DNA of 41,748 nt from a virus. Location: the IMG/VR virus record IMGVR_UViG_3300035703_000175, positions 1 through 41,748 of that record. One strand, written 5' to 3'. The notes under the pieces were generated by a model that saw only the letters and a program-made list of their open reading frames with translations, was not told the DNA's origin and did no database searches. The translations under genes were made by a program, and so were the position numbers. Positions within the stretch are counted from its first letter, which is position 1. Each line of letters opens with the position of its first letter. Below, piece by piece: positions 1-41,748 of this stretch.

Positions 1-70
1 ACCTTCTATGTACTACTGCCGCTCTCTCTTTCACCAACTCGTCTACGCCATCTGGAAGGATTCTAGTCAC
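1..70 (-). CDS. 5' end of the phage sigma factor gene (partial, duplicate of 41622-41691)
   Basis: These bases hold the first 23 codons of the sigma-factor gene that is complete at 41035-41691; the copy here exists only because the contig ends overlap. The GTG start at 70 overlaps the end of the next gene (stop at 63-65) by 8 bases, so the two genes are translationally coupled across the junction. Confidence 0.9.
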   Translation of the reverse strand, partial: MTRILPDGVDELVKERAAVVHRR

Positions 71-127
71 AATCTATAATCGACTCCTTGATAGTGGGAG
101 ATAGGCTGAGTATCCTGATAGCAAGAA
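1..127. repeat. Terminal direct repeat, left copy (circular contig overlap)
   Basis: Identical to 41622-41748 over all 127 bases. An exact 127-base end overlap is what a de Bruijn assembler run at k=127 leaves on a circular or circularly permuted molecule, so it is more likely an assembly signature than a biological terminal repeat. The unique genome is about 41,621 bp. Confidence 0.93.
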
Positions 128-377
128 AGTCCAGGTAATTGCTGGCATCTGCTAACTCCTCAACCAACTCCCGAATGGTGTCATCCAAAGAGTATTGCTC
201 AAACCTCTGGCCAGTTGCGTGTGCGTACTGTGTCGCACCCACACCACGCACACGGCTGGCTCGGAGGGAGGCAAAAGATTCTATGAAGGACACAAGGTCC
301 TCAGTGCTTACGCCTTTGCGGTAAGCCACAACAGCCGGGTGGTCTGCTAGTGGCGTACTGGTGGTATCTCTATCCAT
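63..377 (-). CDS. Hypothetical protein, helical, weakly MazG-like C-terminal half
   Basis: About 104 residues from the ATG at 377. A longer reading from a GTG at 485 is possible, but its first 36 residues look random and run over the better-supported small gene at 347-466. The C-terminal half is helical and acidic, with an EELADASNYLDFLAIRI-type helix reminiscent of MazG-like or other phage NTP pyrophosphohydrolase helices; the match is too weak for a function. It ends inside the start of the sigma-factor gene (8-base overlap) and belongs to the replication/regulation operon. Confidence 0.6.
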   Translation of the reverse strand: MDRDTTSTPLADHPAVVAYRKGVSTEDLVSFIESFASLRASRVRGVGATQYAHATGQRFEQYSLDDTIRELVEELADASNYLDFLAIRILSLSPTIKESIIDCD

Positions 378-466
378 ACTCTCCCACGCTCCATATCTAT
401 CTCCACTACACGAAACCCTAACCCATTCAAGATATAAATCACGCTGTCCATCGTTTCTCTTTCCAT
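347..466 (-). CDS. Small hypothetical protein (39 aa)
   Basis: The ATG at 466 overlaps the stop of the Toprim primase gene as TAATG, the coupling used repeatedly in this genome. The product reads as a compact strand-helix-strand protein (ILNGLGFRVVEIDMERGRVW), more protein-like than the competing frame on the same strand. It overlaps the ATG of the next gene at 377 by 31 bases. Function unknown. Confidence 0.5.
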   Translation of the reverse strand: MERETMDSVIYILNGLGFRVVEIDMERGRVWIEIPPVRH

Positions 467-1113
467 TAGAGGGCCAATCGTTCACGCAGTTTGTCCGGTC
501 CCTCCGCTAGGTAACAGTCCGTGATGTCCATACCAGATGGTAATTGTACTATTTGTGCGTTAGGTACTTCCTGTGCGACACGCCGAGCGAAGTCTTGTCC
601 AGGATTGGAGCCATCTGTCTTGTCGTCATTGTCTCCGACAATCAACACACGCTCTCTGCCTTGCACTAAACGAGGGAAGTGTTCTTTCCAACTGGCTACA
701 CCAGGGCAACCTACCGCAGGTATCTGTAACACCTGAGAGATGATGAGAGTATCGAACTCTCCCTCACAGATGACTAATGTATCTGACTCAACATCTAAAT
801 CTCTCACGTTATACAGGTGTGACTTCTGCCCTGCTGGTGAGCCATACTTCGGATTGCCTTCGTGCAATCTCCGGAACTTCCAGCCCACTACTCCACCTGA
901 TAGCACAATGTATGGAATGGAAATCCATCCAGCGTAGGATTCGTGTGGCCCATACTCGTTGGTGATGACACCAATCTGTGCGTACTCGACCGCCTCCTTA
1001 GATAGTCCACGTCCTACGAGATATGCTATTGCCTCGGGACTTTCCTGCAGCGCCGCGTGGTAACGTGAGGCCAGCCCTTTCAATAATTCCTGTTGCGATT
1101 TTGTAGGCATCAC
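466..1113 (-). CDS. Toprim domain of a split DnaG-type primase
   Basis: 215 residues. A Toprim domain is evident: the glutamate motif CEGEFDT lies at about residues 116-122 and the acidic DND motif at about 161-163, following a segment RYHAALQESPEAIAYLVGRGL typical of the entry to DnaG-like primase catalytic cores. The expected zinc-binding domain is not in this ORF but in the upstream, overlapping ORF 998-1366 in another frame. Start choice is a GTG at 1113 (GGGAG nine bases upstream) or the adjacent ATG at 1110. Likely role: primer synthesis at the replication fork with the DnaB-type ATPase at 2791-3624. It is short for a full DnaG and lacks an obvious helicase-binding domain. Confidence 0.85.
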   Translation of the reverse strand: MMPTKSQQELLKGLASRYHAALQESPEAIAYLVGRGLSKEAVEYAQIGVITNEYGPHESYAGWISIPYIVLSGGVVGWKFRRLHEGNPKYGSPAGQKSHLYNVRDLDVESDTLVICEGEFDTLIISQVLQIPAVGCPGVASWKEHFPRLVQGRERVLIVGDNDDKTDGSNPGQDFARRVAQEVPNAQIVQLPSGMDITDCYLAEGPDKLRERLAL

Positions 1114-1366
1114 GCTTATCTACTCCCTCTTTAATCATCACGATATTGATAGCATTGCCACCCTGAGCGCAGGTGTGGCAGTAAAAAACCTGGTTGATAG
1201 TATCTATCACAGCGCTTCGTCTCTTATCCGGATGAAGAAAGCAACGCACGCTCACGTTCCTACCCTCTCGCACCTCTCCGCCATAGTGGTCGACGATAGG
1301 GATTATCTGTAGCGACCCGGCATCGGACTTACCCTTACCTCTGGCCCTACGAAATCCCTCACTCAT
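998..1366 (-). CDS. CHC2 zinc-finger domain of a split DnaG-type primase
   Basis: About 122 residues. The CHC2 pattern of DnaG primases is present as C-x2-H near residues 42-45 and C-x2-C near 63-66 (CHTC), followed by the GGNAINIVM segment usual after the zinc finger. The primase-like sequence runs to about ...IIERAGLTLP. It then degenerates while the downstream frame (466-1113) takes over with catalytic-domain sequence. The two ORFs overlap by 116 bases, and a +1 shift would be needed to fuse them. The start is the ATG at 1366, overlapping the stop of the upstream gene as TGATG; a GTG at 1369 is the alternative. Confidence 0.85.
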   Translation of the reverse strand: MSEGFRRARGKGKSDAGSLQIIPIVDHYGGEVREGRNVSVRCFLHPDKRRSAVIDTINQVFYCHTCAQGGNAINIVMIKEGVDKRDAYKIATGIIERAGLTLPRGAAGKSRGNSISRRTWTI

Positions 1367-1551
1367 CACGCCTCTTCTTCTACTGGGTCCACTTCAATCT
1401 CTATCCCAGATACGTACATATCATAGGAGTTATGGTCGCCTCGCTTGAGGATACCCAAGAACTTTTGCTTAGCCTCCTCTGGTGAGTTAGCCATCAGTAT
1501 TGTCTTGTACACCACTCTCTCCTTGCCCATCACTCGGTAGTGACTTATCAT
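1366..1551 (-). CDS. Small hypothetical protein (61 aa)
   Basis: Starts with ATG at 1551 behind a perfect AGGAGG nine bases upstream. The product looks like a small alpha/beta protein: a strand (VVYKTILMA), a helix with the NSPEEAKQKFLGILK pattern, then an acidic tail. It overlaps the upstream small gene 1487-1627 by 65 bases in another frame; each has its own strong Shine-Dalgarno sequence. No family recognised. Confidence 0.7.
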   Translation of the reverse strand: MISHYRVMGKERVVYKTILMANSPEEAKQKFLGILKRGDHNSYDMYVSGIEIEVDPVEEEA

Positions 1552-1627
1552 CTGTCTTCGCCTCCTGCTCTGGCACTAACCCGCTCATAGTTTCTGTTGT
1601 TGTTATCTCACCTTGTGGTACTGGCAT
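1487..1627 (-). CDS. Small acidic hypothetical protein (46 aa)
   Basis: ATG at 1627 with GAGGAG seven bases upstream. The product is polar and acidic with no hydrophobic core (rich in E, D, T, G), so it is probably disordered. The final 65 bases overlap the start of the 1366-1551 gene in another frame. The ribosome-binding site is the main support. Confidence 0.5.
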   Translation of the reverse strand: MPVPQGEITTTETMSGLVPEQEAKTDDKSLPSDGQGESGVQDNTDG

Positions 1628-1628
1628 A

Positions 1629-1820
1629 TTATTCTCCTCGAATTGCTTTAGTAACTTCTCTTATAGTCTCACAATGTTCTTCATTAGCACTTGGACAACG
1701 CGCCCATCCATCACGGGTGCATAGCAAATCTTCAATCTCTCGGGCTATTCGTTCACGATACTTCTGAGGTATGCAATCGCAGTAGTCCACAGTTTCATTG
1801 CACTTATTACAGATACCCAT
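1629..1820 (-). CDS. Small zinc-ribbon-like protein (63 aa)
   Basis: The ORF is open further upstream, but the ATG at 1820 is preferred: it overlaps the stop of the Hjc-like nuclease gene as TAATG and has GGAGAGG just upstream. The first residues carry a C-x2-C pair (CNKC) and a C-D-C further on, suggesting one small zinc knuckle, followed by a helical segment with two further cysteines. Unknown role in the replication operon. Confidence 0.65.
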   Translation of the reverse strand: MGICNKCNETVDYCDCIPQKYRERIAREIEDLLCTRDGWARCPSANEEHCETIREVTKAIRGE

Positions 1821-2170
1821 TACTGCCTCTCCTGTAACCACGATTCTAAATCCTGAATGACCCACGACTTATCTATCCCGTGGTTGCGTCTCTTTACTAC
1901 AACGAAGGCAGGAGGGACTTCCCCTAGTCCTCTTGCCTTCGCATAGTTCTTCGCCTCCGTTACTGCTTCTTCCCAGAACGCAGGCAAATCTATTTTCTTC
2001 CGGTTCTTTAACTCCAGAATGTAGGTCTGACCTGCAACAATGCAGTACAAGTCTCCCTCATCTTTGGCTCCCGCCTTGGTCAGACGTTCAGCAATCACAC
2101 CTTTATCACGTAACCATTTCATTACGCCAGTCTCAAAGAGACTACCTTTACGTCCGTTCTTGTTAGTCAT
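1820..2170 (-). CDS. Hjc/VRR-like PD-(D/E)XK nuclease (putative Holliday-junction resolvase)
   Basis: 116 residues. The layout is that of archaeal Hjc-type and related small resolvases: a basic, glycine-containing N-terminus, GSLFETGVMKWLRDKG with E13, AGAKDEGDLY with D40, and the ELK motif at 53-55, followed by a helix-rich end (LPAFWEEA). Those residues form a typical PD-(D/E)XK metal site. Likely role: resolving branched DNA or trimming recombination intermediates. It overlaps its upstream neighbour by 8 bases. A general phage endonuclease is the alternative. Confidence 0.72.
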   Translation of the reverse strand: MTNKNGRKGSLFETGVMKWLRDKGVIAERLTKAGAKDEGDLYCIVAGQTYILELKNRKKIDLPAFWEEAVTEAKNYAKARGLGEVPPAFVVVKRRNHGIDKSWVIQDLESWLQERQ

Positions 2171-2642
2171 TTGTCAAATACTCCAATGGCATACGCCATC
2201 CACCGATGGACTCATCCCGATAGGCTCGGTCAAGTTGTTCTCCTGCCTCGAAGTAACCATATATTTCTACCTGAGAATAATAGTTATCATCTAATATCTT
2301 AGTGCCATAGATTCTCTTCTGCATATCTTTATCCCAAAAAGGAATAGCAGTAGCAGTGCGGATAGTGCGCACCTCATACTCACCCACATCCGGTAGGTTC
2401 TTGCGTAATGGATGCAATCGGTTGGGATACCACGGTACATTCCAAGACAACGAGTAAGCCCTTGCAACTGCCCACTCCGATACGTTGGCGCGAATGTTAG
2501 CCAGGAGTTCGTGTTCCAACCTACCCTCTGCCTTTCCCTTGGCATAGTTAGGTCGGTCAACGGAGTCAAACTTTGTTAGCCATCTTTCGGTAGCCAACAG
2601 CGTACAGACTCTCACTTCCTCCTGACTAAGTTCGATAATCAT
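2163..2642 (-). CDS. Hypothetical protein, possible PD-(D/E)XK nuclease fold
   Basis: 159 residues. A helix with the SEWAVARAYSL pattern (E56) is followed by LPDVGEYEVRTI (D85, E90), a spacing that resembles PD-(D/E)XK enzymes, and then strands ending in VEIYGYF. The usual lysine is replaced by arginine or lies elsewhere, so activity is uncertain. It sits between the Hjc-like nuclease and a small membrane protein, with overlaps on both sides. Confidence 0.55.
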   Translation of the reverse strand: MIIELSQEEVRVCTLLATERWLTKFDSVDRPNYAKGKAEGRLEHELLANIRANVSEWAVARAYSLSWNVPWYPNRLHPLRKNLPDVGEYEVRTIRTATAIPFWDKDMQKRIYGTKILDDNYYSQVEIYGYFEAGEQLDRAYRDESIGGWRMPLEYLTND

Positions 2643-2791
2643 TAGTCCTCGTTGTTGATTCGGTCAAGGATGTTCTCAATAGAACCGTAGTCCTTCTTGA
2701 GTTGCCAGTAATTGAACGCATTGAGCGCCCACTTGATTCCTTCATAGACTGCTAGGACAGCAATGCCTGTCCAAAAGATTTCCCAATTCAT
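2642..2791 (-). CDS. Small single-span membrane protein (49 aa)
   Basis: TAATG overlaps at both ends (with the 2791-3624 stop and with the 2642 start of the next gene) support expression. Residues about 3-22 (WEIFWTGIAVLAVYEGIKWAL) form one likely transmembrane or membrane-surface helix, followed by a charged tail. Unknown function; its place in a replication operon is unusual for a lysis protein. Confidence 0.62.
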   Translation of the reverse strand: MNWEIFWTGIAVLAVYEGIKWALNAFNYWQLKKDYGSIENILDRINNED

Positions 2792-3624
2792 TATACGACT
2801 CCCGCTATGGCGCTGTTTCTATACGCCCTGCCTTGTGCGTCAGCGTCTCCTATTTGGCAGGTTGAATAATTAACGAACAGTTCTGAGTACATCGTGCCAT
2901 CGGCAGAGTGTGGTCCAAACCTGTTCTTTACTGCAGCAACCTTCAAGATAGATTCAGTAGGATTAAATCCCAGTGTGAGTATCATCGAAGGTAACTGACT
3001 TATCTTGCCGTGGATAGCCCGACGGGGTGGAGGTGCATCCGCCTTCCCGAACTCGCTTTGCTCCGACGTATGGTGGAGCACAAGTACGCACGCCTCAGTG
3101 GTACGAGCAAGATGGTGAAACTCGGTCATAATTGCACGCAGACCAGACCATTCATTCTCTTGCTCAGCAACGACATTCGATAGGTTATCCACAACAATAA
3201 GTTCTGGAGGATAGCCAAAGAGTTCGACGTAAGCCTTTACCTCTAACTCAATATCATCCAGTGTAGGTGATGGGTCAAAGACCCAACGGATATGATTCAT
3301 TTGCAATAATTGGTAGCGATAGAACTCTGGAGTCAACTCTAGATTCTCTTCCACCATTATCTGTGTGTGCTGTGTCTTGTGCGCTGCAGAACGCAGAGCC
3401 ACAGTCGTAGCGTCAGTATCAGCAGAGAAGAACAACGTAGGTACGTTGGCCTTTGCTGCGTAGACCAGAGCAAACATTGACTTACCAGCATTTGGTTGCG
3501 CTGCAACCATACAGACTTGTCCTCTACGGAACTTCATCTGATTACCGGCGAGCGCTTTCCAGACATCAGGTAAGGGAACGGCCTTAGCCTGAGTGCCTTG
3601 CCACGCTCTTTGTAAATCAATCAA
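2791..3624 (-). CDS. DnaB/RecA-like replicative ATPase (putative helicase)
   Basis: 277 residues. Walker A is seen as AQPNAGKS (42-49) and Walker B as ELIVVDN (141-147); a LVLHHTSE motif (about 182-188) fits the DnaB C-terminal domain, where a histidine/glutamine switch precedes the arginine-finger region. The N-terminal primase-binding domain of cellular DnaB is missing, as in short phage helicases and RepA-like ATPases. It lies upstream of the primase pieces in the same operon, so a fork helicase is the natural role. It overlaps the WhiB gene by 8 bases. Confidence 0.83.
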   Translation of the reverse strand: MIDLQRAWQGTQAKAVPLPDVWKALAGNQMKFRRGQVCMVAAQPNAGKSMFALVYAAKANVPTLFFSADTDATTVALRSAAHKTQHTQIMVEENLELTPEFYRYQLLQMNHIRWVFDPSPTLDDIELEVKAYVELFGYPPELIVVDNLSNVVAEQENEWSGLRAIMTEFHHLARTTEACVLVLHHTSEQSEFGKADAPPPRRAIHGKISQLPSMILTLGFNPTESILKVAAVKNRFGPHSADGTMYSELFVNYSTCQIGDADAQGRAYRNSAIAGVV

Positions 3625-3892
3625 GGTTATACTCCGGAAGTCTTAGTGAAATGCCTGCGTGCTTACGTAGTTCTCTACGTTGCCGCTCAGTAGTACCTGC
3701 CCAGATACCAAATCCTTCGTGGTGTACTGCCCACTCCAGACATTCAGACCTATGAGCGCAGCCACCACAGATGTTGCGTATAGTTCTTAACGCATAGTCT
3801 GAGTACTGGAAAGCCTCGTATAGGTCAGGATAAAAAATCTCTGTGTCGAGACCCCTACAAGCGGGGTCCTCGAACTGTGATGGCTCTCGCAT
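3617..3892 (-). CDS. WhiB-family Fe-S transcriptional regulator
   Basis: 91 residues. Four cysteines at 12, 42, 45 and 51 give the WhiB [4Fe-4S] ligand pattern (C ... C-x2-C-x5-C), followed by the family turn GIWAG at about 62-66 and a basic segment (TTERQRRELRK) that contacts DNA in characterised members. WhiB proteins act with the principal actinobacterial sigma factor, so this gene both identifies the host phylum and suggests redirection of host transcription. Phage WhiB proteins can also block host WhiB function. It sits between the helicase and a Zn-ribbon protein in the minus-strand early operon. Confidence 0.95.
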   Translation of the reverse strand: MREPSQFEDPACRGLDTEIFYPDLYEAFQYSDYALRTIRNICGGCAHRSECLEWAVHHEGFGIWAGTTERQRRELRKHAGISLRLPEYNLD

Positions 3893-3894
3893 CT

Positions 3895-4302
3895 TTATAC
3901 GTTCTTAACACCAACAGCCTTACACTTTCTCCCAGTAAAGTCTTTCGGTGCAGCGCAGAGGAATCCACCTTTGCGTGTGCCTGGGTTATCTCGGTCATCC
4001 CACTCACGCCAGTTCATATTTCCGTGAGCGCAAGCAGGTGCTACTCCAGTAGCGGTAGGTGTTGCTGGCTTGATAGGAGTGACAGTTGCTGTTGCTTCGG
4101 TTGGAACCGGAACGCTTGGACGGGCAACCGCTGCTACTCCACGTAGCATCTGTGATGTTTGTGCGACAATCGGAATGATATTCTGTAGACCTTGCAGTTG
4201 TGCTGCTGCATCTGCATCATCGGTGGCGTATATGTTAATCATATCGCCATCCTTTTCCCACTTAAAGTTAATCTGAATCTTGGTTGATTCATTCGCTGCC
4301 AT
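3895..4302 (-). CDS. Hypothetical protein with C-terminal zinc-binding segment
   Basis: 135 residues in three parts: an N-terminal alpha/beta segment of about 60 residues starting KIQINFKWEKDGD; a linker rich in P, T, A and V; and a C-terminal CAHG...CAAP....KCK stretch typical of the short Zn ribbons that end many actinophage DNA-metabolism proteins. Position between WhiB and the exonuclease suggests a DNA-associated role. It overlaps the exonuclease gene by 14 bases. Confidence 0.65.
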   Translation of the reverse strand: MAANESTKIQINFKWEKDGDMINIYATDDADAAAQLQGLQNIIPIVAQTSQMLRGVAAVARPSVPVPTEATATVTPIKPATPTATGVAPACAHGNMNWREWDDRDNPGTRKGGFLCAAPKDFTGRKCKAVGVKNV

Positions 4303-5263
4303 CTGTATTTCCTCCGTTTTCGTTGATTGATTTAACTTCTAACCGCATTGATTCTTTTCCTACTTTGTAAGGTATGAATCCTAAAAGATTTTCTACCTCT
4401 TCGGAATCTACTGTACGCCTTCCAGCAACTGGTGTCCAGGTTATCTGGATACCTTTCTCTGTGACGCCGGTGTATCCCTCAAGGTGGGACTTTAGTGATT
4501 CTTTTTCCTTTGTCAAGATTTTAATTTCATTGTCGATTTGTAGATATTTCTCCGAGTGTTGGGCTACGGTCAACTCCTTAATCAAGACCGTAGGTGCGTT
4601 CTCTTTTTTTAGACCAACGCATCCGACCTCGCCGGTGGCATCGTAATACTTGCAGAAGTTACTGCAGTACGATACGGCGTCTTTCTCCGGAGCCGGAGGC
4701 TCACCCATCTGCTTGATGTCTGCAAGCCACTGGAGCGCCTCTAAGGCGATAGCCTCATCGTATGGCTCCTTGTGCATAATCACATCTCGTTCGTCCCCAT
4801 CGCGGCTGATAGCCACCAATGCGACGTGTTCTACCGGTAGTTTCCGGCCGTGTGTCATTAGGTACCCGTAGGTCTGGACCTGCCAGCGTTGCTGCTGGCT
4901 AGGGAAGTAGGACAGGGTTCTGGCCTTGACCGTCTTCCAGTCCACAATAGTCTTGATGCTTGGGATGTAGCAGTCTACGTGGGCTTTCATCCCGTTGTAG
5001 GCCACCTCTGTCTCCAGCATAAACTTCTCACCTTCCGGGTCAGCCAGTGTCAAAGCCTGTTCTATCTCTGTGTGGATGGCAGTACCCATAATGGCGCTAA
5101 GTTTCAGGTCGTCGTGGTTAGTGACCGGCTGTGAATTGAGCCGGTAGTACACTTTCCGGGCGCACGAACCCAGTTCCGATGGTCCTATCTCTGGCTGTAG
5201 AGAACGGGCTTTGCCCGCGTCCTTGTTCCGGAGAGCGGTGATTAACTCCTCGATAATGTTCAT
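4289..5263 (-). CDS. RecB/Cas4-like PD-(D/E)XK exonuclease
   Basis: 324 residues from the ATG at 5263, chosen because GGAGG lies four bases upstream; the reading frame extends another 15 codons without a site. Motifs: GPSELGSCARKVYYR (about 27-41), GTAIHTEIE (60-68, H64), D97, the DWK motif at 108-110 and QVQTYGYL (128-135). These are the order and spacing of RecB-family and Cas4 nucleases. Cysteines at 34, 200, 204 and 215 could hold a 4Fe-4S cluster as in Cas4 and AddB. The C-terminus is a short coiled coil. Probably a 5'-3' exonuclease in recombination or host DNA degradation; first gene of the minus-strand early operon. Confidence 0.83.
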   Translation of the reverse strand: MNIIEELITALRNKDAGKARSLQPEIGPSELGSCARKVYYRLNSQPVTNHDDLKLSAIMGTAIHTEIEQALTLADPEGEKFMLETEVAYNGMKAHVDCYIPSIKTIVDWKTVKARTLSYFPSQQQRWQVQTYGYLMTHGRKLPVEHVALVAISRDGDERDVIMHKEPYDEAIALEALQWLADIKQMGEPPAPEKDAVSYCSNFCKYYDATGEVGCVGLKKENAPTVLIKELTVAQHSEKYLQIDNEIKILTKEKESLKSHLEGYTGVTEKGIQITWTPVAGRRTVDSEEVENLLGFIPYKVGKESMRLEVKSINENGGNTDGSE

Positions 5264-5420
5264 TGTTCCTCCAGGAGTAAGGGTACATCCAGAGACTGAC
5301 AGAGGCAACTGTATGACACGCTACGGCGTGTCGTATCCGGTTCTGTGTATAATACGAGCGTAGCGAGTAAAGGGTAGCGGGGAGCCACTGGAGGTGGCTC
5401 ACCTACAGGGGAGGGTATCC
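5264..5420. promoter_or_regulatory. Divergent control region between exonuclease and plus-strand orphan gene
   Basis: It holds a perfect inverted repeat at 5315-5332 (7-bp arms GACACGC/GCGTGTC around TACG), a perfect plus-strand -10 hexamer TATAAT at 5348-5353 without a convincing -35, the octamer AAAGGGTA at 5369-5376 (also in the early leaders at 36940-38432), and a second hairpin at 5382-5400 (GAGCCAC/GTGGCTC). The minus-strand early operon must also start here, but I cannot point to its -10 with confidence. Confidence 0.55.
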
Positions 5421-5615
5421 GTGGGTTTAAGCACACTTGCGAACATTTTGTGGCGAGTATACGGTGAAGAACTACCTGACCCGCCGATGGTAATGGCGAA
5501 CTTTATTATCAATTATCTAGGACAAGAAGGATACGAAGTCGTAGAAATAAAAAAAGAGGGCGCCCCCATTACAGGGACGCCCTCAGTTGCCTCGCAGGAA
5601 CCTACTTCTTCTTAG
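5421..5615 (+). CDS. Orphan plus-strand hypothetical protein (64 aa)
   Basis: The GTG at 5421 is preferred over the upstream GTG at 5394 because GGGGAGGG lies six bases before it, and a TATAAT stands about 70 bases upstream. The first 40 residues look like a genuine folded protein (ILWRVYGEELPDPP..., then NYLGQEGYEVVEI). The last 20 residues are read through the sequence of the late-operon terminator, so they are probably dispensable. It is the only plus-strand gene outside the 36953-40377 cluster. Unknown function. Confidence 0.5.
   Translation: MGLSTLANILWRVYGEELPDPPMVMANFIINYLGQEGYEVVEIKKEGAPITGTPSVASQEPTSS
5545..5584 (-). terminator. Rho-independent terminator of the late operon
   Basis: On the minus strand GAGGGCG (5584-5578) and CGCCCTC (5562-5556) form a 7-bp stem, extended by an internal CCC/GGG pairing, followed directly by seven T and then ATTT. 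It sits 18 bases after the stop of the last late gene (5602). Confidence 0.9.
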
Positions 5616-5826
5616 CAACCTTCTTACGTGTCTTGATTGAAGAACCTAGACCGAACTCTTTTGCGCTCTTGTCTAGTGCCTTCATAGCAGGAGCCGCTAC
5701 AGCGGCGAGTGCCGCATAGCCCAACTTCTTAGGGTCGGTCTCTCCGGCTAGGTATAGCGCCATTGCTGCCGCTACTGCTGCTCGTAGGTACGAATGGAGT
5801 ACCTGGATTGCTTTCTCTTTAGTCAT
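5602..5826 (-). CDS. Putative holin / small lysis-associated protein
   Basis: 74 residues: a hydrophobic alanine-rich helix at about 10-27 (YLRAAVAAAMALYLAG), a short turn, a second moderately hydrophobic helix at 35-50 (YAALAAVAAPAMKAL) and a lysine-rich tail. Two short helices plus a basic end match the general holin plan. The gene is last in the late operon, overlaps the endolysin by 8 bases and is followed by the terminator. The assignment rests on context and hydropathy. Confidence 0.65.
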   Translation of the reverse strand: MTKEKAIQVLHSYLRAAVAAAMALYLAGETDPKKLGYAALAAVAAPAMKALDKSAKEFGLGSSIKTRKKVAKKK

Positions 5827-6274
5827 TGCTTATCTCTTTCTTTGGTGCTTTCTTGACCTTGGCTTTGATAGCAGCCACTTTCTTAGGCTTACCCATCCAG
5901 GCAAACCAAGGACTGGTATCACCACCAAAGGCGTCTTTGATGGAGATATGCAAGTGCTTGTAGTGTCCATTGGACCCCTCGTACTTACGCTCTCCCTTAT
6001 CTGGCGACCAAATCTTTCCACTAAAAATTAAATACTTGACCCGTCCGTCTTCCTTTAACTTGTTAAAGATTTCGTGGCAGTCAATGCCATTCTCTGGGTC
6101 GTGCGTTAAGTCGCAAGCAAACCCGGAGTTGTGGTCTGAGTTAGGATTCTGATGGATGTGCGCCTTGGATGGGAGCAAACCATCTGATGTTTTCTTACGC
6201 TTCGGCCGTAGTGCTGTCGCTTGTCTGAGTACAGCAATAGCCGCTGGTTGTGCAACTCTGGCCAATGGAATCAT
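5819..6274 (-). CDS. Endolysin, peptidase M15 (VanY/D,D-carboxypeptidase-like)
   Basis: 151 residues. The M15 zinc site is visible as SDHNSGFACDL (H48, D55) and GHYKHLHIS (H107/H109), with an intervening VKYLIFSGKIWS strand. This is the usual phage peptidoglycan peptidase core, cutting the D-Ala-containing stem or cross-link. The N-terminus is short and basic without a signal peptide, so release would depend on a holin (5602-5826 or 6271-6468). The lysine-rich tail may aid wall binding. Confidence 0.85.
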   Translation of the reverse strand: MIPLARVAQPAAIAVLRQATALRPKRKKTSDGLLPSKAHIHQNPNSDHNSGFACDLTHDPENGIDCHEIFNKLKEDGRVKYLIFSGKIWSPDKGERKYEGSNGHYKHLHISIKDAFGGDTSPWFAWMGKPKKVAAIKAKVKKAPKKEISND

Positions 6275-6468
6275 TTTCTCTCCAACAGGATTCGGTAGAT
6301 TTCTTCAATTTGTCGTTCCAATCTATTGACGGAGTCTTTGAGACTACTGCCCCCATTCGGGCGAAGTTCTGATAGGTAATGTTTCACCAACCATTTAACA
6401 GCCATAGCAAATCCACTGACAATAGTGATGATAGATACGGCTAAACCAGCCCAATCAGCAGGGGACAT
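6271..6468 (-). CDS. Small membrane protein with cytoplasmic coiled coil (holin-like)
   Basis: 65 residues. One transmembrane helix (about 5-27, WAGLAVSIITIVSGFAMAVKWL) is followed by a polar helix with heptads (SVNRLERQIEEIYRILLERK). This plan is common among small phage holins and antiholins. It overlaps the endolysin ATG by 4 bases and follows the large tail protein, so it belongs to the lysis cassette. Confidence 0.68.
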   Translation of the reverse strand: MSPADWAGLAVSIITIVSGFAMAVKWLVKHYLSELRPNGGSSLKDSVNRLERQIEEIYRILLERK

Positions 6469-6477
6469 TTGTTCTCC

Positions 6478-8691
6478 TTATACGGTACGTGCGGTGACGA
6501 GTAGCAATCCGCCGTAACCTGTAAAGCGTTTGTCGCTTGGTGCTACGTTGCGGAAATCCATTTCTTCAATGAGAGCAATGACAACCTCTCCGGTTCTAAA
6601 GTCTTCGATACGTACGGTATCTCCAGAACTTTCTATCTGCTCCAGTTGTGTGAGCCTGTCAAAGGCTCGTCCTTCATAACCCACCTCGTTGCCTAATGAA
6701 TCGCTCTCGCGGTCATAGCAGGCAATAGGTAGTTGAATCAAACGTTGACGTGGTACAGCAGGCAGCGCCTTGATTTGGTATCCAGTAAATACTGGACCCA
6801 ACGATGTGTTAGATGTAGAACGGCTAACGGTAAACTTGAAACCTACGTACTCTTGTGGTCCAAGAGGATATGGGATTCCGTACTCCTGGGTAGGTGTGTT
6901 CTGTGCAGCACCACCGATTGCATACTCGTTGCCATCTGCATCGATAGAGATAACTGATACTGCACCGTTGGTGGTATCTACCCGAGGATTGATGAACTTA
7001 AATATCTTATCTTCAAGGGTGTTGTATCGAACATATCCAGTTTGTAGGTAGCCAGTAGGTAATAGCGTGCTGGCGTTCTCCATATAGACATAGCCATCTG
7101 TCCCAGAAAAGGCAGTGGCATAGGCAATCCTGTCTGTCTGTCCGATGAAGGCACAGGCAGTGGTCTTGTGTGATGTTGGTGAGCCTGGGTAATATGAATC
7201 AAAAGCGTATGCAGGAACTAATTGGGCAGTGAAGTTACCAAGGTCAAGGCGGATAACTCCAGCCTCACCTTCTACGCTAGTTGCCGCCCAAACAAATCGG
7301 TCACGTGCAGAGAAGTCATAGGTTGGTTGTGATGTCTCTACCACTAGCGGTCCGTAGGTGATGGACCCATCATCTGCAATTACCGCTACCCGGATGCCGT
7401 AGTTGGTACCGATGAGCATATAGCCAAGGTATTCATAGATGCGATAGATGATTTCACCGGCTGGCATTTCTGCTGCTACTGTTCCGTAGGTCAGGGTTGG
7501 CATAGTGCCGTCGGTATCTAGAACAAACTTAGTAATCGTAGATTGAATACGATTGTATCCTGCCACGTAGATAGCAGTTCCGGAAGCAGTGATGCTAGTA
7601 AAAGAGAATCCGTTATCTGGATGAGAGTAGAGTTCTGTCGGTAACGCTGCCGCATTGGTAGCAAACTCGTACACTTTATTGTTAGCGCACATTACGATAC
7701 GCTCTTTAATGAACTCCATTACACCATTAGTAACAGTAATTCCAGGTGCAGTAAACATTACCGTTGCTGCAGTTGAACCAGGCTCGTTAAGAGCCTTCTT
7801 GTTTACTTCCAACTTTCCGGATGCAGTGTCGTTGGTCAACCAATAGGCAGTCGTTCCGTCATCGCAAACAGCAAACACTGGGTCATCTGTTCCAGAGTTG
7901 TAATCTACAAAGTGAATAACGTTAGTGGTGGCTGTTCCAGCAGGACTGACCGCTGTAGATGCTACGTCAGCAGCAGTCTTAGCATAGGTAAAGGTGGTAG
8001 TGGTAGGTACACCAGTGATGGTATAGGTACCATTAAAGGTAGCATCCACTCCAGTAATAACTATCTCCATACCTACACATAGTCCGTGGACTACAGCAGT
8101 GGTGAGTGTGGCAACGTTTGATGTTAACGCTTTATTGGTAATAGAGTTAGTGATAGTAGGAAATACTTTATCAATGTCGTAGTAGTCGTGTAGTAAACAT
8201 CCATCATAAGTATTGCTATTCTGGGTAAAGCGAATAGCCCGAAGGTATTGATAAGGACGACCGTTGCTGTGGAACTCACCAGTAGTGTGATGTGTGGTAG
8301 CGCTAGAACGCAGAAGTGTTGCTTGTCCCTTTGTCCAGACGTCGAGTCCTTTGGACTCGGTGTACTGAAAGCGTAGCCCTTCATCTTGTGCAGGCTCAAA
8401 GTATTTGATGCCTTGACCCAGATGGAATGATGACTGGCTTCTAAACCACCAACCAGTGAGCGACTGCTCACCAGCCTCACGGGTCTGGTCGTACTGGTCT
8501 TTGCGGTACTGTGCAGTTACTCTACGATAAGGAGAGTTATCAGATGTCATCAAGAAGAACGGCATTGTGTTGATGGAGACGTCATAGTTAAAGTCAGTCA
8601 GTGTGTAACTAGATGCCGATACTGGGTTAGACAGAGCAAAGGCTATGTTCTTATATTCACCGGCTTCGGTGATGTCGCTGCCGTATGCCAC
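6478..8691 (-). CDS. Large tail protein with inserted Ig-like module
   Basis: 737 residues, beta-rich. GTG start at 8691 with AAGGAG five bases upstream. Residues about 182-255 (starting NSITNKALTSNVATLTTAVVHG) form a beta-sandwich-like module also found in the major capsid protein at 21679-22851. The remainder has repeated strand/turn sequence ending in a small domain (RFTGYGGLLLVTART). No catalytic motif seen. Length, gene order and composition suggest a tail tubular/nozzle-like or spike protein; which of these cannot be settled by eye. Confidence 0.72.
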   Translation of the reverse strand: MAYGSDITEAGEYKNIAFALSNPVSASSYTLTDFNYDVSINTMPFFLMTSDNSPYRRVTAQYRKDQYDQTREAGEQSLTGWWFRSQSSFHLGQGIKYFEPAQDEGLRFQYTESKGLDVWTKGQATLLRSSATTHHTTGEFHSNGRPYQYLRAIRFTQNSNTYDGCLLHDYYDIDKVFPTITNSITNKALTSNVATLTTAVVHGLCVGMEIVITGVDATFNGTYTITGVPTTTTFTYAKTAADVASTAVSPAGTATTNVIHFVDYNSGTDDPVFAVCDDGTTAYWLTNDTASGKLEVNKKALNEPGSTAATVMFTAPGITVTNGVMEFIKERIVMCANNKVYEFATNAAALPTELYSHPDNGFSFTSITASGTAIYVAGYNRIQSTITKFVLDTDGTMPTLTYGTVAAEMPAGEIIYRIYEYLGYMLIGTNYGIRVAVIADDGSITYGPLVVETSQPTYDFSARDRFVWAATSVEGEAGVIRLDLGNFTAQLVPAYAFDSYYPGSPTSHKTTACAFIGQTDRIAYATAFSGTDGYVYMENASTLLPTGYLQTGYVRYNTLEDKIFKFINPRVDTTNGAVSVISIDADGNEYAIGGAAQNTPTQEYGIPYPLGPQEYVGFKFTVSRSTSNTSLGPVFTGYQIKALPAVPRQRLIQLPIACYDRESDSLGNEVGYEGRAFDRLTQLEQIESSGDTVRIEDFRTGEVVIALIEEMDFRNVAPSDKRFTGYGGLLLVTARTV

Positions 8692-8779
8692 GCTTCTCCT
8701 TCGATGGGTCTGTCGGGTCTACCCAGTCTTCCCAGGTAGGTAGGTTTTCTGTGGTGCAATTACCAGTAAGTAAACTCAT
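8657..8779 (-). CDS. Small hypothetical protein (40 aa), coupled to the tail genes
   Basis: The ATG at 8779 overlaps the stop of the beta-propeller gene as TAATG, and the ORF spans the 87-base gap before the large tail gene, overlapping its start by 35 bases. The product is tryptophan-containing and acidic in the middle (LPTWEDWVDPTDPSKEKRG) and then basic. It also contains the ribosome-binding site of the next gene, so it may mainly provide coupling. Confidence 0.45.
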   Translation of the reverse strand: MSLLTGNCTTENLPTWEDWVDPTDPSKEKRGIRQRHHRSR

Positions 8780-10173
8780 TAGTCACGAACTGTTACAGTA
8801 AGGTCATTTGCTGAATCTGTTAATGTTGCAGTTGATGAGGATATTCCTCCAGCAGTATCTGTCATACCACCAGAAGCATCGGTCAGAGTTCCAGAAGTTA
8901 CTGTTGTAGTAACTGTGTTATAGGTTATATTTACTGGACCAACGCTGTAGTTTCCAGTCTTTCCGCCATCTGTAGGGAGTTTTGCCCCAATCAATGAAGT
9001 TTCTGCACCAAAAGAAGTAGCAAATAAAATATAAAAATCAGAACCATTGATAGCAACAGTTGATGCTGCAGCACCAATATAGTTATTGAGATTGAAGTTT
9101 CTCGCCCATTGTTCTGTTCCGCTCGAATTAAACTTTTGAATGAGGTTTGGGCTTCCGTAGGTAATACCACCAGATGTGGTGTATTGTAAACTGGGAGAAA
9201 TAACATATAGGTTATCCGAAGAATCTATTGCTATAGACTGTGAGTTTATGGCACTACCACTAGCGCTTACTGGGTAGGCAAGATATGTTGTCTTTGTCTG
9301 CCATTGTAAAACTCCCGACGAATTATATTTAATGACAGAACCAAATTTAGTCCCACCACTAGCGTCTGTGTAATAGGATGCTACATAAATGGCACCAGCG
9401 CTATCGCAAACAATTCCCTGTGAGTCAACTGTATCAACGGAAGAAAACTCGCGTTGCCATTGAAGACTACCGGAGGAGTTATACTTAAAAACAATACCTT
9501 TATTTTGCGACCCTGTTCTTACTGTTATACCACAGAGGTATACGTTGGAAGAAGAGTCTAAAGCAATACCAGTAAAGAGGTCAGCATTATTTGTATAGAC
9601 TCTTCTTTGCCAGGTAATGCTTCCTGATGAATCGAATTTCATCACTAAGGCATCGTAGTTATTTGTACTATTATTGTAGGTTTGTCCAGCAATGTACAAA
9701 TTGCCAGATGAATCTATTGCTGAATCGATAGGTAATACATAGATGAATGAATCTGAAAGTCTTTTCTGCCACTGTATAGAGCCAGACGAATTGTACTTAA
9801 TATAAGTACCATAGGTATTGGCATTACCAAAACCAAATACGTAGACATTTCCAGATGAATCAACGGATACTGAATACGCCACATCGTTTATTCCTGATGT
9901 GTCAATCTTACGTTGCCATACAACTTCACCGCTAGAACTATATTTTACTATGTTTTGAGAGTAGTCAGTTCCTCCAGGGTATGCGTAACTATATCCTGCA
10001 TAATACATATTCCCGCTAGAATCCACCGCCATAGATTTTGGGTATGACCAAACATTTGTACTTGCTTTGTTTGTTCTGTTTATCCAGTACCCATTACCTA
10101 CTGCGGTATATCCGGATGAAGTAAGCCCAAGCGCTCTTGCGCTTGCCCCACTAAACGATGACGTAATAGGCAT
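8779..10173 (-). CDS. Beta-propeller (SBBP-repeat) tail/adhesin protein
   Basis: 464 residues. Six strands of the form (D)SSGN(V/L/M)Y plus one degenerate copy alternate with six K(Y/F)(N/S/D)SSG...WQR strands, the pattern of SBBP/NHL-like beta-propellers, so a six- or seven-bladed propeller covers about residues 40-400. The C-terminus is threonine/glycine-rich (TVTSGTLTDASGG...). No signal peptide. Within the tail block a receptor- or surface-binding role is likely. The codon repetition makes this gene prone to internal recombination. Confidence 0.78.
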   Translation of the reverse strand: MPITSSFSGASARALGLTSSGYTAVGNGYWINRTNKASTNVWSYPKSMAVDSSGNMYYAGYSYAYPGGTDYSQNIVKYSSSGEVVWQRKIDTSGINDVAYSVSVDSSGNVYVFGFGNANTYGTYIKYNSSGSIQWQKRLSDSFIYVLPIDSAIDSSGNLYIAGQTYNNSTNNYDALVMKFDSSGSITWQRRVYTNNADLFTGIALDSSSNVYLCGITVRTGSQNKGIVFKYNSSGSLQWQREFSSVDTVDSQGIVCDSAGAIYVASYYTDASGGTKFGSVIKYNSSGVLQWQTKTTYLAYPVSASGSAINSQSIAIDSSDNLYVISPSLQYTTSGGITYGSPNLIQKFNSSGTEQWARNFNLNNYIGAAASTVAINGSDFYILFATSFGAETSLIGAKLPTDGGKTGNYSVGPVNITYNTVTTTVTSGTLTDASGGMTDTAGGISSSTATLTDSANDLTVTVRD

Positions 10174-10182
10174 TAGTATCCT

Positions 10183-11055
10183 TTAGACGAATTTGGTCTG
10201 GCTGGCAAATACTGTGTAGGTTGGCGTTGCTGCTGTCTTGACAATGTTGAAGGTGTAGACATCTACTGAACTAGCGTTACCACCCGTAGGTGCTAAACCA
10301 CCTTGCCACTTAGGCGTAACGGCCGAGCCGTCAATCTGGAACGCTGTTTGGTAATAAGCAGTTGCGCCTTGAGTTACCTTGAAGGTAACAGTGATGGAAT
10401 CACCAACAGCCAGCATTGAAGATAGGGTTGTGCTTGCGTCTCCTCGGACATTGAGAGTCCAGTTTGCTGAGGCATTGGTGGTATAGTACACGTCTGACTG
10501 GGTATTGGCATCAAAGTTGATAGTTCCGGTTGCTGCGGTAGCAGACACCGATGTCAACTCTTCTGGGGATTTAAGCCGTGCATTATTAACTACCGGAGTG
10601 GTAAGAGTTTTATTGGTCAAAGTTTGGGTACCAGTCAAGGTAGCCAACGATGATGGGAAAGTGTTGGTTGCGCTAGAGAGATTCTTGTTAGTTACCGTAG
10701 CACTGTTAGATGGCGTTAAGGCAACTGTAACAATATCTTCAAAGTGCTGAGCATCATTACCAGTAAAGACGTGTTGAACGGTGGCTCCAGCAGTATGAGC
10801 AATACCAGCAGAACCAGCCTGTGCTCGTTGAATAGTAAAGGTAGCCCCCGATGGGTCTGCGGTAATGTAAACAATTTCCTCAGATGATGTCTCTGGGTCA
10901 ATGGCAACCGCAAAGGTATCTCCAGCAGTAAGGGATTGGCCACCCATAAGGGTTGTTGCAGCAGCGGCAGAAGCCACAACCATAGAGGTTTGGCTAGAGT
11001 CAATGCTCGATGCAAGCGTAGTCTCAACGCTAATTGTAGAGTATTTACGTACCAT
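10183..11055 (-). CDS. Tail fibre / minor tail protein
   Basis: 290 residues, serine/threonine/alanine-rich. A central segment (about 115-160) has the TNK(N/T)L...LATLTGTQTLTNKTL pattern common in phage tail-fibre shafts, preceded by a beta domain (about 1-105) and followed by a beta domain ending VYTFNIVKTAATPTYTVFA. GTG or ATG start at 11055. Structural role inferred from the motif and its position between the adaptor and the propeller protein. Confidence 0.74.
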   Translation of the reverse strand: MVRKYSTISVETTLASSIDSSQTSMVVASAAAATTLMGGQSLTAGDTFAVAIDPETSSEEIVYITADPSGATFTIQRAQAGSAGIAHTAGATVQHVFTGNDAQHFEDIVTVALTPSNSATVTNKNLSSATNTFPSSLATLTGTQTLTNKTLTTPVVNNARLKSPEELTSVSATAATGTINFDANTQSDVYYTTNASANWTLNVRGDASTTLSSMLAVGDSITVTFKVTQGATAYYQTAFQIDGSAVTPKWQGGLAPTGGNASSVDVYTFNIVKTAATPTYTVFASQTKFV

Positions 11056-11063
11056 TGTTTACC

Positions 11064-11960
11064 TTACTTTGTGTAGTGGAGACGGATGGGATACTTGTCT
11101 TGAATCTTGAGCGCCTCTTCTTGCAGGCGTTGTTGGTAAAGCGCATAGATGTATCGGGATGAACTTGCACCAGCGGTGGATGGAATCTTGGTATCGTTGA
11201 GGTCTGCCTCAGCAGAGGTAAGATTGATACGACCGGCATCAACATACGAGAGTAGTTTGTAGGATGCACCCAAAGTAATGACATCACGACAGGTATATGG
11301 CAATCCGGATACGCCAGCGAAGTCATCGGTAGATGACGTAAGGTTTGCTGGTGCTGCGGTGTACCAGACCTTGACAGTACGACCAGGTTGGATGTTCTCG
11401 TATAGGTTGACTGTATTGACCGTATTAAAGGTTGCAGTATCTGCCATAGAATCTAGACGCCAGCGGTTGATAGGCAACCATTCCTCTGAGGAACCAGTGG
11501 TCTGCCAAGACATATAGAGAATATCCTCTAGGTCATCCGGCAGTGGGTAGGTTGTCTGCGCTGCGTTGAAAGTAAAGGTCGTGTTATAGACAGCAAAGAG
11601 ATTAGGATAGACACTGTTGATAGTGTCGTTGATAGCCTGTTTGATAATAGTGCGTGGAAATGTCGGACTTAATACGACTTGTGCGTATTGTGAGTGTGGT
11701 GCAGGGCTGGTATTCTGATAGCCACGACCAAAGCCAGGAGCCGCATTGAGCGTGCTGTTGGTCTTGTTGAAGTTATCAATCCAGATGAGTTCATCATCAA
11801 TCTCGATAATACCCTTGGCAAGGTTGGCGCTGTTACCTACCTGGATAGCAGTCTGCGTGGTGTTGATGGCAGCATTAAGATAGGTGATGCGGTCTTGACG
11901 AAGTGTGTATCCAGCAAGGGATGACCGTACTTCATCTATCATATCGGATAGGGTTGCCAT
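11064..11960 (-). CDS. Head-tail adaptor / neck-type structural protein
   Basis: 298 residues. It opens with a helical ...MIDEVRSSLAGYTLRQDRITYLNAAINTT segment that resembles phage adaptor or completion proteins, then a beta-rich middle (PLPDDLEDILYMSW) and a helical C-terminus with tyrosines and arginines (SSRYIYALYQQRLQEEALKIQDKY). No enzymatic motif. The assignment to a portal-attached adaptor is inferred from the N-terminal pattern; a tail protein is the alternative. Confidence 0.58.
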   Translation of the reverse strand: MATLSDMIDEVRSSLAGYTLRQDRITYLNAAINTTQTAIQVGNSANLAKGIIEIDDELIWIDNFNKTNSTLNAAPGFGRGYQNTSPAPHSQYAQVVLSPTFPRTIIKQAINDTINSVYPNLFAVYNTTFTFNAAQTTYPLPDDLEDILYMSWQTTGSSEEWLPINRWRLDSMADTATFNTVNTVNLYENIQPGRTVKVWYTAAPANLTSSTDDFAGVSGLPYTCRDVITLGASYKLLSYVDAGRINLTSAEADLNDTKIPSTAGASSSRYIYALYQQRLQEEALKIQDKYPIRLHYTK

Positions 11961-11962
11961 AG

Positions 11963-13015
11963 TTACCTTTCGTACCAGCCTTTATTCCATAGGGTCTGTA
12001 GTCTTCTAAAATACTTGTCGTACTTTTGTGCTATCACATCTAGTGAGTAGCGTTCCATCGCGGTCTGTCTGATGACCTTCGGGTCTAACGTCTTGACATC
12101 TTCTAGCGCCTGACAGAACTCATCAAACATCCGGCATCGGTATCCGGTGACGCCGTGGATGTTGGTCTCTACGAAAGCGCCCCAGTCTGTGGTGATAGTC
12201 GGGGTACCGCTGAAGTGTGCCTCTGGCACAATGTTCCCAAAAGGTTCTAGGTACAGCGTAGGAGCCAGCAGTGCAGTAGCACCTGCCATTAACTCTGCTC
12301 GTTGCTCTGGGCCTACCACGCCCACGTATTCGCCATACTTGGGTGGCTGCCCTGGTCCTGCCAGGATAAGTTTCTTACCCATTTCTTCACATACCTGAGA
12401 GGCTATGTGAATACCTTTGCGGTCTATCATACGTCCGATATAGAGGTAATAGTCCTCTTTGTCTTCTTTGTAGATAAACTGCTCTGGCTCAAAGTAGCCA
12501 GGGATTACTTCATCAAAGAACTTGCCATCTATTGTGGTGGGGTTGGTGTAGCCAGCATAGTTAGCGTGCATCCAGTTATAGGATTCCCAGACTCGATACT
12601 TCGCAAAGGTTGCTCCGTATCCAATACCGAACTCTACTGATACTTGATTCGGGAAAGCGTCTGCAATAGGCTTGTGAGCAGTCCCACCGATGAAGCAGAG
12701 GAAGTCCTGCGGCTGGACCCTAGCCTTGATGCCAGCGATAGCATTAGCAATAAAGAGTTTCCAGTGGGGTAAGTTGATGTTGAAGGAGGCTGTGGTGTAG
12801 TGTTTGTCTCCAACCGCCTGCTTCCTCTCCTGCTCAGTAATACATACAATATGTCCAGTAACTGGAGCCTCATTAAACTCTCCGGCGTACAGATAGACTT
12901 CGTGACCAAGATTGGTCATCATTATACAAAAGCGCCTTACCTTTTCGGTAAAGGCGCAAGATGTGTATTCAAGGGTTGTTTGGGTGTGGGGTAGCCCCAC
13001 TACGTGGAATCTCAT
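11963..13015 (-). CDS. GT4-family (GT-B) glycosyltransferase
   Basis: 350 residues. It has an N-terminal Rossmann strand (MRFHVVGLPH), GHEVYLY at about 38-44, LYIGRMIDRKGI (191-202) binding the nucleotide sugar, and the EX7E motif E257-PFGNIVPEA with E265, followed by GVTGYR. These are hallmarks of retaining GT4 enzymes. The sugar and acceptor cannot be read from sequence. Its place between the fibre cassettes and adaptor suggests it decorates a virion fibre, or alters host surface glycans to block superinfection. A terminator-like hairpin at 12932-12957 lies inside the coding sequence. Confidence 0.88.
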   Translation of the reverse strand: MRFHVVGLPHTQTTLEYTSCAFTEKVRRFCIMMTNLGHEVYLYAGEFNEAPVTGHIVCITEQERKQAVGDKHYTTASFNINLPHWKLFIANAIAGIKARVQPQDFLCFIGGTAHKPIADAFPNQVSVEFGIGYGATFAKYRVWESYNWMHANYAGYTNPTTIDGKFFDEVIPGYFEPEQFIYKEDKEDYYLYIGRMIDRKGIHIASQVCEEMGKKLILAGPGQPPKYGEYVGVVGPEQRAELMAGATALLAPTLYLEPFGNIVPEAHFSGTPTITTDWGAFVETNIHGVTGYRCRMFDEFCQALEDVKTLDPKVIRQTAMERYSLDVIAQKYDKYFRRLQTLWNKGWYER

Positions 13016-13022
13016 AGAGAGA

Positions 13023-13229
13023 TTATAGCGCGGCTATTTCTTCTTCGGTAAGACCCAATGCGGCGAGTTTAGCAAGGGCTGATTGACGGATAGTTTGTTT
13101 TTGTAATTCTACTTCAGTTCGTTCCGTCGCTTCTTTTTGTAATTTTTCAGCCAAGATTATTTCATCTTTTGTATAATCACGCCAAGTTTCTTCACCTGTT
13201 TGTATATTAAATATTTTTTCTTTATACAT
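13023..13229 (-). CDS. Small fibre-associated protein (68 aa), paralogue of 15764-15994
   Basis: A short N-terminal strand region (IFNIQTGEETWRDYT) is followed by a long charged helix ending LAKLAALGLTEEEIAAL. The same ending (LASLGLTAEEIAAL) closes the protein at 15764-15994; both follow a fibre gene. Such short helical proteins beside fibre genes often act as fibre chaperones or connectors. The 5' half of the gene is noticeably A+T rich. Confidence 0.65.
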   Translation of the reverse strand: MYKEKIFNIQTGEETWRDYTKDEIILAEKLQKEATERTEVELQKQTIRQSALAKLAALGLTEEEIAAL

Positions 13230-13912
13230 TATGCGGCTCCGTAGACTGAAAATGTTCCAGCGTCTAAATTTCCGTTGTTAGAAAAAACCGAAACACTAGT
13301 GACGGTAGCGGTATTATTCCAAACACCGCCCGTCCAAATCCCCCAGTTTGAGTTTGTGTTTGTATCACCTGACGCCATTGAAGTTATTACTTTTTTCCCT
13401 GCTGTGTTACAACCAGAAATTGTGGCCGTTCCCCAAACTCCTGAACCGGCGGCGCTACCAGTAACCGCCAACACGTGATAAGTGTTGCTTAAACTTGATG
13501 TGGCATCAAAATTATTAGCGGCATAAGAGGCTTTGGCCTGATAATAAAAATAATAAGAATCATAATTACTGCCTGTGTCAGTATTAATCCGCAAATGAAT
13601 TCCAGCCGTTGCATTTACAGACGATACACCATTAAAAACGACAAAAATTTCATCAATTCCACTTATACCACTTACCGTTACTGTTGTTGCTCCAGCACCT
13701 ACACAATTCCCAGTTCCTAATAAAGAAAAGTTTTTTGTTGTGGAAACACTTCCCCACTTCAATCCAGTAGCAGTTGTTGAATCAGCCGTAAGGACTTGAT
13801 TGTTAGAACCAACGCCAAGACGAGCCGGAGTTGCTGCTGCAGTAGCAGCGTAGATGTCACCCTTAGCGGTAAGGATGGTATCGATATTAGATACGTCTCT
13901 GGCACGTGTCAT
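13229..13912 (-). CDS. Tail fibre protein with receptor-type C-terminal domain
   Basis: 227 residues. The N-terminal 50 residues carry the phage-fibre segment AKGDIYAATAAATPARLGV...NQVLTADSTTATGLKW, followed by a beta-sandwich-like domain ending in TFSVYGAA. The C-terminal domain resembles those of the 16004, 16936 and 17436 genes (beta-rich, ending YG...). Likely one of several interchangeable fibre tips. Confidence 0.76.
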   Translation of the reverse strand: MTRARDVSNIDTILTAKGDIYAATAAATPARLGVGSNNQVLTADSTTATGLKWGSVSTTKNFSLLGTGNCVGAGATTVTVSGISGIDEIFVVFNGVSSVNATAGIHLRINTDTGSNYDSYYFYYQAKASYAANNFDATSSLSNTYHVLAVTGSAAGSGVWGTATISGCNTAGKKVITSMASGDTNTNSNWGIWTGGVWNNTATVTSVSVFSNNGNLDAGTFSVYGAA

Positions 13913-13915
13913 TTA

Positions 13916-14194
13916 TTAGCCTTCCAATGCAGGGGTTTCGTTTACTACTTCTCCGTCAATTACATTATCTAATACAGGTTCTGGGGATACGAAGACATCA
14001 TTAGCCTCGTCGTAGGTATCACCAATACCAGCAAACTTTCCTCGGATGTTGGCGTTGTAGGATGTTTGAATCCAGCGTCCACCTAATCCGCAGTCCACTG
14101 CGAGGAACTCAGCGCCACGGTCTTCGTGTGCGTTGTCCACTACAAGAACTCGTAGGACTTTATTGTTCTCATCTAACTCTGCGAAATGTGCCAT
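13916..14194 (-). CDS. Conserved phage virion-associated hypothetical protein (92 aa)
   Basis: Sequence pattern MAHFAELDENNKVLRVLVVDN...GGRWIQTSYN...GIGDTYDEAND matches a protein type I recognise from aquatic phages, where it is found among tail-fibre genes. Beta-rich, no catalytic motif. Here it lies between a fibre and the glycine-rich adhesin. Its role is unknown. Confidence 0.68.
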   Translation of the reverse strand: MAHFAELDENNKVLRVLVVDNAHEDRGAEFLAVDCGLGGRWIQTSYNANIRGKFAGIGDTYDEANDVFVSPEPVLDNVIDGEVVNETPALEG

Positions 14195-14209
14195 TGTTTT
14201 CCTTTTCTC

Positions 14210-15004
14210 TTATGACCAATATGTAATGCGACAGTAACCTGAGCCACCATTGCCACCAGTAGTTCCAGTACCATTAGAGCCACCACCGCCGGAACCAGAG
14301 TTCGCTATAGCATTTCCTCCATTTGAGGCAGAACCGCCATTGCCTCCACCGTTGGAGCCAACACCAATTCTTGAGCCAACGCCAGAGCCAGCGGCACCAC
14401 CACCACCACCACCAAAACCATAAAGACCAATTCCGGCAGGGGCAGTTGTCCACACTGAACCATCCCAAGAATACGGACCCGCTGCGCCACCAGCACCCCC
14501 GCCTGAACCAGAACCGTAACCAGCAGTTCCCCCTGCTCCACCCGATGAACCACCACTACTTGTTCCAGGAAGTGCAGGGGTAATGCTTGGGGCGCCATTA
14601 GAACCAAAACTTCGTGCGTTAGTACCGGCACGACCATTGCCGCCTTGTCTAGCAGTTCCTCCTCCTCCGCCATTTCCTCCACCACCACAAACTAATAGTG
14701 AACCAAAAGAAGAATCAGAACCAGCGCTACCTGGACCTCCCGCTCCAGCACCACCACCACCGATAGTAATGGTGTAAGAAGAACCAGAAGTGACAGTAAG
14801 AAACTGTTTAACTACTTGTCCACCGCCTCCTCCTCCACCTGAATCACCCAATCCAGAAGAACCGCCAGCGCCACCACCACCTGCCACAAGTAACACTTCG
14901 ACAGTAGTTACATTTGAAGGTACAGTAAAAGTTCCAGTAGAGGTAAACTCTGAAAACTTTTGAGTTAAACTTCCTGATGCAGTAACAAGGTTAGATACAG
15001 CCAT
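14210..15004 (-). CDS. Glycine-rich tail-tip adhesin-like protein
   Basis: 264 residues. An N-terminal beta segment (about 1-42, ...FTSTGTFTVPSNVTTVEVLLVAGGG) leads into about 200 residues of glycine tracts (GGGGAGG, GSGGGGS and similar), ending in a short GYCRITYW strand. This is the glycine-rich domain form used in phage adhesins such as T-even gp38 types, where glycine loops fold as polyglycine-II helices and specify the receptor. Repetitive codons make length variation likely. Confidence 0.78.
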   Translation of the reverse strand: MAVSNLVTASGSLTQKFSEFTSTGTFTVPSNVTTVEVLLVAGGGGAGGSSGLGDSGGGGGGGQVVKQFLTVTSGSSYTITIGGGGAGAGGPGSAGSDSSFGSLLVCGGGGNGGGGGTARQGGNGRAGTNARSFGSNGAPSITPALPGTSSGGSSGGAGGTAGYGSGSGGGAGGAAGPYSWDGSVWTTAPAGIGLYGFGGGGGGAAGSGVGSRIGVGSNGGGNGGSASNGGNAIANSGSGGGGSNGTGTTGGNGGSGYCRITYWS

Positions 15005-15333
15005 TAGGACAACTCACTTCCAAAAGCGTTAAAGGACATATTGGCAGATGAAGCGTAGACAGTGATAACATCTGTTGCGTTAAGAGTAATGCCTACAGTA
15101 ATAAAGGTTGTATTGTTAGCAGTAATGGCAGAGTCATAGGCAATGTACTCTTCTGCTGATAGGGCAGAGCCAGCCACGCGAATAGCGATACGATAGGTGC
15201 CAGAGGTTGCTGCTTGGTTACAGACAGAGATGGTAGAAACTACTGCTTGTGTACCTGCAGGTACGGTATATAAAGTAGTTGCCGTAGTGGCAGCAGGGTT
15301 AGATTGTCCTAACACTTTATAGTTTATTGGCAT
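15004..15333 (-). CDS. Small beta-structured virion protein, paralogue of 18035-18340
   Basis: 109 residues. Pattern TTATTLYTVPAGTQAVVSTISVCNQAATSGTYRIAI... is shared with the 18035-18340 product (TTTTLYTVPSATTTVVTNILVTNTAASAGTFTMSL...). Both look like a compact beta-sandwich of about 100 residues, typical of fibre-associated or decoration proteins. TAATG coupling to its neighbours. Confidence 0.66.
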   Translation of the reverse strand: MPINYKVLGQSNPAATTATTLYTVPAGTQAVVSTISVCNQAATSGTYRIAIRVAGSALSAEEYIAYDSAITANNTTFITVGITLNATDVITVYASSANMSFNAFGSELS

Positions 15334-15755
15334 TACATTCCACCTAACATTAGAGTAAAGGCTCTCGTCTGATTGATTATTGTGTCTACTTCTGCGATTG
15401 TGTAATTATTGGCAGCGTTGAAAGTACCAATAACAAGGATTTCTACTACGTCTCCAGAGGCTAGGGCAGCAAGTCCAGTGATAGATGTTCCAGTAGTTGC
15501 TGTGTAATCTGCTCCTCCACCAACAAGGAGAACACCATTGAGGAATACCTGCTCTTTACCTGGAGTATAGGAAAGGGTATTGCCGTTGAAGTCAACTCCG
15601 GAAATACTGGTTGCACCAGCGCTTGGGTAGTACAAGTACGTTGTTAAGGTTGCAGTACCGGCAGGACCAGTAGGCCCAGTAGGACCAACAGGTCCTTGCT
15701 TGCCCACAATGGCCAACTCCCAGGCTGTGCCATTCCAGTATTTAATCGTTGCCAT
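15333..15755 (-). CDS. Fibre protein with short collagen-like stem
   Basis: 140 residues. N-terminal IKYWNGTAWELA, then [16 protein letters not shown] (a short Gly-X-Y stem at about 18-33), then a beta-strand domain (LEQVFLNGVLLVGG-like) and an alpha-helical or neck segment near the end. This is a small version of the collagen-like protein at 18358-19398. Trimeric fibre component by analogy with collagen-like phage proteins. Confidence 0.68.
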   Translation of the reverse strand: MATIKYWNGTAWELAIVGKQGPVGPTGPTGPAGTATLTTYLYYPSAGATSISGVDFNGNTLSYTPGKEQVFLNGVLLVGGGADYTATTGTSITGLAALASGDVVEILVIGTFNAANNYTIAEVDTIINQTRAFTLMLGGM

Positions 15756-15763
15756 TAAAGTCC

Positions 15764-15994
15764 TTACTTAGTAAGTGCTGCGATTTCTTCTGCTGTTAAA
15801 CCAAGACTTGCTAACTTTGCCTGAGCAGATGCCTTAGCCTCAGCGGCTGCTGCTTCTGCGGCTTCTTGCTCAGCGCGTTGCGCTTCTGCTACTGCTCGGT
15901 CTGCCTCTAGTTGAGCGATTTCCTCATCAGTAAGTTCCACTACTGTTTGTTCCCCAGTAGAGCAATTAACAATAAGTTTGGTTGGCTTGTCCAT
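15764..15994 (-). CDS. Small helical fibre-associated protein (76 aa), paralogue of 13023-13229
   Basis: A short N-terminal strand segment (KLIVNCSTGEQTVVELTDEEI) is followed by a long alanine/glutamate-rich coiled helix and the ending LASLGLTAEEIAALTK shared with 13023-13229. It follows the fibre gene at 16004, as its paralogue follows 13229-13912. Probable chaperone or connector; not proven. Confidence 0.65.
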   Translation of the reverse strand: MDKPTKLIVNCSTGEQTVVELTDEEIAQLEADRAVAEAQRAEQEAAEAAAAEAKASAQAKLASLGLTAEEIAALTK

Positions 15995-16003
15995 TCCTTC
16001 TCC

Positions 16004-16519
16004 TTAACTATTCTTAATTCCGTATAGGTCAAAACGAGAACCGGAAACAAAAGACCCGTTATCACAATCTATAAAAATAGAAGCGGTTGCGGCCGTATTG
16101 CTTGATAATGCGGCACCGGCATAAATATAAGCGGCTGTAGCATTGTTGTTTTCACTTACGGCAGACACGCTTGCAACTTTATAAGTACTTCCGGTGTAAT
16201 TAGGCATATACACTTCCATATTGCAGAAAGTGTTGCTTGTTGCCGTTGAACCTGGAGCGGTGTTACGTGCCACAATGTTGTAAGTAGAACTACTACTTAA
16301 AACACTTGAACCATCTCCGTATAAATATCTATTGGAGTAACCAGTAGTTTGGGAATTAAATTGTATGGTTATCCAGTCTGCCGCACTTGCAAAATCTGAA
16401 CGAGCAGAAACAACCAACAATAAATCAGTATAAGTAGAAGGGATAGCACTTAAAGTAACGCTGGCCTGTGTGCCAGTCAAAACTGTTTTGGCGATAGCAA
16501 CGTAAGTAGGTGTAGGCAT
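16004..16519 (-). CDS. Fibre-tip protein ending LYGIKNS
   Basis: 171 residues, one beta-rich domain (VTLSAIPSTYTDLLLVVSARS..., NRYLYGDGS..., ending RFDLYGIKNS). Homologous in plan to the 16936 and 17436 proteins, which end LYGIKSA and LYGIKEA. It lacks a stem, so it is probably a tip added onto a fibre assembled from other genes. It overlaps the HNH gene at 16519. Confidence 0.68.
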   Translation of the reverse strand: MPTPTYVAIAKTVLTGTQASVTLSAIPSTYTDLLLVVSARSDFASAADWITIQFNSQTTGYSNRYLYGDGSSVLSSSSTYNIVARNTAPGSTATSNTFCNMEVYMPNYTGSTYKVASVSAVSENNNATAAYIYAGAALSSNTAATASIFIDCDNGSFVSGSRFDLYGIKNS

Positions 16520-16932
16520 TATGCCAACCTTTCTGGAGCGTATTGTCTGAGAATTTCAATAGCGTATGCCACTTTGTCCTCTACCCTCTGCCCGTATGGT
16601 TGGGCCTGTGACCATAACTCTAGGTTCTCTGGTCGGTTGTCATTCTTGATACCGTTCTTGTGATGCACCGTTTCTCCTGGCATCAGTGGGCGACCAAGTA
16701 ATTCTTCCATTACTAATCGGTGCTCATAGGTGTATCTACCTTTATTAGCGTTTCCAGAAACTGTACGCACTTGAACATATCCAACCTTGTCTAACTTTAC
16801 TCCAGTATTTACTTTGGTATCTGGATTTGCATATAGTCGGTACCTTCTATAGTGCATTTGGCAGTAGCCTTTAGCGCGATATGGTTTATCACAATTTTCT
16901 ATGGTGCAGTAATCTGCTATTTTTGCGGTCAT
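16519..16932 (-). CDS. HNH homing endonuclease
   Basis: 137 residues. The HNH core HHKNGIKNDNRPENLELW lies at about 90-107 (catalytic H90/H91, N101-103), preceded by a C-x4-C-x9-C-x2-H element (C9, C14, C24, H27) that could bind zinc and DNA. The gene is free-standing, wedged between two fibre-tip genes. That is the usual position for homing endonucleases, which convert adjacent variable genes. ATG at 16932. Confidence 0.86.
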   Translation of the reverse strand: MTAKIADYCTIENCDKPYRAKGYCQMHYRRYRLYANPDTKVNTGVKLDKVGYVQVRTVSGNANKGRYTYEHRLVMEELLGRPLMPGETVHHKNGIKNDNRPENLELWSQAQPYGQRVEDKVAYAIEILRQYAPERLA

Positions 16933-16935
16933 CGG

Positions 16936-17436
16936 CTAAGCAGACTTTATTCCGTAGAGGGTGGCTGTGGTTCCTGTTGTATAAGAACCAGTAGAAGCGA
17001 AAGTTAAATCAATAGATGTTATTGCTGAAGTACTCCTCCATAAATTAACCTGCTTAGTTACATTTCCTGAACCATTGGTATCGCCAGAAAAAGTAACCAA
17101 ACAAGTTTTATTTGTTGACCCACTAACAGAAAAAATATCAACTGTAACAAAATACATTAAATTAGCGGTCAATGCTGTTGGTGTTGTCAAAACAACAAAT
17201 GTTTGATTTGTAGAGTTACTAGAAGTTGCTGTTGCACCATTGCCATAAATATAAAGGCGAGAGTAATTTGTACCAGTATCTCCATTAAATCGCATTATAG
17301 GACTTCCATTGGCGCTGGTATTAATTACAAAACTTAAACGAATATCAGTATAAGAACCTAAAGAAGCGAAATTGATAGTAGTACTTCCACTTGGTGAGGC
17401 TGTCGCTATTGGTTCGTAAGTTGCTCCTGCTGGCAT
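16936..17436 (-). CDS. Fibre-tip protein ending LYGIKSA
   Basis: 166 residues, beta-rich (INFASLGSYTDIRLSFVINTS..., NYSRLYIYGNGATAT..., ending TATLYGIKSA). Same domain type as 16004 and 17436 with low overall identity, so it is an older duplicate or an imported allele. The HNH gene starts 4 bases after its stop (gap 16933-16935). Confidence 0.68.
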   Translation of the reverse strand: MPAGATYEPIATASPSGSTTINFASLGSYTDIRLSFVINTSANGSPIMRFNGDTGTNYSRLYIYGNGATATSSNSTNQTFVVLTTPTALTANLMYFVTVDIFSVSGSTNKTCLVTFSGDTNGSGNVTKQVNLWRSTSAITSIDLTFASTGSYTTGTTATLYGIKSA

Positions 17437-18035
17437 TATGCTTCCTTAATTCCGTATAGGGCAAAAGTTGTTGCGGTTGTAAAACTGCCGGAAGAAGTTT
17501 TTATTTCAATCGAACTTATAGCGCTGGTAGATTGATACAATCCCGAAGCAAGCCAAACTTCGCCACTGCCGTTTTGGTCGTGTCCTGTAAAATATCTAAA
17601 TGTCTTGTTTTTTGTTGTAGAGCCATAATCCAAAATATCAAAAAGAAAAACTCCCATAGTGTTTGCACTAGAGGCCGCACCGGTTGCATTGCCCGCAAAC
17701 ATAAAAGTAGTGGAAGCCGCGCCGGCGGCACTGGCGGTTGCCCCAGAACCAATTAAATAGTGATAGGTATAAACTGAACCTGTTGCGCCGTTCGCATAAA
17801 CGTAAATATTTGTAGTAGTTGCTCCAACGTCAGTGGTTCTAACATTTCCTCTAATTTGTAAATGCTTGAACGTACTTGGTATTCCACTAAAAGTAATCGT
17901 TCCGCTTGAACCCGTGCCGGTAGCAGTAGCAATAGATTCGTAGGAAGAAGCAACATAAGCAGGATTGCCAGCAAGGAACGTGTTGTACGTTCTTCCACTG
18001 GTAACAGTAAGGTTACTAAACTTGGTTACAGCCAT
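17436..18035 (-). CDS. Fibre-tip protein ending LYGIKEA
   Basis: 199 residues. A short N-terminal helix/strand segment (VTKFSNLTVTSGRTYNTFLAGNPAYV) leads into the same beta domain as its neighbours (IPSTFKHLQIRGNVRTT..., ending TFALYGIKEA). The stem-like first 30 residues distinguish it from 16004 and 16936. Neighbouring genes share TAATG junctions. Confidence 0.68.
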   Translation of the reverse strand: MAVTKFSNLTVTSGRTYNTFLAGNPAYVASSYESIATATGTGSSGTITFSGIPSTFKHLQIRGNVRTTDVGATTTNIYVYANGATGSVYTYHYLIGSGATASAAGAASTTFMFAGNATGAASSANTMGVFLFDILDYGSTTKNKTFRYFTGHDQNGSGEVWLASGLYQSTSAISSIEIKTSSGSFTTATTFALYGIKEA

Positions 18036-18340
18036 TAGGCTATCTCCACCCCTGCAATATGAAAGTTAATGGTCGTAGCAGACGCGCCACCTTGAATTGT
18101 TTGGGTTGCGGTTAATACTTGTTTAAGGTCAATTACCGTAGTATCGTTAGCACCAACGCTTACTGTGGTAGCAATAGCAGTACCACCAAGGGACATTGTG
18201 AATGTCCCCGCGCTCGCCGCTGTATTGGTAACAAGAATGTTCGTTACAACAGTTGTCGTTGCCGATGGAACAGTATAGAGCGTTGTTGTTGTAGTGGTCG
18301 TTGCCGCTCCACGAAAGAGGGTCTTAGAGGTGGTAGCCAT
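18035..18340 (-). CDS. Small beta-structured virion protein, paralogue of 15004-15333
   Basis: 101 residues, threonine-rich, sharing the LYTVP...VVTNILVTNTAASAGTFT pattern with 15004-15333. Both are found next to collagen-like fibre genes (18358 and 15333 respectively), suggesting a repeated gene pair of fibre plus beta protein that was duplicated as a block. Confidence 0.66.
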   Translation of the reverse strand: MATTSKTLFRGAATTTTTTTLYTVPSATTTVVTNILVTNTAASAGTFTMSLGGTAIATTVSVGANDTTVIDLKQVLTATQTIQGGASATTINFHIAGVEIA

Positions 18341-18357
18341 TAGTTACTACGCCTTTC

Positions 18358-19732
<1,375 letters not shown>

Positions 19733-19736
<4 letters not shown>

Positions 19737-20023
19737 GAAGCCACCTCTCGCAGCGCTGCTACTGGGTCTAGCCCACTGGTGCTTGCGATGTAGTTACAGA
19801 CTCCAGCAAGGTCTAACCAGTTGCCGCGAGTAAGTCCTGCAATCTCATTGAGAACACCGACTACGTCGGTGACGCTCAAGGTCACACTACGTGCTGCTGC
19901 CCAGGCTCTGGCTGCTGAACCTGCATCCAGGTAGTTAATCCGAGCAGGATAGGAAGCGCCGCCATTGGCCAGACGATTAAGTTCGTCCACATAAGTTGAA
20001 CCTGCTACACCGTATGTCGGCAC
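19733..20023 (-). CDS. Hypothetical protein, tail/neck block (96 aa)
   Basis: Helical (VDELNRLANGG..., AARAWAAARSVTLSVTDVVGVLNEIAGL..., DPVAALREVAS). I recognise no functional family. It overlaps 19395-19736 by 4 bases and precedes the fibre block, so a structural or assembly role is likely. Confidence 0.6.
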
Positions 20024-20031
20024 TTCTTACC

Positions 20032-20193
20032 TCACTTCTGTTTTGACGCCCAAGCGTTATCTACGAGATTAGGATAAGGACGTCCTGCCGCTTTAGCGCG
20101 AGCCTTGGCCTTAGCCTTTTGTGAATCAGTTAATGGTGAAGATTTCTTCTTTGGGTTCTTTGTATCCCAAAATTCTTTCTTCTTTGCTTTCAT
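20032..20193 (-). CDS. Small basic protein (53 aa)
   Basis: ATG at 20193 overlaps the stop of the upstream gene (ATGA). Very lysine/alanine-rich, with DSQKAKAKARAKAAGRPYPNLVDNAWA, a pattern I recognise from small basic proteins in phage structural blocks, possibly DNA-binding or capsid-internal. No domain. Confidence 0.65.
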   Translation of the reverse strand: MKAKKKEFWDTKNPKKKSSPLTDSQKAKAKARAKAAGRPYPNLVDNAWASKQK

Positions 20194-20327
20194 TGAGAGA
20201 CTACCTTTCCGGTCTTTGGGTCAGTGATGGATTTTACTTTACCATTCTTTTCCAGCCTGACAATCATTCCATCTTTGATGATGGACTTATTAAAACCGTA
20301 GTGGTGCCTGTATTGTCCGGAAGACAT
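20190..20327 (-). CDS. Small hypothetical protein (45 aa)
   Basis: The longer reading from 20393 is not preferred: the ATG at 20327 overlaps the stop of the preceding gene as TAATG. The product is basic (GQYRHHYGFNKSIIKDGMIVRLEKNGKV...), with a strand-turn-strand end. Unknown. Confidence 0.55.
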   Translation of the reverse strand: MSSGQYRHHYGFNKSIIKDGMIVRLEKNGKVKSITDPKTGKVVSQ

Positions 20328-20449
20328 TACTTCTTTACCTTTGCTCCAGGAGCACCGCTTTGTAGTGCTTCGTAAGTACCGAACGCACCACACTTATCGT
20401 AGGCAGGAATGTACTCCCCGGCCTCATCTTTATATTCCATATCTTTCAT
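20327..20449 (-). CDS. Small hypothetical protein (40 aa)
   Basis: Lies between TAATG junctions at both ends (20449 and 20327), which is the support for it. The product is MKDMEYKDEAGEYIPAYDKC followed by a short glycine/alanine/lysine tail. Unknown function. Confidence 0.55.
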   Translation of the reverse strand: MKDMEYKDEAGEYIPAYDKCGAFGTYEALQSGAPGAKVKK

Positions 20450-20715
20450 TAGTATCCCTCCTCCACATCATCGTCATCTTCTTCTTCGTCTAACTCGTAG
20501 TCTTCGTCATCGTCATCAATGTCTTCTTCAGGCTCTTCGATTACGGTGCGCCCTGGGAAGGACCATTCCGGAATCTGACTTGCTGTTAAATCAAACGCCT
20601 CTTTGCGTGTAAAGCCTGCTTTCATATATGACTCAAGAAGGCGGTGTGCCTCTTGCGCCATCGCTAGCATTGGTGTCAATGGCTCTGCCATCAACACGTA
20701 ATCGGACTCTGCCAT
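20449..20715 (-). CDS. Acidic hypothetical protein (88 aa)
   Basis: The first 55 residues are helical (LTPMLAMAQEAHRLLESYMKAGFTRKEAF); the last 35 are almost entirely aspartate and glutamate. An acidic tail beside basic small proteins suggests a partner or chaperone role during head assembly; this is speculation from charge alone. It sits in the block of small genes after the major capsid protein. Confidence 0.6.
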   Translation of the reverse strand: MAESDYVLMAEPLTPMLAMAQEAHRLLESYMKAGFTRKEAFDLTASQIPEWSFPGRTVIEEPEEDIDDDDEDYELDEEEDDDDVEEGY

Positions 20716-20727
20716 TGGTCTACCTTT

Positions 20728-21006
20728 CTAGGAACATTTACAATCCCAGGCTCGCAAGGATTTGTTAATCCTGGAGTTTGGGTCTTTCGCTGTCTTAGCG
20801 GAAGTCAGTTTGGATTTCATACCGCACATTCTTGAGCAGAATGATTTGCGGCGTCCAGCGGCTTTGGGAGATTTCTTTGCTTCAGCCTTCTTAACCGGAG
20901 GCTTGAGGTTCATCCCTTGTGCTTTAGCACTAGCGCGACCTTTGGCGTTTAATCCGCCCTTGGGGTTCTTGCCTGCTGCACGTTGCCACGCTGGAGACTT
21001 TGCCAT
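20728..21006 (-). CDS. Basic, cysteine-containing small virion-block protein (92 aa)
   Basis: The ATG at 21006, next to the stop of 21008-21298, is preferred over the upstream ATG at 21078. The protein is lysine/alanine-rich, then has CSRMCGMKSKLTSAKTAKDPNSRINKSLRAWDCKCS with four cysteines, a conserved pattern in marine and freshwater phages. A zinc-bound knob is possible. Function not known. Confidence 0.66.
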   Translation of the reverse strand: MAKSPAWQRAAGKNPKGGLNAKGRASAKAQGMNLKPPVKKAEAKKSPKAAGRRKSFCSRMCGMKSKLTSAKTAKDPNSRINKSLRAWDCKCS

Positions 21007-21007
21007 A

Positions 21008-21298
21008 TTAATCCTTAAACTTGAGTGTTGTCCCGTCGAATGCTTTGCCTGCATCGTTAGATAATTTAACGGCGGCATCTATATCTTTTTGCTGTGTAGA
21101 CCGAGGTTCTATTCCTTGACGAATAGCGCCATAGTAAGACGCTAGTTCCCTTTCATCTTTCTTTACTTTAGTTTGGTCCCATCCATATTTGGTTGGACTG
21201 ACACCAACAAACATTGGCATATTTTCACGCCAGCAGTCTGCCTCGTTAGTGTGGTCCTGTGTGGGACAACTAGACTTACAGAATTTATTTCGTTCCAT
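21008..21298 (-). CDS. Hypothetical protein with N-terminal cysteines (96 aa)
   Basis: Starts MERNKFCKSSCPTQDH...CWRENMPMF, with a likely C-x3-C / C zinc site, then a helical charged region. Common in aquatic phages between head genes, where function remains unknown. TAATG-like junctions with both neighbours. Confidence 0.6.
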   Translation of the reverse strand: MERNKFCKSSCPTQDHTNEADCWRENMPMFVGVSPTKYGWDQTKVKKDERELASYYGAIRQGIEPRSTQQKDIDAAVKLSNDAGKAFDGTTLKFKD

Positions 21299-21621
21299 TA
21301 CACCACCGGTGTCAGATAGTCGCCATAACCTGCTGCAGTAAGGATAGCAGCCTGCGTATCAGACACTGTGTAGGTGTGACCACCGAGGAAGTAGTAGTCA
21401 CAGTTTGCCAAGTCATCTTGTGATGGATATTGATTCTCTATAACAGAAGTTCCGGTAACAAGTAATGAGATTCCTCGCGGAACATCAGTCATTGAAATTG
21501 GGACATTTCCATCTATAGTGCCACCATTTAGTCTACGTCCGGCTAATCGGGCATAAGGGTCATAGACGTTACGTGCTCCCCAGGTTTCATTACGCCAAGG
21601 GCCGTTCAAGATGTAAGGCAT
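21298..21621 (-). CDS. Head-associated hypothetical protein (107 aa)
   Basis: The gene directly downstream of the major capsid protein, a usual position for head decoration or head-completion proteins. Beta-rich, with aromatic/glycine ends (MPYILNGPWRNETWGARNVYDPY, ... GYGDYLTPVV). No recognisable family. Confidence 0.58.
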   Translation of the reverse strand: MPYILNGPWRNETWGARNVYDPYARLAGRRLNGGTIDGNVPISMTDVPRGISLLVTGTSVIENQYPSQDDLANCDYYFLGGHTYTVSDTQAAILTAAGYGDYLTPVV

Positions 21622-21638
21622 TGTTTCCTTTCAGAGAG

Positions 21639-21664
21639 CAGGTGGGGCCTTGCGACCCCACCTG
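21639..21664 (-). terminator. Stem-loop after the major capsid gene (attenuator-like)
   Basis: Nine-base perfect stem CAGGTGGGG/CCCCACCTG with an 8-base loop, in the gap between the capsid gene stop (21679) and the next start (21621). No T-run follows on the minus strand, so it is not a full terminator. More likely it stabilises the 3' end of the abundant capsid mRNA or partly attenuates readthrough. Confidence 0.6.
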
Positions 21665-21678
21665 TCTGTAACGGGTTA

Positions 21679-22851
21679 TTAGCCGTTTGATGCAGCAGAC
21701 TCGATGCGATAGAGCGCTGCTTCGCGGAGGCGGTTCCAGCCACCGAACATATACCAACCGATGGTGCGGAAACGACGGAGTGCGTCGATTTCTGGACCGA
21801 TAACGGTGGTGATGTCCTGAGCAAGAGCCTCAGCAAGTGCTTCACGACCGGCAATGATTGCGCGGTAGTTGTTGGTGAAGGTGACCGTTCCTGTTGCTGC
21901 AGCAGATGCAACATCAGATGCAGTCTTAGCATAGGAAAGGGTTGTGCTGGTAACAGCAGTGAGTGTGAATGTACCATTGAAGGTTGAATCGACACCGGAT
22001 ACGGTGATGACCTGTCCGACACCGAGACCGTGAGCAACAGCAGTTGTCAAGGTAGCAACGTTGGAGGTAAGAGCCTTGTTGGTTACGGAAACAGTAGGAC
22101 TGATTCCGGAAGCGAGAGGCATACCATTGAGAACACGTGGTGTCTCAACGATGTATGCGCCTTCGATTGCGCCGACTGCACCAGCGACGAACGGTGTGCG
22201 CTCGACGTACTTGGTGAGGTCTTGGAATCCGCCAGTACCAGTCTCAGCGCGAAGGTCGGCTGATTGACGTGGGTGGAGGTATGCAGCGTAGAGTTCGCCC
22301 ATACGAGGCAGAGCCTTGTTGGTACGAAGTGAGACAACCGCGTTACGGATGTCGTTGACAGTGATGACGTCGCTTGGCTCAACAGTTGCTGAGGACGATG
22401 GGTCAGTGCTTCCACCGGTTGCGTAGATGACGTTGGTTCCTGCGGAGAGGACCTGTCCAACTACGTTGTCGATGCTGTCTGCTGCGTTGTAGGCGATGAT
22501 GTCAGCAAGTGCTGCGTCTACATCGTTGAAAGAAGTGAGGTTCAACTTCTTGGTTGTGGTTACTGCTGAACCGTACTCATTAAGAGTTACAGTTACTTGA
22601 GATGGGTTGCCTAGGGCAATGGAGGAGACATCTGTAGACTCGCTCAAAGTTGAAGTGGCTTGTGCCAAATCTGAGTAAATTGAGAAGACTACCGATGAAC
22701 CTGGCATTGCTTGCTGTACTGGCTTCACATCTGCAAGAGCACGCATTACAGGAATGGAGCGGAGCGCCATTCTCACATACTGGTCGTATGCGGTCTGTAC
22801 TAACGCGCTAATTGAAGAGGTCGAGGTAATCGACCCGCCTGGAATTGCCAT
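21679..22851 (-). CDS. Major capsid protein with inserted Ig-like module
   Basis: 390 residues. The HK97-type capsid plan fits: N-terminal MAIPGGSITSTSSISALVQTAYDQYVRMALRSIP, a long beta-rich middle, and ...NYRAIIAGREALAEAL... FRTIGWYMFGGW at the C-terminal end. Residues about 255-326 carry a module (SVTNKALTSNVATLTTAVAHG...) that is paralogous to residues 182-255 of the large tail protein. It sits on the surface-loop side of the chain and could be displayed on the outer capsid. Scaffold follows upstream at 22879-23349; a post-gene stem-loop at 21639. Confidence 0.86.
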   Translation of the reverse strand: MAIPGGSITSTSSISALVQTAYDQYVRMALRSIPVMRALADVKPVQQAMPGSSVVFSIYSDLAQATSTLSESTDVSSIALGNPSQVTVTLNEYGSAVTTTKKLNLTSFNDVDAALADIIAYNAADSIDNVVGQVLSAGTNVIYATGGSTDPSSSATVEPSDVITVNDIRNAVVSLRTNKALPRMGELYAAYLHPRQSADLRAETGTGGFQDLTKYVERTPFVAGAVGAIEGAYIVETPRVLNGMPLASGISPTVSVTNKALTSNVATLTTAVAHGLGVGQVITVSGVDSTFNGTFTLTAVTSTTLSYAKTASDVASAAATGTVTFTNNYRAIIAGREALAEALAQDITTVIGPEIDALRRFRTIGWYMFGGWNRLREAALYRIESAASNG

Positions 22852-22878
22852 TAGCGTTATGCCTTTCGTTTAGTCGGT

Positions 22879-23349
22879 TTAGAGTCCGGAATCACGAATG
22901 ATTGCGTCCAACTCTTCTTTGCTATTAGCGTTCATCAAACGACGCATAATGTCATCGCCAGCCTCTGGTGAGAGACCTTGTTCGACAGTCTGTGTCATCT
23001 TCTGATATTGCTTAGCAGTGTTGGGGTCAACATTCGGAGTCGCTTGTTTTGGCTGTTCTACACCGAACACATCGGCATAGTCATCCAGCCATCGTGATAC
23101 TGCGTCTTCTGACGCTTCAATATCACCTGGGATAAAGGCAGCAATTTTGCTGTTAATCCCTCGGGACGATAGAACATCTTTGATTGCACGCTCACGTTGT
23201 GCCTTATTCAGAGATTCAAAGTTAGCCTTTAGTTCGGCTAGTTCTTTTTCCTTCTGCTTGTTGGCTTTGCGTAATTGTTTAACGAGGTCGTTGTTGACTT
23301 CAGGTTGCGTGAAATCGTCATCGTCGTCGTCATCCCATTGATTGGACAT
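22879..23349 (-). CDS. Scaffolding protein
   Basis: 156 residues from the ATG at 23349, chosen because GAGAGGA precedes it; an upstream reading from 23394 adds 15 unlikely residues. Acidic aspartate run near the N-terminus (DDDDDDDF), a coiled coil of about 30 residues (LRKANKQKEKELAELK...), and a helical C-terminal end. Immediately upstream of the capsid gene and highly charged and helical, as capsid scaffolds are. Confidence 0.82.
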   Translation of the reverse strand: MSNQWDDDDDDDFTQPEVNNDLVKQLRKANKQKEKELAELKANFESLNKAQRERAIKDVLSSRGINSKIAAFIPGDIEASEDAVSRWLDDYADVFGVEQPKQATPNVDPNTAKQYQKMTQTVEQGLSPEAGDDIMRRLMNANSKEELDAIIRDSGL

Positions 23350-23442
23350 AGTTAGTCCTCTCCCATTTTCTCTAGTTGGATTCGATAGCCTCATAGTCGC
23401 TCGGGGAAACGGTATGGCTCTATCTACCGGTCTTCTTACACT

Positions 23443-23465
23443 CTTCGGGGCCGGTCGGTCCGAAG
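23443..23465 (-). promoter_or_regulatory. Short stem-loop in the gap upstream of the scaffold gene
   Basis: CTTCGG/CCGAAG arms (23443-23448 and 23460-23465) with an 11-base loop, in the roughly 125-base gap between the internal virion protein gene and scaffold. No T-run and no good promoter hexamers are visible here. It may be a processing or attenuation site separating internal proteins from capsid genes. Confidence 0.4.
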
Positions 23466-23474
23466 CAGGTCTAG

Positions 23475-24668
23475 TTAAAAGGCGCCTGAACGATTACGTT
23501 CTAGCGCACCGGCGGATAGTCCGGTCTGTTGTGAGAACTGTCCTTGTTCTAATCCGGAAAGTCTTTGTCGCTTGCGACGAGCAGAGGCAGCGCCAGATAG
23601 CCCGAAGACTTCTTGCTCTGCTGCAATCTGGTCGTACTGTTCTCCACCATAGATGTTGGCTAACTTGCCAGCCTGTGGTGTGAGTTCAGCAATAGTCTGA
23701 TAACCCTGTTGCGCCTGCTGTTGGGTAACACCACGTGATGCAAGTTCTTCCGCACGCATTGAGCCAACAGTGGCTCCTGCCACTTGAGCAGCAGCACCAA
23801 TCTCAGCGGCTTGAATCTTACGTTTGATTTCCGGAAGAGCACGCTCTGGGTCAAGAACATACGCTACAAGATTGGACTGGCTGATTCCTCCAGGCCCACC
23901 GTAGTATTTAGTAAGAGCATCGACAACTTCAGGCGCTGCGTTCTTTACTCGGTCTACTGCTAATTGAACTCGGTCTTCAAGTTCTACTGGAGAGACATCT
24001 CCAGCAATAAACTTCTCAAGTTCTGGTTGACGGCCCAACTTACCTGTTGAATAGAAAGACTTTGGTAATCCGTACTGACGCATTACTTGTTGATATTGGT
24101 CTTCAAGGCTGACATACTCAGCCTCAGAAAGCGCACGAAGTCCGGAGTTAATTCTTGCTTCGTTTGCTTTGAAACGTTCTTTGTATGTAGGAAGTTTGCG
24201 TAGTTCCATACTGTACTCAGATGCGCTCAGTCCTTGACGTGCCAAGGACTCTACATCCCCTACTAGGTCTCCAAGACCGTAGCGGTCAAACTCCTCTTTA
24301 AGTATGGAGAAGGCAGATTTACGGTCTGCCATTTGATTTGCCTTATCAAACTCTTCTTGTTTGAGAGCAGCAAGATATGTGGCATACGCCATCTGGTCGG
24401 TAAAAGATGTTCCATCTGGAGCGGTATATATACCAGCACCCTTTTTCTTATTATCGCCGCCTCTTGCAGCATCAAACTCTGCGCGGATTCTATCTTCGGT
24501 TGCTTGTTGCTCAGCCTTAGAGATATTCTGTTTTTCTAATTTATCAAATGAACTTTTCTTAGTTGCCAATCGAGAAGGATTTGTTATCTTCTTTGAAGCA
24601 GCAGGCGCACCGAATGAAGACGGAACTGTTACTTTTTTATCATTAAGAATGGTTGGGTCTATTGTCAT
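23475..24668 (-). CDS. Internal virion protein (397 aa)
   Basis: Helical, with a lysine-rich N-terminus, a middle of repeated helix-turn motifs (AFSILKEEFDRYGLGDLV...), and a C-terminus with SGAASARRKRQRLSGLEQGQFSQQ. No catalytic motif. One of three large structural genes between the portal and scaffold; in short-tailed phages such genes encode proteins ejected with the DNA. Similar sequences occur in other actinobacterial phages, in my recollection. Confidence 0.66.
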   Translation of the reverse strand: MTIDPTILNDKKVTVPSSFGAPAASKKITNPSRLATKKSSFDKLEKQNISKAEQQATEDRIRAEFDAARGGDNKKKGAGIYTAPDGTSFTDQMAYATYLAALKQEEFDKANQMADRKSAFSILKEEFDRYGLGDLVGDVESLARQGLSASEYSMELRKLPTYKERFKANEARINSGLRALSEAEYVSLEDQYQQVMRQYGLPKSFYSTGKLGRQPELEKFIAGDVSPVELEDRVQLAVDRVKNAAPEVVDALTKYYGGPGGISQSNLVAYVLDPERALPEIKRKIQAAEIGAAAQVAGATVGSMRAEELASRGVTQQQAQQGYQTIAELTPQAGKLANIYGGEQYDQIAAEQEVFGLSGAASARRKRQRLSGLEQGQFSQQTGLSAGALERNRSGAF

Positions 24669-24671
24669 CTA

Positions 24672-26159
24672 TTACCCCTGGAATCCGAAGTCTTTGAGAA
24701 TACGTTGGCTAATCTGCGCTATCTCATCTCGCGCATTATTGGTGTATTCCCAACGTGGGTCTTTACGAACTAAACGTTGGAAGTTGTAGATTGGAACTTC
24801 ACCTTCTGGAGTAATCGCTTGACGAAGGGTTGGGTCATCCAGGCTAATGCTGTTTGCGTCCACCTCTAAAGTCCCTGCCATTACTCGCTTGTATGGAGCA
24901 TAGATTGTTTCCAAATCTAAACCATCATCAACCATCTTCTTAACGTTATCTGGCAAACCAATCTTGGCAGTCTGGCGAATAAGATTGGTAAATATATCAA
25001 TCTTCTCGCCGTTCTCAACGCGAGTTATCCAATCGTTGACCGTCTTGGCGCCAAAATCTTTTTTAAGGTCTAGGCCATTTGCCCTTGCACTTGCTTCCAA
25101 ATCTTGCTCAGTTAACCCACGTGCAGATACTTTGCGTTGTTCAAACTCTGGAAGAGTTTTGACTATTTGAGAAAGAAATTCTCCAGCATTAAACCCGCCA
25201 ATAGTTCGTTGTACTGTATTTCCAGAAGCGTCTTTTTCGTAAATAGTTTTTGACGGATTCTTGTTTTGTTCTGCATTAAGTTTTTTAGTTAATGATGTGA
25301 TTTCTTTGGCGGTAGCATCTCTTCCAAGCAAGGACTTAAAAGTAGAGTTGATAAGGGCAGATGCCTGCGTTGGGTCTGAGATATTAAAGGAGATAAGGTC
25401 AGGCTGACCATCTCCCTGTCCTGACTTCTCAACTTTTAGTTGAGCCAGTACTTCTGTAACATCTACCGCTCTATTGAAGTCTCTGCTTCGGATAAGGCTT
25501 TGTGTCAGAGCGTCGGTATAGGCGGAGATAACTGTTGGGTTATATGTAGCACTAACTTCTACCTTATAGCCAGCATCTTTGAGAGCCTGGGAAAGTTGTA
25601 GTCTTTCCTCTGGTTGCAGGTCAGCAATAAATTGACCGGCAGTAGAGATTCTTTGGTTAAGTTCCGTTGCAAAGGTTTGGTAGTTAAATGGCTCTGGGGC
25701 AAGAGAGGGACGACGTTCTTCTGCAGTTCGTGCCTTTTCTGGAGCGTACCTTCCAGTCTTATTTATCTGTTGGTTAAGTCCAGCGATTTCTGCATCTAGA
25801 ACAGTCGTAGGAAGATTCTGGTCTGCCAACTGTTGACGATAGCGGATAGCATCGTCTAGTTTGGTCTTGAGAGTCTTACTTTCTTTTGCTGCAGCCTGCT
25901 CACGAATTTTTGTAAGATTCCTGCCATAGTACTCAGTGGCAGTTCTTTCTACTTGGGCTAACTGATTACGGGCTGCTTCTACTTCTTCCTTTAGAGCATC
26001 TCGTCTAGCGTTTACTTGACCAGTGGTTGCTCCTGCCCCTGGAGGAACGACAACATTTGATAACCGCTCTAATGCTGCGCTTGCTTGGAGAAACTTTTTA
26101 CGGGCAGCCTTAACAGCAGGGTCAGACTTGAGATAACTTTCAAGAGTAACTTCTGCCAT
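24672..26159 (-). CDS. Internal virion / ejection protein (495 aa)
   Basis: Highly charged and helical throughout, with a long coiled-coil segment (about 60-160) containing EEVEAARNQLAQVERTATEYYG. No enzymatic motif. Between the 397-residue and 1617-residue proteins, it probably belongs to the same ejection or core complex. Overlaps 26159-31012 by 1 base (TAATG). Confidence 0.66.
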   Translation of the reverse strand: MAEVTLESYLKSDPAVKAARKKFLQASAALERLSNVVVPPGAGATTGQVNARRDALKEEVEAARNQLAQVERTATEYYGRNLTKIREQAAAKESKTLKTKLDDAIRYRQQLADQNLPTTVLDAEIAGLNQQINKTGRYAPEKARTAEERRPSLAPEPFNYQTFATELNQRISTAGQFIADLQPEERLQLSQALKDAGYKVEVSATYNPTVISAYTDALTQSLIRSRDFNRAVDVTEVLAQLKVEKSGQGDGQPDLISFNISDPTQASALINSTFKSLLGRDATAKEITSLTKKLNAEQNKNPSKTIYEKDASGNTVQRTIGGFNAGEFLSQIVKTLPEFEQRKVSARGLTEQDLEASARANGLDLKKDFGAKTVNDWITRVENGEKIDIFTNLIRQTAKIGLPDNVKKMVDDGLDLETIYAPYKRVMAGTLEVDANSISLDDPTLRQAITPEGEVPIYNFQRLVRKDPRWEYTNNARDEIAQISQRILKDFGFQG

Positions 26160-29100
26160 TATTCTCCCAATAGACTTGCAAAGAGCACATCGTATGCTGC
26201 CTGCGTATTTTCGTTATATGTTGCTAATTGTTTGATTGCTGAGATTGTTGACTCTTTTATAGAACGCATAAGTTCTGCGTCCCCGCCAGCGACATCAAAG
26301 ATGTCTCTTTGTGTCTGGTATTGCTGGTAGGTATTCACCATTTCAGCGAGAGCCTTCTGCACATCTGGACGTACATTCCTAAACTCTGGAGAGGATAGAA
26401 GATTCTGTAGGTCGCTCAAAGCGTTTCGTCGGTTGATAGCCTTCTGGCCACCTTGGGCAAGTTCTTCTTGAACTAGAGGTCTTCCGGCTAGGAAGCGTGC
26501 CTTCCAGTCATTGAATTGCTGACGAGCCAAAGTCTTAGAGAATGGACTTGGAGATAACTCCAACTCCCTCTCGTAAGAATCTTTCTTGTCATAATAAACT
26601 TGTAGGTCAGAAGCGGTCTGCACATCACGTAAGTAATCTTCTACGCGCTTGTTGCTACGTAAACCCATCTGTGCCATCGTGCGGTAAGCATCAAAGGAGA
26701 ACCCGCCATTGTGTGGGATAAGGAACGCTGCACCCTCTGGGAAGGATTTGAAAAGCGCCTTGTTCTCTTCGACAAACTTTCCTGATTCTTCTGCATAGCC
26801 AAAGGCTGCGACAGTCTTACGCTCAGATTCTGTGATGGTGTAAGGAACCTGGTTTGGATAGAGTTCTACCCACTTACGCATAGCGGCGTCGTAGTCTCCG
26901 CCGTACTCTTCACGTAATTTATTGTAAGCCTGTTTCCAGTTAGCGCGTCCTGCATCCTCAATCCAGTCTGCCATATCACTTTTGAGTTGAACAGATGGTG
27001 AAGCAGGTGCAAAGAATCCAAAGGCGAACCGAGTAGCAAGGACTCCGATAGTAGTGCTACGGACCTTCTGGCGATACTCTTCTAGTTCTTCCGCTGATGG
27101 AGGAATAAGATTTCCGTCGGTATCGTACTTCTTGGGTATTCCATTTCCGGAAGCCTCTAGGTATGTTACTGCCTTGCGGTATGCAGAAGCGTATTGTGAG
27201 TTACGCTCATCCTGGTCCATCGCATTAAGGAAGCGATTAACGTGAGATGGCATTAGACGAGAGACAAGTGGTTGGTCTACTGCATACTTACCCAGTGTGT
27301 AACGAGTAAGAGTGTCACCATTACCTGGGCTGAAGACGTTTACCAGGTTCTCCACTAGGCTCAGTGGTAATGCCGCTGCTGGTCCTGCGAAGGATGGCAG
27401 AATTGAGTCTGGGTTTATTGATGGTGTGAGCATCTTTACTGCTCCACCAAACTGAACCGGGAATGGAACCTTAAAGTCTTGTTCTACACCAAGTGCAGTA
27501 AGCACTCCTTGGATAGCCTTATATCCGGGAGTGAAGTGAGGATAGACAAAGTATAATTCACCTCTGTCATCTCGTTGAATCCAGCCATTGTGTGCTACGC
27601 CGTCTGCGGTCAACGCAATACGTTGAATAGCATCTGGGTTATATCGTACTAAACGATAGACGCGACGATAGAAGTCTTCCTGTGCGCGGTAGAAGCGAGA
27701 GAAGTTACGCAGTCCAAAAGCGACCTGGCTTCTAATGAGTGGGTTATCCACATAGGCCAGGATGTTTGCTGTTGCACGCTCTTCTACTAGGGCAGCAAGT
27801 TCACGCTTACCAGCCTCAGTAGCCTTCTCAATAGCCTTGATGTTGGTTGGGTCAATGCCTCTAGTAAAGTTATCAAGGAAAGCCTTTTCAAACCCAGTCT
27901 CACGCATTGATTTACGTATATCAATCATTTCGTAAAGAGCAATAGGTTGACGTGACATACGGGCTGTGGATAGACCTAGCCATACCCAACCCTTTTCCAT
28001 CAATGGGCTGGTGTAGTTGCTGGTATCCGACACCGGTACTAACTCAGGACCAACGATGCTCTCAGGCATATCGTTGATGTCAATATCCACATCGTCAAGG
28101 CTGAGTTTACCAGTGACTTTGTATTCACCAGTTACAGGGTCTACTTGACGAATCTTGTCAAGTAACTCAAGGTTAAGTTTGCCATCGCCACGCTTGGTGA
28201 ATATCTCCGCTGCGCGATTGTATACAAGTTGTGCATATTCCAACTCGTCCATATCCTTACCGGATGTGAGGCGAGCCTCTTTCATCAACTTCTTACCAGA
28301 ATCTGTTTGTAGATAGGCGCGAATCTTATTGATTCCCTCAGCCTTGACTGCGGCGTTGTCAGAGAGATTGGCTATTGCAAGTGCGCCTAATTCATCATTG
28401 CCATAGAAAGAGATGCGAAGCAACCAAGAAACTAGCGACGCTTCATTTTGGTCAGTAAGACCAATAACCTTGAATCCACGACTTCCTGCTGATGGAGCAT
28501 ATTTAGTACGTGCTCCATCTAAGTCAAGACGCAGTTCTGCCATCTTGACACCAGCGTTCTTTGCAAGATTGTAAGAAGCGTCTATATACGTAGAGCCAGA
28601 GGCAAAGTTAAATCCACCTTCAGAAATTACTGCAAGGTAGTTCTCTATATTGCCATAGACAATCTGTTCGCTAAGAATGTCTACAGATTCTTTAGCCAAT
28701 GGGTCAAGACCCATCTTGCCAAGAACTCTATTAACTCTTCCAGCGCTGAGAGCACTAGCAATAATCTTTCTTGTTTCCTGAACAAGGTCTATTTCAGGGG
28801 TAGAGATAATTTCATTAATAGAGGTTTGGATAGAATCTTTTTGTTCGGCAGTTTTAGCAGCGCGTAGTTCTTTGTATAAAGAATCAAGTTTTTCTTTACG
28901 TTCTGATATTTGTTTGTCTAAACCTAATATCTTCGCTTCACTTGCTTTTGCCTCTTTGCGATTGATAATACGCATCATAATACCCAGAGGGTTCGCTACT
29001 ATCTTTTCACTTGTAGTTAATCCTGGGGCTGTACGAATAGCGGTATTGATACGAGTTGCAAGATAGCGGTCAGTTGCCAAACCCCACACGCTTTTACCTA

Positions 29101-31012
29101 GCGCAAGATTAACCATTAAATCTTCTGCTGAGTTACGGATAGCATAACGTGGACCAGCAAGGGTAAGGAATGACCAGGCTCCGGTCATCTTGTCTACCCA
29201 ATCTTTATTGCCCAGGCCGATTGTTCTGTTGATAAATCCAGCACGTGCGGATGCTCTGTCAATATCAACAAGGCTAGGTGCAGATGCAGTGGTCTTCATC
29301 TCTGATGGGAGAACTGGGTATTCGTTATAGTCATCCACACGTGATGTTGTGAACTTTACATCACCTTTACCAGTAAGACGACGAACGATAAGTTGTCCGG
29401 ATTCTGTGGCATTGATACCACGATAGTCTGCAATAGACTTCCAAAGACCATAGAAGATTTCTTTACGTTTACCGATTTCCTCGGTACCCTCGAACACCTC
29501 AGAGAGAAGGCGTGCTTCACGGGTAGGCATAATAACTGCAGCAAGTCGGTATATCTTTTTGCTTGCGTCTGCTTCTGTTACGTCAAATTGGTCATTCTTA
29601 AACAATGGGATAGCAGTAAACTTACGCTTAGCATTGTCAATACGACGAGCAATTTGAGCGCTAGAGAATCTTAGTGTACGCTTATTAAGGTCTTTGAGAC
29701 TCGCAGCAATTTCTTCGCTACCATCAAAAGTCTTTTTAAGGATTCCATCAACTGTGGTTGGCGCACCAAAGAACATATTATCGACGAGTTCTGGACCAAC
29801 CTCGTCCATATTAAATACTCTATTAGCGCTAGTTAAAAAGTTTACTCTAGCCCTACGCCCTGGAGTGAGGCGTGGAAGTATAAGACGTTGACGTCCTGGC
29901 TTGCCATCCATAATCTTAAAGGCTTCATCGTTGTTAAGAAAGAAAGCCTTGGCAGAATTAGCATCAGTAACGTCAGCCTTTTCAAAGTTTTTGATAGCAG
30001 CAGGACCAAACTCTGGTGCCAAGCGCTCTAGTTCGCGTCTAGCAGCAGCGGCTTCGTCCATCTTATCTGCTTTGCGAGCGTCTTTAATACGCTTAATTCC
30101 TTGACCATATTGGTTCCAGAAGTTAATGGTTTTCTCTTGGTCAAAGTAGTTATTAAATGCTACGCCGTCATTTCTTGCAGAGGCAGTGATAACATCAAGA
30201 GAATACTTATTGATGTCATACATCTTCTTTGCTTTACCAACAAGAAGTAATGGGTCAGTACGAAGACGCCAGATAGCATCTGTTACGCCAGATACTGTCT
30301 TGTAAAAGAATCCTTTTTCGTAAAAATCTCCGGGTACAACTGCATCAACAAGGTTCGCAAGAGCGCGACCGGGTGAGTATTTAGCAGCATCTACTGCTGC
30401 AAGGGTGTCATCGAAGAGGTCTCTGGCTGCCATTACAGCCTTCTCATCAGGAAGACCGGTAACTACCTTATTGGTTTTGTCTGCTATCTGAAGGTAATAC
30501 TTCTCCTCTTCGGTAGCAGTACGCATAATAGATTCAGGAGTTTCGCCACCAGCAATACGCATAGCGACGTTAACTGCTGCAGAACCATACTTATTACGAG
30601 CAGTCTCAATACGACCTGGATTAAACTTCTTTTCGCCGTCTTTACCTGATTCAGTCCAGGCTTCTCCTAGACTTAACCCTTCACCTGCTGCGATAAGTCC
30701 AGTACGGGCAACACGGGTAACAAAGTCAGATGGTGCAGTAAGTAATCGCAGCGCTTGACCACCGGTATAGTGCCAGGCTGTGCCTAACCAACCACGATTT
30801 GGGCTGGTATTTGGGTCTTCGCTACCTACAGTATTAAGTAAGGTTTCTTTCTGTCCTTGTGGCAAACCTTGGTAGACTTTGCTTGCAGCATCAGATGGCA
30901 TAGACAAGAGAGTCTTGTGCATATCAAGGACTTTGGAGAGCGCATCTACTTGCTCTCTTTCGTTCCCAGAAAGATTGGCAGCGAAGGCTGCCGCTTTAAG
31001 GTTTTCTGACAT
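26159..31012 (-). CDS. Giant internal virion protein (1617 aa), DNA-ejection type
   Basis: At 4.85 kb this is the largest gene (12% of the genome). The sequence is mostly helical with polar/charged composition and several moderately hydrophobic stretches (for example FVTRVARTGLIAAGEGL, FLTLAGPRYAIRNSAEDLMVNLALG, FAFGFFAPA). I see no transglycosylase, ADP-ribosyl or polymerase motifs. A phage-type very long internal protein (as in T7 gp16 or N4-like ejection proteins) is the best guess; a tape measure is the alternative if a longer tail exists. Confidence 0.72.
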   Translation of the reverse strand: MSENLKAAAFAANLSGNEREQVDALSKVLDMHKTLLSMPSDAASKVYQGLPQGQKETLLNTVGSEDPNTSPNRGWLGTAWHYTGGQALRLLTAPSDFVTRVARTGLIAAGEGLSLGEAWTESGKDGEKKFNPGRIETARNKYGSAAVNVAMRIAGGETPESIMRTATEEEKYYLQIADKTNKVVTGLPDEKAVMAARDLFDDTLAAVDAAKYSPGRALANLVDAVVPGDFYEKGFFYKTVSGVTDAIWRLRTDPLLLVGKAKKMYDINKYSLDVITASARNDGVAFNNYFDQEKTINFWNQYGQGIKRIKDARKADKMDEAAAARRELERLAPEFGPAAIKNFEKADVTDANSAKAFFLNNDEAFKIMDGKPGRQRLILPRLTPGRRARVNFLTSANRVFNMDEVGPELVDNMFFGAPTTVDGILKKTFDGSEEIAASLKDLNKRTLRFSSAQIARRIDNAKRKFTAIPLFKNDQFDVTEADASKKIYRLAAVIMPTREARLLSEVFEGTEEIGKRKEIFYGLWKSIADYRGINATESGQLIVRRLTGKGDVKFTTSRVDDYNEYPVLPSEMKTTASAPSLVDIDRASARAGFINRTIGLGNKDWVDKMTGAWSFLTLAGPRYAIRNSAEDLMVNLALGKSVWGLATDRYLATRINTAIRTAPGLTTSEKIVANPLGIMMRIINRKEAKASEAKILGLDKQISERKEKLDSLYKELRAAKTAEQKDSIQTSINEIISTPEIDLVQETRKIIASALSAGRVNRVLGKMGLDPLAKESVDILSEQIVYGNIENYLAVISEGGFNFASGSTYIDASYNLAKNAGVKMAELRLDLDGARTKYAPSAGSRGFKVIGLTDQNEASLVSWLLRISFYGNDELGALAIANLSDNAAVKAEGINKIRAYLQTDSGKKLMKEARLTSGKDMDELEYAQLVYNRAAEIFTKRGDGKLNLELLDKIRQVDPVTGEYKVTGKLSLDDVDIDINDMPESIVGPELVPVSDTSNYTSPLMEKGWVWLGLSTARMSRQPIALYEMIDIRKSMRETGFEKAFLDNFTRGIDPTNIKAIEKATEAGKRELAALVEERATANILAYVDNPLIRSQVAFGLRNFSRFYRAQEDFYRRVYRLVRYNPDAIQRIALTADGVAHNGWIQRDDRGELYFVYPHFTPGYKAIQGVLTALGVEQDFKVPFPVQFGGAVKMLTPSINPDSILPSFAGPAAALPLSLVENLVNVFSPGNGDTLTRYTLGKYAVDQPLVSRLMPSHVNRFLNAMDQDERNSQYASAYRKAVTYLEASGNGIPKKYDTDGNLIPPSAEELEEYRQKVRSTTIGVLATRFAFGFFAPASPSVQLKSDMADWIEDAGRANWKQAYNKLREEYGGDYDAAMRKWVELYPNQVPYTITESERKTVAAFGYAEESGKFVEENKALFKSFPEGAAFLIPHNGGFSFDAYRTMAQMGLRSNKRVEDYLRDVQTASDLQVYYDKKDSYERELELSPSPFSKTLARQQFNDWKARFLAGRPLVQEELAQGGQKAINRRNALSDLQNLLSSPEFRNVRPDVQKALAEMVNTYQQYQTQRDIFDVAGGDAELMRSIKESTISAIKQLATYNENTQAAYDVLFASLLGE

Positions 31013-31407
31013 TAGTTACCTTTTGCAAGAGCCTGTTGATAAAGAACAGCAATCTCCCCCGTTGTATCATAGGGAAGCATCTTCTCTAGAGTATCGGAAA
31101 GTTTTGCTTGACCTCGTTGCATACCAAGAGCAGAAGAACCAGGACCTTCTCCCATATCAATACCAGCGGTAATAGGTTCACTTGGTCGTTCTGTTGGTGC
31201 GTAGAGTGGAGTGACTGCTCCTAGTGGATTAGCAGGACGTCCACCGACGTTATCTGCAACGCCTCGTGTCTTTGCTTTAGCAGCACCGCTATTGATGGCA
31301 GCGGTCTCTACACCTTCGCCATAGTATGCAGAAGGAAGTGTATCTGTTCTCTTTGAGAACTTTCCTGGACCTGCGACTCCAGCGCGTGGATTCATAGGCT
31401 GGCTCAT
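31012..31407 (-). CDS. Hypothetical structural-block protein (131 aa)
   Basis: Proline/glycine/alanine-rich, probably partly disordered (MNPRAGVAGPGKFSKRTDTLPSAYYGEG...), with a helical end (TLEKMLPYDTTGEIAVLYQQAL). The pattern resembles internal-core accessory proteins of aquatic phages. Overlaps the next gene by 4 bases (ATGA). Confidence 0.6.
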   Translation of the reverse strand: MSQPMNPRAGVAGPGKFSKRTDTLPSAYYGEGVETAAINSGAAKAKTRGVADNVGGRPANPLGAVTPLYAPTERPSEPITAGIDMGEGPGSSALGMQRGQAKLSDTLEKMLPYDTTGEIAVLYQQALAKGN

Positions 31408-31601
31408 AAGTCCTCCTCTAATAATTTCTCTAAATCTTCGTGTAGTTCATCTATGCGGGAATGTAAATCAAATTCATAATTAGCGTGGTTAGTCAGCAGG
31501 TATGCAATCTCTTTGAAGAATACCGCGACAGACATAATTAAGTTATATAAGAAAATAACAAACGTTAGTGCTACGTGAATAGGGCGTACAGGTTGACTCA
31601 T
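31404..31601 (-). CDS. Small membrane protein with acidic coiled end (65 aa)
   Basis: One strongly hydrophobic helix (about 8-33: HVALTFVIFLYNLIMSVAVFFKEIAYLL) followed by an acidic helix ending EDLEKLLEEDL. Holin-like in plan, but here it lies in the head block rather than the lysis cassette; it may serve the ejection apparatus or be an alternative holin. Confidence 0.64.
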   Translation of the reverse strand: MSQPVRPIHVALTFVIFLYNLIMSVAVFFKEIAYLLTNHANYEFDLHSRIDELHEDLEKLLEEDL

Positions 31602-31636
31602 TTATGCCTTCCTGTACGCTCTAGTCGGATAATCAT

Positions 31637-31768
31637 TTAAGCCTTCTTGCCTTTACGGCCTGCTGGTGCGTAACCAAATTCGACCTTTCCGCCTTGTGGC
31701 ATCGGGGCGTTCTTTGGCCCTTCTACAGGCTTGGATACCATCGCTGCTGCGCGTCCACCTTTGTTCAT
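31637..31768 (-). CDS. Small basic protein (43 aa)
   Basis: ATG at 31768 with GGAGGTG about six bases upstream. Product starts MNKGGRAAAMVSKPVEGPKN and ends with a glycine/proline/lysine tail (PAGRKGKKA), so basic and probably disordered. It fills the gap between the portal and the membrane protein. Confidence 0.6.
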   Translation of the reverse strand: MNKGGRAAAMVSKPVEGPKNAPMPQGGKVEFGYAPAGRKGKKA

Positions 31769-31779
31769 CTTTACACCTC

Positions 31780-33516
31780 CTACGCTGCTCCGCCAATGGC
31801 GGCTAGTAACTGTGCTATATCGGGACGTTGTTCAGCAGCAGGGGCCGCACCTTCTTGTGGAGTTGGAGGAACCTGCGAGGCAGTCGCGGGGGCCGCGCCT
31901 GCTGCTGAAACTTCGGGAGCCATCGGCTGTGCTGGTTGAGGTGCAGGCGCGAACGCCTTCTCAACGATTGTCTCTAGTTGTTGACCCTTCTGGCGGCCTT
32001 GAATCACGGTTGCAATACGATTGATAACCTCAGATGGGTCTTGACCATTTGCCGCCAGTGAAGGGATTGCTTGGGCATATTGTGCCACTGCGACTCGTAA
32101 AGAGTCGCGCATTTCCTCGATGTCAATTCGTTGCTCCTCTTGGGTAACGTTGATGTCGATAGGAAGTTCCCGACGAGCATAGTCACGGGAAACTAATTTA
32201 TCGCTACGCATTTGTAGCAAGGCAATCACTGCGCGATTTGGGTCCATTCCGGACATAATGCCATAACGTACATCAATGGCATAATCACCTTTAATGTCGC
32301 GTGATGGGACATACTTCAAGATATAGGGCGTACCATCATCAATGCCGCGAATACTCTTTTGCATATCGCCAAAGATTTTCTCGTCTGCTTCAAAGCAAAG
32401 GCCAAGAAGTTCTGTGAAGAGACGGGCAAACTGTGCTTGTGCAGATTTAATCTGTGTATCAAATCCTGCTTGTAGCGCTTGTACGCCACGTCCGGTCACG
32501 ACAGATGCGTCGATATTACCGCTACGTACTTCTGGGTAACGAGCACCCATACGAAGTTCACGCTCAAGAACACCAGACTCTGCAAAGACATTGTTTGGTA
32601 ATTCTAGCGGTACACGACGAATCGCTTGGGGATTAGCAGAACGCAGAATCGAGTCTGGACCAAGAGCCAACTCTTGTACATCCTGTGGAATGGCAATAGG
32701 AGCCTGGATGCTTTTTTCTGCGGCTTGGATTTGGAGGATAGCGAAACGTGCGCGAGCAAGTTGTACCGCTAGAACATCATCAAATTGACCACGTGCCTCA
32801 CCGTCAATAGAGTAACGGGTGGCAACACGTGCCATACATTTACCTACAGGGTTAGGTGTGCGAGAAAGAACAAGGTTGCCACGGTTAGGCAGGAAGAGAA
32901 CGTCCTGGTATTTGTCGTGGTAACGAACCATATCGATATATGGTGAGCCAGAAGTAAACTGAGTCTTACCAACAATCTGGTCATAGAACTCAGGGTACTG
33001 TGATGCGAGAGATTCTGCATCAGTAGTAATGACTTGAGTTAAGGAGATGCAACGGCCGAAGCGGTCAATCTCTGGATAGACACCAAAAGGATTAAGGAGA
33101 CGAATCTTTGGTGTGTTAGTCTCGAAGTCAATCTCAACAATACCTGGCAACATACCGTAGGTATTGAACCAGTCTGCTCCTGCATACATCTGGATTTGTA
33201 ACTCAGATGCGGTGGAGTAGTAGTTGGCAATACGGGTACGGGTATCAGCCTGCTTACGTGCTGAGTCAGATACCATATTGGTAGCCGAGCAGTTAAACGA
33301 TGGCAGTGGTGCCATAGCCTCTGCAAGGTCACGTGCAGCAACGTCAATGAAGTTAGCAACGAGTGGCTTAGGATAATCCTCGCTAAACATCGTAGGATAA
33401 ACTTTGCCAATATCACCTTGACGGACGGATAGGACATCGCGCATCCGTTGGTCGCGGGCAGCATAACGCGTCTGTAGACGCGATACCTTAGCCGCTAACT
33501 CTTTGACTGTAAGCAA
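31780..33516 (-). CDS. Portal protein
   Basis: 578 residues with the composition and gene position expected of a phage portal: long helices, an NPFGVYPEIDRFGR turn in the middle and a mixed helical C-terminal region ending in a proline/alanine-rich tail (PAPQPAQPMAPEVSAAG). It follows the terminase with two small basic genes between. The portal forms the dodecameric DNA entry channel; no motif here is diagnostic, so the call leans on family-like sequence plus gene order. Confidence 0.82.
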   Translation of the reverse strand: MLTVKELAAKVSRLQTRYAARDQRMRDVLSVRQGDIGKVYPTMFSEDYPKPLVANFIDVAARDLAEAMAPLPSFNCSATNMVSDSARKQADTRTRIANYYSTASELQIQMYAGADWFNTYGMLPGIVEIDFETNTPKIRLLNPFGVYPEIDRFGRCISLTQVITTDAESLASQYPEFYDQIVGKTQFTSGSPYIDMVRYHDKYQDVLFLPNRGNLVLSRTPNPVGKCMARVATRYSIDGEARGQFDDVLAVQLARARFAILQIQAAEKSIQAPIAIPQDVQELALGPDSILRSANPQAIRRVPLELPNNVFAESGVLERELRMGARYPEVRSGNIDASVVTGRGVQALQAGFDTQIKSAQAQFARLFTELLGLCFEADEKIFGDMQKSIRGIDDGTPYILKYVPSRDIKGDYAIDVRYGIMSGMDPNRAVIALLQMRSDKLVSRDYARRELPIDINVTQEEQRIDIEEMRDSLRVAVAQYAQAIPSLAANGQDPSEVINRIATVIQGRQKGQQLETIVEKAFAPAPQPAQPMAPEVSAAGAAPATASQVPPTPQEGAAPAAEQRPDIAQLLAAIGGAA

Positions 33517-33525
33517 TTTGTTTCC

Positions 33526-33867
33526 TTACTTCTTTTTTGAAGATTTGTTTTTTGCTTTAATTAGTTTTCCTTGCGAGTCATATTGTCTACCTTGAAGTAG
33601 CGCTCCAAAAAATTGACCACGTTCTTCCCTGACTCGCTCTTTCATTTGTTTCAATGCTTTTGTTCTATTAGGAGTTTTCACTGGAAGTGGTGCTCTGTCA
33701 TAAACAAATTTTGCTTTTACATAATCTTCGCCAGCACCTGTAGCCTCAGCAGCGGCATCAACCAATCTACTAACGTATCCATTATTAGATTTAGGAGTTG
33801 ACTTAGCCGCAGTTTTCTTGGCAGTTTTTTTGACCGGAACACTTACCGCCTTTTTCTTTGCTGGCAT
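33526..33867 (-). CDS. Lysine-rich basic protein (113 aa)
   Basis: N-terminal KKKAVSVPVKKTAKKTAAKSTPK histone-H1-like stretch (positions 4-26), a short helical middle (about 30-50) and a basic C-terminal tail. Such proteins occur near terminase genes and may bind packaged DNA; no domain can be named. AAAP/K content is far higher than in neighbouring genes. Confidence 0.64.
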   Translation of the reverse strand: MPAKKKAVSVPVKKTAKKTAAKSTPKSNNGYVSRLVDAAAEATGAGEDYVKAKFVYDRAPLPVKTPNRTKALKQMKERVREERGQFFGALLQGRQYDSQGKLIKAKNKSSKKK

Positions 33868-33876
33868 ATTAGTTCC

Positions 33877-34254
33877 TTACTTGCTTCTAGGATTTTTCTT
33901 GCGAGCAACTTCTTTTGCTTCGTTAGACTTCTTAAGATTCTGCATACGTGTTTGTGCTTGCTTTGTAACCTTAGCACGTCCAGATGTACGGACAGCATCG
34001 CTGTACTTGCCCATCAATTTTGGCATAACTTTTGTTGCACGGCTTTCAATTATTAATGCTCGACGTCCACGTTCTATTGCCGCATTTTGAACTGAATCAT
34101 ATGGCGTTGTTCTACTTACCTCACTTGCTTTATCAAATTCTTTTTTAGCAATTTTCTTTCTTGCTGCTGCGTTGCTAACAGCCGACTTTGCAACCGCTAC
34201 ACGTCCCTTTGCGGCATTAACTGGATTTACAGATTTTCTTTTTGGTGTTGCCAT
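33877..34254 (-). CDS. Basic hypothetical protein (125 aa)
   Basis: Rich in lysine, arginine and alanine with one predicted helical core (residues about 20-60) and another near 85-115. Second basic protein between terminase and portal. Function unknown, possibly DNA packaging or internal head packing. Confidence 0.62.
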   Translation of the reverse strand: MATPKRKSVNPVNAAKGRVAVAKSAVSNAAARKKIAKKEFDKASEVSRTTPYDSVQNAAIERGRRALIIESRATKVMPKLMGKYSDAVRTSGRAKVTKQAQTRMQNLKKSNEAKEVARKKNPRSK

Positions 34255-34262
34255 AATGTCTC

Positions 34263-36119
34263 CTAAATGAATGTTCTCTGTTGTTCTTCGAGAAGTTGGT
34301 CGATATTAACTACCAGTCTCTTGCCACGTTCGGCGCGAGAAAGGAAAGGGTTTTTCAGATGGTGCGCTTGATATTGACCACGGTTGAGAATCTCGCGTGC
34401 TCTAATCTCGCAGAACCAGAGCGCCATCACCATATCGGTCTTACCCTTTGTGGTTGGAGACCAGGTCACCAGTTGCTCAATCAGCGACTTGATGTTCTCT
34501 GTCTGGTCAGATGGCAGATGTATTAAGTTATCCCGATGGTGTTTGCCATCGGCTTGTTTTGTACCGAACAGGGTGGACAAAGATGCCACACCGAATCCGG
34601 AGTCCCACTTGTTAGCGCCCGTATGGTGCTCACGTAAGATGACGCCACGATTTGCTAGGTGTTGTCTAATGCCTTCGTCCTGTGTAAGGAAGGATTGGAA
34701 GGCGTTCTTCTCTACTACCCACTCACTGGGTTGGTAGAGGCTGGTCCAGTCAAATATCAACTGGCGAATCATCGCCGGGGTCGGACGAGTGACCTTATAG
34801 GCATCAACGATGTACCGCTTATGCGAGGTAGGGTCTATTGCATAACAGACCACTGCAGTATCACCGACCATAGCCGGGTCGAGACCACAGACAGTAATAA
34901 AGCCATTCAAGTTTACTGGATGTTGTGGAGAGCCGGGGGTTAATCTGCCGGACTTACGCATTCCATCTACTGAGCCACGGACACATACCGGGTCAAAGAT
35001 GGCATCATCAGAAACATCTTGCTGTTGATAGACCAAAGCCCAGGTCGAGGTATCCATTTGCTGACGTTCGTTGTATAAGTACTTGCCAGACCAGCGGGGG
35101 TATAAACCTTCTTCGTTCTTTTCTTCTTCCGGCTGTCCATCGAAAGCCTGGTCGGACCACGGCCAGAGCGTTACCCAATCTTCAGGCTTATCTGCTGTGT
35201 CCAGAAGCGCTGGCATCGCCAGATATGTCCACGGAACAATACCGCCTGGGTATCTATCCGGGTTACGGAGTTCTCGATAGAGGTCTACGGGGGCTACGCG
35301 GGTACCAATGATAATTAACTTACCGGTTGGATTAAGACGGGAGCGCACATCTTGGTTGAGCCACTTGATTTGCCGCTCGAAGTCGTTGGCATTAGCCAAA
35401 GTCACCGCGTCATCAATAATAATCATATCGGCACGCTTACCGTAAATCTGGCCACCGATACCGACCGCCTCAATGTTGGGGTCTTTCTCGGAAGAGTCGC
35501 GCAGTTCGTCACCAAAGGTGACGCGGGTAGCCTGCCAAGAGGCGGTCTTGCTATTAAAACCAACCCCTGCCGCATAAGCGCTCTGTAAGTCTTCGTAATT
35601 TGGGTGAGTCAGACGTTGCTTAATTGCGTAGAGGAAGTCACCAGCCAGACGTTGAGTCTGGGAGACAATGAGAATCCGGAAGTTGGGGTCCATACAGAGA
35701 CGATAGGTGGCATAGTCCACCGTAATCGTCATCGACTTGGCGTGGTTCGGCGGGATGTTAATCAGTAACCGATTGGCCTGGCCCGGTTCGTATTTCATAT
35801 TGGGGTGGAGCCAGGATGGCTCACGTCCTTCTATGACATCGACCAAGTTCTGTTGGTGCGGAAAGGTCTGAGAGTGGAGGAAGCGTTTTCTAAACTCCAC
35901 GAAATCGATGTCGGAGACATCATTGGAGGTAAAGTTCTTTTTCTGGAGTCCTAACCTGGTGCGGTCCATCTTATCCGCAAATACCTTATCGGTCCGACGG
36001 TAGTACTCGTAGGACTTAATGGACTTCCCGGCAGACTTGCAGGCTGCCTCAATAGTCATCCCTTCTGCTACGCAGGTCAGGATGACACGTTTTGCTATAT
36101 CGGCTGTATTCTCAGCCAT
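34263..36119 (-). CDS. Terminase large subunit (with N-terminal HTH-like segment)
   Basis: 618 residues. ATPase: Walker A PPNHAKSM (about 123-130), Walker B IIIDDA (233-238) with the adjacent acidic residue, and a coupling motif GKLIIIGTR. A nuclease domain follows (CGLDPAMVGDTAVV, first acidic residue of the RNaseH-like site). Residues about 8-45 (RVILTCVAEGMTIEAACKSAGKSIKSYEYYRR) look like a DNA-binding helix-turn-helix that may replace a small terminase, as no separate small-subunit gene is seen. First gene of the late operon, 830 bases after the control region. Confidence 0.9.
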   Translation of the reverse strand: MAENTADIAKRVILTCVAEGMTIEAACKSAGKSIKSYEYYRRTDKVFADKMDRTRLGLQKKNFTSNDVSDIDFVEFRKRFLHSQTFPHQQNLVDVIEGREPSWLHPNMKYEPGQANRLLINIPPNHAKSMTITVDYATYRLCMDPNFRILIVSQTQRLAGDFLYAIKQRLTHPNYEDLQSAYAAGVGFNSKTASWQATRVTFGDELRDSSEKDPNIEAVGIGGQIYGKRADMIIIDDAVTLANANDFERQIKWLNQDVRSRLNPTGKLIIIGTRVAPVDLYRELRNPDRYPGGIVPWTYLAMPALLDTADKPEDWVTLWPWSDQAFDGQPEEEKNEEGLYPRWSGKYLYNERQQMDTSTWALVYQQQDVSDDAIFDPVCVRGSVDGMRKSGRLTPGSPQHPVNLNGFITVCGLDPAMVGDTAVVCYAIDPTSHKRYIVDAYKVTRPTPAMIRQLIFDWTSLYQPSEWVVEKNAFQSFLTQDEGIRQHLANRGVILREHHTGANKWDSGFGVASLSTLFGTKQADGKHHRDNLIHLPSDQTENIKSLIEQLVTWSPTTKGKTDMVMALWFCEIRAREILNRGQYQAHHLKNPFLSRAERGKRLVVNIDQLLEEQQRTFI

Positions 36120-36203
36120 TAGTCTCCAATGTAAAAATAGATTTATCGATAAAGGCGCGGATAGGATATTTCATCCGGAGTGGAAAATTTATCCGGAGAG
36201 AAG

Positions 36204-36220
36204 GTCTTTTGCAAAAAGAC
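36204..36220. other. Short hairpin, 7-base stem
   Basis: GTCTTTT/AAAAGAC around GCA, followed on the plus strand by an A-rich stretch. Too short to be a terminator on its own; noted as a possible structural element near the terminase start. Confidence 0.35.
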
Positions 36221-36358
36221 AGAATACACCGTCATCGAAGCGGCCAACGCGTTCCGCGTTGCAGGATTAGGGGGCGTTAGCCTCCTCCGCCTAGGTGGCT
36301 CCGGAGGCTTCGCCGTAGGAGCCTTACGACCCCCAATCCCCTCCGCACAGAGTGCTCC

Positions 36359-36373
36359 GGGGATTTTATCCCC
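36359..36373. promoter_or_regulatory. Perfect 6-bp-arm palindrome (GGGGAT/ATCCCC)
   Basis: Arms at 36359-36364 and 36368-36373 around TTT, then a TATATATA tract. A plausible operator or hairpin adjacent to an A+T-rich melting zone. Confidence 0.45.
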
Positions 36374-36393
36374 CTACTATATATAAGGCGGGA

Positions 36394-36408
36394 AAAATAC
36401 CGTATTTT
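36394..36408. promoter_or_regulatory. 15-bp palindrome AAAATAC-C-GTATTTT
   Basis: Perfect 7-base arms around one C. A shorter palindrome AAAATATTTT follows at 36421-36430. Together they look like repressor or regulator operators. The phage sigma factor or WhiB protein are candidates to act here, but nothing in the sequence decides it. Confidence 0.5.
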
Positions 36409-36645
36409 CTGTTTTGCGGAAAAATATTTTAGAAATGTGGTGTAACTCACAGAATAAAGTAGGACAAATACGGACATACCTTTACTTTAGTGCAGATTTT
36501 TAGTTGGGGAGTACTAATAGGTAACCCGCGCATTTCACTACCCCCGGGTCGGTTCTTTGTACGGGGCGGGCTTCGGGCGAGGGGGCGCGTTTGCCTGGTT
36601 AGTAACGTAACGGAAGGCGGGCACGGCGAGCGCGGGGGCGCCCCC

Positions 36646-36696
36646 TGTGGATAACCTTTCGTATTTATCAACAGTTTTTCCACAGGTTGTGGATAA
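36646..36696. other. Replication origin candidate: four DnaA boxes
   Basis: Four 9-mers matching the DnaA box or one off it: TGTGGATAA (36646-36654), TTATCAACA (36665-36673), TTTTCCACA (36676-36684), TGTGGATAA (36688-36696). The two outer ones are exact boxes in reverse orientation. They lie in an A/T-rich patch flanked by G+C-rich repeats, beside the early promoter. Host-DnaA-dependent initiation would fit the lack of a phage polymerase. Confidence 0.76.
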
Positions 36697-36763
36697 CTTT
36701 TATTATTGGGGATGGAGGGGCGGGCTGTCCCCCCGGCACTCCCCGGCACTCCCTTTCCCTCCC

Positions 36764-36810
36764 TAAGTTACCCGCTAGTAAGTTACTCGCCTCGCTCCTT
36801 CGGTAACTTA
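36764..36810. repeat. Three 8-bp iteron-like repeats TAAGTTAC
   Basis: Direct copies at 36764-36771 and 36779-36786 (15 bases apart) and one inverted copy at 36803-36810 (GTAACTTA), the inner pair able to form an 8-bp stem around a 16-base loop. Nearby (36735-36755) GGCACTCCC is also repeated. Possible initiator or regulator binding sites 70 bases downstream of the DnaA boxes. Confidence 0.5.
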
Positions 36811-36832
36811 GCAACCGATAGCGCCTCCTAAA

Positions 36833-36848
36833 TGTCGATAAATCGACA
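36833..36848. promoter_or_regulatory. 16-bp palindrome TGTCGATAAATCGACA (operator candidate)
   Basis: Perfect 7-base arms (TGTCGAT/ATCGACA) around AA. It ends 35 bases before the -35 of the early promoter, a good place for a dimeric activator or repressor. Confidence 0.55.
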
Positions 36849-36883
36849 CTAAAATCTATGACCAAATTGACTGATAATTGGGC

Positions 36884-36912
36884 TTGACACTATGCCCTAT
36901 AGGCCGTAGTAT
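36884..36912 (+). promoter_or_regulatory. Sigma70-type early promoter
   Basis: TTGACA at 36884-36889 (perfect -35), a 17-base spacer, and TAGTAT at 36907-36912 (4 of 6 match to TATAAT). Expected start about 36919, 34 bases before the first early ATG at 36953. A second TTGACT at 36867 lies upstream as a possible tandem -35. Confidence 0.78.
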
Positions 36913-36939
36913 CTTCCTATAACTTAATAATCCACTAAT

Positions 36940-36949
36940 GAAAGGGTAA
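36940..36949 (+). promoter_or_regulatory. Early leader copy 1 (GAAAGGGTAA)
   Basis: Conserved leader ending three bases before the ATG at 36953; the GGG core is six bases from the start. One of five near-identical copies in the plus-strand cluster. Confidence 0.85.
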
Positions 36950-36952
36950 AAA

Positions 36953-37111
36953 ATGATAACTGACGAACTCTATCTAAATCTTCGAGAGTTTTACCGCGAC
37001 AAGGGCGCAAAAGCCTTGAAGGATAACAATATTAGCGAGGCAGATTATTGCTCAGGTGTTGTCCGGGGCTTAGATATAGCCTTCCAAGACGGAACGGCGA
37101 AAAGAATCTAA
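36953..37111 (+). CDS. Early small protein (52 aa)
   Basis: First gene of the plus-strand cluster, directly after the leader copy and about 34 bases downstream of the predicted start. Helical, charged (ELYLNLREFYRDKGAKALKDN...), with one cysteine. No family recognised; by position an immediate-early protein, typically a host-takeover factor. Confidence 0.7.
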   Translation: MITDELYLNLREFYRDKGAKALKDNNISEADYCSGVVRGLDIAFQDGTAKRI

Positions 37112-37117
37112 GGCGAA

Positions 37118-37158
37118 ACGCCCCGCAAGGGGCGTCTAGGGGCAACGGCCTACCCCTA
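37118..37158 (+). other. Tandem hairpins after the first early gene
   Basis: Hairpin 1 (37118-37135): ACGCCCC/GGGGCGT closing a GCAA tetraloop (GNRA type). Hairpin 2 (37137-37158): TAGGGG/CCCCTA with a 10-base loop. Neither is followed by a U-run, so they are not terminators. The same first hairpin recurs almost exactly at 37398-37415. Confidence 0.72.
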
Positions 37159-37180
37159 CTGAAGAGCCAGGCCACTAACT

Positions 37181-37190
37181 GAAAGGGTAA
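37181..37190 (+). promoter_or_regulatory. Early leader copy 2 (GAAAGGGTAA)
   Basis: Exact copy, three bases before the ATG at 37194; the segment GAAAGGGTAAAAAATG is identical to copies 1 and 3. Confidence 0.88.
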
Positions 37191-37193
37191 AAA

Positions 37194-37391
37194 ATGAAAA
37201 TCGAACTCAATGACTTCGTAGCCGGGAAAGTTCCTGCCGTAACTTCGGTGATTCTTCTCAAGGAGACCGCGTGGATAGATTTTTCAGACAAGAGCAGAAT
37301 CTATCTCACGATTGAACAACTCAAGGGAATCGTAGAGCACTACGAGCGAGCACTAGACCGCGAGCAACTTCTCGCCAAACTAGGCAACTAG
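37194..37391 (+). CDS. Early hypothetical protein (65 aa)
   Basis: Small alpha/beta protein: strands (ELNDFVAG, VPAVTSVILLKETAWIDF) followed by a helix (TIEQLKGIVEHYERALDREQLLAKL). No known family. Transcribed with its neighbours from the 36884 promoter. Confidence 0.7.
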   Translation: MKIELNDFVAGKVPAVTSVILLKETAWIDFSDKSRIYLTIEQLKGIVEHYERALDREQLLAKLGN

Positions 37392-37397
37392 GCCGAA

Positions 37398-37449
37398 ACG
37401 CCCCGCAGGGGGCGTCTACCCGTAGGGCGGGTACTGACGAGGCCGTCAG
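37398..37449 (+). other. Three consecutive hairpins after the second early gene
   Basis: 37398-37415: ACGCCCC/GGGGCGT with a GCAG loop. 37417-37433: TACCCG/CGGGTA. 37434-37449: CTGACG/CGTCAG with an AGGC loop. The three stems are stacked head to tail and end six bases before the leader copy at 37455. No U-runs. Confidence 0.75.
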
Positions 37450-37454
37450 ATAGA

Positions 37455-37464
37455 GAAAGGGTAA
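37455..37464 (+). promoter_or_regulatory. Early leader copy 3 (GAAAGGGTAA)
   Basis: Exact copy, three bases before the ATG at 37468, directly after the hairpin array. Confidence 0.88.
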
Positions 37465-37467
37465 AAA

Positions 37468-37776
37468 ATGAGTCAGAACAAGGTACGCGACGTAATCGTC
37501 GGCGAGATACAACACAACGGCGACCGATTCGCGGAAGAGATGAGAGAGTTATTTGACTACCTCGACACTCTCGACCTATCACGAGAGGAGAAGAACACCA
37601 TCTCCTCCTACGCAAATAAGATGTTCTACTTCGGCGAGCGACGTGGACTCCAGAAGGGCGTGGAGAGTGTGAACAATATCCTCTCCGCCGTCTATACCTC
37701 CTGCCGGAGTTCTCAGGAGTATCACTACTGGCAATACAACGGCGAGAGAGTGCTAGAGCAGGGCATCACGGCCTAG
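37468..37776 (+). CDS. Early hypothetical protein (102 aa)
   Basis: Helical and charged (VRDVIVGEIQHNGDRFAEEMRELFDYLDTL..., NTISSYANKMFYFGERRGLQKGVESVNNIL). No motif recognised; the longest of the first three early proteins. Ends in the hairpin region 37773-37828. Confidence 0.7.
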   Translation: MSQNKVRDVIVGEIQHNGDRFAEEMRELFDYLDTLDLSREEKNTISSYANKMFYFGERRGLQKGVESVNNILSAVYTSCRSSQEYHYWQYNGERVLEQGITA

Positions 37777-37828
37777 CGGTTGCCTATCCTTGCCCTGCGA
37801 TAGCAGGGCAGGGGTAGGGGGCAACTAG
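37773..37828 (+). other. Nested hairpin after the third early gene
   Basis: A perfect inner stem TGCCCTGC/GCAGGGCA (37791-37798 and 37803-37810) with a GATA loop, inside an outer stem of TTGCC/GGCAA and CTAG/CTAG arms. No U-run. Third of the four structured spacers. Confidence 0.7.
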
Positions 37829-37840
37829 TCCCACGAGAGA

Positions 37841-37849
37841 AAAGGGTAA
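37841..37849 (+). promoter_or_regulatory. Early leader copy 4 (AAAGGGTAA)
   Basis: One base different at the 5' side (AAAAGGGTAA), three bases before the GTG at 37853. Confidence 0.8.
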
Positions 37850-37852
37850 AGC

Positions 37853-37996
37853 GTGAACATCAAACTGAAAGAGGAAGAGTACGAACTTATTCTATCGGCG
37901 CTACGTTGCGACAGGGTGGGGACGTGGGGAGATGGGCGAGAAGAGGCCATCCAAAAACTAATGAAGAAACTAAAGAGAGAGAGGGCTAACGCGTGA
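37853..37996 (+). CDS. Early small hypothetical protein (47 aa)
   Basis: GTG start after leader copy 4; helical, charged, with one cysteine (LSALRCDRVGTWGDGREEAIQKLMKKLK). Overlaps the next GTG by four bases (GTGA). Unknown. Confidence 0.62.
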   Translation: MNIKLKEEEYELILSALRCDRVGTWGDGREEAIQKLMKKLKRERANA

Positions 37997-38166
37997 AGAA
38001 ATACACAGTACACGGGGCGTACGAGAATCCCAAGCGGGCGAGGAGTTACGCGAGATTCTCCTCACGCTTGGATTACGATACGCGAGAAGAGGCGGAGAAG
38101 TTGCTCGAAGAGTGGAAGAGTGAGAGGGATTACCCGTATCTATGGATTGAGGAGGTGGGCAAGTGA
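37993..38166 (+). CDS. Early small hypothetical protein (57 aa)
   Basis: GTG start overlapping the previous stop (GTGA). Product KKYTVHGAYENPKRARSYARFSSRLDYDTREEAEKLLEEW...: a strand region, then an acidic helix. Second of three GTGA-coupled early genes. Confidence 0.62.
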   Translation: MKKYTVHGAYENPKRARSYARFSSRLDYDTREEAEKLLEEWKSERDYPYLWIEEVGK

Positions 38167-38351
38167 AGGTTTCAGACCTAGCAGTACGAATCGGACAAGT
38201 CGGATATTTACGAACTGAGGCCTTTCGGGTACCGGTGAGGATACTCGAGGGGAAGATGTCCTACGGAGAGCCTCGCTACCTCGTCACCCCGGAAGGGGGA
38301 GAGGGGCAGGCGTGGGTCAATGCGACACGGCTAAACTTTCCTAACGCGTAG
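38163..38351 (+). CDS. Early hypothetical protein (62 aa), beta-rich
   Basis: GTG start overlapping the previous stop (GTGA). Strand-rich (VSDLAVRIGQVGYLRTEAFRVPVRILEGKMSYGEPRYLVTP...), possibly a small SH3-like barrel. No motif. Followed by the hairpin spacer and leader copy 5. Confidence 0.64.
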   Translation: MKVSDLAVRIGQVGYLRTEAFRVPVRILEGKMSYGEPRYLVTPEGGEGQAWVNATRLNFPNA

Positions 38352-38358
38352 TGCTTGA

Positions 38359-38417
38359 CTATCGGAGAGGGGCGAGAGTACCCTCTCCGGTAGCCGGATA
38401 CTAGGCGACCGACCTAG
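38359..38417 (+). other. Two hairpins in the 38351-38437 spacer
   Basis: 38359-38393: 13-base stem CTATCGGAGAGGG/CCCTCTCCGGTAG (one T-G wobble) with a 9-base loop. 38401-38417: CTAGG/CCTAG. The second ends five bases before leader copy 5. No U-run. Confidence 0.74.
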
Positions 38418-38422
38418 AACGG

Positions 38423-38432
38423 GAAAGGGTAA
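38423..38432 (+). promoter_or_regulatory. Early leader copy 5 (GAAAGGGTAA)
   Basis: Exact copy of the ten-base leader, four bases before the ATG at 38437. Last copy on this strand. Confidence 0.85.
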
Positions 38433-38436
38433 AGAA

Positions 38437-38580
38437 ATGAAATGTAAAGAATGTGTAGTAGAGATAAGTAAGTTAGAGGAGTTTCCTGGCGGTATCTGCG
38501 TTAATTGCTACGCAAAAACACCGGAGGCTAACCGCCCTATAACCGCCCGCGAATTGGCGCAAATGTGGGGAGGGAAATAA
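38437..38580 (+). CDS. Early zinc-ribbon protein (47 aa)
   Basis: Two C-x2-C pairs, C3-KE-C6 and C21-VN-C24 (ICVNCYAK), form a clean zinc ribbon; the rest is helical (ANRPITARELAQMW). ATG directly after leader copy 5. Probably binds nucleic acid or a host polymerase subunit; inferred. Confidence 0.7.
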   Translation: MKCKECVVEISKLEEFPGGICVNCYAKTPEANRPITARELAQMWGGK

Positions 38581-38581
38581 T

Positions 38582-38932
38582 ATGGCGACACTTACGAAGA
38601 AAGAGAAAGAGCAGGAGAAACAGTACGCGAAGGAGAGACTACTCTCCTATTATCTAAAGGAGGGGCAGACTGTATATGTGCTACAACGTAGCGTTTCCTC
38701 TTCCGGTATGTCGCGTAACCTTAACCTCTTCACTGTCAATAATGGCAAGATAGAGGAGATTACCTACTACACGGCGCACGCTCTAGGCTGGCGCCTAGTG
38801 GAGAAAGACGGCCACCGCTCGCTACGGGTGGAGGGTATGGGTATGGATATGGGTTTCCATACTGTCGAGAGCCTTTCCTTTGCTCTCTTTGGACTAGAGG
38901 GGCGTAACGCTCTCCGATATGAGAGGCTCTAA
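38582..38932 (+). CDS. Conserved phage protein (116 aa), SSSGMSR / GMGMDMGF type
   Basis: Contains SSSGMSRNLNLF at about 39-50 and VEGMGMDMGFHTVESLSFALFG at about 83-104, a pair of motifs I recognise from a widespread but functionally unknown phage protein type. A lysine-rich N-terminal helix precedes. Starts one base after the zinc-ribbon gene stop. Confidence 0.72.
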   Translation: MATLTKKEKEQEKQYAKERLLSYYLKEGQTVYVLQRSVSSSGMSRNLNLFTVNNGKIEEITYYTAHALGWRLVEKDGHRSLRVEGMGMDMGFHTVESLSFALFGLEGRNALRYERL

Positions 38933-38933
38933 T

Positions 38934-39062
38934 ATGGACTGGATACTAGCGATATGGGGAGCGATTACGTTACTCTCAATACTGGGGGCGCTATCGCTCC
39001 TGGATATGGCGGGAGAGTTTCACCAAAGAGGACTAGAGCGAGTGAGAAGAGGGAGCAAGTAA
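38934..39062 (+). CDS. Early small membrane protein (42 aa)
   Basis: ATG one base after the previous stop; TAATG coupling to the next gene at 39062. One hydrophobic helix (WILAIWGAITLLSILGALSLL) followed by a basic tail with three arginines (ERVRRGSK). A membrane-targeting early peptide, possibly altering host envelope or excluding superinfection. Confidence 0.62.
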   Translation: MDWILAIWGAITLLSILGALSLLDMAGEFHQRGLERVRRGSK

Positions 39063-39253
39063 TGAAAGAACACGCATTAGTAATAGCGTTAAAGAGTGAG
39101 GACTTATGGTGGGCGGTGGAGGTCTACGACCTCACCGACCCTGACCCGAACCGGCTACCGATAGCGGAGAAGTCGGCGAGAGACTGGCGCAAGGCGGTCG
39201 AGAAGGCACTCAAAGAGATTGACCTACCGGAAGGGGGAGAGGGTGAAGTGTAA
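39062..39253 (+). CDS. Early hypothetical protein (63 aa)
   Basis: The ATG at 39062 (TAATG with the previous gene) is preferred over the upstream in-frame ATG at 38954, which would run through the membrane peptide. Product MKEHALVIALKSEDLWWAVE..., with an alpha/beta look and an acidic tail. Unknown. Confidence 0.64.
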   Translation: MKEHALVIALKSEDLWWAVEVYDLTDPDPNRLPIAEKSARDWRKAVEKALKEIDLPEGGEGEV

Positions 39254-39470
39254 CCAATGCGGGAAAGAGATTATCTCTGACCATTGGCGCAACGGGAGAA
39301 ACCCGGCGCCTCTCTGCTCCTACCTCTGCCTACTTATCCAGGGAGAAGTGGACGAGATGGAGGAATACTATCGGGCGCTAGGTTCTACCGCGCCCGATGA
39401 GGAGATTGAGTACGCGATACAACTAGGCAAAGAGAAGTACAAGCGAGAGAGTGAGAGGGCAAGAATATGA
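39243..39470 (+). CDS. Early zinc-ribbon-like protein (75 aa)
   Basis: The GTG at 39243 (GGGGGAG just upstream) is preferred over 39219. Cysteines CNQC and CSYLC are spaced as a zinc ribbon, followed by an acidic helix. Overlaps both neighbours (39253; 39467). DNA- or protein-binding role likely but not shown. Confidence 0.65.
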   Translation: MKCNQCGKEIISDHWRNGRNPAPLCSYLCLLIQGEVDEMEEYYRALGSTAPDEEIEYAIQLGKEKYKRESERARI

Positions 39471-39658
39471 GCGACCCAACAGCAACCTATCTGTATGAAC
39501 GCAGTATGTTACACAAGCGCAACGCGGAGAAACTACTCGGCTCCCCTGCCCTCAATGGGCAGGAGGTAGTGAACGAGTTAATGTCTATGGTTCACTATCT
39601 GGAACTGGGAATGGCCAAGCAGAGAAGGGAAGACGATGACTTTTTCCACACAGTATGA
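39467..39658 (+). CDS. Early hypothetical protein (63 aa)
   Basis: ATGA overlap with the previous gene. Helical throughout (ATYLYERSMLHKRNAEKLLGS..., VVNELMSMVHYLELGMAKQRRE), no motif. Overlaps the next start by 23 bases. Confidence 0.62.
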   Translation: MSDPTATYLYERSMLHKRNAEKLLGSPALNGQEVVNELMSMVHYLELGMAKQRREDDDFFHTV

Positions 39659-39854
39659 GATAGTAACGCCAAACAAGTCTAAAGTCTTTACCAATGTGGA
39701 AGAGAGCGCGATTAAAAGATTCCTCGCTGTGCCTGGTTCCAGGCTATTCATTCGTGGGTGGTATGAGAACGACGACAAGACCCCACCAACAGAGCGCCTG
39801 GACATTACCAACATTATTCAGAAGGCGATAGCACAGGGAAGGGGGAGAGTATGA
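39636..39854 (+). CDS. Early hypothetical protein (72 aa)
   Basis: ATG at 39636 with AGAAGGGAAG upstream. A strand-rich front (YEIVTPNKSKVFTNVEESAI), then RFLAVPGSRLFIRGWYEND, resembling a small beta barrel or RNA-binding fold. No family recognised. Confidence 0.62.
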   Translation: MTFSTQYEIVTPNKSKVFTNVEESAIKRFLAVPGSRLFIRGWYENDDKTPPTERLDITNIIQKAIAQGRGRV

Positions 39855-39934
39855 GAGAGGTAGTTATCTGTGCGCTCGTTGCGATAGCAATAGCGTGGTT
39901 AATAATGGTGATAGAGGAGAAGATTAACAGGTGA
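39851..39934 (+). CDS. Very small membrane peptide (27 aa)
   Basis: ATGA coupling at its start and GTGA coupling to the transglycosylase at 39931. One hydrophobic helix (VVICALVAIAIAWLIMVI) with charged ends. Too short to analyse, but tightly coupled; a signal-anchor-type partner of the next protein is possible. Confidence 0.5.
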   Translation: MREVVICALVAIAIAWLIMVIEEKINR

Positions 39935-40377
39935 ACCATAAGCGTAGGCTAGTGCTGGCTACCTTACTGGTGCTGGTACTAGCCTTATTCATTCTTCCCC
40001 ACGCGCAAGAGTGGGAGAGGGCGAAGTTCGTCCCTCCTAAATCAACACCAGTAATACAAGCAAAGCACGACACAATGAAGGAGAAGAAGGCAAATGCGAA
40101 GATGGCTAAGGCGTATGCGAACGCAGCGTTTGGCTGGAAGGGTGAGCAGTGGAAATGTTTACGAACCCTTTGGACCAATGAGAGCAGGTTTGATAGTAAG
40201 GCGAACAACCCTTACAGTAGTGCCTTTGGTATCGCACAGTTACTTAAAGAGAAAAGCACTGACCCCGCTATCCAAATCCTTAAAGGATTGCGATACATCA
40301 AACATCGTTATTCAAGTCCCTGCCGAGCGTTGGCAAAGTGGAAGAGGGAGAAGGCGAGAGGTAATCCCTGGTACTAG
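39931..40377 (+). CDS. Membrane-anchored lytic transglycosylase (SLT-type)
   Basis: 148 residues. N-terminal signal anchor (about 5-23, LVLATLLVLVLALFILP). The SLT-like catalytic segment is LWTNESRFDSKANNPYSSAFGIAQL at about 80-104 with the catalytic glutamate E84, followed by a helix and SPCRALAKWKR. Such enzymes cleave the glycan strand of peptidoglycan. Its place at the end of the early operon, not the lysis cassette, and its anchor suggest a role during infection or wall remodelling rather than lysis. GTG start in a GTGA overlap. Confidence 0.85.
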   Translation: MNHKRRLVLATLLVLVLALFILPHAQEWERAKFVPPKSTPVIQAKHDTMKEKKANAKMAKAYANAAFGWKGEQWKCLRTLWTNESRFDSKANNPYSSAFGIAQLLKEKSTDPAIQILKGLRYIKHRYSSPCRALAKWKREKARGNPWY

Positions 40378-40381
40378 ATTG

Positions 40382-40390
40382 TGATACAAT
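40382..40390 (+). promoter_or_regulatory. Extended -10 promoter for the predicted small RNA
   Basis: TGATACAAT fits the extended -10 form (TG-n-TATAAT, one mismatch). No good -35 is present, which extended -10 promoters tolerate. Predicted start at or near 40397, the first base of the RNA's first stem. Confidence 0.58.
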
Positions 40391-40396
40391 AAACTT

Positions 40397-40474
40397 GTAG
40401 CGTCGAGCGTATTCTTACCCTTTCCGCTCCGCTACATCTAAGCCCCGTCTACCCTTTCGGACGGGGCTTTCTAA
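40397..40474 (+). ncRNA. Predicted small antisense RNA with two UACCCUUUC loops
   Basis: From the predicted start to the terminator, about 75 bases, the RNA folds into two hairpins. Hairpin 1 (40397-40435): GUAGCG/CGCUAC then GAGCG/CGCUC, 11 bp in all with a 2-base bulge, loop UAUUCUUACCCUUUC. Hairpin 2 is the terminator (10-bp stem), loop UACCCUUUCG. Both loops carry UACCCUUUC, the exact reverse complement of GAAAGGGUA in the early leaders. It could pair with and cover the ribosome-binding region of five early mRNAs. No ORF in it. Confidence 0.7.
40440..40474 (+). terminator. Terminator of the early operon (and of the predicted small RNA)
   Basis: AAGCCCCGTC/GACGGGGCTT, 10-bp stem with a 10-base loop, then TTTCTAATT on the plus strand. 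On the minus strand the trailing T content is weak, so it mainly stops plus transcription; the converging minus operon ends at the FmdB gene whose stop is at 40471. Confidence 0.88.
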
Positions 40475-40647
40475 TTGTCAGTAGAATAAAAGCCAGTACC
40501 CTTGAACTGAATAGAAGGCGCCGACCACACGCGGGTCATCTGTACACCGCAGAAGTTACACGCAGGGTTCGGTCTATCTTCATCAACACCGCGCTCTATC
40601 TCTAGGTAGTTAGCGCAGAACTCACATCTATAAGGATAGAGGGGCAT
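40471..40647 (-). CDS. FmdB-family zinc-ribbon protein (58 aa)
   Basis: MPLYPYRCEFC...NPACNFCGVQM: two C-x2-C pairs at 8/11 and 30/33, then the family ending (FKGTGFYSTDN), where GFY-x-TD is characteristic of FmdB-like zinc ribbons. Such proteins are annotated as putative regulatory proteins; the true function is unclear. ATG at 40647, AAGG at a suitable distance. Last gene of the minus-strand early operon, overlapping its upstream neighbour by 20 bases. Confidence 0.85.
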   Translation of the reverse strand: MPLYPYRCEFCANYLEIERGVDEDRPNPACNFCGVQMTRVWSAPSIQFKGTGFYSTDN

Positions 40648-41044
40648 AGAGTACCTTACCTAACGAGGTGGGCAAAAAGCCCACAATTTTCCCTATTTTT
40701 GAGCGGTTTCCAAACTCGGTAGTGGCAGGCATAAGTCGCTCACTCCACTCTGGTTCGAACTCTTGTTGTAAATGGAAAGCGTATATACCATCTGGTGTTG
40801 AGTTGATGTACCACGCATCGAGGTCTTGACTGTGAGCGTGGAGGACCAGGTTATCCCATTTACTTTTTTCAATGAGCAAATCCGGATAGTGCGTTCGACG
40901 ACACTTGAGTTCGGCATAGACTCCTGCTTTCTGTGACACACAATCAAAGGTGTCGTACGTGTTACCTGATTTTATCAGGTCGTTGTAGTGGTAGGTCTTG
41001 AGGTACTCGAATAACTGAGCCTCTTGTAGTGTGCCTAACTCCAC
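40628..41044 (-). CDS. PD-(D/E)XK nuclease (phage endonuclease-like)
   Basis: 138 residues from the GTG at 41044 (GGAGGGG upstream), overlapping the sigma-factor stop by 10 bases; the frame is open further back to 41095 but that part is inside the sigma gene. Motif: YDTFDCV (D34), then YAELKCRRTHYPDLLIE with E45 and K47, giving a PD-(D/E)XK active-site plan. Role unclear (host DNA degradation or restriction-like defence); the sequence suggests a nuclease, not which. Confidence 0.7.
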   Translation of the reverse strand: MELGTLQEAQLFEYLKTYHYNDLIKSGNTYDTFDCVSQKAGVYAELKCRRTHYPDLLIEKSKWDNLVLHAHSQDLDAWYINSTPDGIYAFHLQQEFEPEWSERLMPATTEFGNRSKIGKIVGFLPTSLGKVLYAPLSL

Positions 41045-41691
41045 GGGTTGTCCCCTCCGATGACTCGCTGTAACGCCTTGAGGGCGTTCTCGCACCGCCT
41101 ATCGGCAGTAGATACTGAGCAACCAAACATCTCTGCCATCTGCTGTAACTTCAACTCGTCATAGTAACGAGCCTTGATGTAGTCGCAGTGGTTGGTCTCA
41201 TCTTTTCTATCTTGGTGTTCTAAGATTTCATAGCCACGTTTAATATCTATCAACATCGCCAGGAGATTACGTCCTTCGGATGGAGCAGAGGAGCGACGTG
41301 GCATACCATCATCCACTAACTGTTGCGCCTGCTCTAATAAGATTCCATCAAAGATATTGCGGAGGATATGCGGCATCATCTGTGCGATGGTGCTGGTCTC
41401 ATAGAAGTATTCATCTCCGGTCAGATAGCCGGAGCGATGTGCCTTTTCCTTGCGAGCATAACGTTCGCACGCACGAAGTATCTGCCACCCTACACGCTTG
41501 AGATTATATTTACGAGCCTCGGCATCTGGCTCATCAAATGCTTGACTAAGATAGTCCACTCTGGTTACGCACCAAAGCATACCTTCCTGAATTAAATCTT
41601 CTCTATCTACCCAACGGCCGTACCTTCTATGTACTACTGCCGCTCTCTCTTTCACCAACTCGTCTACGCCATCTGGAAGGATTCTAGTCAC
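41035..41691 (-). CDS. Phage-encoded sigma factor (sigma70 family, ECF-like)
   Basis: 218 residues from the GTG at 41691. Sigma region 2 is recognisable as RRYGRWVDREDLIQEGMLWCVTR (about 22-44; the VDREDLIQEG core is strongly sigma-like), then a helical linker, and region 4 as YDELKLQQMAEMFGCSVSTADRRCENALKALQRV (about 178-210), a helix-turn-helix for the -35 element. It would direct host RNA polymerase to a phage-specific promoter, most simply the late genes. Neighbours are nuclease genes and the primase, so it belongs to the early operon. Confidence 0.88.
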   Translation of the reverse strand: MTRILPDGVDELVKERAAVVHRRYGRWVDREDLIQEGMLWCVTRVDYLSQAFDEPDAEARKYNLKRVGWQILRACERYARKEKAHRSGYLTGDEYFYETSTIAQMMPHILRNIFDGILLEQAQQLVDDGMPRRSSAPSEGRNLLAMLIDIKRGYEILEHQDRKDETNHCDYIKARYYDELKLQQMAEMFGCSVSTADRRCENALKALQRVIGGDNPWS

Positions 41692-41748
41692 AATCTATAA
41701 TCGACTCCTTGATAGTGGGAGATAGGCTGAGTATCCTGATAGCAAGAA
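41622..41748. repeat. Terminal direct repeat, right copy (circular contig overlap)
   Basis: Identical to bases 1-127; see the left copy. The overlap includes the start of the sigma-factor gene and the end of 63-377. Confidence 0.93.

Follow-up and report, generated by a model that had tools for sequence, protein, structure and literature searches.

Early operon and its repeated leader

The window, that is, the whole 41,748 nt of an IMG/VR virus record, contains an early operon whose sigma-70-type promoter lies about 30 nt upstream of the first copy of a short leader, GAAAGGGTAA (Table 1). Five early genes are preceded by this leader, one of them by an altered copy (AAAAGGGTAA) that stands before the first gene of a coupled trio, and the gap between leader and start codon is 3 bases for the copies at 36940, 37181, 37455 and 37840 and 4 bases for the copy at 38423. 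This arrangement, which had been proposed in the initial annotation, was confirmed and lies far above chance: the motif R-AAAGGGTAA occurs six times in the genome, compared with 0.21 copies expected, and none of 100 dinucleotide shuffles reached six. The sixth copy, at 40415 on the minus strand, was the key to the small-RNA finding presented below. Moreover, the start-stop-coupled or nearly overlapping genes at 37993, 38163 and 38582 lack the leader, as had been stated, and the view that the leader marks translation units is supported. Leader and hairpins are also kept together in related phages, with other genes behind them. Each leader contains a Shine-Dalgarno sequence (GAAAGG) and a GTAA tail, and its conservation beyond the Shine-Dalgarno part, for which the first reading of the sequence had not seen the reason, apparently arises because the leader is the target of a co-varying small RNA of the phage.

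Table 1. Features of the early operon and of the candidate small RNA
Feature	Position	Strand	Basis
Sigma-70-type promoter of the early operon, TTGACA-17-TAGTAT	36884-36912	+	10/12 consensus matches
Leader 1, GAAAGGGTAA, before gene 36953-37111	36940-36949	+	exact copy
Type II hammerhead ribozyme 1, beginning at the stop codon of gene 1	37108-37176	+	RF02276 (match 37111-37176), 35.8 bits, just under the gathering score of 37; core
Leader 2, GAAAGGGTAA, before gene 37194-37391	37181-37190	+	exact copy
Type II hammerhead ribozyme 2	37388-37451	+	RF02276 (match 37391-37451), 43.5 bits, above the gathering score of 37
Leader 3, GAAAGGGTAA, before gene 37468-37776	37455-37464	+	exact copy
'Class B' conserved hairpin element, spacer 3	37770-37832	+	compensatory changes; absent from Rfam
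Leader 4, AAAAGGGTAA, before gene 37853-37996 (GTG start)	37840-37849	+	variant copy
'Class C' conserved hairpin element, spacer 4, followed by conserved CCTAGAACGGG	38345-38409	+	kept in relatives
Leader 5, GAAAGGGTAA, before gene 38437-38580	38423-38432	+	exact copy
Extended -10 (TGATACAAT) of the candidate small RNA	40382-40390	+	sequence; TANNNT here in relatives
Candidate small RNA, about 80 nt, immediately following the operon's last gene	40396-40475	+	fold; kept in relatives
Small-RNA hairpin 1	40396-40436	+	fold
Anti-leader in loop 1, TTACCCTTTC	40415-40424	+	10/10 complementary to GAAAGGGTAA
Small-RNA hairpin 2, intrinsic terminator with T-rich tail	40440-40469	+	fold
Anti-leader in terminator loop, TACCCTTTC	40450-40458	+	9/9 complementary to GAAAGGGTA

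The genome is most likely complete, circular or terminally redundant, with a length of about 41.6 kb, because an exact 127-bp direct repeat occupies both ends of the record (1-127 and 41622-41748). Its gene content (terminase, major head, tail fibres, primase and DnaB-type helicase) is that of a tailed phage. An actinobacterial host is plausible, since the terminase is nearest to those of unclassified Caudovirales and Streptomyces phages (43-45% identity), and terminases about 80% identical to it are present in very many IMG/VR contigs. A Megablast search with the right half of the genome gave no match among known phages, and no relatives were found in the bacterial genome contigs searched with the sigma-like gene adjoining the small RNA. 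On the minus strand, positions 41035-41691 encode a sigma-70-region-2/4-like protein, which is kept throughout the phage group, reads toward the small RNA from the opposite side and may drive late transcription. Furthermore, the non-coding stretch between the terminase and the early operon (36640-36710) carries TGTGGATAA boxes that correspond to the DnaA-box consensus on the minus strand, and it is a possible replication origin.

Structured spacers between the translation units

The four internal leaders were found to sit behind structured spacers, in agreement with the initial annotation. Spacers 2, 3 and 4 fold better than shuffled sequences (z of -3.2, -5.4 and -4.9, respectively), while spacer 1 folds no better than shuffles (z -0.8) and yet matches the hammerhead model. 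The common stem reported for spacers 1 and 2 (ACGCCCC-GCAA/GCAG-GGGGCGT) is present as described. The spacers do not look like intrinsic terminators, as a U-run after the stem is absent at all four arrays, where no terminator was called on the plus strand.

Spacers 1 and 2 are type II hammerhead ribozymes and are predicted to be self-cleaving, between 37136 and 37137 and between 37416 and 37417, respectively. Both have the catalytic core of Rfam family RF02276, whose curated score is reached by spacer 2 and marginally missed by spacer 1. The core (CGAAAC / GTC / CTGA[ACT]GA) is intact in all eight aligned copies, taking the form CTGAAGA in spacer 1, and the copies of relatives score 39-45.7 bits against the same family. 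A model built from the hammerhead copies found 12 matches in 100 related loci, every one of them located on the early strand, with 12-24 nt separating it from the start codon that follows. The sequence of spacer 1 allows pairing between the stem I loop (GGCCT) and the 3' tail (AGGCC), and type II hammerheads are reported to form a pseudoknot of this kind (PMC3088659). An alternative hairpin that would switch the ribozyme off can form in hammerhead 2 and several relatives, by pairing of the core CTGACGA with the next CGTCAG (37434-37449, CTGACG-AGGC-CGTCAG).

Spacers 3 and 4 each form a long, imperfect hairpin that shows compensatory changes and lacks a U-run, and they may serve RNase III-like cutting or insulation. 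Among 13 class B sequences, 9 of the 18 pairs show compensatory changes; the consensus is TGCCTWTCCT ... GGGGWGGGGRG, with persistent G-U pairs. The class B model (R2) found about 45 copies in roughly a third of 100 related loci, and for nearly all of these copies a start codon follows after 15-36 nt (for example, L379 3793-3858, L288 7181-7245 and L229 4209-4273). Class B acts as a movable cassette ahead of unrelated early genes, and it may represent a processing element or ribozyme of a new kind. The class C element, likewise absent from Rfam, matches the class B model weakly (21.5 bits), and an Rfam search with the spacers of the relative L121 returned no known family.

The initial annotation had favoured processing over termination, with an RNase III-like enzyme as the agent. 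The first part is supported; the second gives way at spacers 1 and 2, where the RF02276 matches with intact cores make hammerhead self-cleavage likelier, so that the processing would be by ribozymes, while spacers 3 and 4 are hairpins of other kinds. The broader model, in which host RNase III cuts all the spacers as in T7 early mRNA and the leader is incidental, draws on the long stems without U-runs of spacers 3 and 4. It is nevertheless unlikely, given the hammerhead ribozymes of spacers 1 and 2, and it leaves both the leader and the antisense loops unexplained.

A candidate small RNA that co-varies with the leader

The 87-nt region of the candidate small RNA has a folding energy of -35.6 kcal/mol (z -6.9), reached by none of 200 shuffles. 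Exact antisense copies of GAAAGGGTA occur only at 40416-40424 and 40450-40458 in the 41.7 kb, on the operon strand and 34 nt apart, and both lie in hairpin loops of this stable two-hairpin RNA; none of 200 first-order random genomes contained two antisense copies less than 50 nt apart. The predicted duplex of the leader with a small-RNA loop has an energy of -13.7/-14.1 kcal/mol, compared with -8.5 kcal/mol for the consensus 16S tail. In a duplex-energy ranking of 979 candidate starts that permitted G-U pairs, the five leaders did not stand cleanly apart from other purine-rich stretches. A possible sixth target of the RNA is the leader GAGAGGGCAAGAAT of gene 39467 (39449-39466), which forms a 14-nt pairing with loop 1 that includes one mismatch and one wobble.

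The RNA is kept in close relatives (L006/L114, L009, L010, L011, L092, L094 and L197), and those long enough to show them have four to six or more leaders before partly different genes. A scan of viral contigs for two close copies of TACCCTTTC returned 83 stretches, among which leaders before same-strand start codons were found only in the lineage of this phage. In distant relatives, the corresponding slot lies between the transglycosylase-like gene of the operon and a convergent small gene, and in dozens of diverged relatives it holds a -10 element, a hairpin with a pyrimidine-rich loop and a terminator, with other loop sequences. A TANNNT -10 appeared in the slot in 31 of 34 distinct relatives, compared with 9.1 in shuffles. 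Hairpin 1 reached a covariation score of 0.489 against 0.262 in a MAFFT alignment of 12 diverged copies, with none of 500 shuffles reaching 0.489 and all slid versions staying below 0.18. In the terminator loops of L371, L382, L402, L227 and others, a conserved ACCAAGAGTGCTAAC replaces the anti-leader.

The first case in which both partners differed was L121, with the leader AAGGGGTA present five to six times and the terminator loop TACCCCTT. Across 111 genomes, 240 leader sites had an 8-mer complementary to their own RNA, compared with 86 expected from unrelated genomes and 103 in a wrong-direction control (complement not reversed), counts that include members of one lineage and are not independent. 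Seven leaders were enriched where the loop was complementary (GAAAGGGTA, AAGGGGTA, GAAAGGATAA, GGAAGGGTG, GAAAGAGAG, TGAAGGGA and GAAAGGTAG; Table 2). When the loop types were permuted against the leader sets, the observed trace was 26.4 compared with 6.3, and none of 100,000 permutations reached it; the loops had first been selected visually for being rich in pyrimidines, and the types were listed after viewing them and before the tests. Loop types were used instead of single-linkage clusters of the RNA zone, which numbered just five.

Table 2. Loop types and the frequency of their complementary leaders
Loop	Leader	Sites per own genome	Sites per other genome
TACCCTTTC	GAAAGGGTA	2.33	0.07
TTATCCTTTC	GAAAGGATA(A)	1.44	0.09
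CTCTCTTTC	GAAAGAGAG	2.17	0.23
CTACCTTTC	GAAAGGTAG	1.0	0.01
CACCCTTCC	GGAAGGGTG	0.5	0
TACCCCTT	AAGGGGTA	3.5	0.14
TCCCTTCA	TGAAGGGA	3.0	0.06

The pairings with the own RNA extend to 20 nt in L379, 14 nt in L288 and L114, and 12 nt in L399 and L266, reaching past any Shine-Dalgarno sequence. The clearest single case is offered by a spacer cassette ending in CTCCAATTATG. This cassette is followed by GAAAGGATAAG (sharing the last G of the cassette) in L399, L288, L398 and L379, where the loop is CTTATCCTTTC or TTATCCTTTC, and by GAAAGAGAGAGA in L229, whose loop is TCTCTCTTTC, the genes behind it being non-homologous. Taken with the seven types, this case is hard to explain by descent alone. A counter-example is L216, in which the leader GAAAGGATAAG occurs with a TCTCTCTTTC loop. 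Matches of at least 8 nt to the own small RNA were found for 80% of the starts behind a hammerhead and 62% of those behind class B, compared with 5% of all candidates. On the other hand, own leaders were not the best match in about a dozen of the 19 loop types (for example, TACCCTTCCT, AACCCTTCC, TAACCCTTTCC and ATACCCTTTC), so that either the targets differ there or wobbles and mismatches are tolerated.

These results bear on three further explanations. The small RNA might mainly hit host messages, as a mimic of the 16S anti-Shine-Dalgarno sequence that shuts off the host, with the leaders acting as sponges or being kept pairable for titration; the loops of many relatives do equal the 16S anti-Shine-Dalgarno sequence, and some loop types have no matching phage leaders, but in seven types the loop follows the leader of its own phage, including bases outside the Shine-Dalgarno sequence, which makes this reading improbable. 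It is very unlikely that the leaders are ordinary strong Shine-Dalgarno sequences, alike through recent cassette duplication, whose complementarity to the loops reflects only a shared likeness to the 16S tail. GAAAGG is indeed part of the leader, the loops CCTCCTTTC and CCTCTTCC of several relatives are identical or close to the 16S tail, and loop types of this kind show weak or no specific matching (where the loop equals the tail, CCTCCTTTC, the targets may be general). However, the match continues into bases without a pairing partner in 16S (GTAA, ATAAG and GTAG), over up to 20 nt, seven types co-vary, and the wrong-direction control gave 103 sites against 240. Finally, the repeats might be DNA sites for a repressor, comparable to the stoperators of mycobacteriophage L5, which are one-directional, with the operon end carrying two inverted copies. 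This would suit short, asymmetric repeats that all point the same way within the operon and are reversed at its end, but it has hardly any likelihood, as the spacing between leader and start codon is fixed and the leader also serves as a Shine-Dalgarno sequence, the inverted copies lie in hairpin loops (one of them a terminator's) whose stems co-vary in relatives, and the co-varying pairings have several lengths.

Proposed regulation and its closest known counterparts

The best explanation, and probably the right one, is that a phage-encoded antisense RNA resembling LhrC blocks the Shine-Dalgarno sequences of self-processed early mRNA units. Host polymerase would make a polycistronic early RNA from the single sigma-70-type promoter, and the hammerheads in two spacers and the other conserved hairpins in two more would split it into short mRNAs, each with hairpin-capped ends and the same leader at its opening. 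Should a hammerhead cleave, stem III would close the resulting 3' end, and stem I the 5' end, which lies upstream of the leader. The units would be translated until the small RNA, which would be produced from a separate promoter at the end of the operon, accumulates; its two loops (TTACCCTTTC and TACCCTTTC) would then mask the Shine-Dalgarno sequences of all five units at once, since each loop can pair with the leader. Among the parts of this scheme, the predicted pairing of leader and loop is strongly supported, and sequence comparison also supports the leader, the hammerhead cores, the RNA structure and the loop/leader co-variation, while we infer RNA production, ribozyme cutting in the cell, repression rather than activation, and timing.

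The joint change of leader and loop across relatives points to one RNA that would switch a whole set of phage genes. The likely role of this RNA is to shut off the early proteins, or to control their dosage, in a coordinated way. Since no relative was found in the bacterial genome contigs, a temporal switch or the exclusion of superinfecting kin is more likely than lysogenic immunity. A more speculative possibility, which we regard as rather doubtful, is a modular, RNA-only early control in which interchangeable cassettes (hammerhead, class B or C, some perhaps new self-cleaving ribozymes) combine with the leader into plug-in expression units. The matched small RNA would then serve each lineage as its own 'password', shutting off early genes and keeping out superinfecting phages that share the leader, and the pairs would diverge as in heteroimmunity.

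If the antisense reading is true, an abundant group of uncultured phages controls a set of its early genes by one antisense RNA, not by a repressor protein, and the controlled mRNAs cut themselves apart. Natural hammerheads would moreover gain a clear operon context and a partner, and leader recognition would be predictable from sequence alone in many genomes. A standard reporter strain allows matching loop/leader pairs to be tested without the phage. In the open literature, to which the search was confined (subscription papers being outside its scope), no paper describing such an RNA in phages was found.

Among phages, the nearest precedent is the c4 antisense RNA of P1 and P7. Its loops base-pair in the region of the ribosome-binding site in a phage mRNA, and their specificity differs between related phages (PMC12197685). 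A search against all Rfam families gave no C4 match. The c4 RNA controls one antirepressor gene in a temperate phage, whereas the small RNA considered here is separate and faces five or more units, in a phage group without a relative found in bacterial genome contigs. A hammerhead has also been reported from a virus, where it lies shortly before the start codon of an early gene (PMC3088659). Spacers 1 and 2 resemble the reported type II hammerheads (RF02276, PMC3088659) in their open stem II and CGAAAC / GUC / CUGANGA core, but differ in being repeated spacers of one operon, each before a leader that is a putative small-RNA target, and in alternating with other conserved hairpins.

In its architecture, the small RNA resembles LhrC of Listeria monocytogenes, whose stem-loops carry CU-rich motifs in the first and terminator loops and bind over Shine-Dalgarno sequences without needing Hfq (PMC4132741). 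Like LhrC, it is a short structured RNA, presumably transcribed, with a putative promoter of its own and an intrinsic terminator; it has two stem-loops, with the target-binding motif in the first loop and the terminator loop, and these loops are complementary to the ribosome-binding sites of the targets, with co-variation. In contrast, LhrC is encoded by the host and its targets are scattered, while the small RNA is phage-encoded and faces a repeated identical leader in one operon; moreover, loop and leader co-diversify in the phage system, unlike in LhrC. Other small RNAs with UCCC motifs, such as RNAIII and RsaE, mask Shine-Dalgarno sequences with C-rich loops (named in PMC4132741). Those RNAs are cellular and their UCCC motif is generic, whereas the loop of the phage small RNA is specific to the leader of its own phage.

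What the first reader, a model, noticed from the sequence alone, without database searches (positions are those of the whole stretch)
40382..40474. A phage small RNA whose two loops are exact complements of five early-gene leaders
An extended -10 (TGATACAAT, 40382-40390) is followed by a compact two-hairpin RNA ending in the operon terminator. Both loops show UACCCUUUC. The leaders of five early cistrons (36940, 37181, 37455, 37841, 38423) carry GAAAGGGUA or nearly so, 3-4 bases before the start codon, so pairing would block ribosome entry at all five. In Gram-positive bacteria, sRNAs with C-rich loops that pair with Shine-Dalgarno sequences are established (for example RsaE-type). A phage RNA with two identical anti-leader loops matched to a set of its own genes would be new to my knowledge. 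It could act as an early shut-off: made last in the operon, accumulating as early mRNA is read to the end. An alternative is a decoy for a host RNA-binding protein.
Basis: partly seen in the sequence, partly recalled or inferred. Interest (0 to 1): 0.88.

Follow-up and report, generated by a model that had tools for sequence, protein, structure and literature searches.

The report
Phage RNA paired to early-gene leaders
This phage of an actinobacterium carries a tiny gene for an RNA whose exposed loop is complementary to the ribosome-binding sites of a set of its own early genes, and across many related phages loop and binding sites have changed together, which is strong evidence (not yet an experiment) that the RNA pairs with those messages, most likely to turn them off.

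Summary
TACCCTTTC occurs in both loops of a compact two-hairpin RNA (40397-40474, + strand). Its exact complement sits 4-5 nt before the start codon of four cistrons of the single rightward operon; a fifth has it with one mismatch. None of 56 leftward genes has it.

The decisive test was comparative. Related uncultivated actinophages carry an analogous hairpin at the same place, with lineage-specific loops, and in most lineages the leaders match: CTCTCTTTC/GAAAGAGAG, CTTATCCTTTC/GAAAGGATAAG, TAGCCCCTT/AAGGGGCTA, CTACCTTTC/GAAAGGTAG. One loop was recorded before its leaders were seen: CTTGTCCTTTC, with four leaders GAAAGGACAA. Shuffling loops among genomes destroys the match (p = 2e-5 for 11 loop classes). 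Several lineages show no match.

Promoter-like DNA precedes the stem in most lineages, so a free trans-acting RNA is likely. The second identical loop is clade-specific. Repression of early translation is inferred, not shown. It works like alpha-r14/NfeR1, LhrC and P1 C4 RNAs but matches no Rfam family. Two type II hammerhead ribozymes lie in the same leaders.

The parts
40382..40390 (+). extended -10 promoter element TGATACAAT of the small RNA
   Evidence: sequence; -10-like hexamer before the stem in most relatives; the window's own full promoter score is modest (shuffle p = 0.08)
40397..40435 (+). hairpin 1 of the small RNA; 15-nt loop 40410-40424 displays UUACCCUUUC
   Evidence: fold; conserved with this loop in L045, L046, L055, L070, L073, L098, L105, L107
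40440..40474 (+). hairpin 2 and terminator; loop about 40450-40458 displays UACCCUUUC
   Evidence: loop kept in the near clade, changed in L105 and L107
36940..36948 (+). target leader GAAAGGGTA, 4 nt before ATG 36953
37181..37189 (+). target leader GAAAGGGTA, 4 nt before ATG 37194
37455..37463 (+). target leader GAAAGGGTA, 4 nt before ATG 37468
37840..37848 (+). target leader AAAAGGGTA (one mismatch), 4 nt before GTG 37853
38423..38431 (+). target leader GAAAGGGTA, 5 nt before ATG 38437
36953..37111 (+). target cistron, 52 aa, no Pfam family
37194..37391 (+). target cistron, 65 aa, no Pfam family
37468..37776 (+). target cistron, 102 aa, no Pfam family
37853..37996 (+). target cistron, 47 aa, GTG start
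38437..38580 (+). target cistron, 47 aa, no Pfam family
39931..40377 (+). transglycosylase-like last gene of the operon, the anchor used to find the RNA in relatives
   Evidence: PHROG 12661 transglycosylase E = 1.7e-16
37111..37176 (+). type II hammerhead ribozyme directly upstream of leader 37181 (slightly below Rfam gathering score)
   Evidence: 35.8 bits against a gathering score of 37
37391..37451 (+). type II hammerhead ribozyme directly upstream of leader 37455
   Evidence: 43.5 bits

Best explanation
The feature is a phage-encoded, trans-acting anti-Shine-Dalgarno small RNA. It is probably transcribed as a free RNA of about 75 nt from its own promoter at the end of the rightward (early) operon, and probably also as the 3' end of that operon's mRNA. 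The open loop UUACCCUUUC of hairpin 1 (and, in this clade, a second copy in the terminator loop) pairs with GAAAGGGUA(A), which covers the Shine-Dalgarno sequence of five separately led cistrons. This blocks ribosome entry and lowers early-protein synthesis as the RNA builds up. Leftward genes use GAAAGG or other purine-rich Shine-Dalgarno sequences without the GUAA extension and escape. Shown by sequence: the loops, the leaders, their restriction to one operon, the co-variation of loop and leader across lineages, and promoter-like DNA before the stem. Inferred: that the RNA is made, that it pairs in the cell, that pairing represses, and the timing.
For: Loops and leaders in place. 5 of 15 rightward leaders but 0 of 56 leftward leaders pair over 8 or more nt. 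Loop and leader co-vary in related phages: 25-lineage permutation z = 5 to 8, p = 5e-5; 11 loop classes p = 2e-5, and repeated leader 8-mers fall in the own loop 31 times against 4.3 for foreign loops. L238, with loop CTTGTCCTTTC noted before its leaders were seen, has four leaders GAAAGGACAA. Promoter-like DNA before the stem, mean score 7.9 against 3.1 for shuffles. With accessibility, the nine best sites for loop 1 are all on the rightward operon.
Against: No expression data. Some lineages (L148, L154, L159, L183) have the hairpin but no leader matching over 8 nt; L118 and L165 fit weakly. Leader 37840 is predicted to pair better through another site, and two rightward genes without the exact motif (39853, 39467) score as well as the named five. 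The window's own promoter has a poor -35. Gene starts were called by a simple rule, loops were curated, and loop classes are not fully independent.
Confidence: 0.72

Rival explanations
1. The same RNA works mainly as an immunity or incompatibility device. A resident phage's loop silences the early leaders of a super-infecting phage that bears the same leader 'address', as P1/P7 C4 RNA does in heteroimmunity. Selection for new addresses would explain why loop and leaders change together so often.
For: Rapid paired change of loop and leaders; C4 RNA precedent.
Against: No integrase was seen among the proteins scanned and no related prophage in the bacterial genome collection, so a resident state is not evident; it could still act between co-infecting phages.
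Confidence: 0.12
2. The loop is a general mimic of the 16S rRNA tail (CCUCCUUUCU) that sequesters or blocks many host messages and helps host shut-off; the match to its own leaders is a side effect of shared Shine-Dalgarno complementarity.
For: All loops contain CUUUC- or CCUUC-like words that resemble the anti-Shine-Dalgarno sequence.
Against: The match extends beyond the Shine-Dalgarno core and follows the lineage. Permutation among loops that are all anti-Shine-Dalgarno-like still gives p = 2e-5, and leftward leaders with GAAAGG lack the extension.
Confidence: 0.08
3. GAAAGGGTA/TACCCTTTC is a double-stranded DNA site for a phage regulator; the loop position is incidental.
For: A DNA site would also appear as a reverse complement and could co-vary with its protein.
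Against: Orientation is fixed: the purine strand in leaders 4-5 nt from the start codon, the pyrimidine strand in RNA loops. Stem sequences differ completely between lineages while the hairpin persists.
Confidence: 0.04
4. The hairpins act only in cis at the 3' end of the operon mRNA (long-range pairing with leaders, message stability or terminator function), not as a free RNA.
For: The hairpins sit at the end of the same operon, and the second one is its terminator.
Against: Promoter-like DNA directly before the stem in most lineages; ribozymes and long hairpins between cistrons would separate leaders from the 3' end.
Confidence: 0.1

Closest known systems
alpha-r14 / NfeR1 ('cuckoo') small RNAs of alpha-proteobacteria (PMC10746234)
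   Same: Several hairpins each display one identical anti-Shine-Dalgarno motif in an unpaired region; stems differ while the motif is kept; translation is blocked at the initiation region of many mRNAs.
   Different: There the motif is ultraconserved (CCUCCUCCC) and targets are host genes; here the loop changes by lineage together with a set of the phage's own leaders, and the pairing reaches beyond the Shine-Dalgarno core.
LhrC family of Listeria monocytogenes (PMC4132741)
   Same: CU-rich motifs repeated in loop A and in the terminator loop, pairing with the Shine-Dalgarno region of mRNAs.
   Different: Cellular RNA with a UCCC motif and host targets; no sequence or Rfam match here.
C4 RNA of phages P1 and P7 (described in PMC12197685)
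   Same: Phage RNA with complementary sequences probably in loops that block the ribosome-binding region of the phage's own ant mRNA.
   Different: One target in a temperate phage and part of an immunity system; here a set of five or more cistrons sharing one repeated leader, in apparently lytic actinophages.
Start-associated sequences (SAS) of cluster K mycobacteriophages (PMC3203893)
   Same: One identical leader around the Shine-Dalgarno sequence of 11-19 non-structural genes. In the K1 phages examined, a reverse-orientation SAS lies in the loop of a conserved intergenic hairpin.
   Different: In Amgine, Tierra and Amohnition the homologous loop is changed while the SAS stays the same, so the loop/leader rule is not upheld there; the role of SAS is unknown.

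Membership tests
Any described RNA family in Rfam 15 | Match at or above a family's gathering score within 40382-40480 | tested here: not met
   No match there at gathering score nor at E up to 5
C4 antisense RNA (P1/P7) | Homology to the C4 family | tested here: not met
   No Rfam match
C4 antisense RNA (P1/P7) | Loop complementary to a phage mRNA ribosome-binding region | tested here: met
alpha-r14 / NfeR1 (cuckoo) | Three hairpins, each with CCUCCUCCC in an unpaired region | tested here: not met
   Two hairpins with UACCCUUUC
LhrC | UCCC motif in loop A, linker and terminator loop; Listeria family in Rfam | tested here: not met
   Motif is ACCCUUUC, none in the linker, no Rfam match
Trans-acting anti-Shine-Dalgarno sRNA (functional kind) | Open loop complementary to the Shine-Dalgarno region of several mRNAs | tested here: met
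   co-variation
Trans-acting anti-Shine-Dalgarno sRNA (functional kind) | Independent transcript | tested here: inconclusive
   Promoter-like DNA before the stem in most lineages; no RNA data
Trans-acting anti-Shine-Dalgarno sRNA (functional kind) | Repression lost and restored by compensatory mutants | not testable with these tools
   Needs a reporter experiment
Cluster K SAS system as the same mechanism | Intergenic hairpin loop complementary to the repeated leader, kept when the leader is kept | tested here: inconclusive
   Met in K1 phages with compensatory stem changes; not met in Amgine, Tierra and Amohnition
Type II hammerhead ribozyme (RF02276), neighbouring feature | Rfam gathering score | tested here: met
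   37391-37451, 43.5 bits against 37; the copy at 37111-37176 scores 35.8, just below

The most novel reading that the evidence does not exclude
A widespread family of actinophage RNAs forms a private translation address code. Each phage lineage marks a set of early genes with its own extended Shine-Dalgarno sequence and carries one small RNA whose loop reads that address to switch the set off. Leaders and loop co-evolve, which gives timing and possibly phage-phage incompatibility.
Probability: 0.55. Interest if true: 0.88.

Novelty: new variant of a known kind. Interest (0 to 1): 0.82.

Why it matters
Phage RNAs that pair with a ribosome-binding site are known for single targets (C4), and multi-target anti-Shine-Dalgarno RNAs are known from bacteria. 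A phage RNA that addresses a whole set of its own early genes through one repeated leader, with loop and leader co-varying over about a dozen classes, was not found in the papers searched (an open-access library only). It offers a simple way to time early shut-off in lytic phages of actinobacteria, suggests a testable idea for repeated start-site motifs of unknown role such as the SAS of cluster K, and provides naturally orthogonal loop/leader pairs.

Tried and rejected
Nucleotide search of named phages gave nothing, so relatives came from IMG/VR. Of 99 contig stretches with two TACCCTTTC copies, only L045, L046, L055, L070, L073 and L098 are true relatives; the rest are chance or repeats. An exact-stem search for two hairpins with identical loops in distant relatives failed, partly because hairpin 1 has an inner stem of only 5 pairs and partly because the second loop is not conserved. 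Cluster K SAS was pursued as the same system and is left as a lead: the K1 phages fit, Amgine, Tierra and Amohnition do not, and ZoeJ's only near-exact reverse copy is the leader of a leftward gene. A search for related prophages in bacterial genomes found none. A general anti-Shine-Dalgarno mimic as the sole explanation and a DNA-binding-protein site were set aside on permutation and orientation grounds.

Full report
1. What is there. The window is an IMG/VR virus record of 41,748 bases. Relatives run across its ends, so it is circularly permuted. Nearly all genes lie leftward: terminase, head, tail, primase, helicase and a sigma-like factor. One rightward operon, 36.9-40.5 kb, encodes small proteins; those I searched have no Pfam family, and the last gene encodes a transglycosylase-like protein. 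Calling this operon 'early' is an inference from its layout. Just after that gene come an extended -10 (40382-40390) and 78 nt that fold as two hairpins (z = -7.0), each with TACCCTTTC in its loop. Exact GAAAGGGTA precedes four cistrons of the operon and a one-mismatch copy a fifth, 4-5 nt before the start codon. TACCCTTTC occurs 7 times on both strands against 0.27 expected. Of 15 rightward leaders, 5 pair over at least 9 nt with the loop; of 56 leftward leaders none reaches 8. Leftward genes often use GAAAGG but lack the following GTAA.

2. Near relatives. L045, L046, L055, L070, L073 and L098 keep both hairpins almost unchanged, while several flanking stretches differ. In L105 and L107 (sigma-like protein 83-86% identical) hairpin 1 and its loop are kept but the terminator loop is CTCTCTG. 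So loop 1 is the conserved element, and the double loop is a clade feature.

3. Distant relatives and co-variation. Searches anchored on the transglycosylase and the sigma-like protein gave more than 100 loci. Most carry a hairpin with a pyrimidine-rich loop at the same place, usually directly before a terminator. Loops were picked by that rule without using the leaders. Examples of loop and own leaders: L121 TTATCTCTCTTTC with GAAAGAGAG in several leaders; L153, L169 and L239 TTCCTTATCCTTTC with GAAAGGATAAG(GAA), up to 14 nt; L176 TTTATCCTTTC with GAAAGGATAAA, 12 nt; L173 CTACCTTTC with GAAAGGTAG; L151 TAGCCCCTT with AGGGGCTA in four leaders; L139 CTACCCCTT with AAGGGGTA. The loop of L113 (TTACTTGTCCTTTCA) was written in the notebook. 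When a longer piece of the same contig, L238, was examined later, four leaders read GAAAGGACAAG or GAAAGGACAAA just before ATG. L238 is in synteny with the window (sigma-like protein 55% identical), so loop and leaders have both changed between two comparable phages.

4. Statistics. With 25 lineages, the number of own leaders with 8 or more paired nt averages 2.32, against 0.59 for foreign leaders. Permutation z is 7.7, and 6.4, 7.4 and 5.1 in size for the other three measures, p = 5e-5, the floor of the test. Collapsing related lineages into 11 loop classes leaves p = 2e-5. Starting from leaders instead, repeated leader 8-mers fall in the own loop 31 times, against 4.3 on average for other loops. 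Limits: gene starts come from a simple rule, loops were curated, and classes are not fully independent. L148, L154, L159 and L183 do not fit; L118 and L165 fit weakly.

5. Transcription. Among 36 loci scored, the best -10-like hexamer lies 3-9 nt before the stem in 30 and 10-15 nt before it in six. The mean promoter score is 7.9, against 3.1 for shuffled upstream DNA. The best are TTGACA-17-TAGAAT (L181, L187) and TTGACA-17-TAGAGT (L185); the window's own is an extended -10 with a poor -35, shuffle p = 0.08. A free RNA beginning at the stem is therefore likely but unproven.

6. Mechanism. Pairing would cover the Shine-Dalgarno sequence, so occlusion of ribosome entry is the simplest result, as established for LhrC and NfeR1 (PMC4132741, PMC10746234). 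Duplex energy with accessibility puts rightward-operon genes in the first nine places for loop 1. Four of the five named leaders are in the first six; the gene with the leader at 37840 is ninth, through another site; loop 2 is weaker because its short loop must open. Two rightward genes without the exact motif (starts 39853 and 39467) also score well, so the target set may be wider than five. Timing and early shut-off are inference.

7. Known relatives in function. Rfam has no match at the RNA. The design recalls alpha-r14, LhrC and C4 RNAs. Cluster K mycobacteriophages have a repeated 13-nt leader, the SAS, whose role is unknown (PMC3203893, PMC11373665). In Anaya and other K1 phages the one reverse-orientation SAS lies in a hairpin loop, GCGCGG[CCTCCTATCC]CCGCGC, with compensatory stem changes among K1 phages. 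In Amgine, Tierra and Amohnition the SAS is unchanged but the loop is not complementary to it. That remains a lead, not a result.

8. Neighbourhood. Two type II hammerhead ribozymes end directly upstream of leaders 37181 and 37455, and relatives have them too. Long hairpins with internal loops precede leaders 37840 and 38423. The target cistrons therefore look like separately led, possibly processed units, which fits leaders that are addressed individually.

9. Verdict. Pairing between loop and leaders is strongly supported by co-variation. Repression, timing and the transcript itself remain to be shown.

Noticed in passing
window 37391-37451 and 37111-37176; L045, L105, L107, L158: Type II hammerhead ribozymes sit between rightward cistrons, ending a few bases before the GAAAGGGTA leaders. 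Cleavage would give each cistron its own 5' end.
   Followed up: partly
window about 37773-37828 and 38348-38406; also L045, L098, L105, L107: Long intercistronic hairpins (16-20 pairs, some with a symmetric internal loop) precede the other target leaders and resemble RNase III processing sites; they match no Rfam family at gathering score.
   Followed up: no
L207:39682-40068 (phage Anaya) and 141 cluster K mycobacteriophage records: A conserved intergenic RNA with a hairpin whose loop is complementary to the SAS leader in K1 phages, but not in Amgine, Tierra or Amohnition.
   Followed up: partly
L121, L118, L124, L150 and others, just after the anti-leader hairpin: The terminator hairpin in one group has a conserved loop TCAAGAGTGCTAA that is not explained by termination alone.
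   Followed up: no
L120, L127, L128, L131, L132, L138: An extra gene whose start resembles a DNA cytosine methyltransferase (read from sequence, not searched) follows the transglycosylase gene; in L120, L128 and L131/L176 the hairpin is still found about 1.3 kb further on.
   Followed up: no
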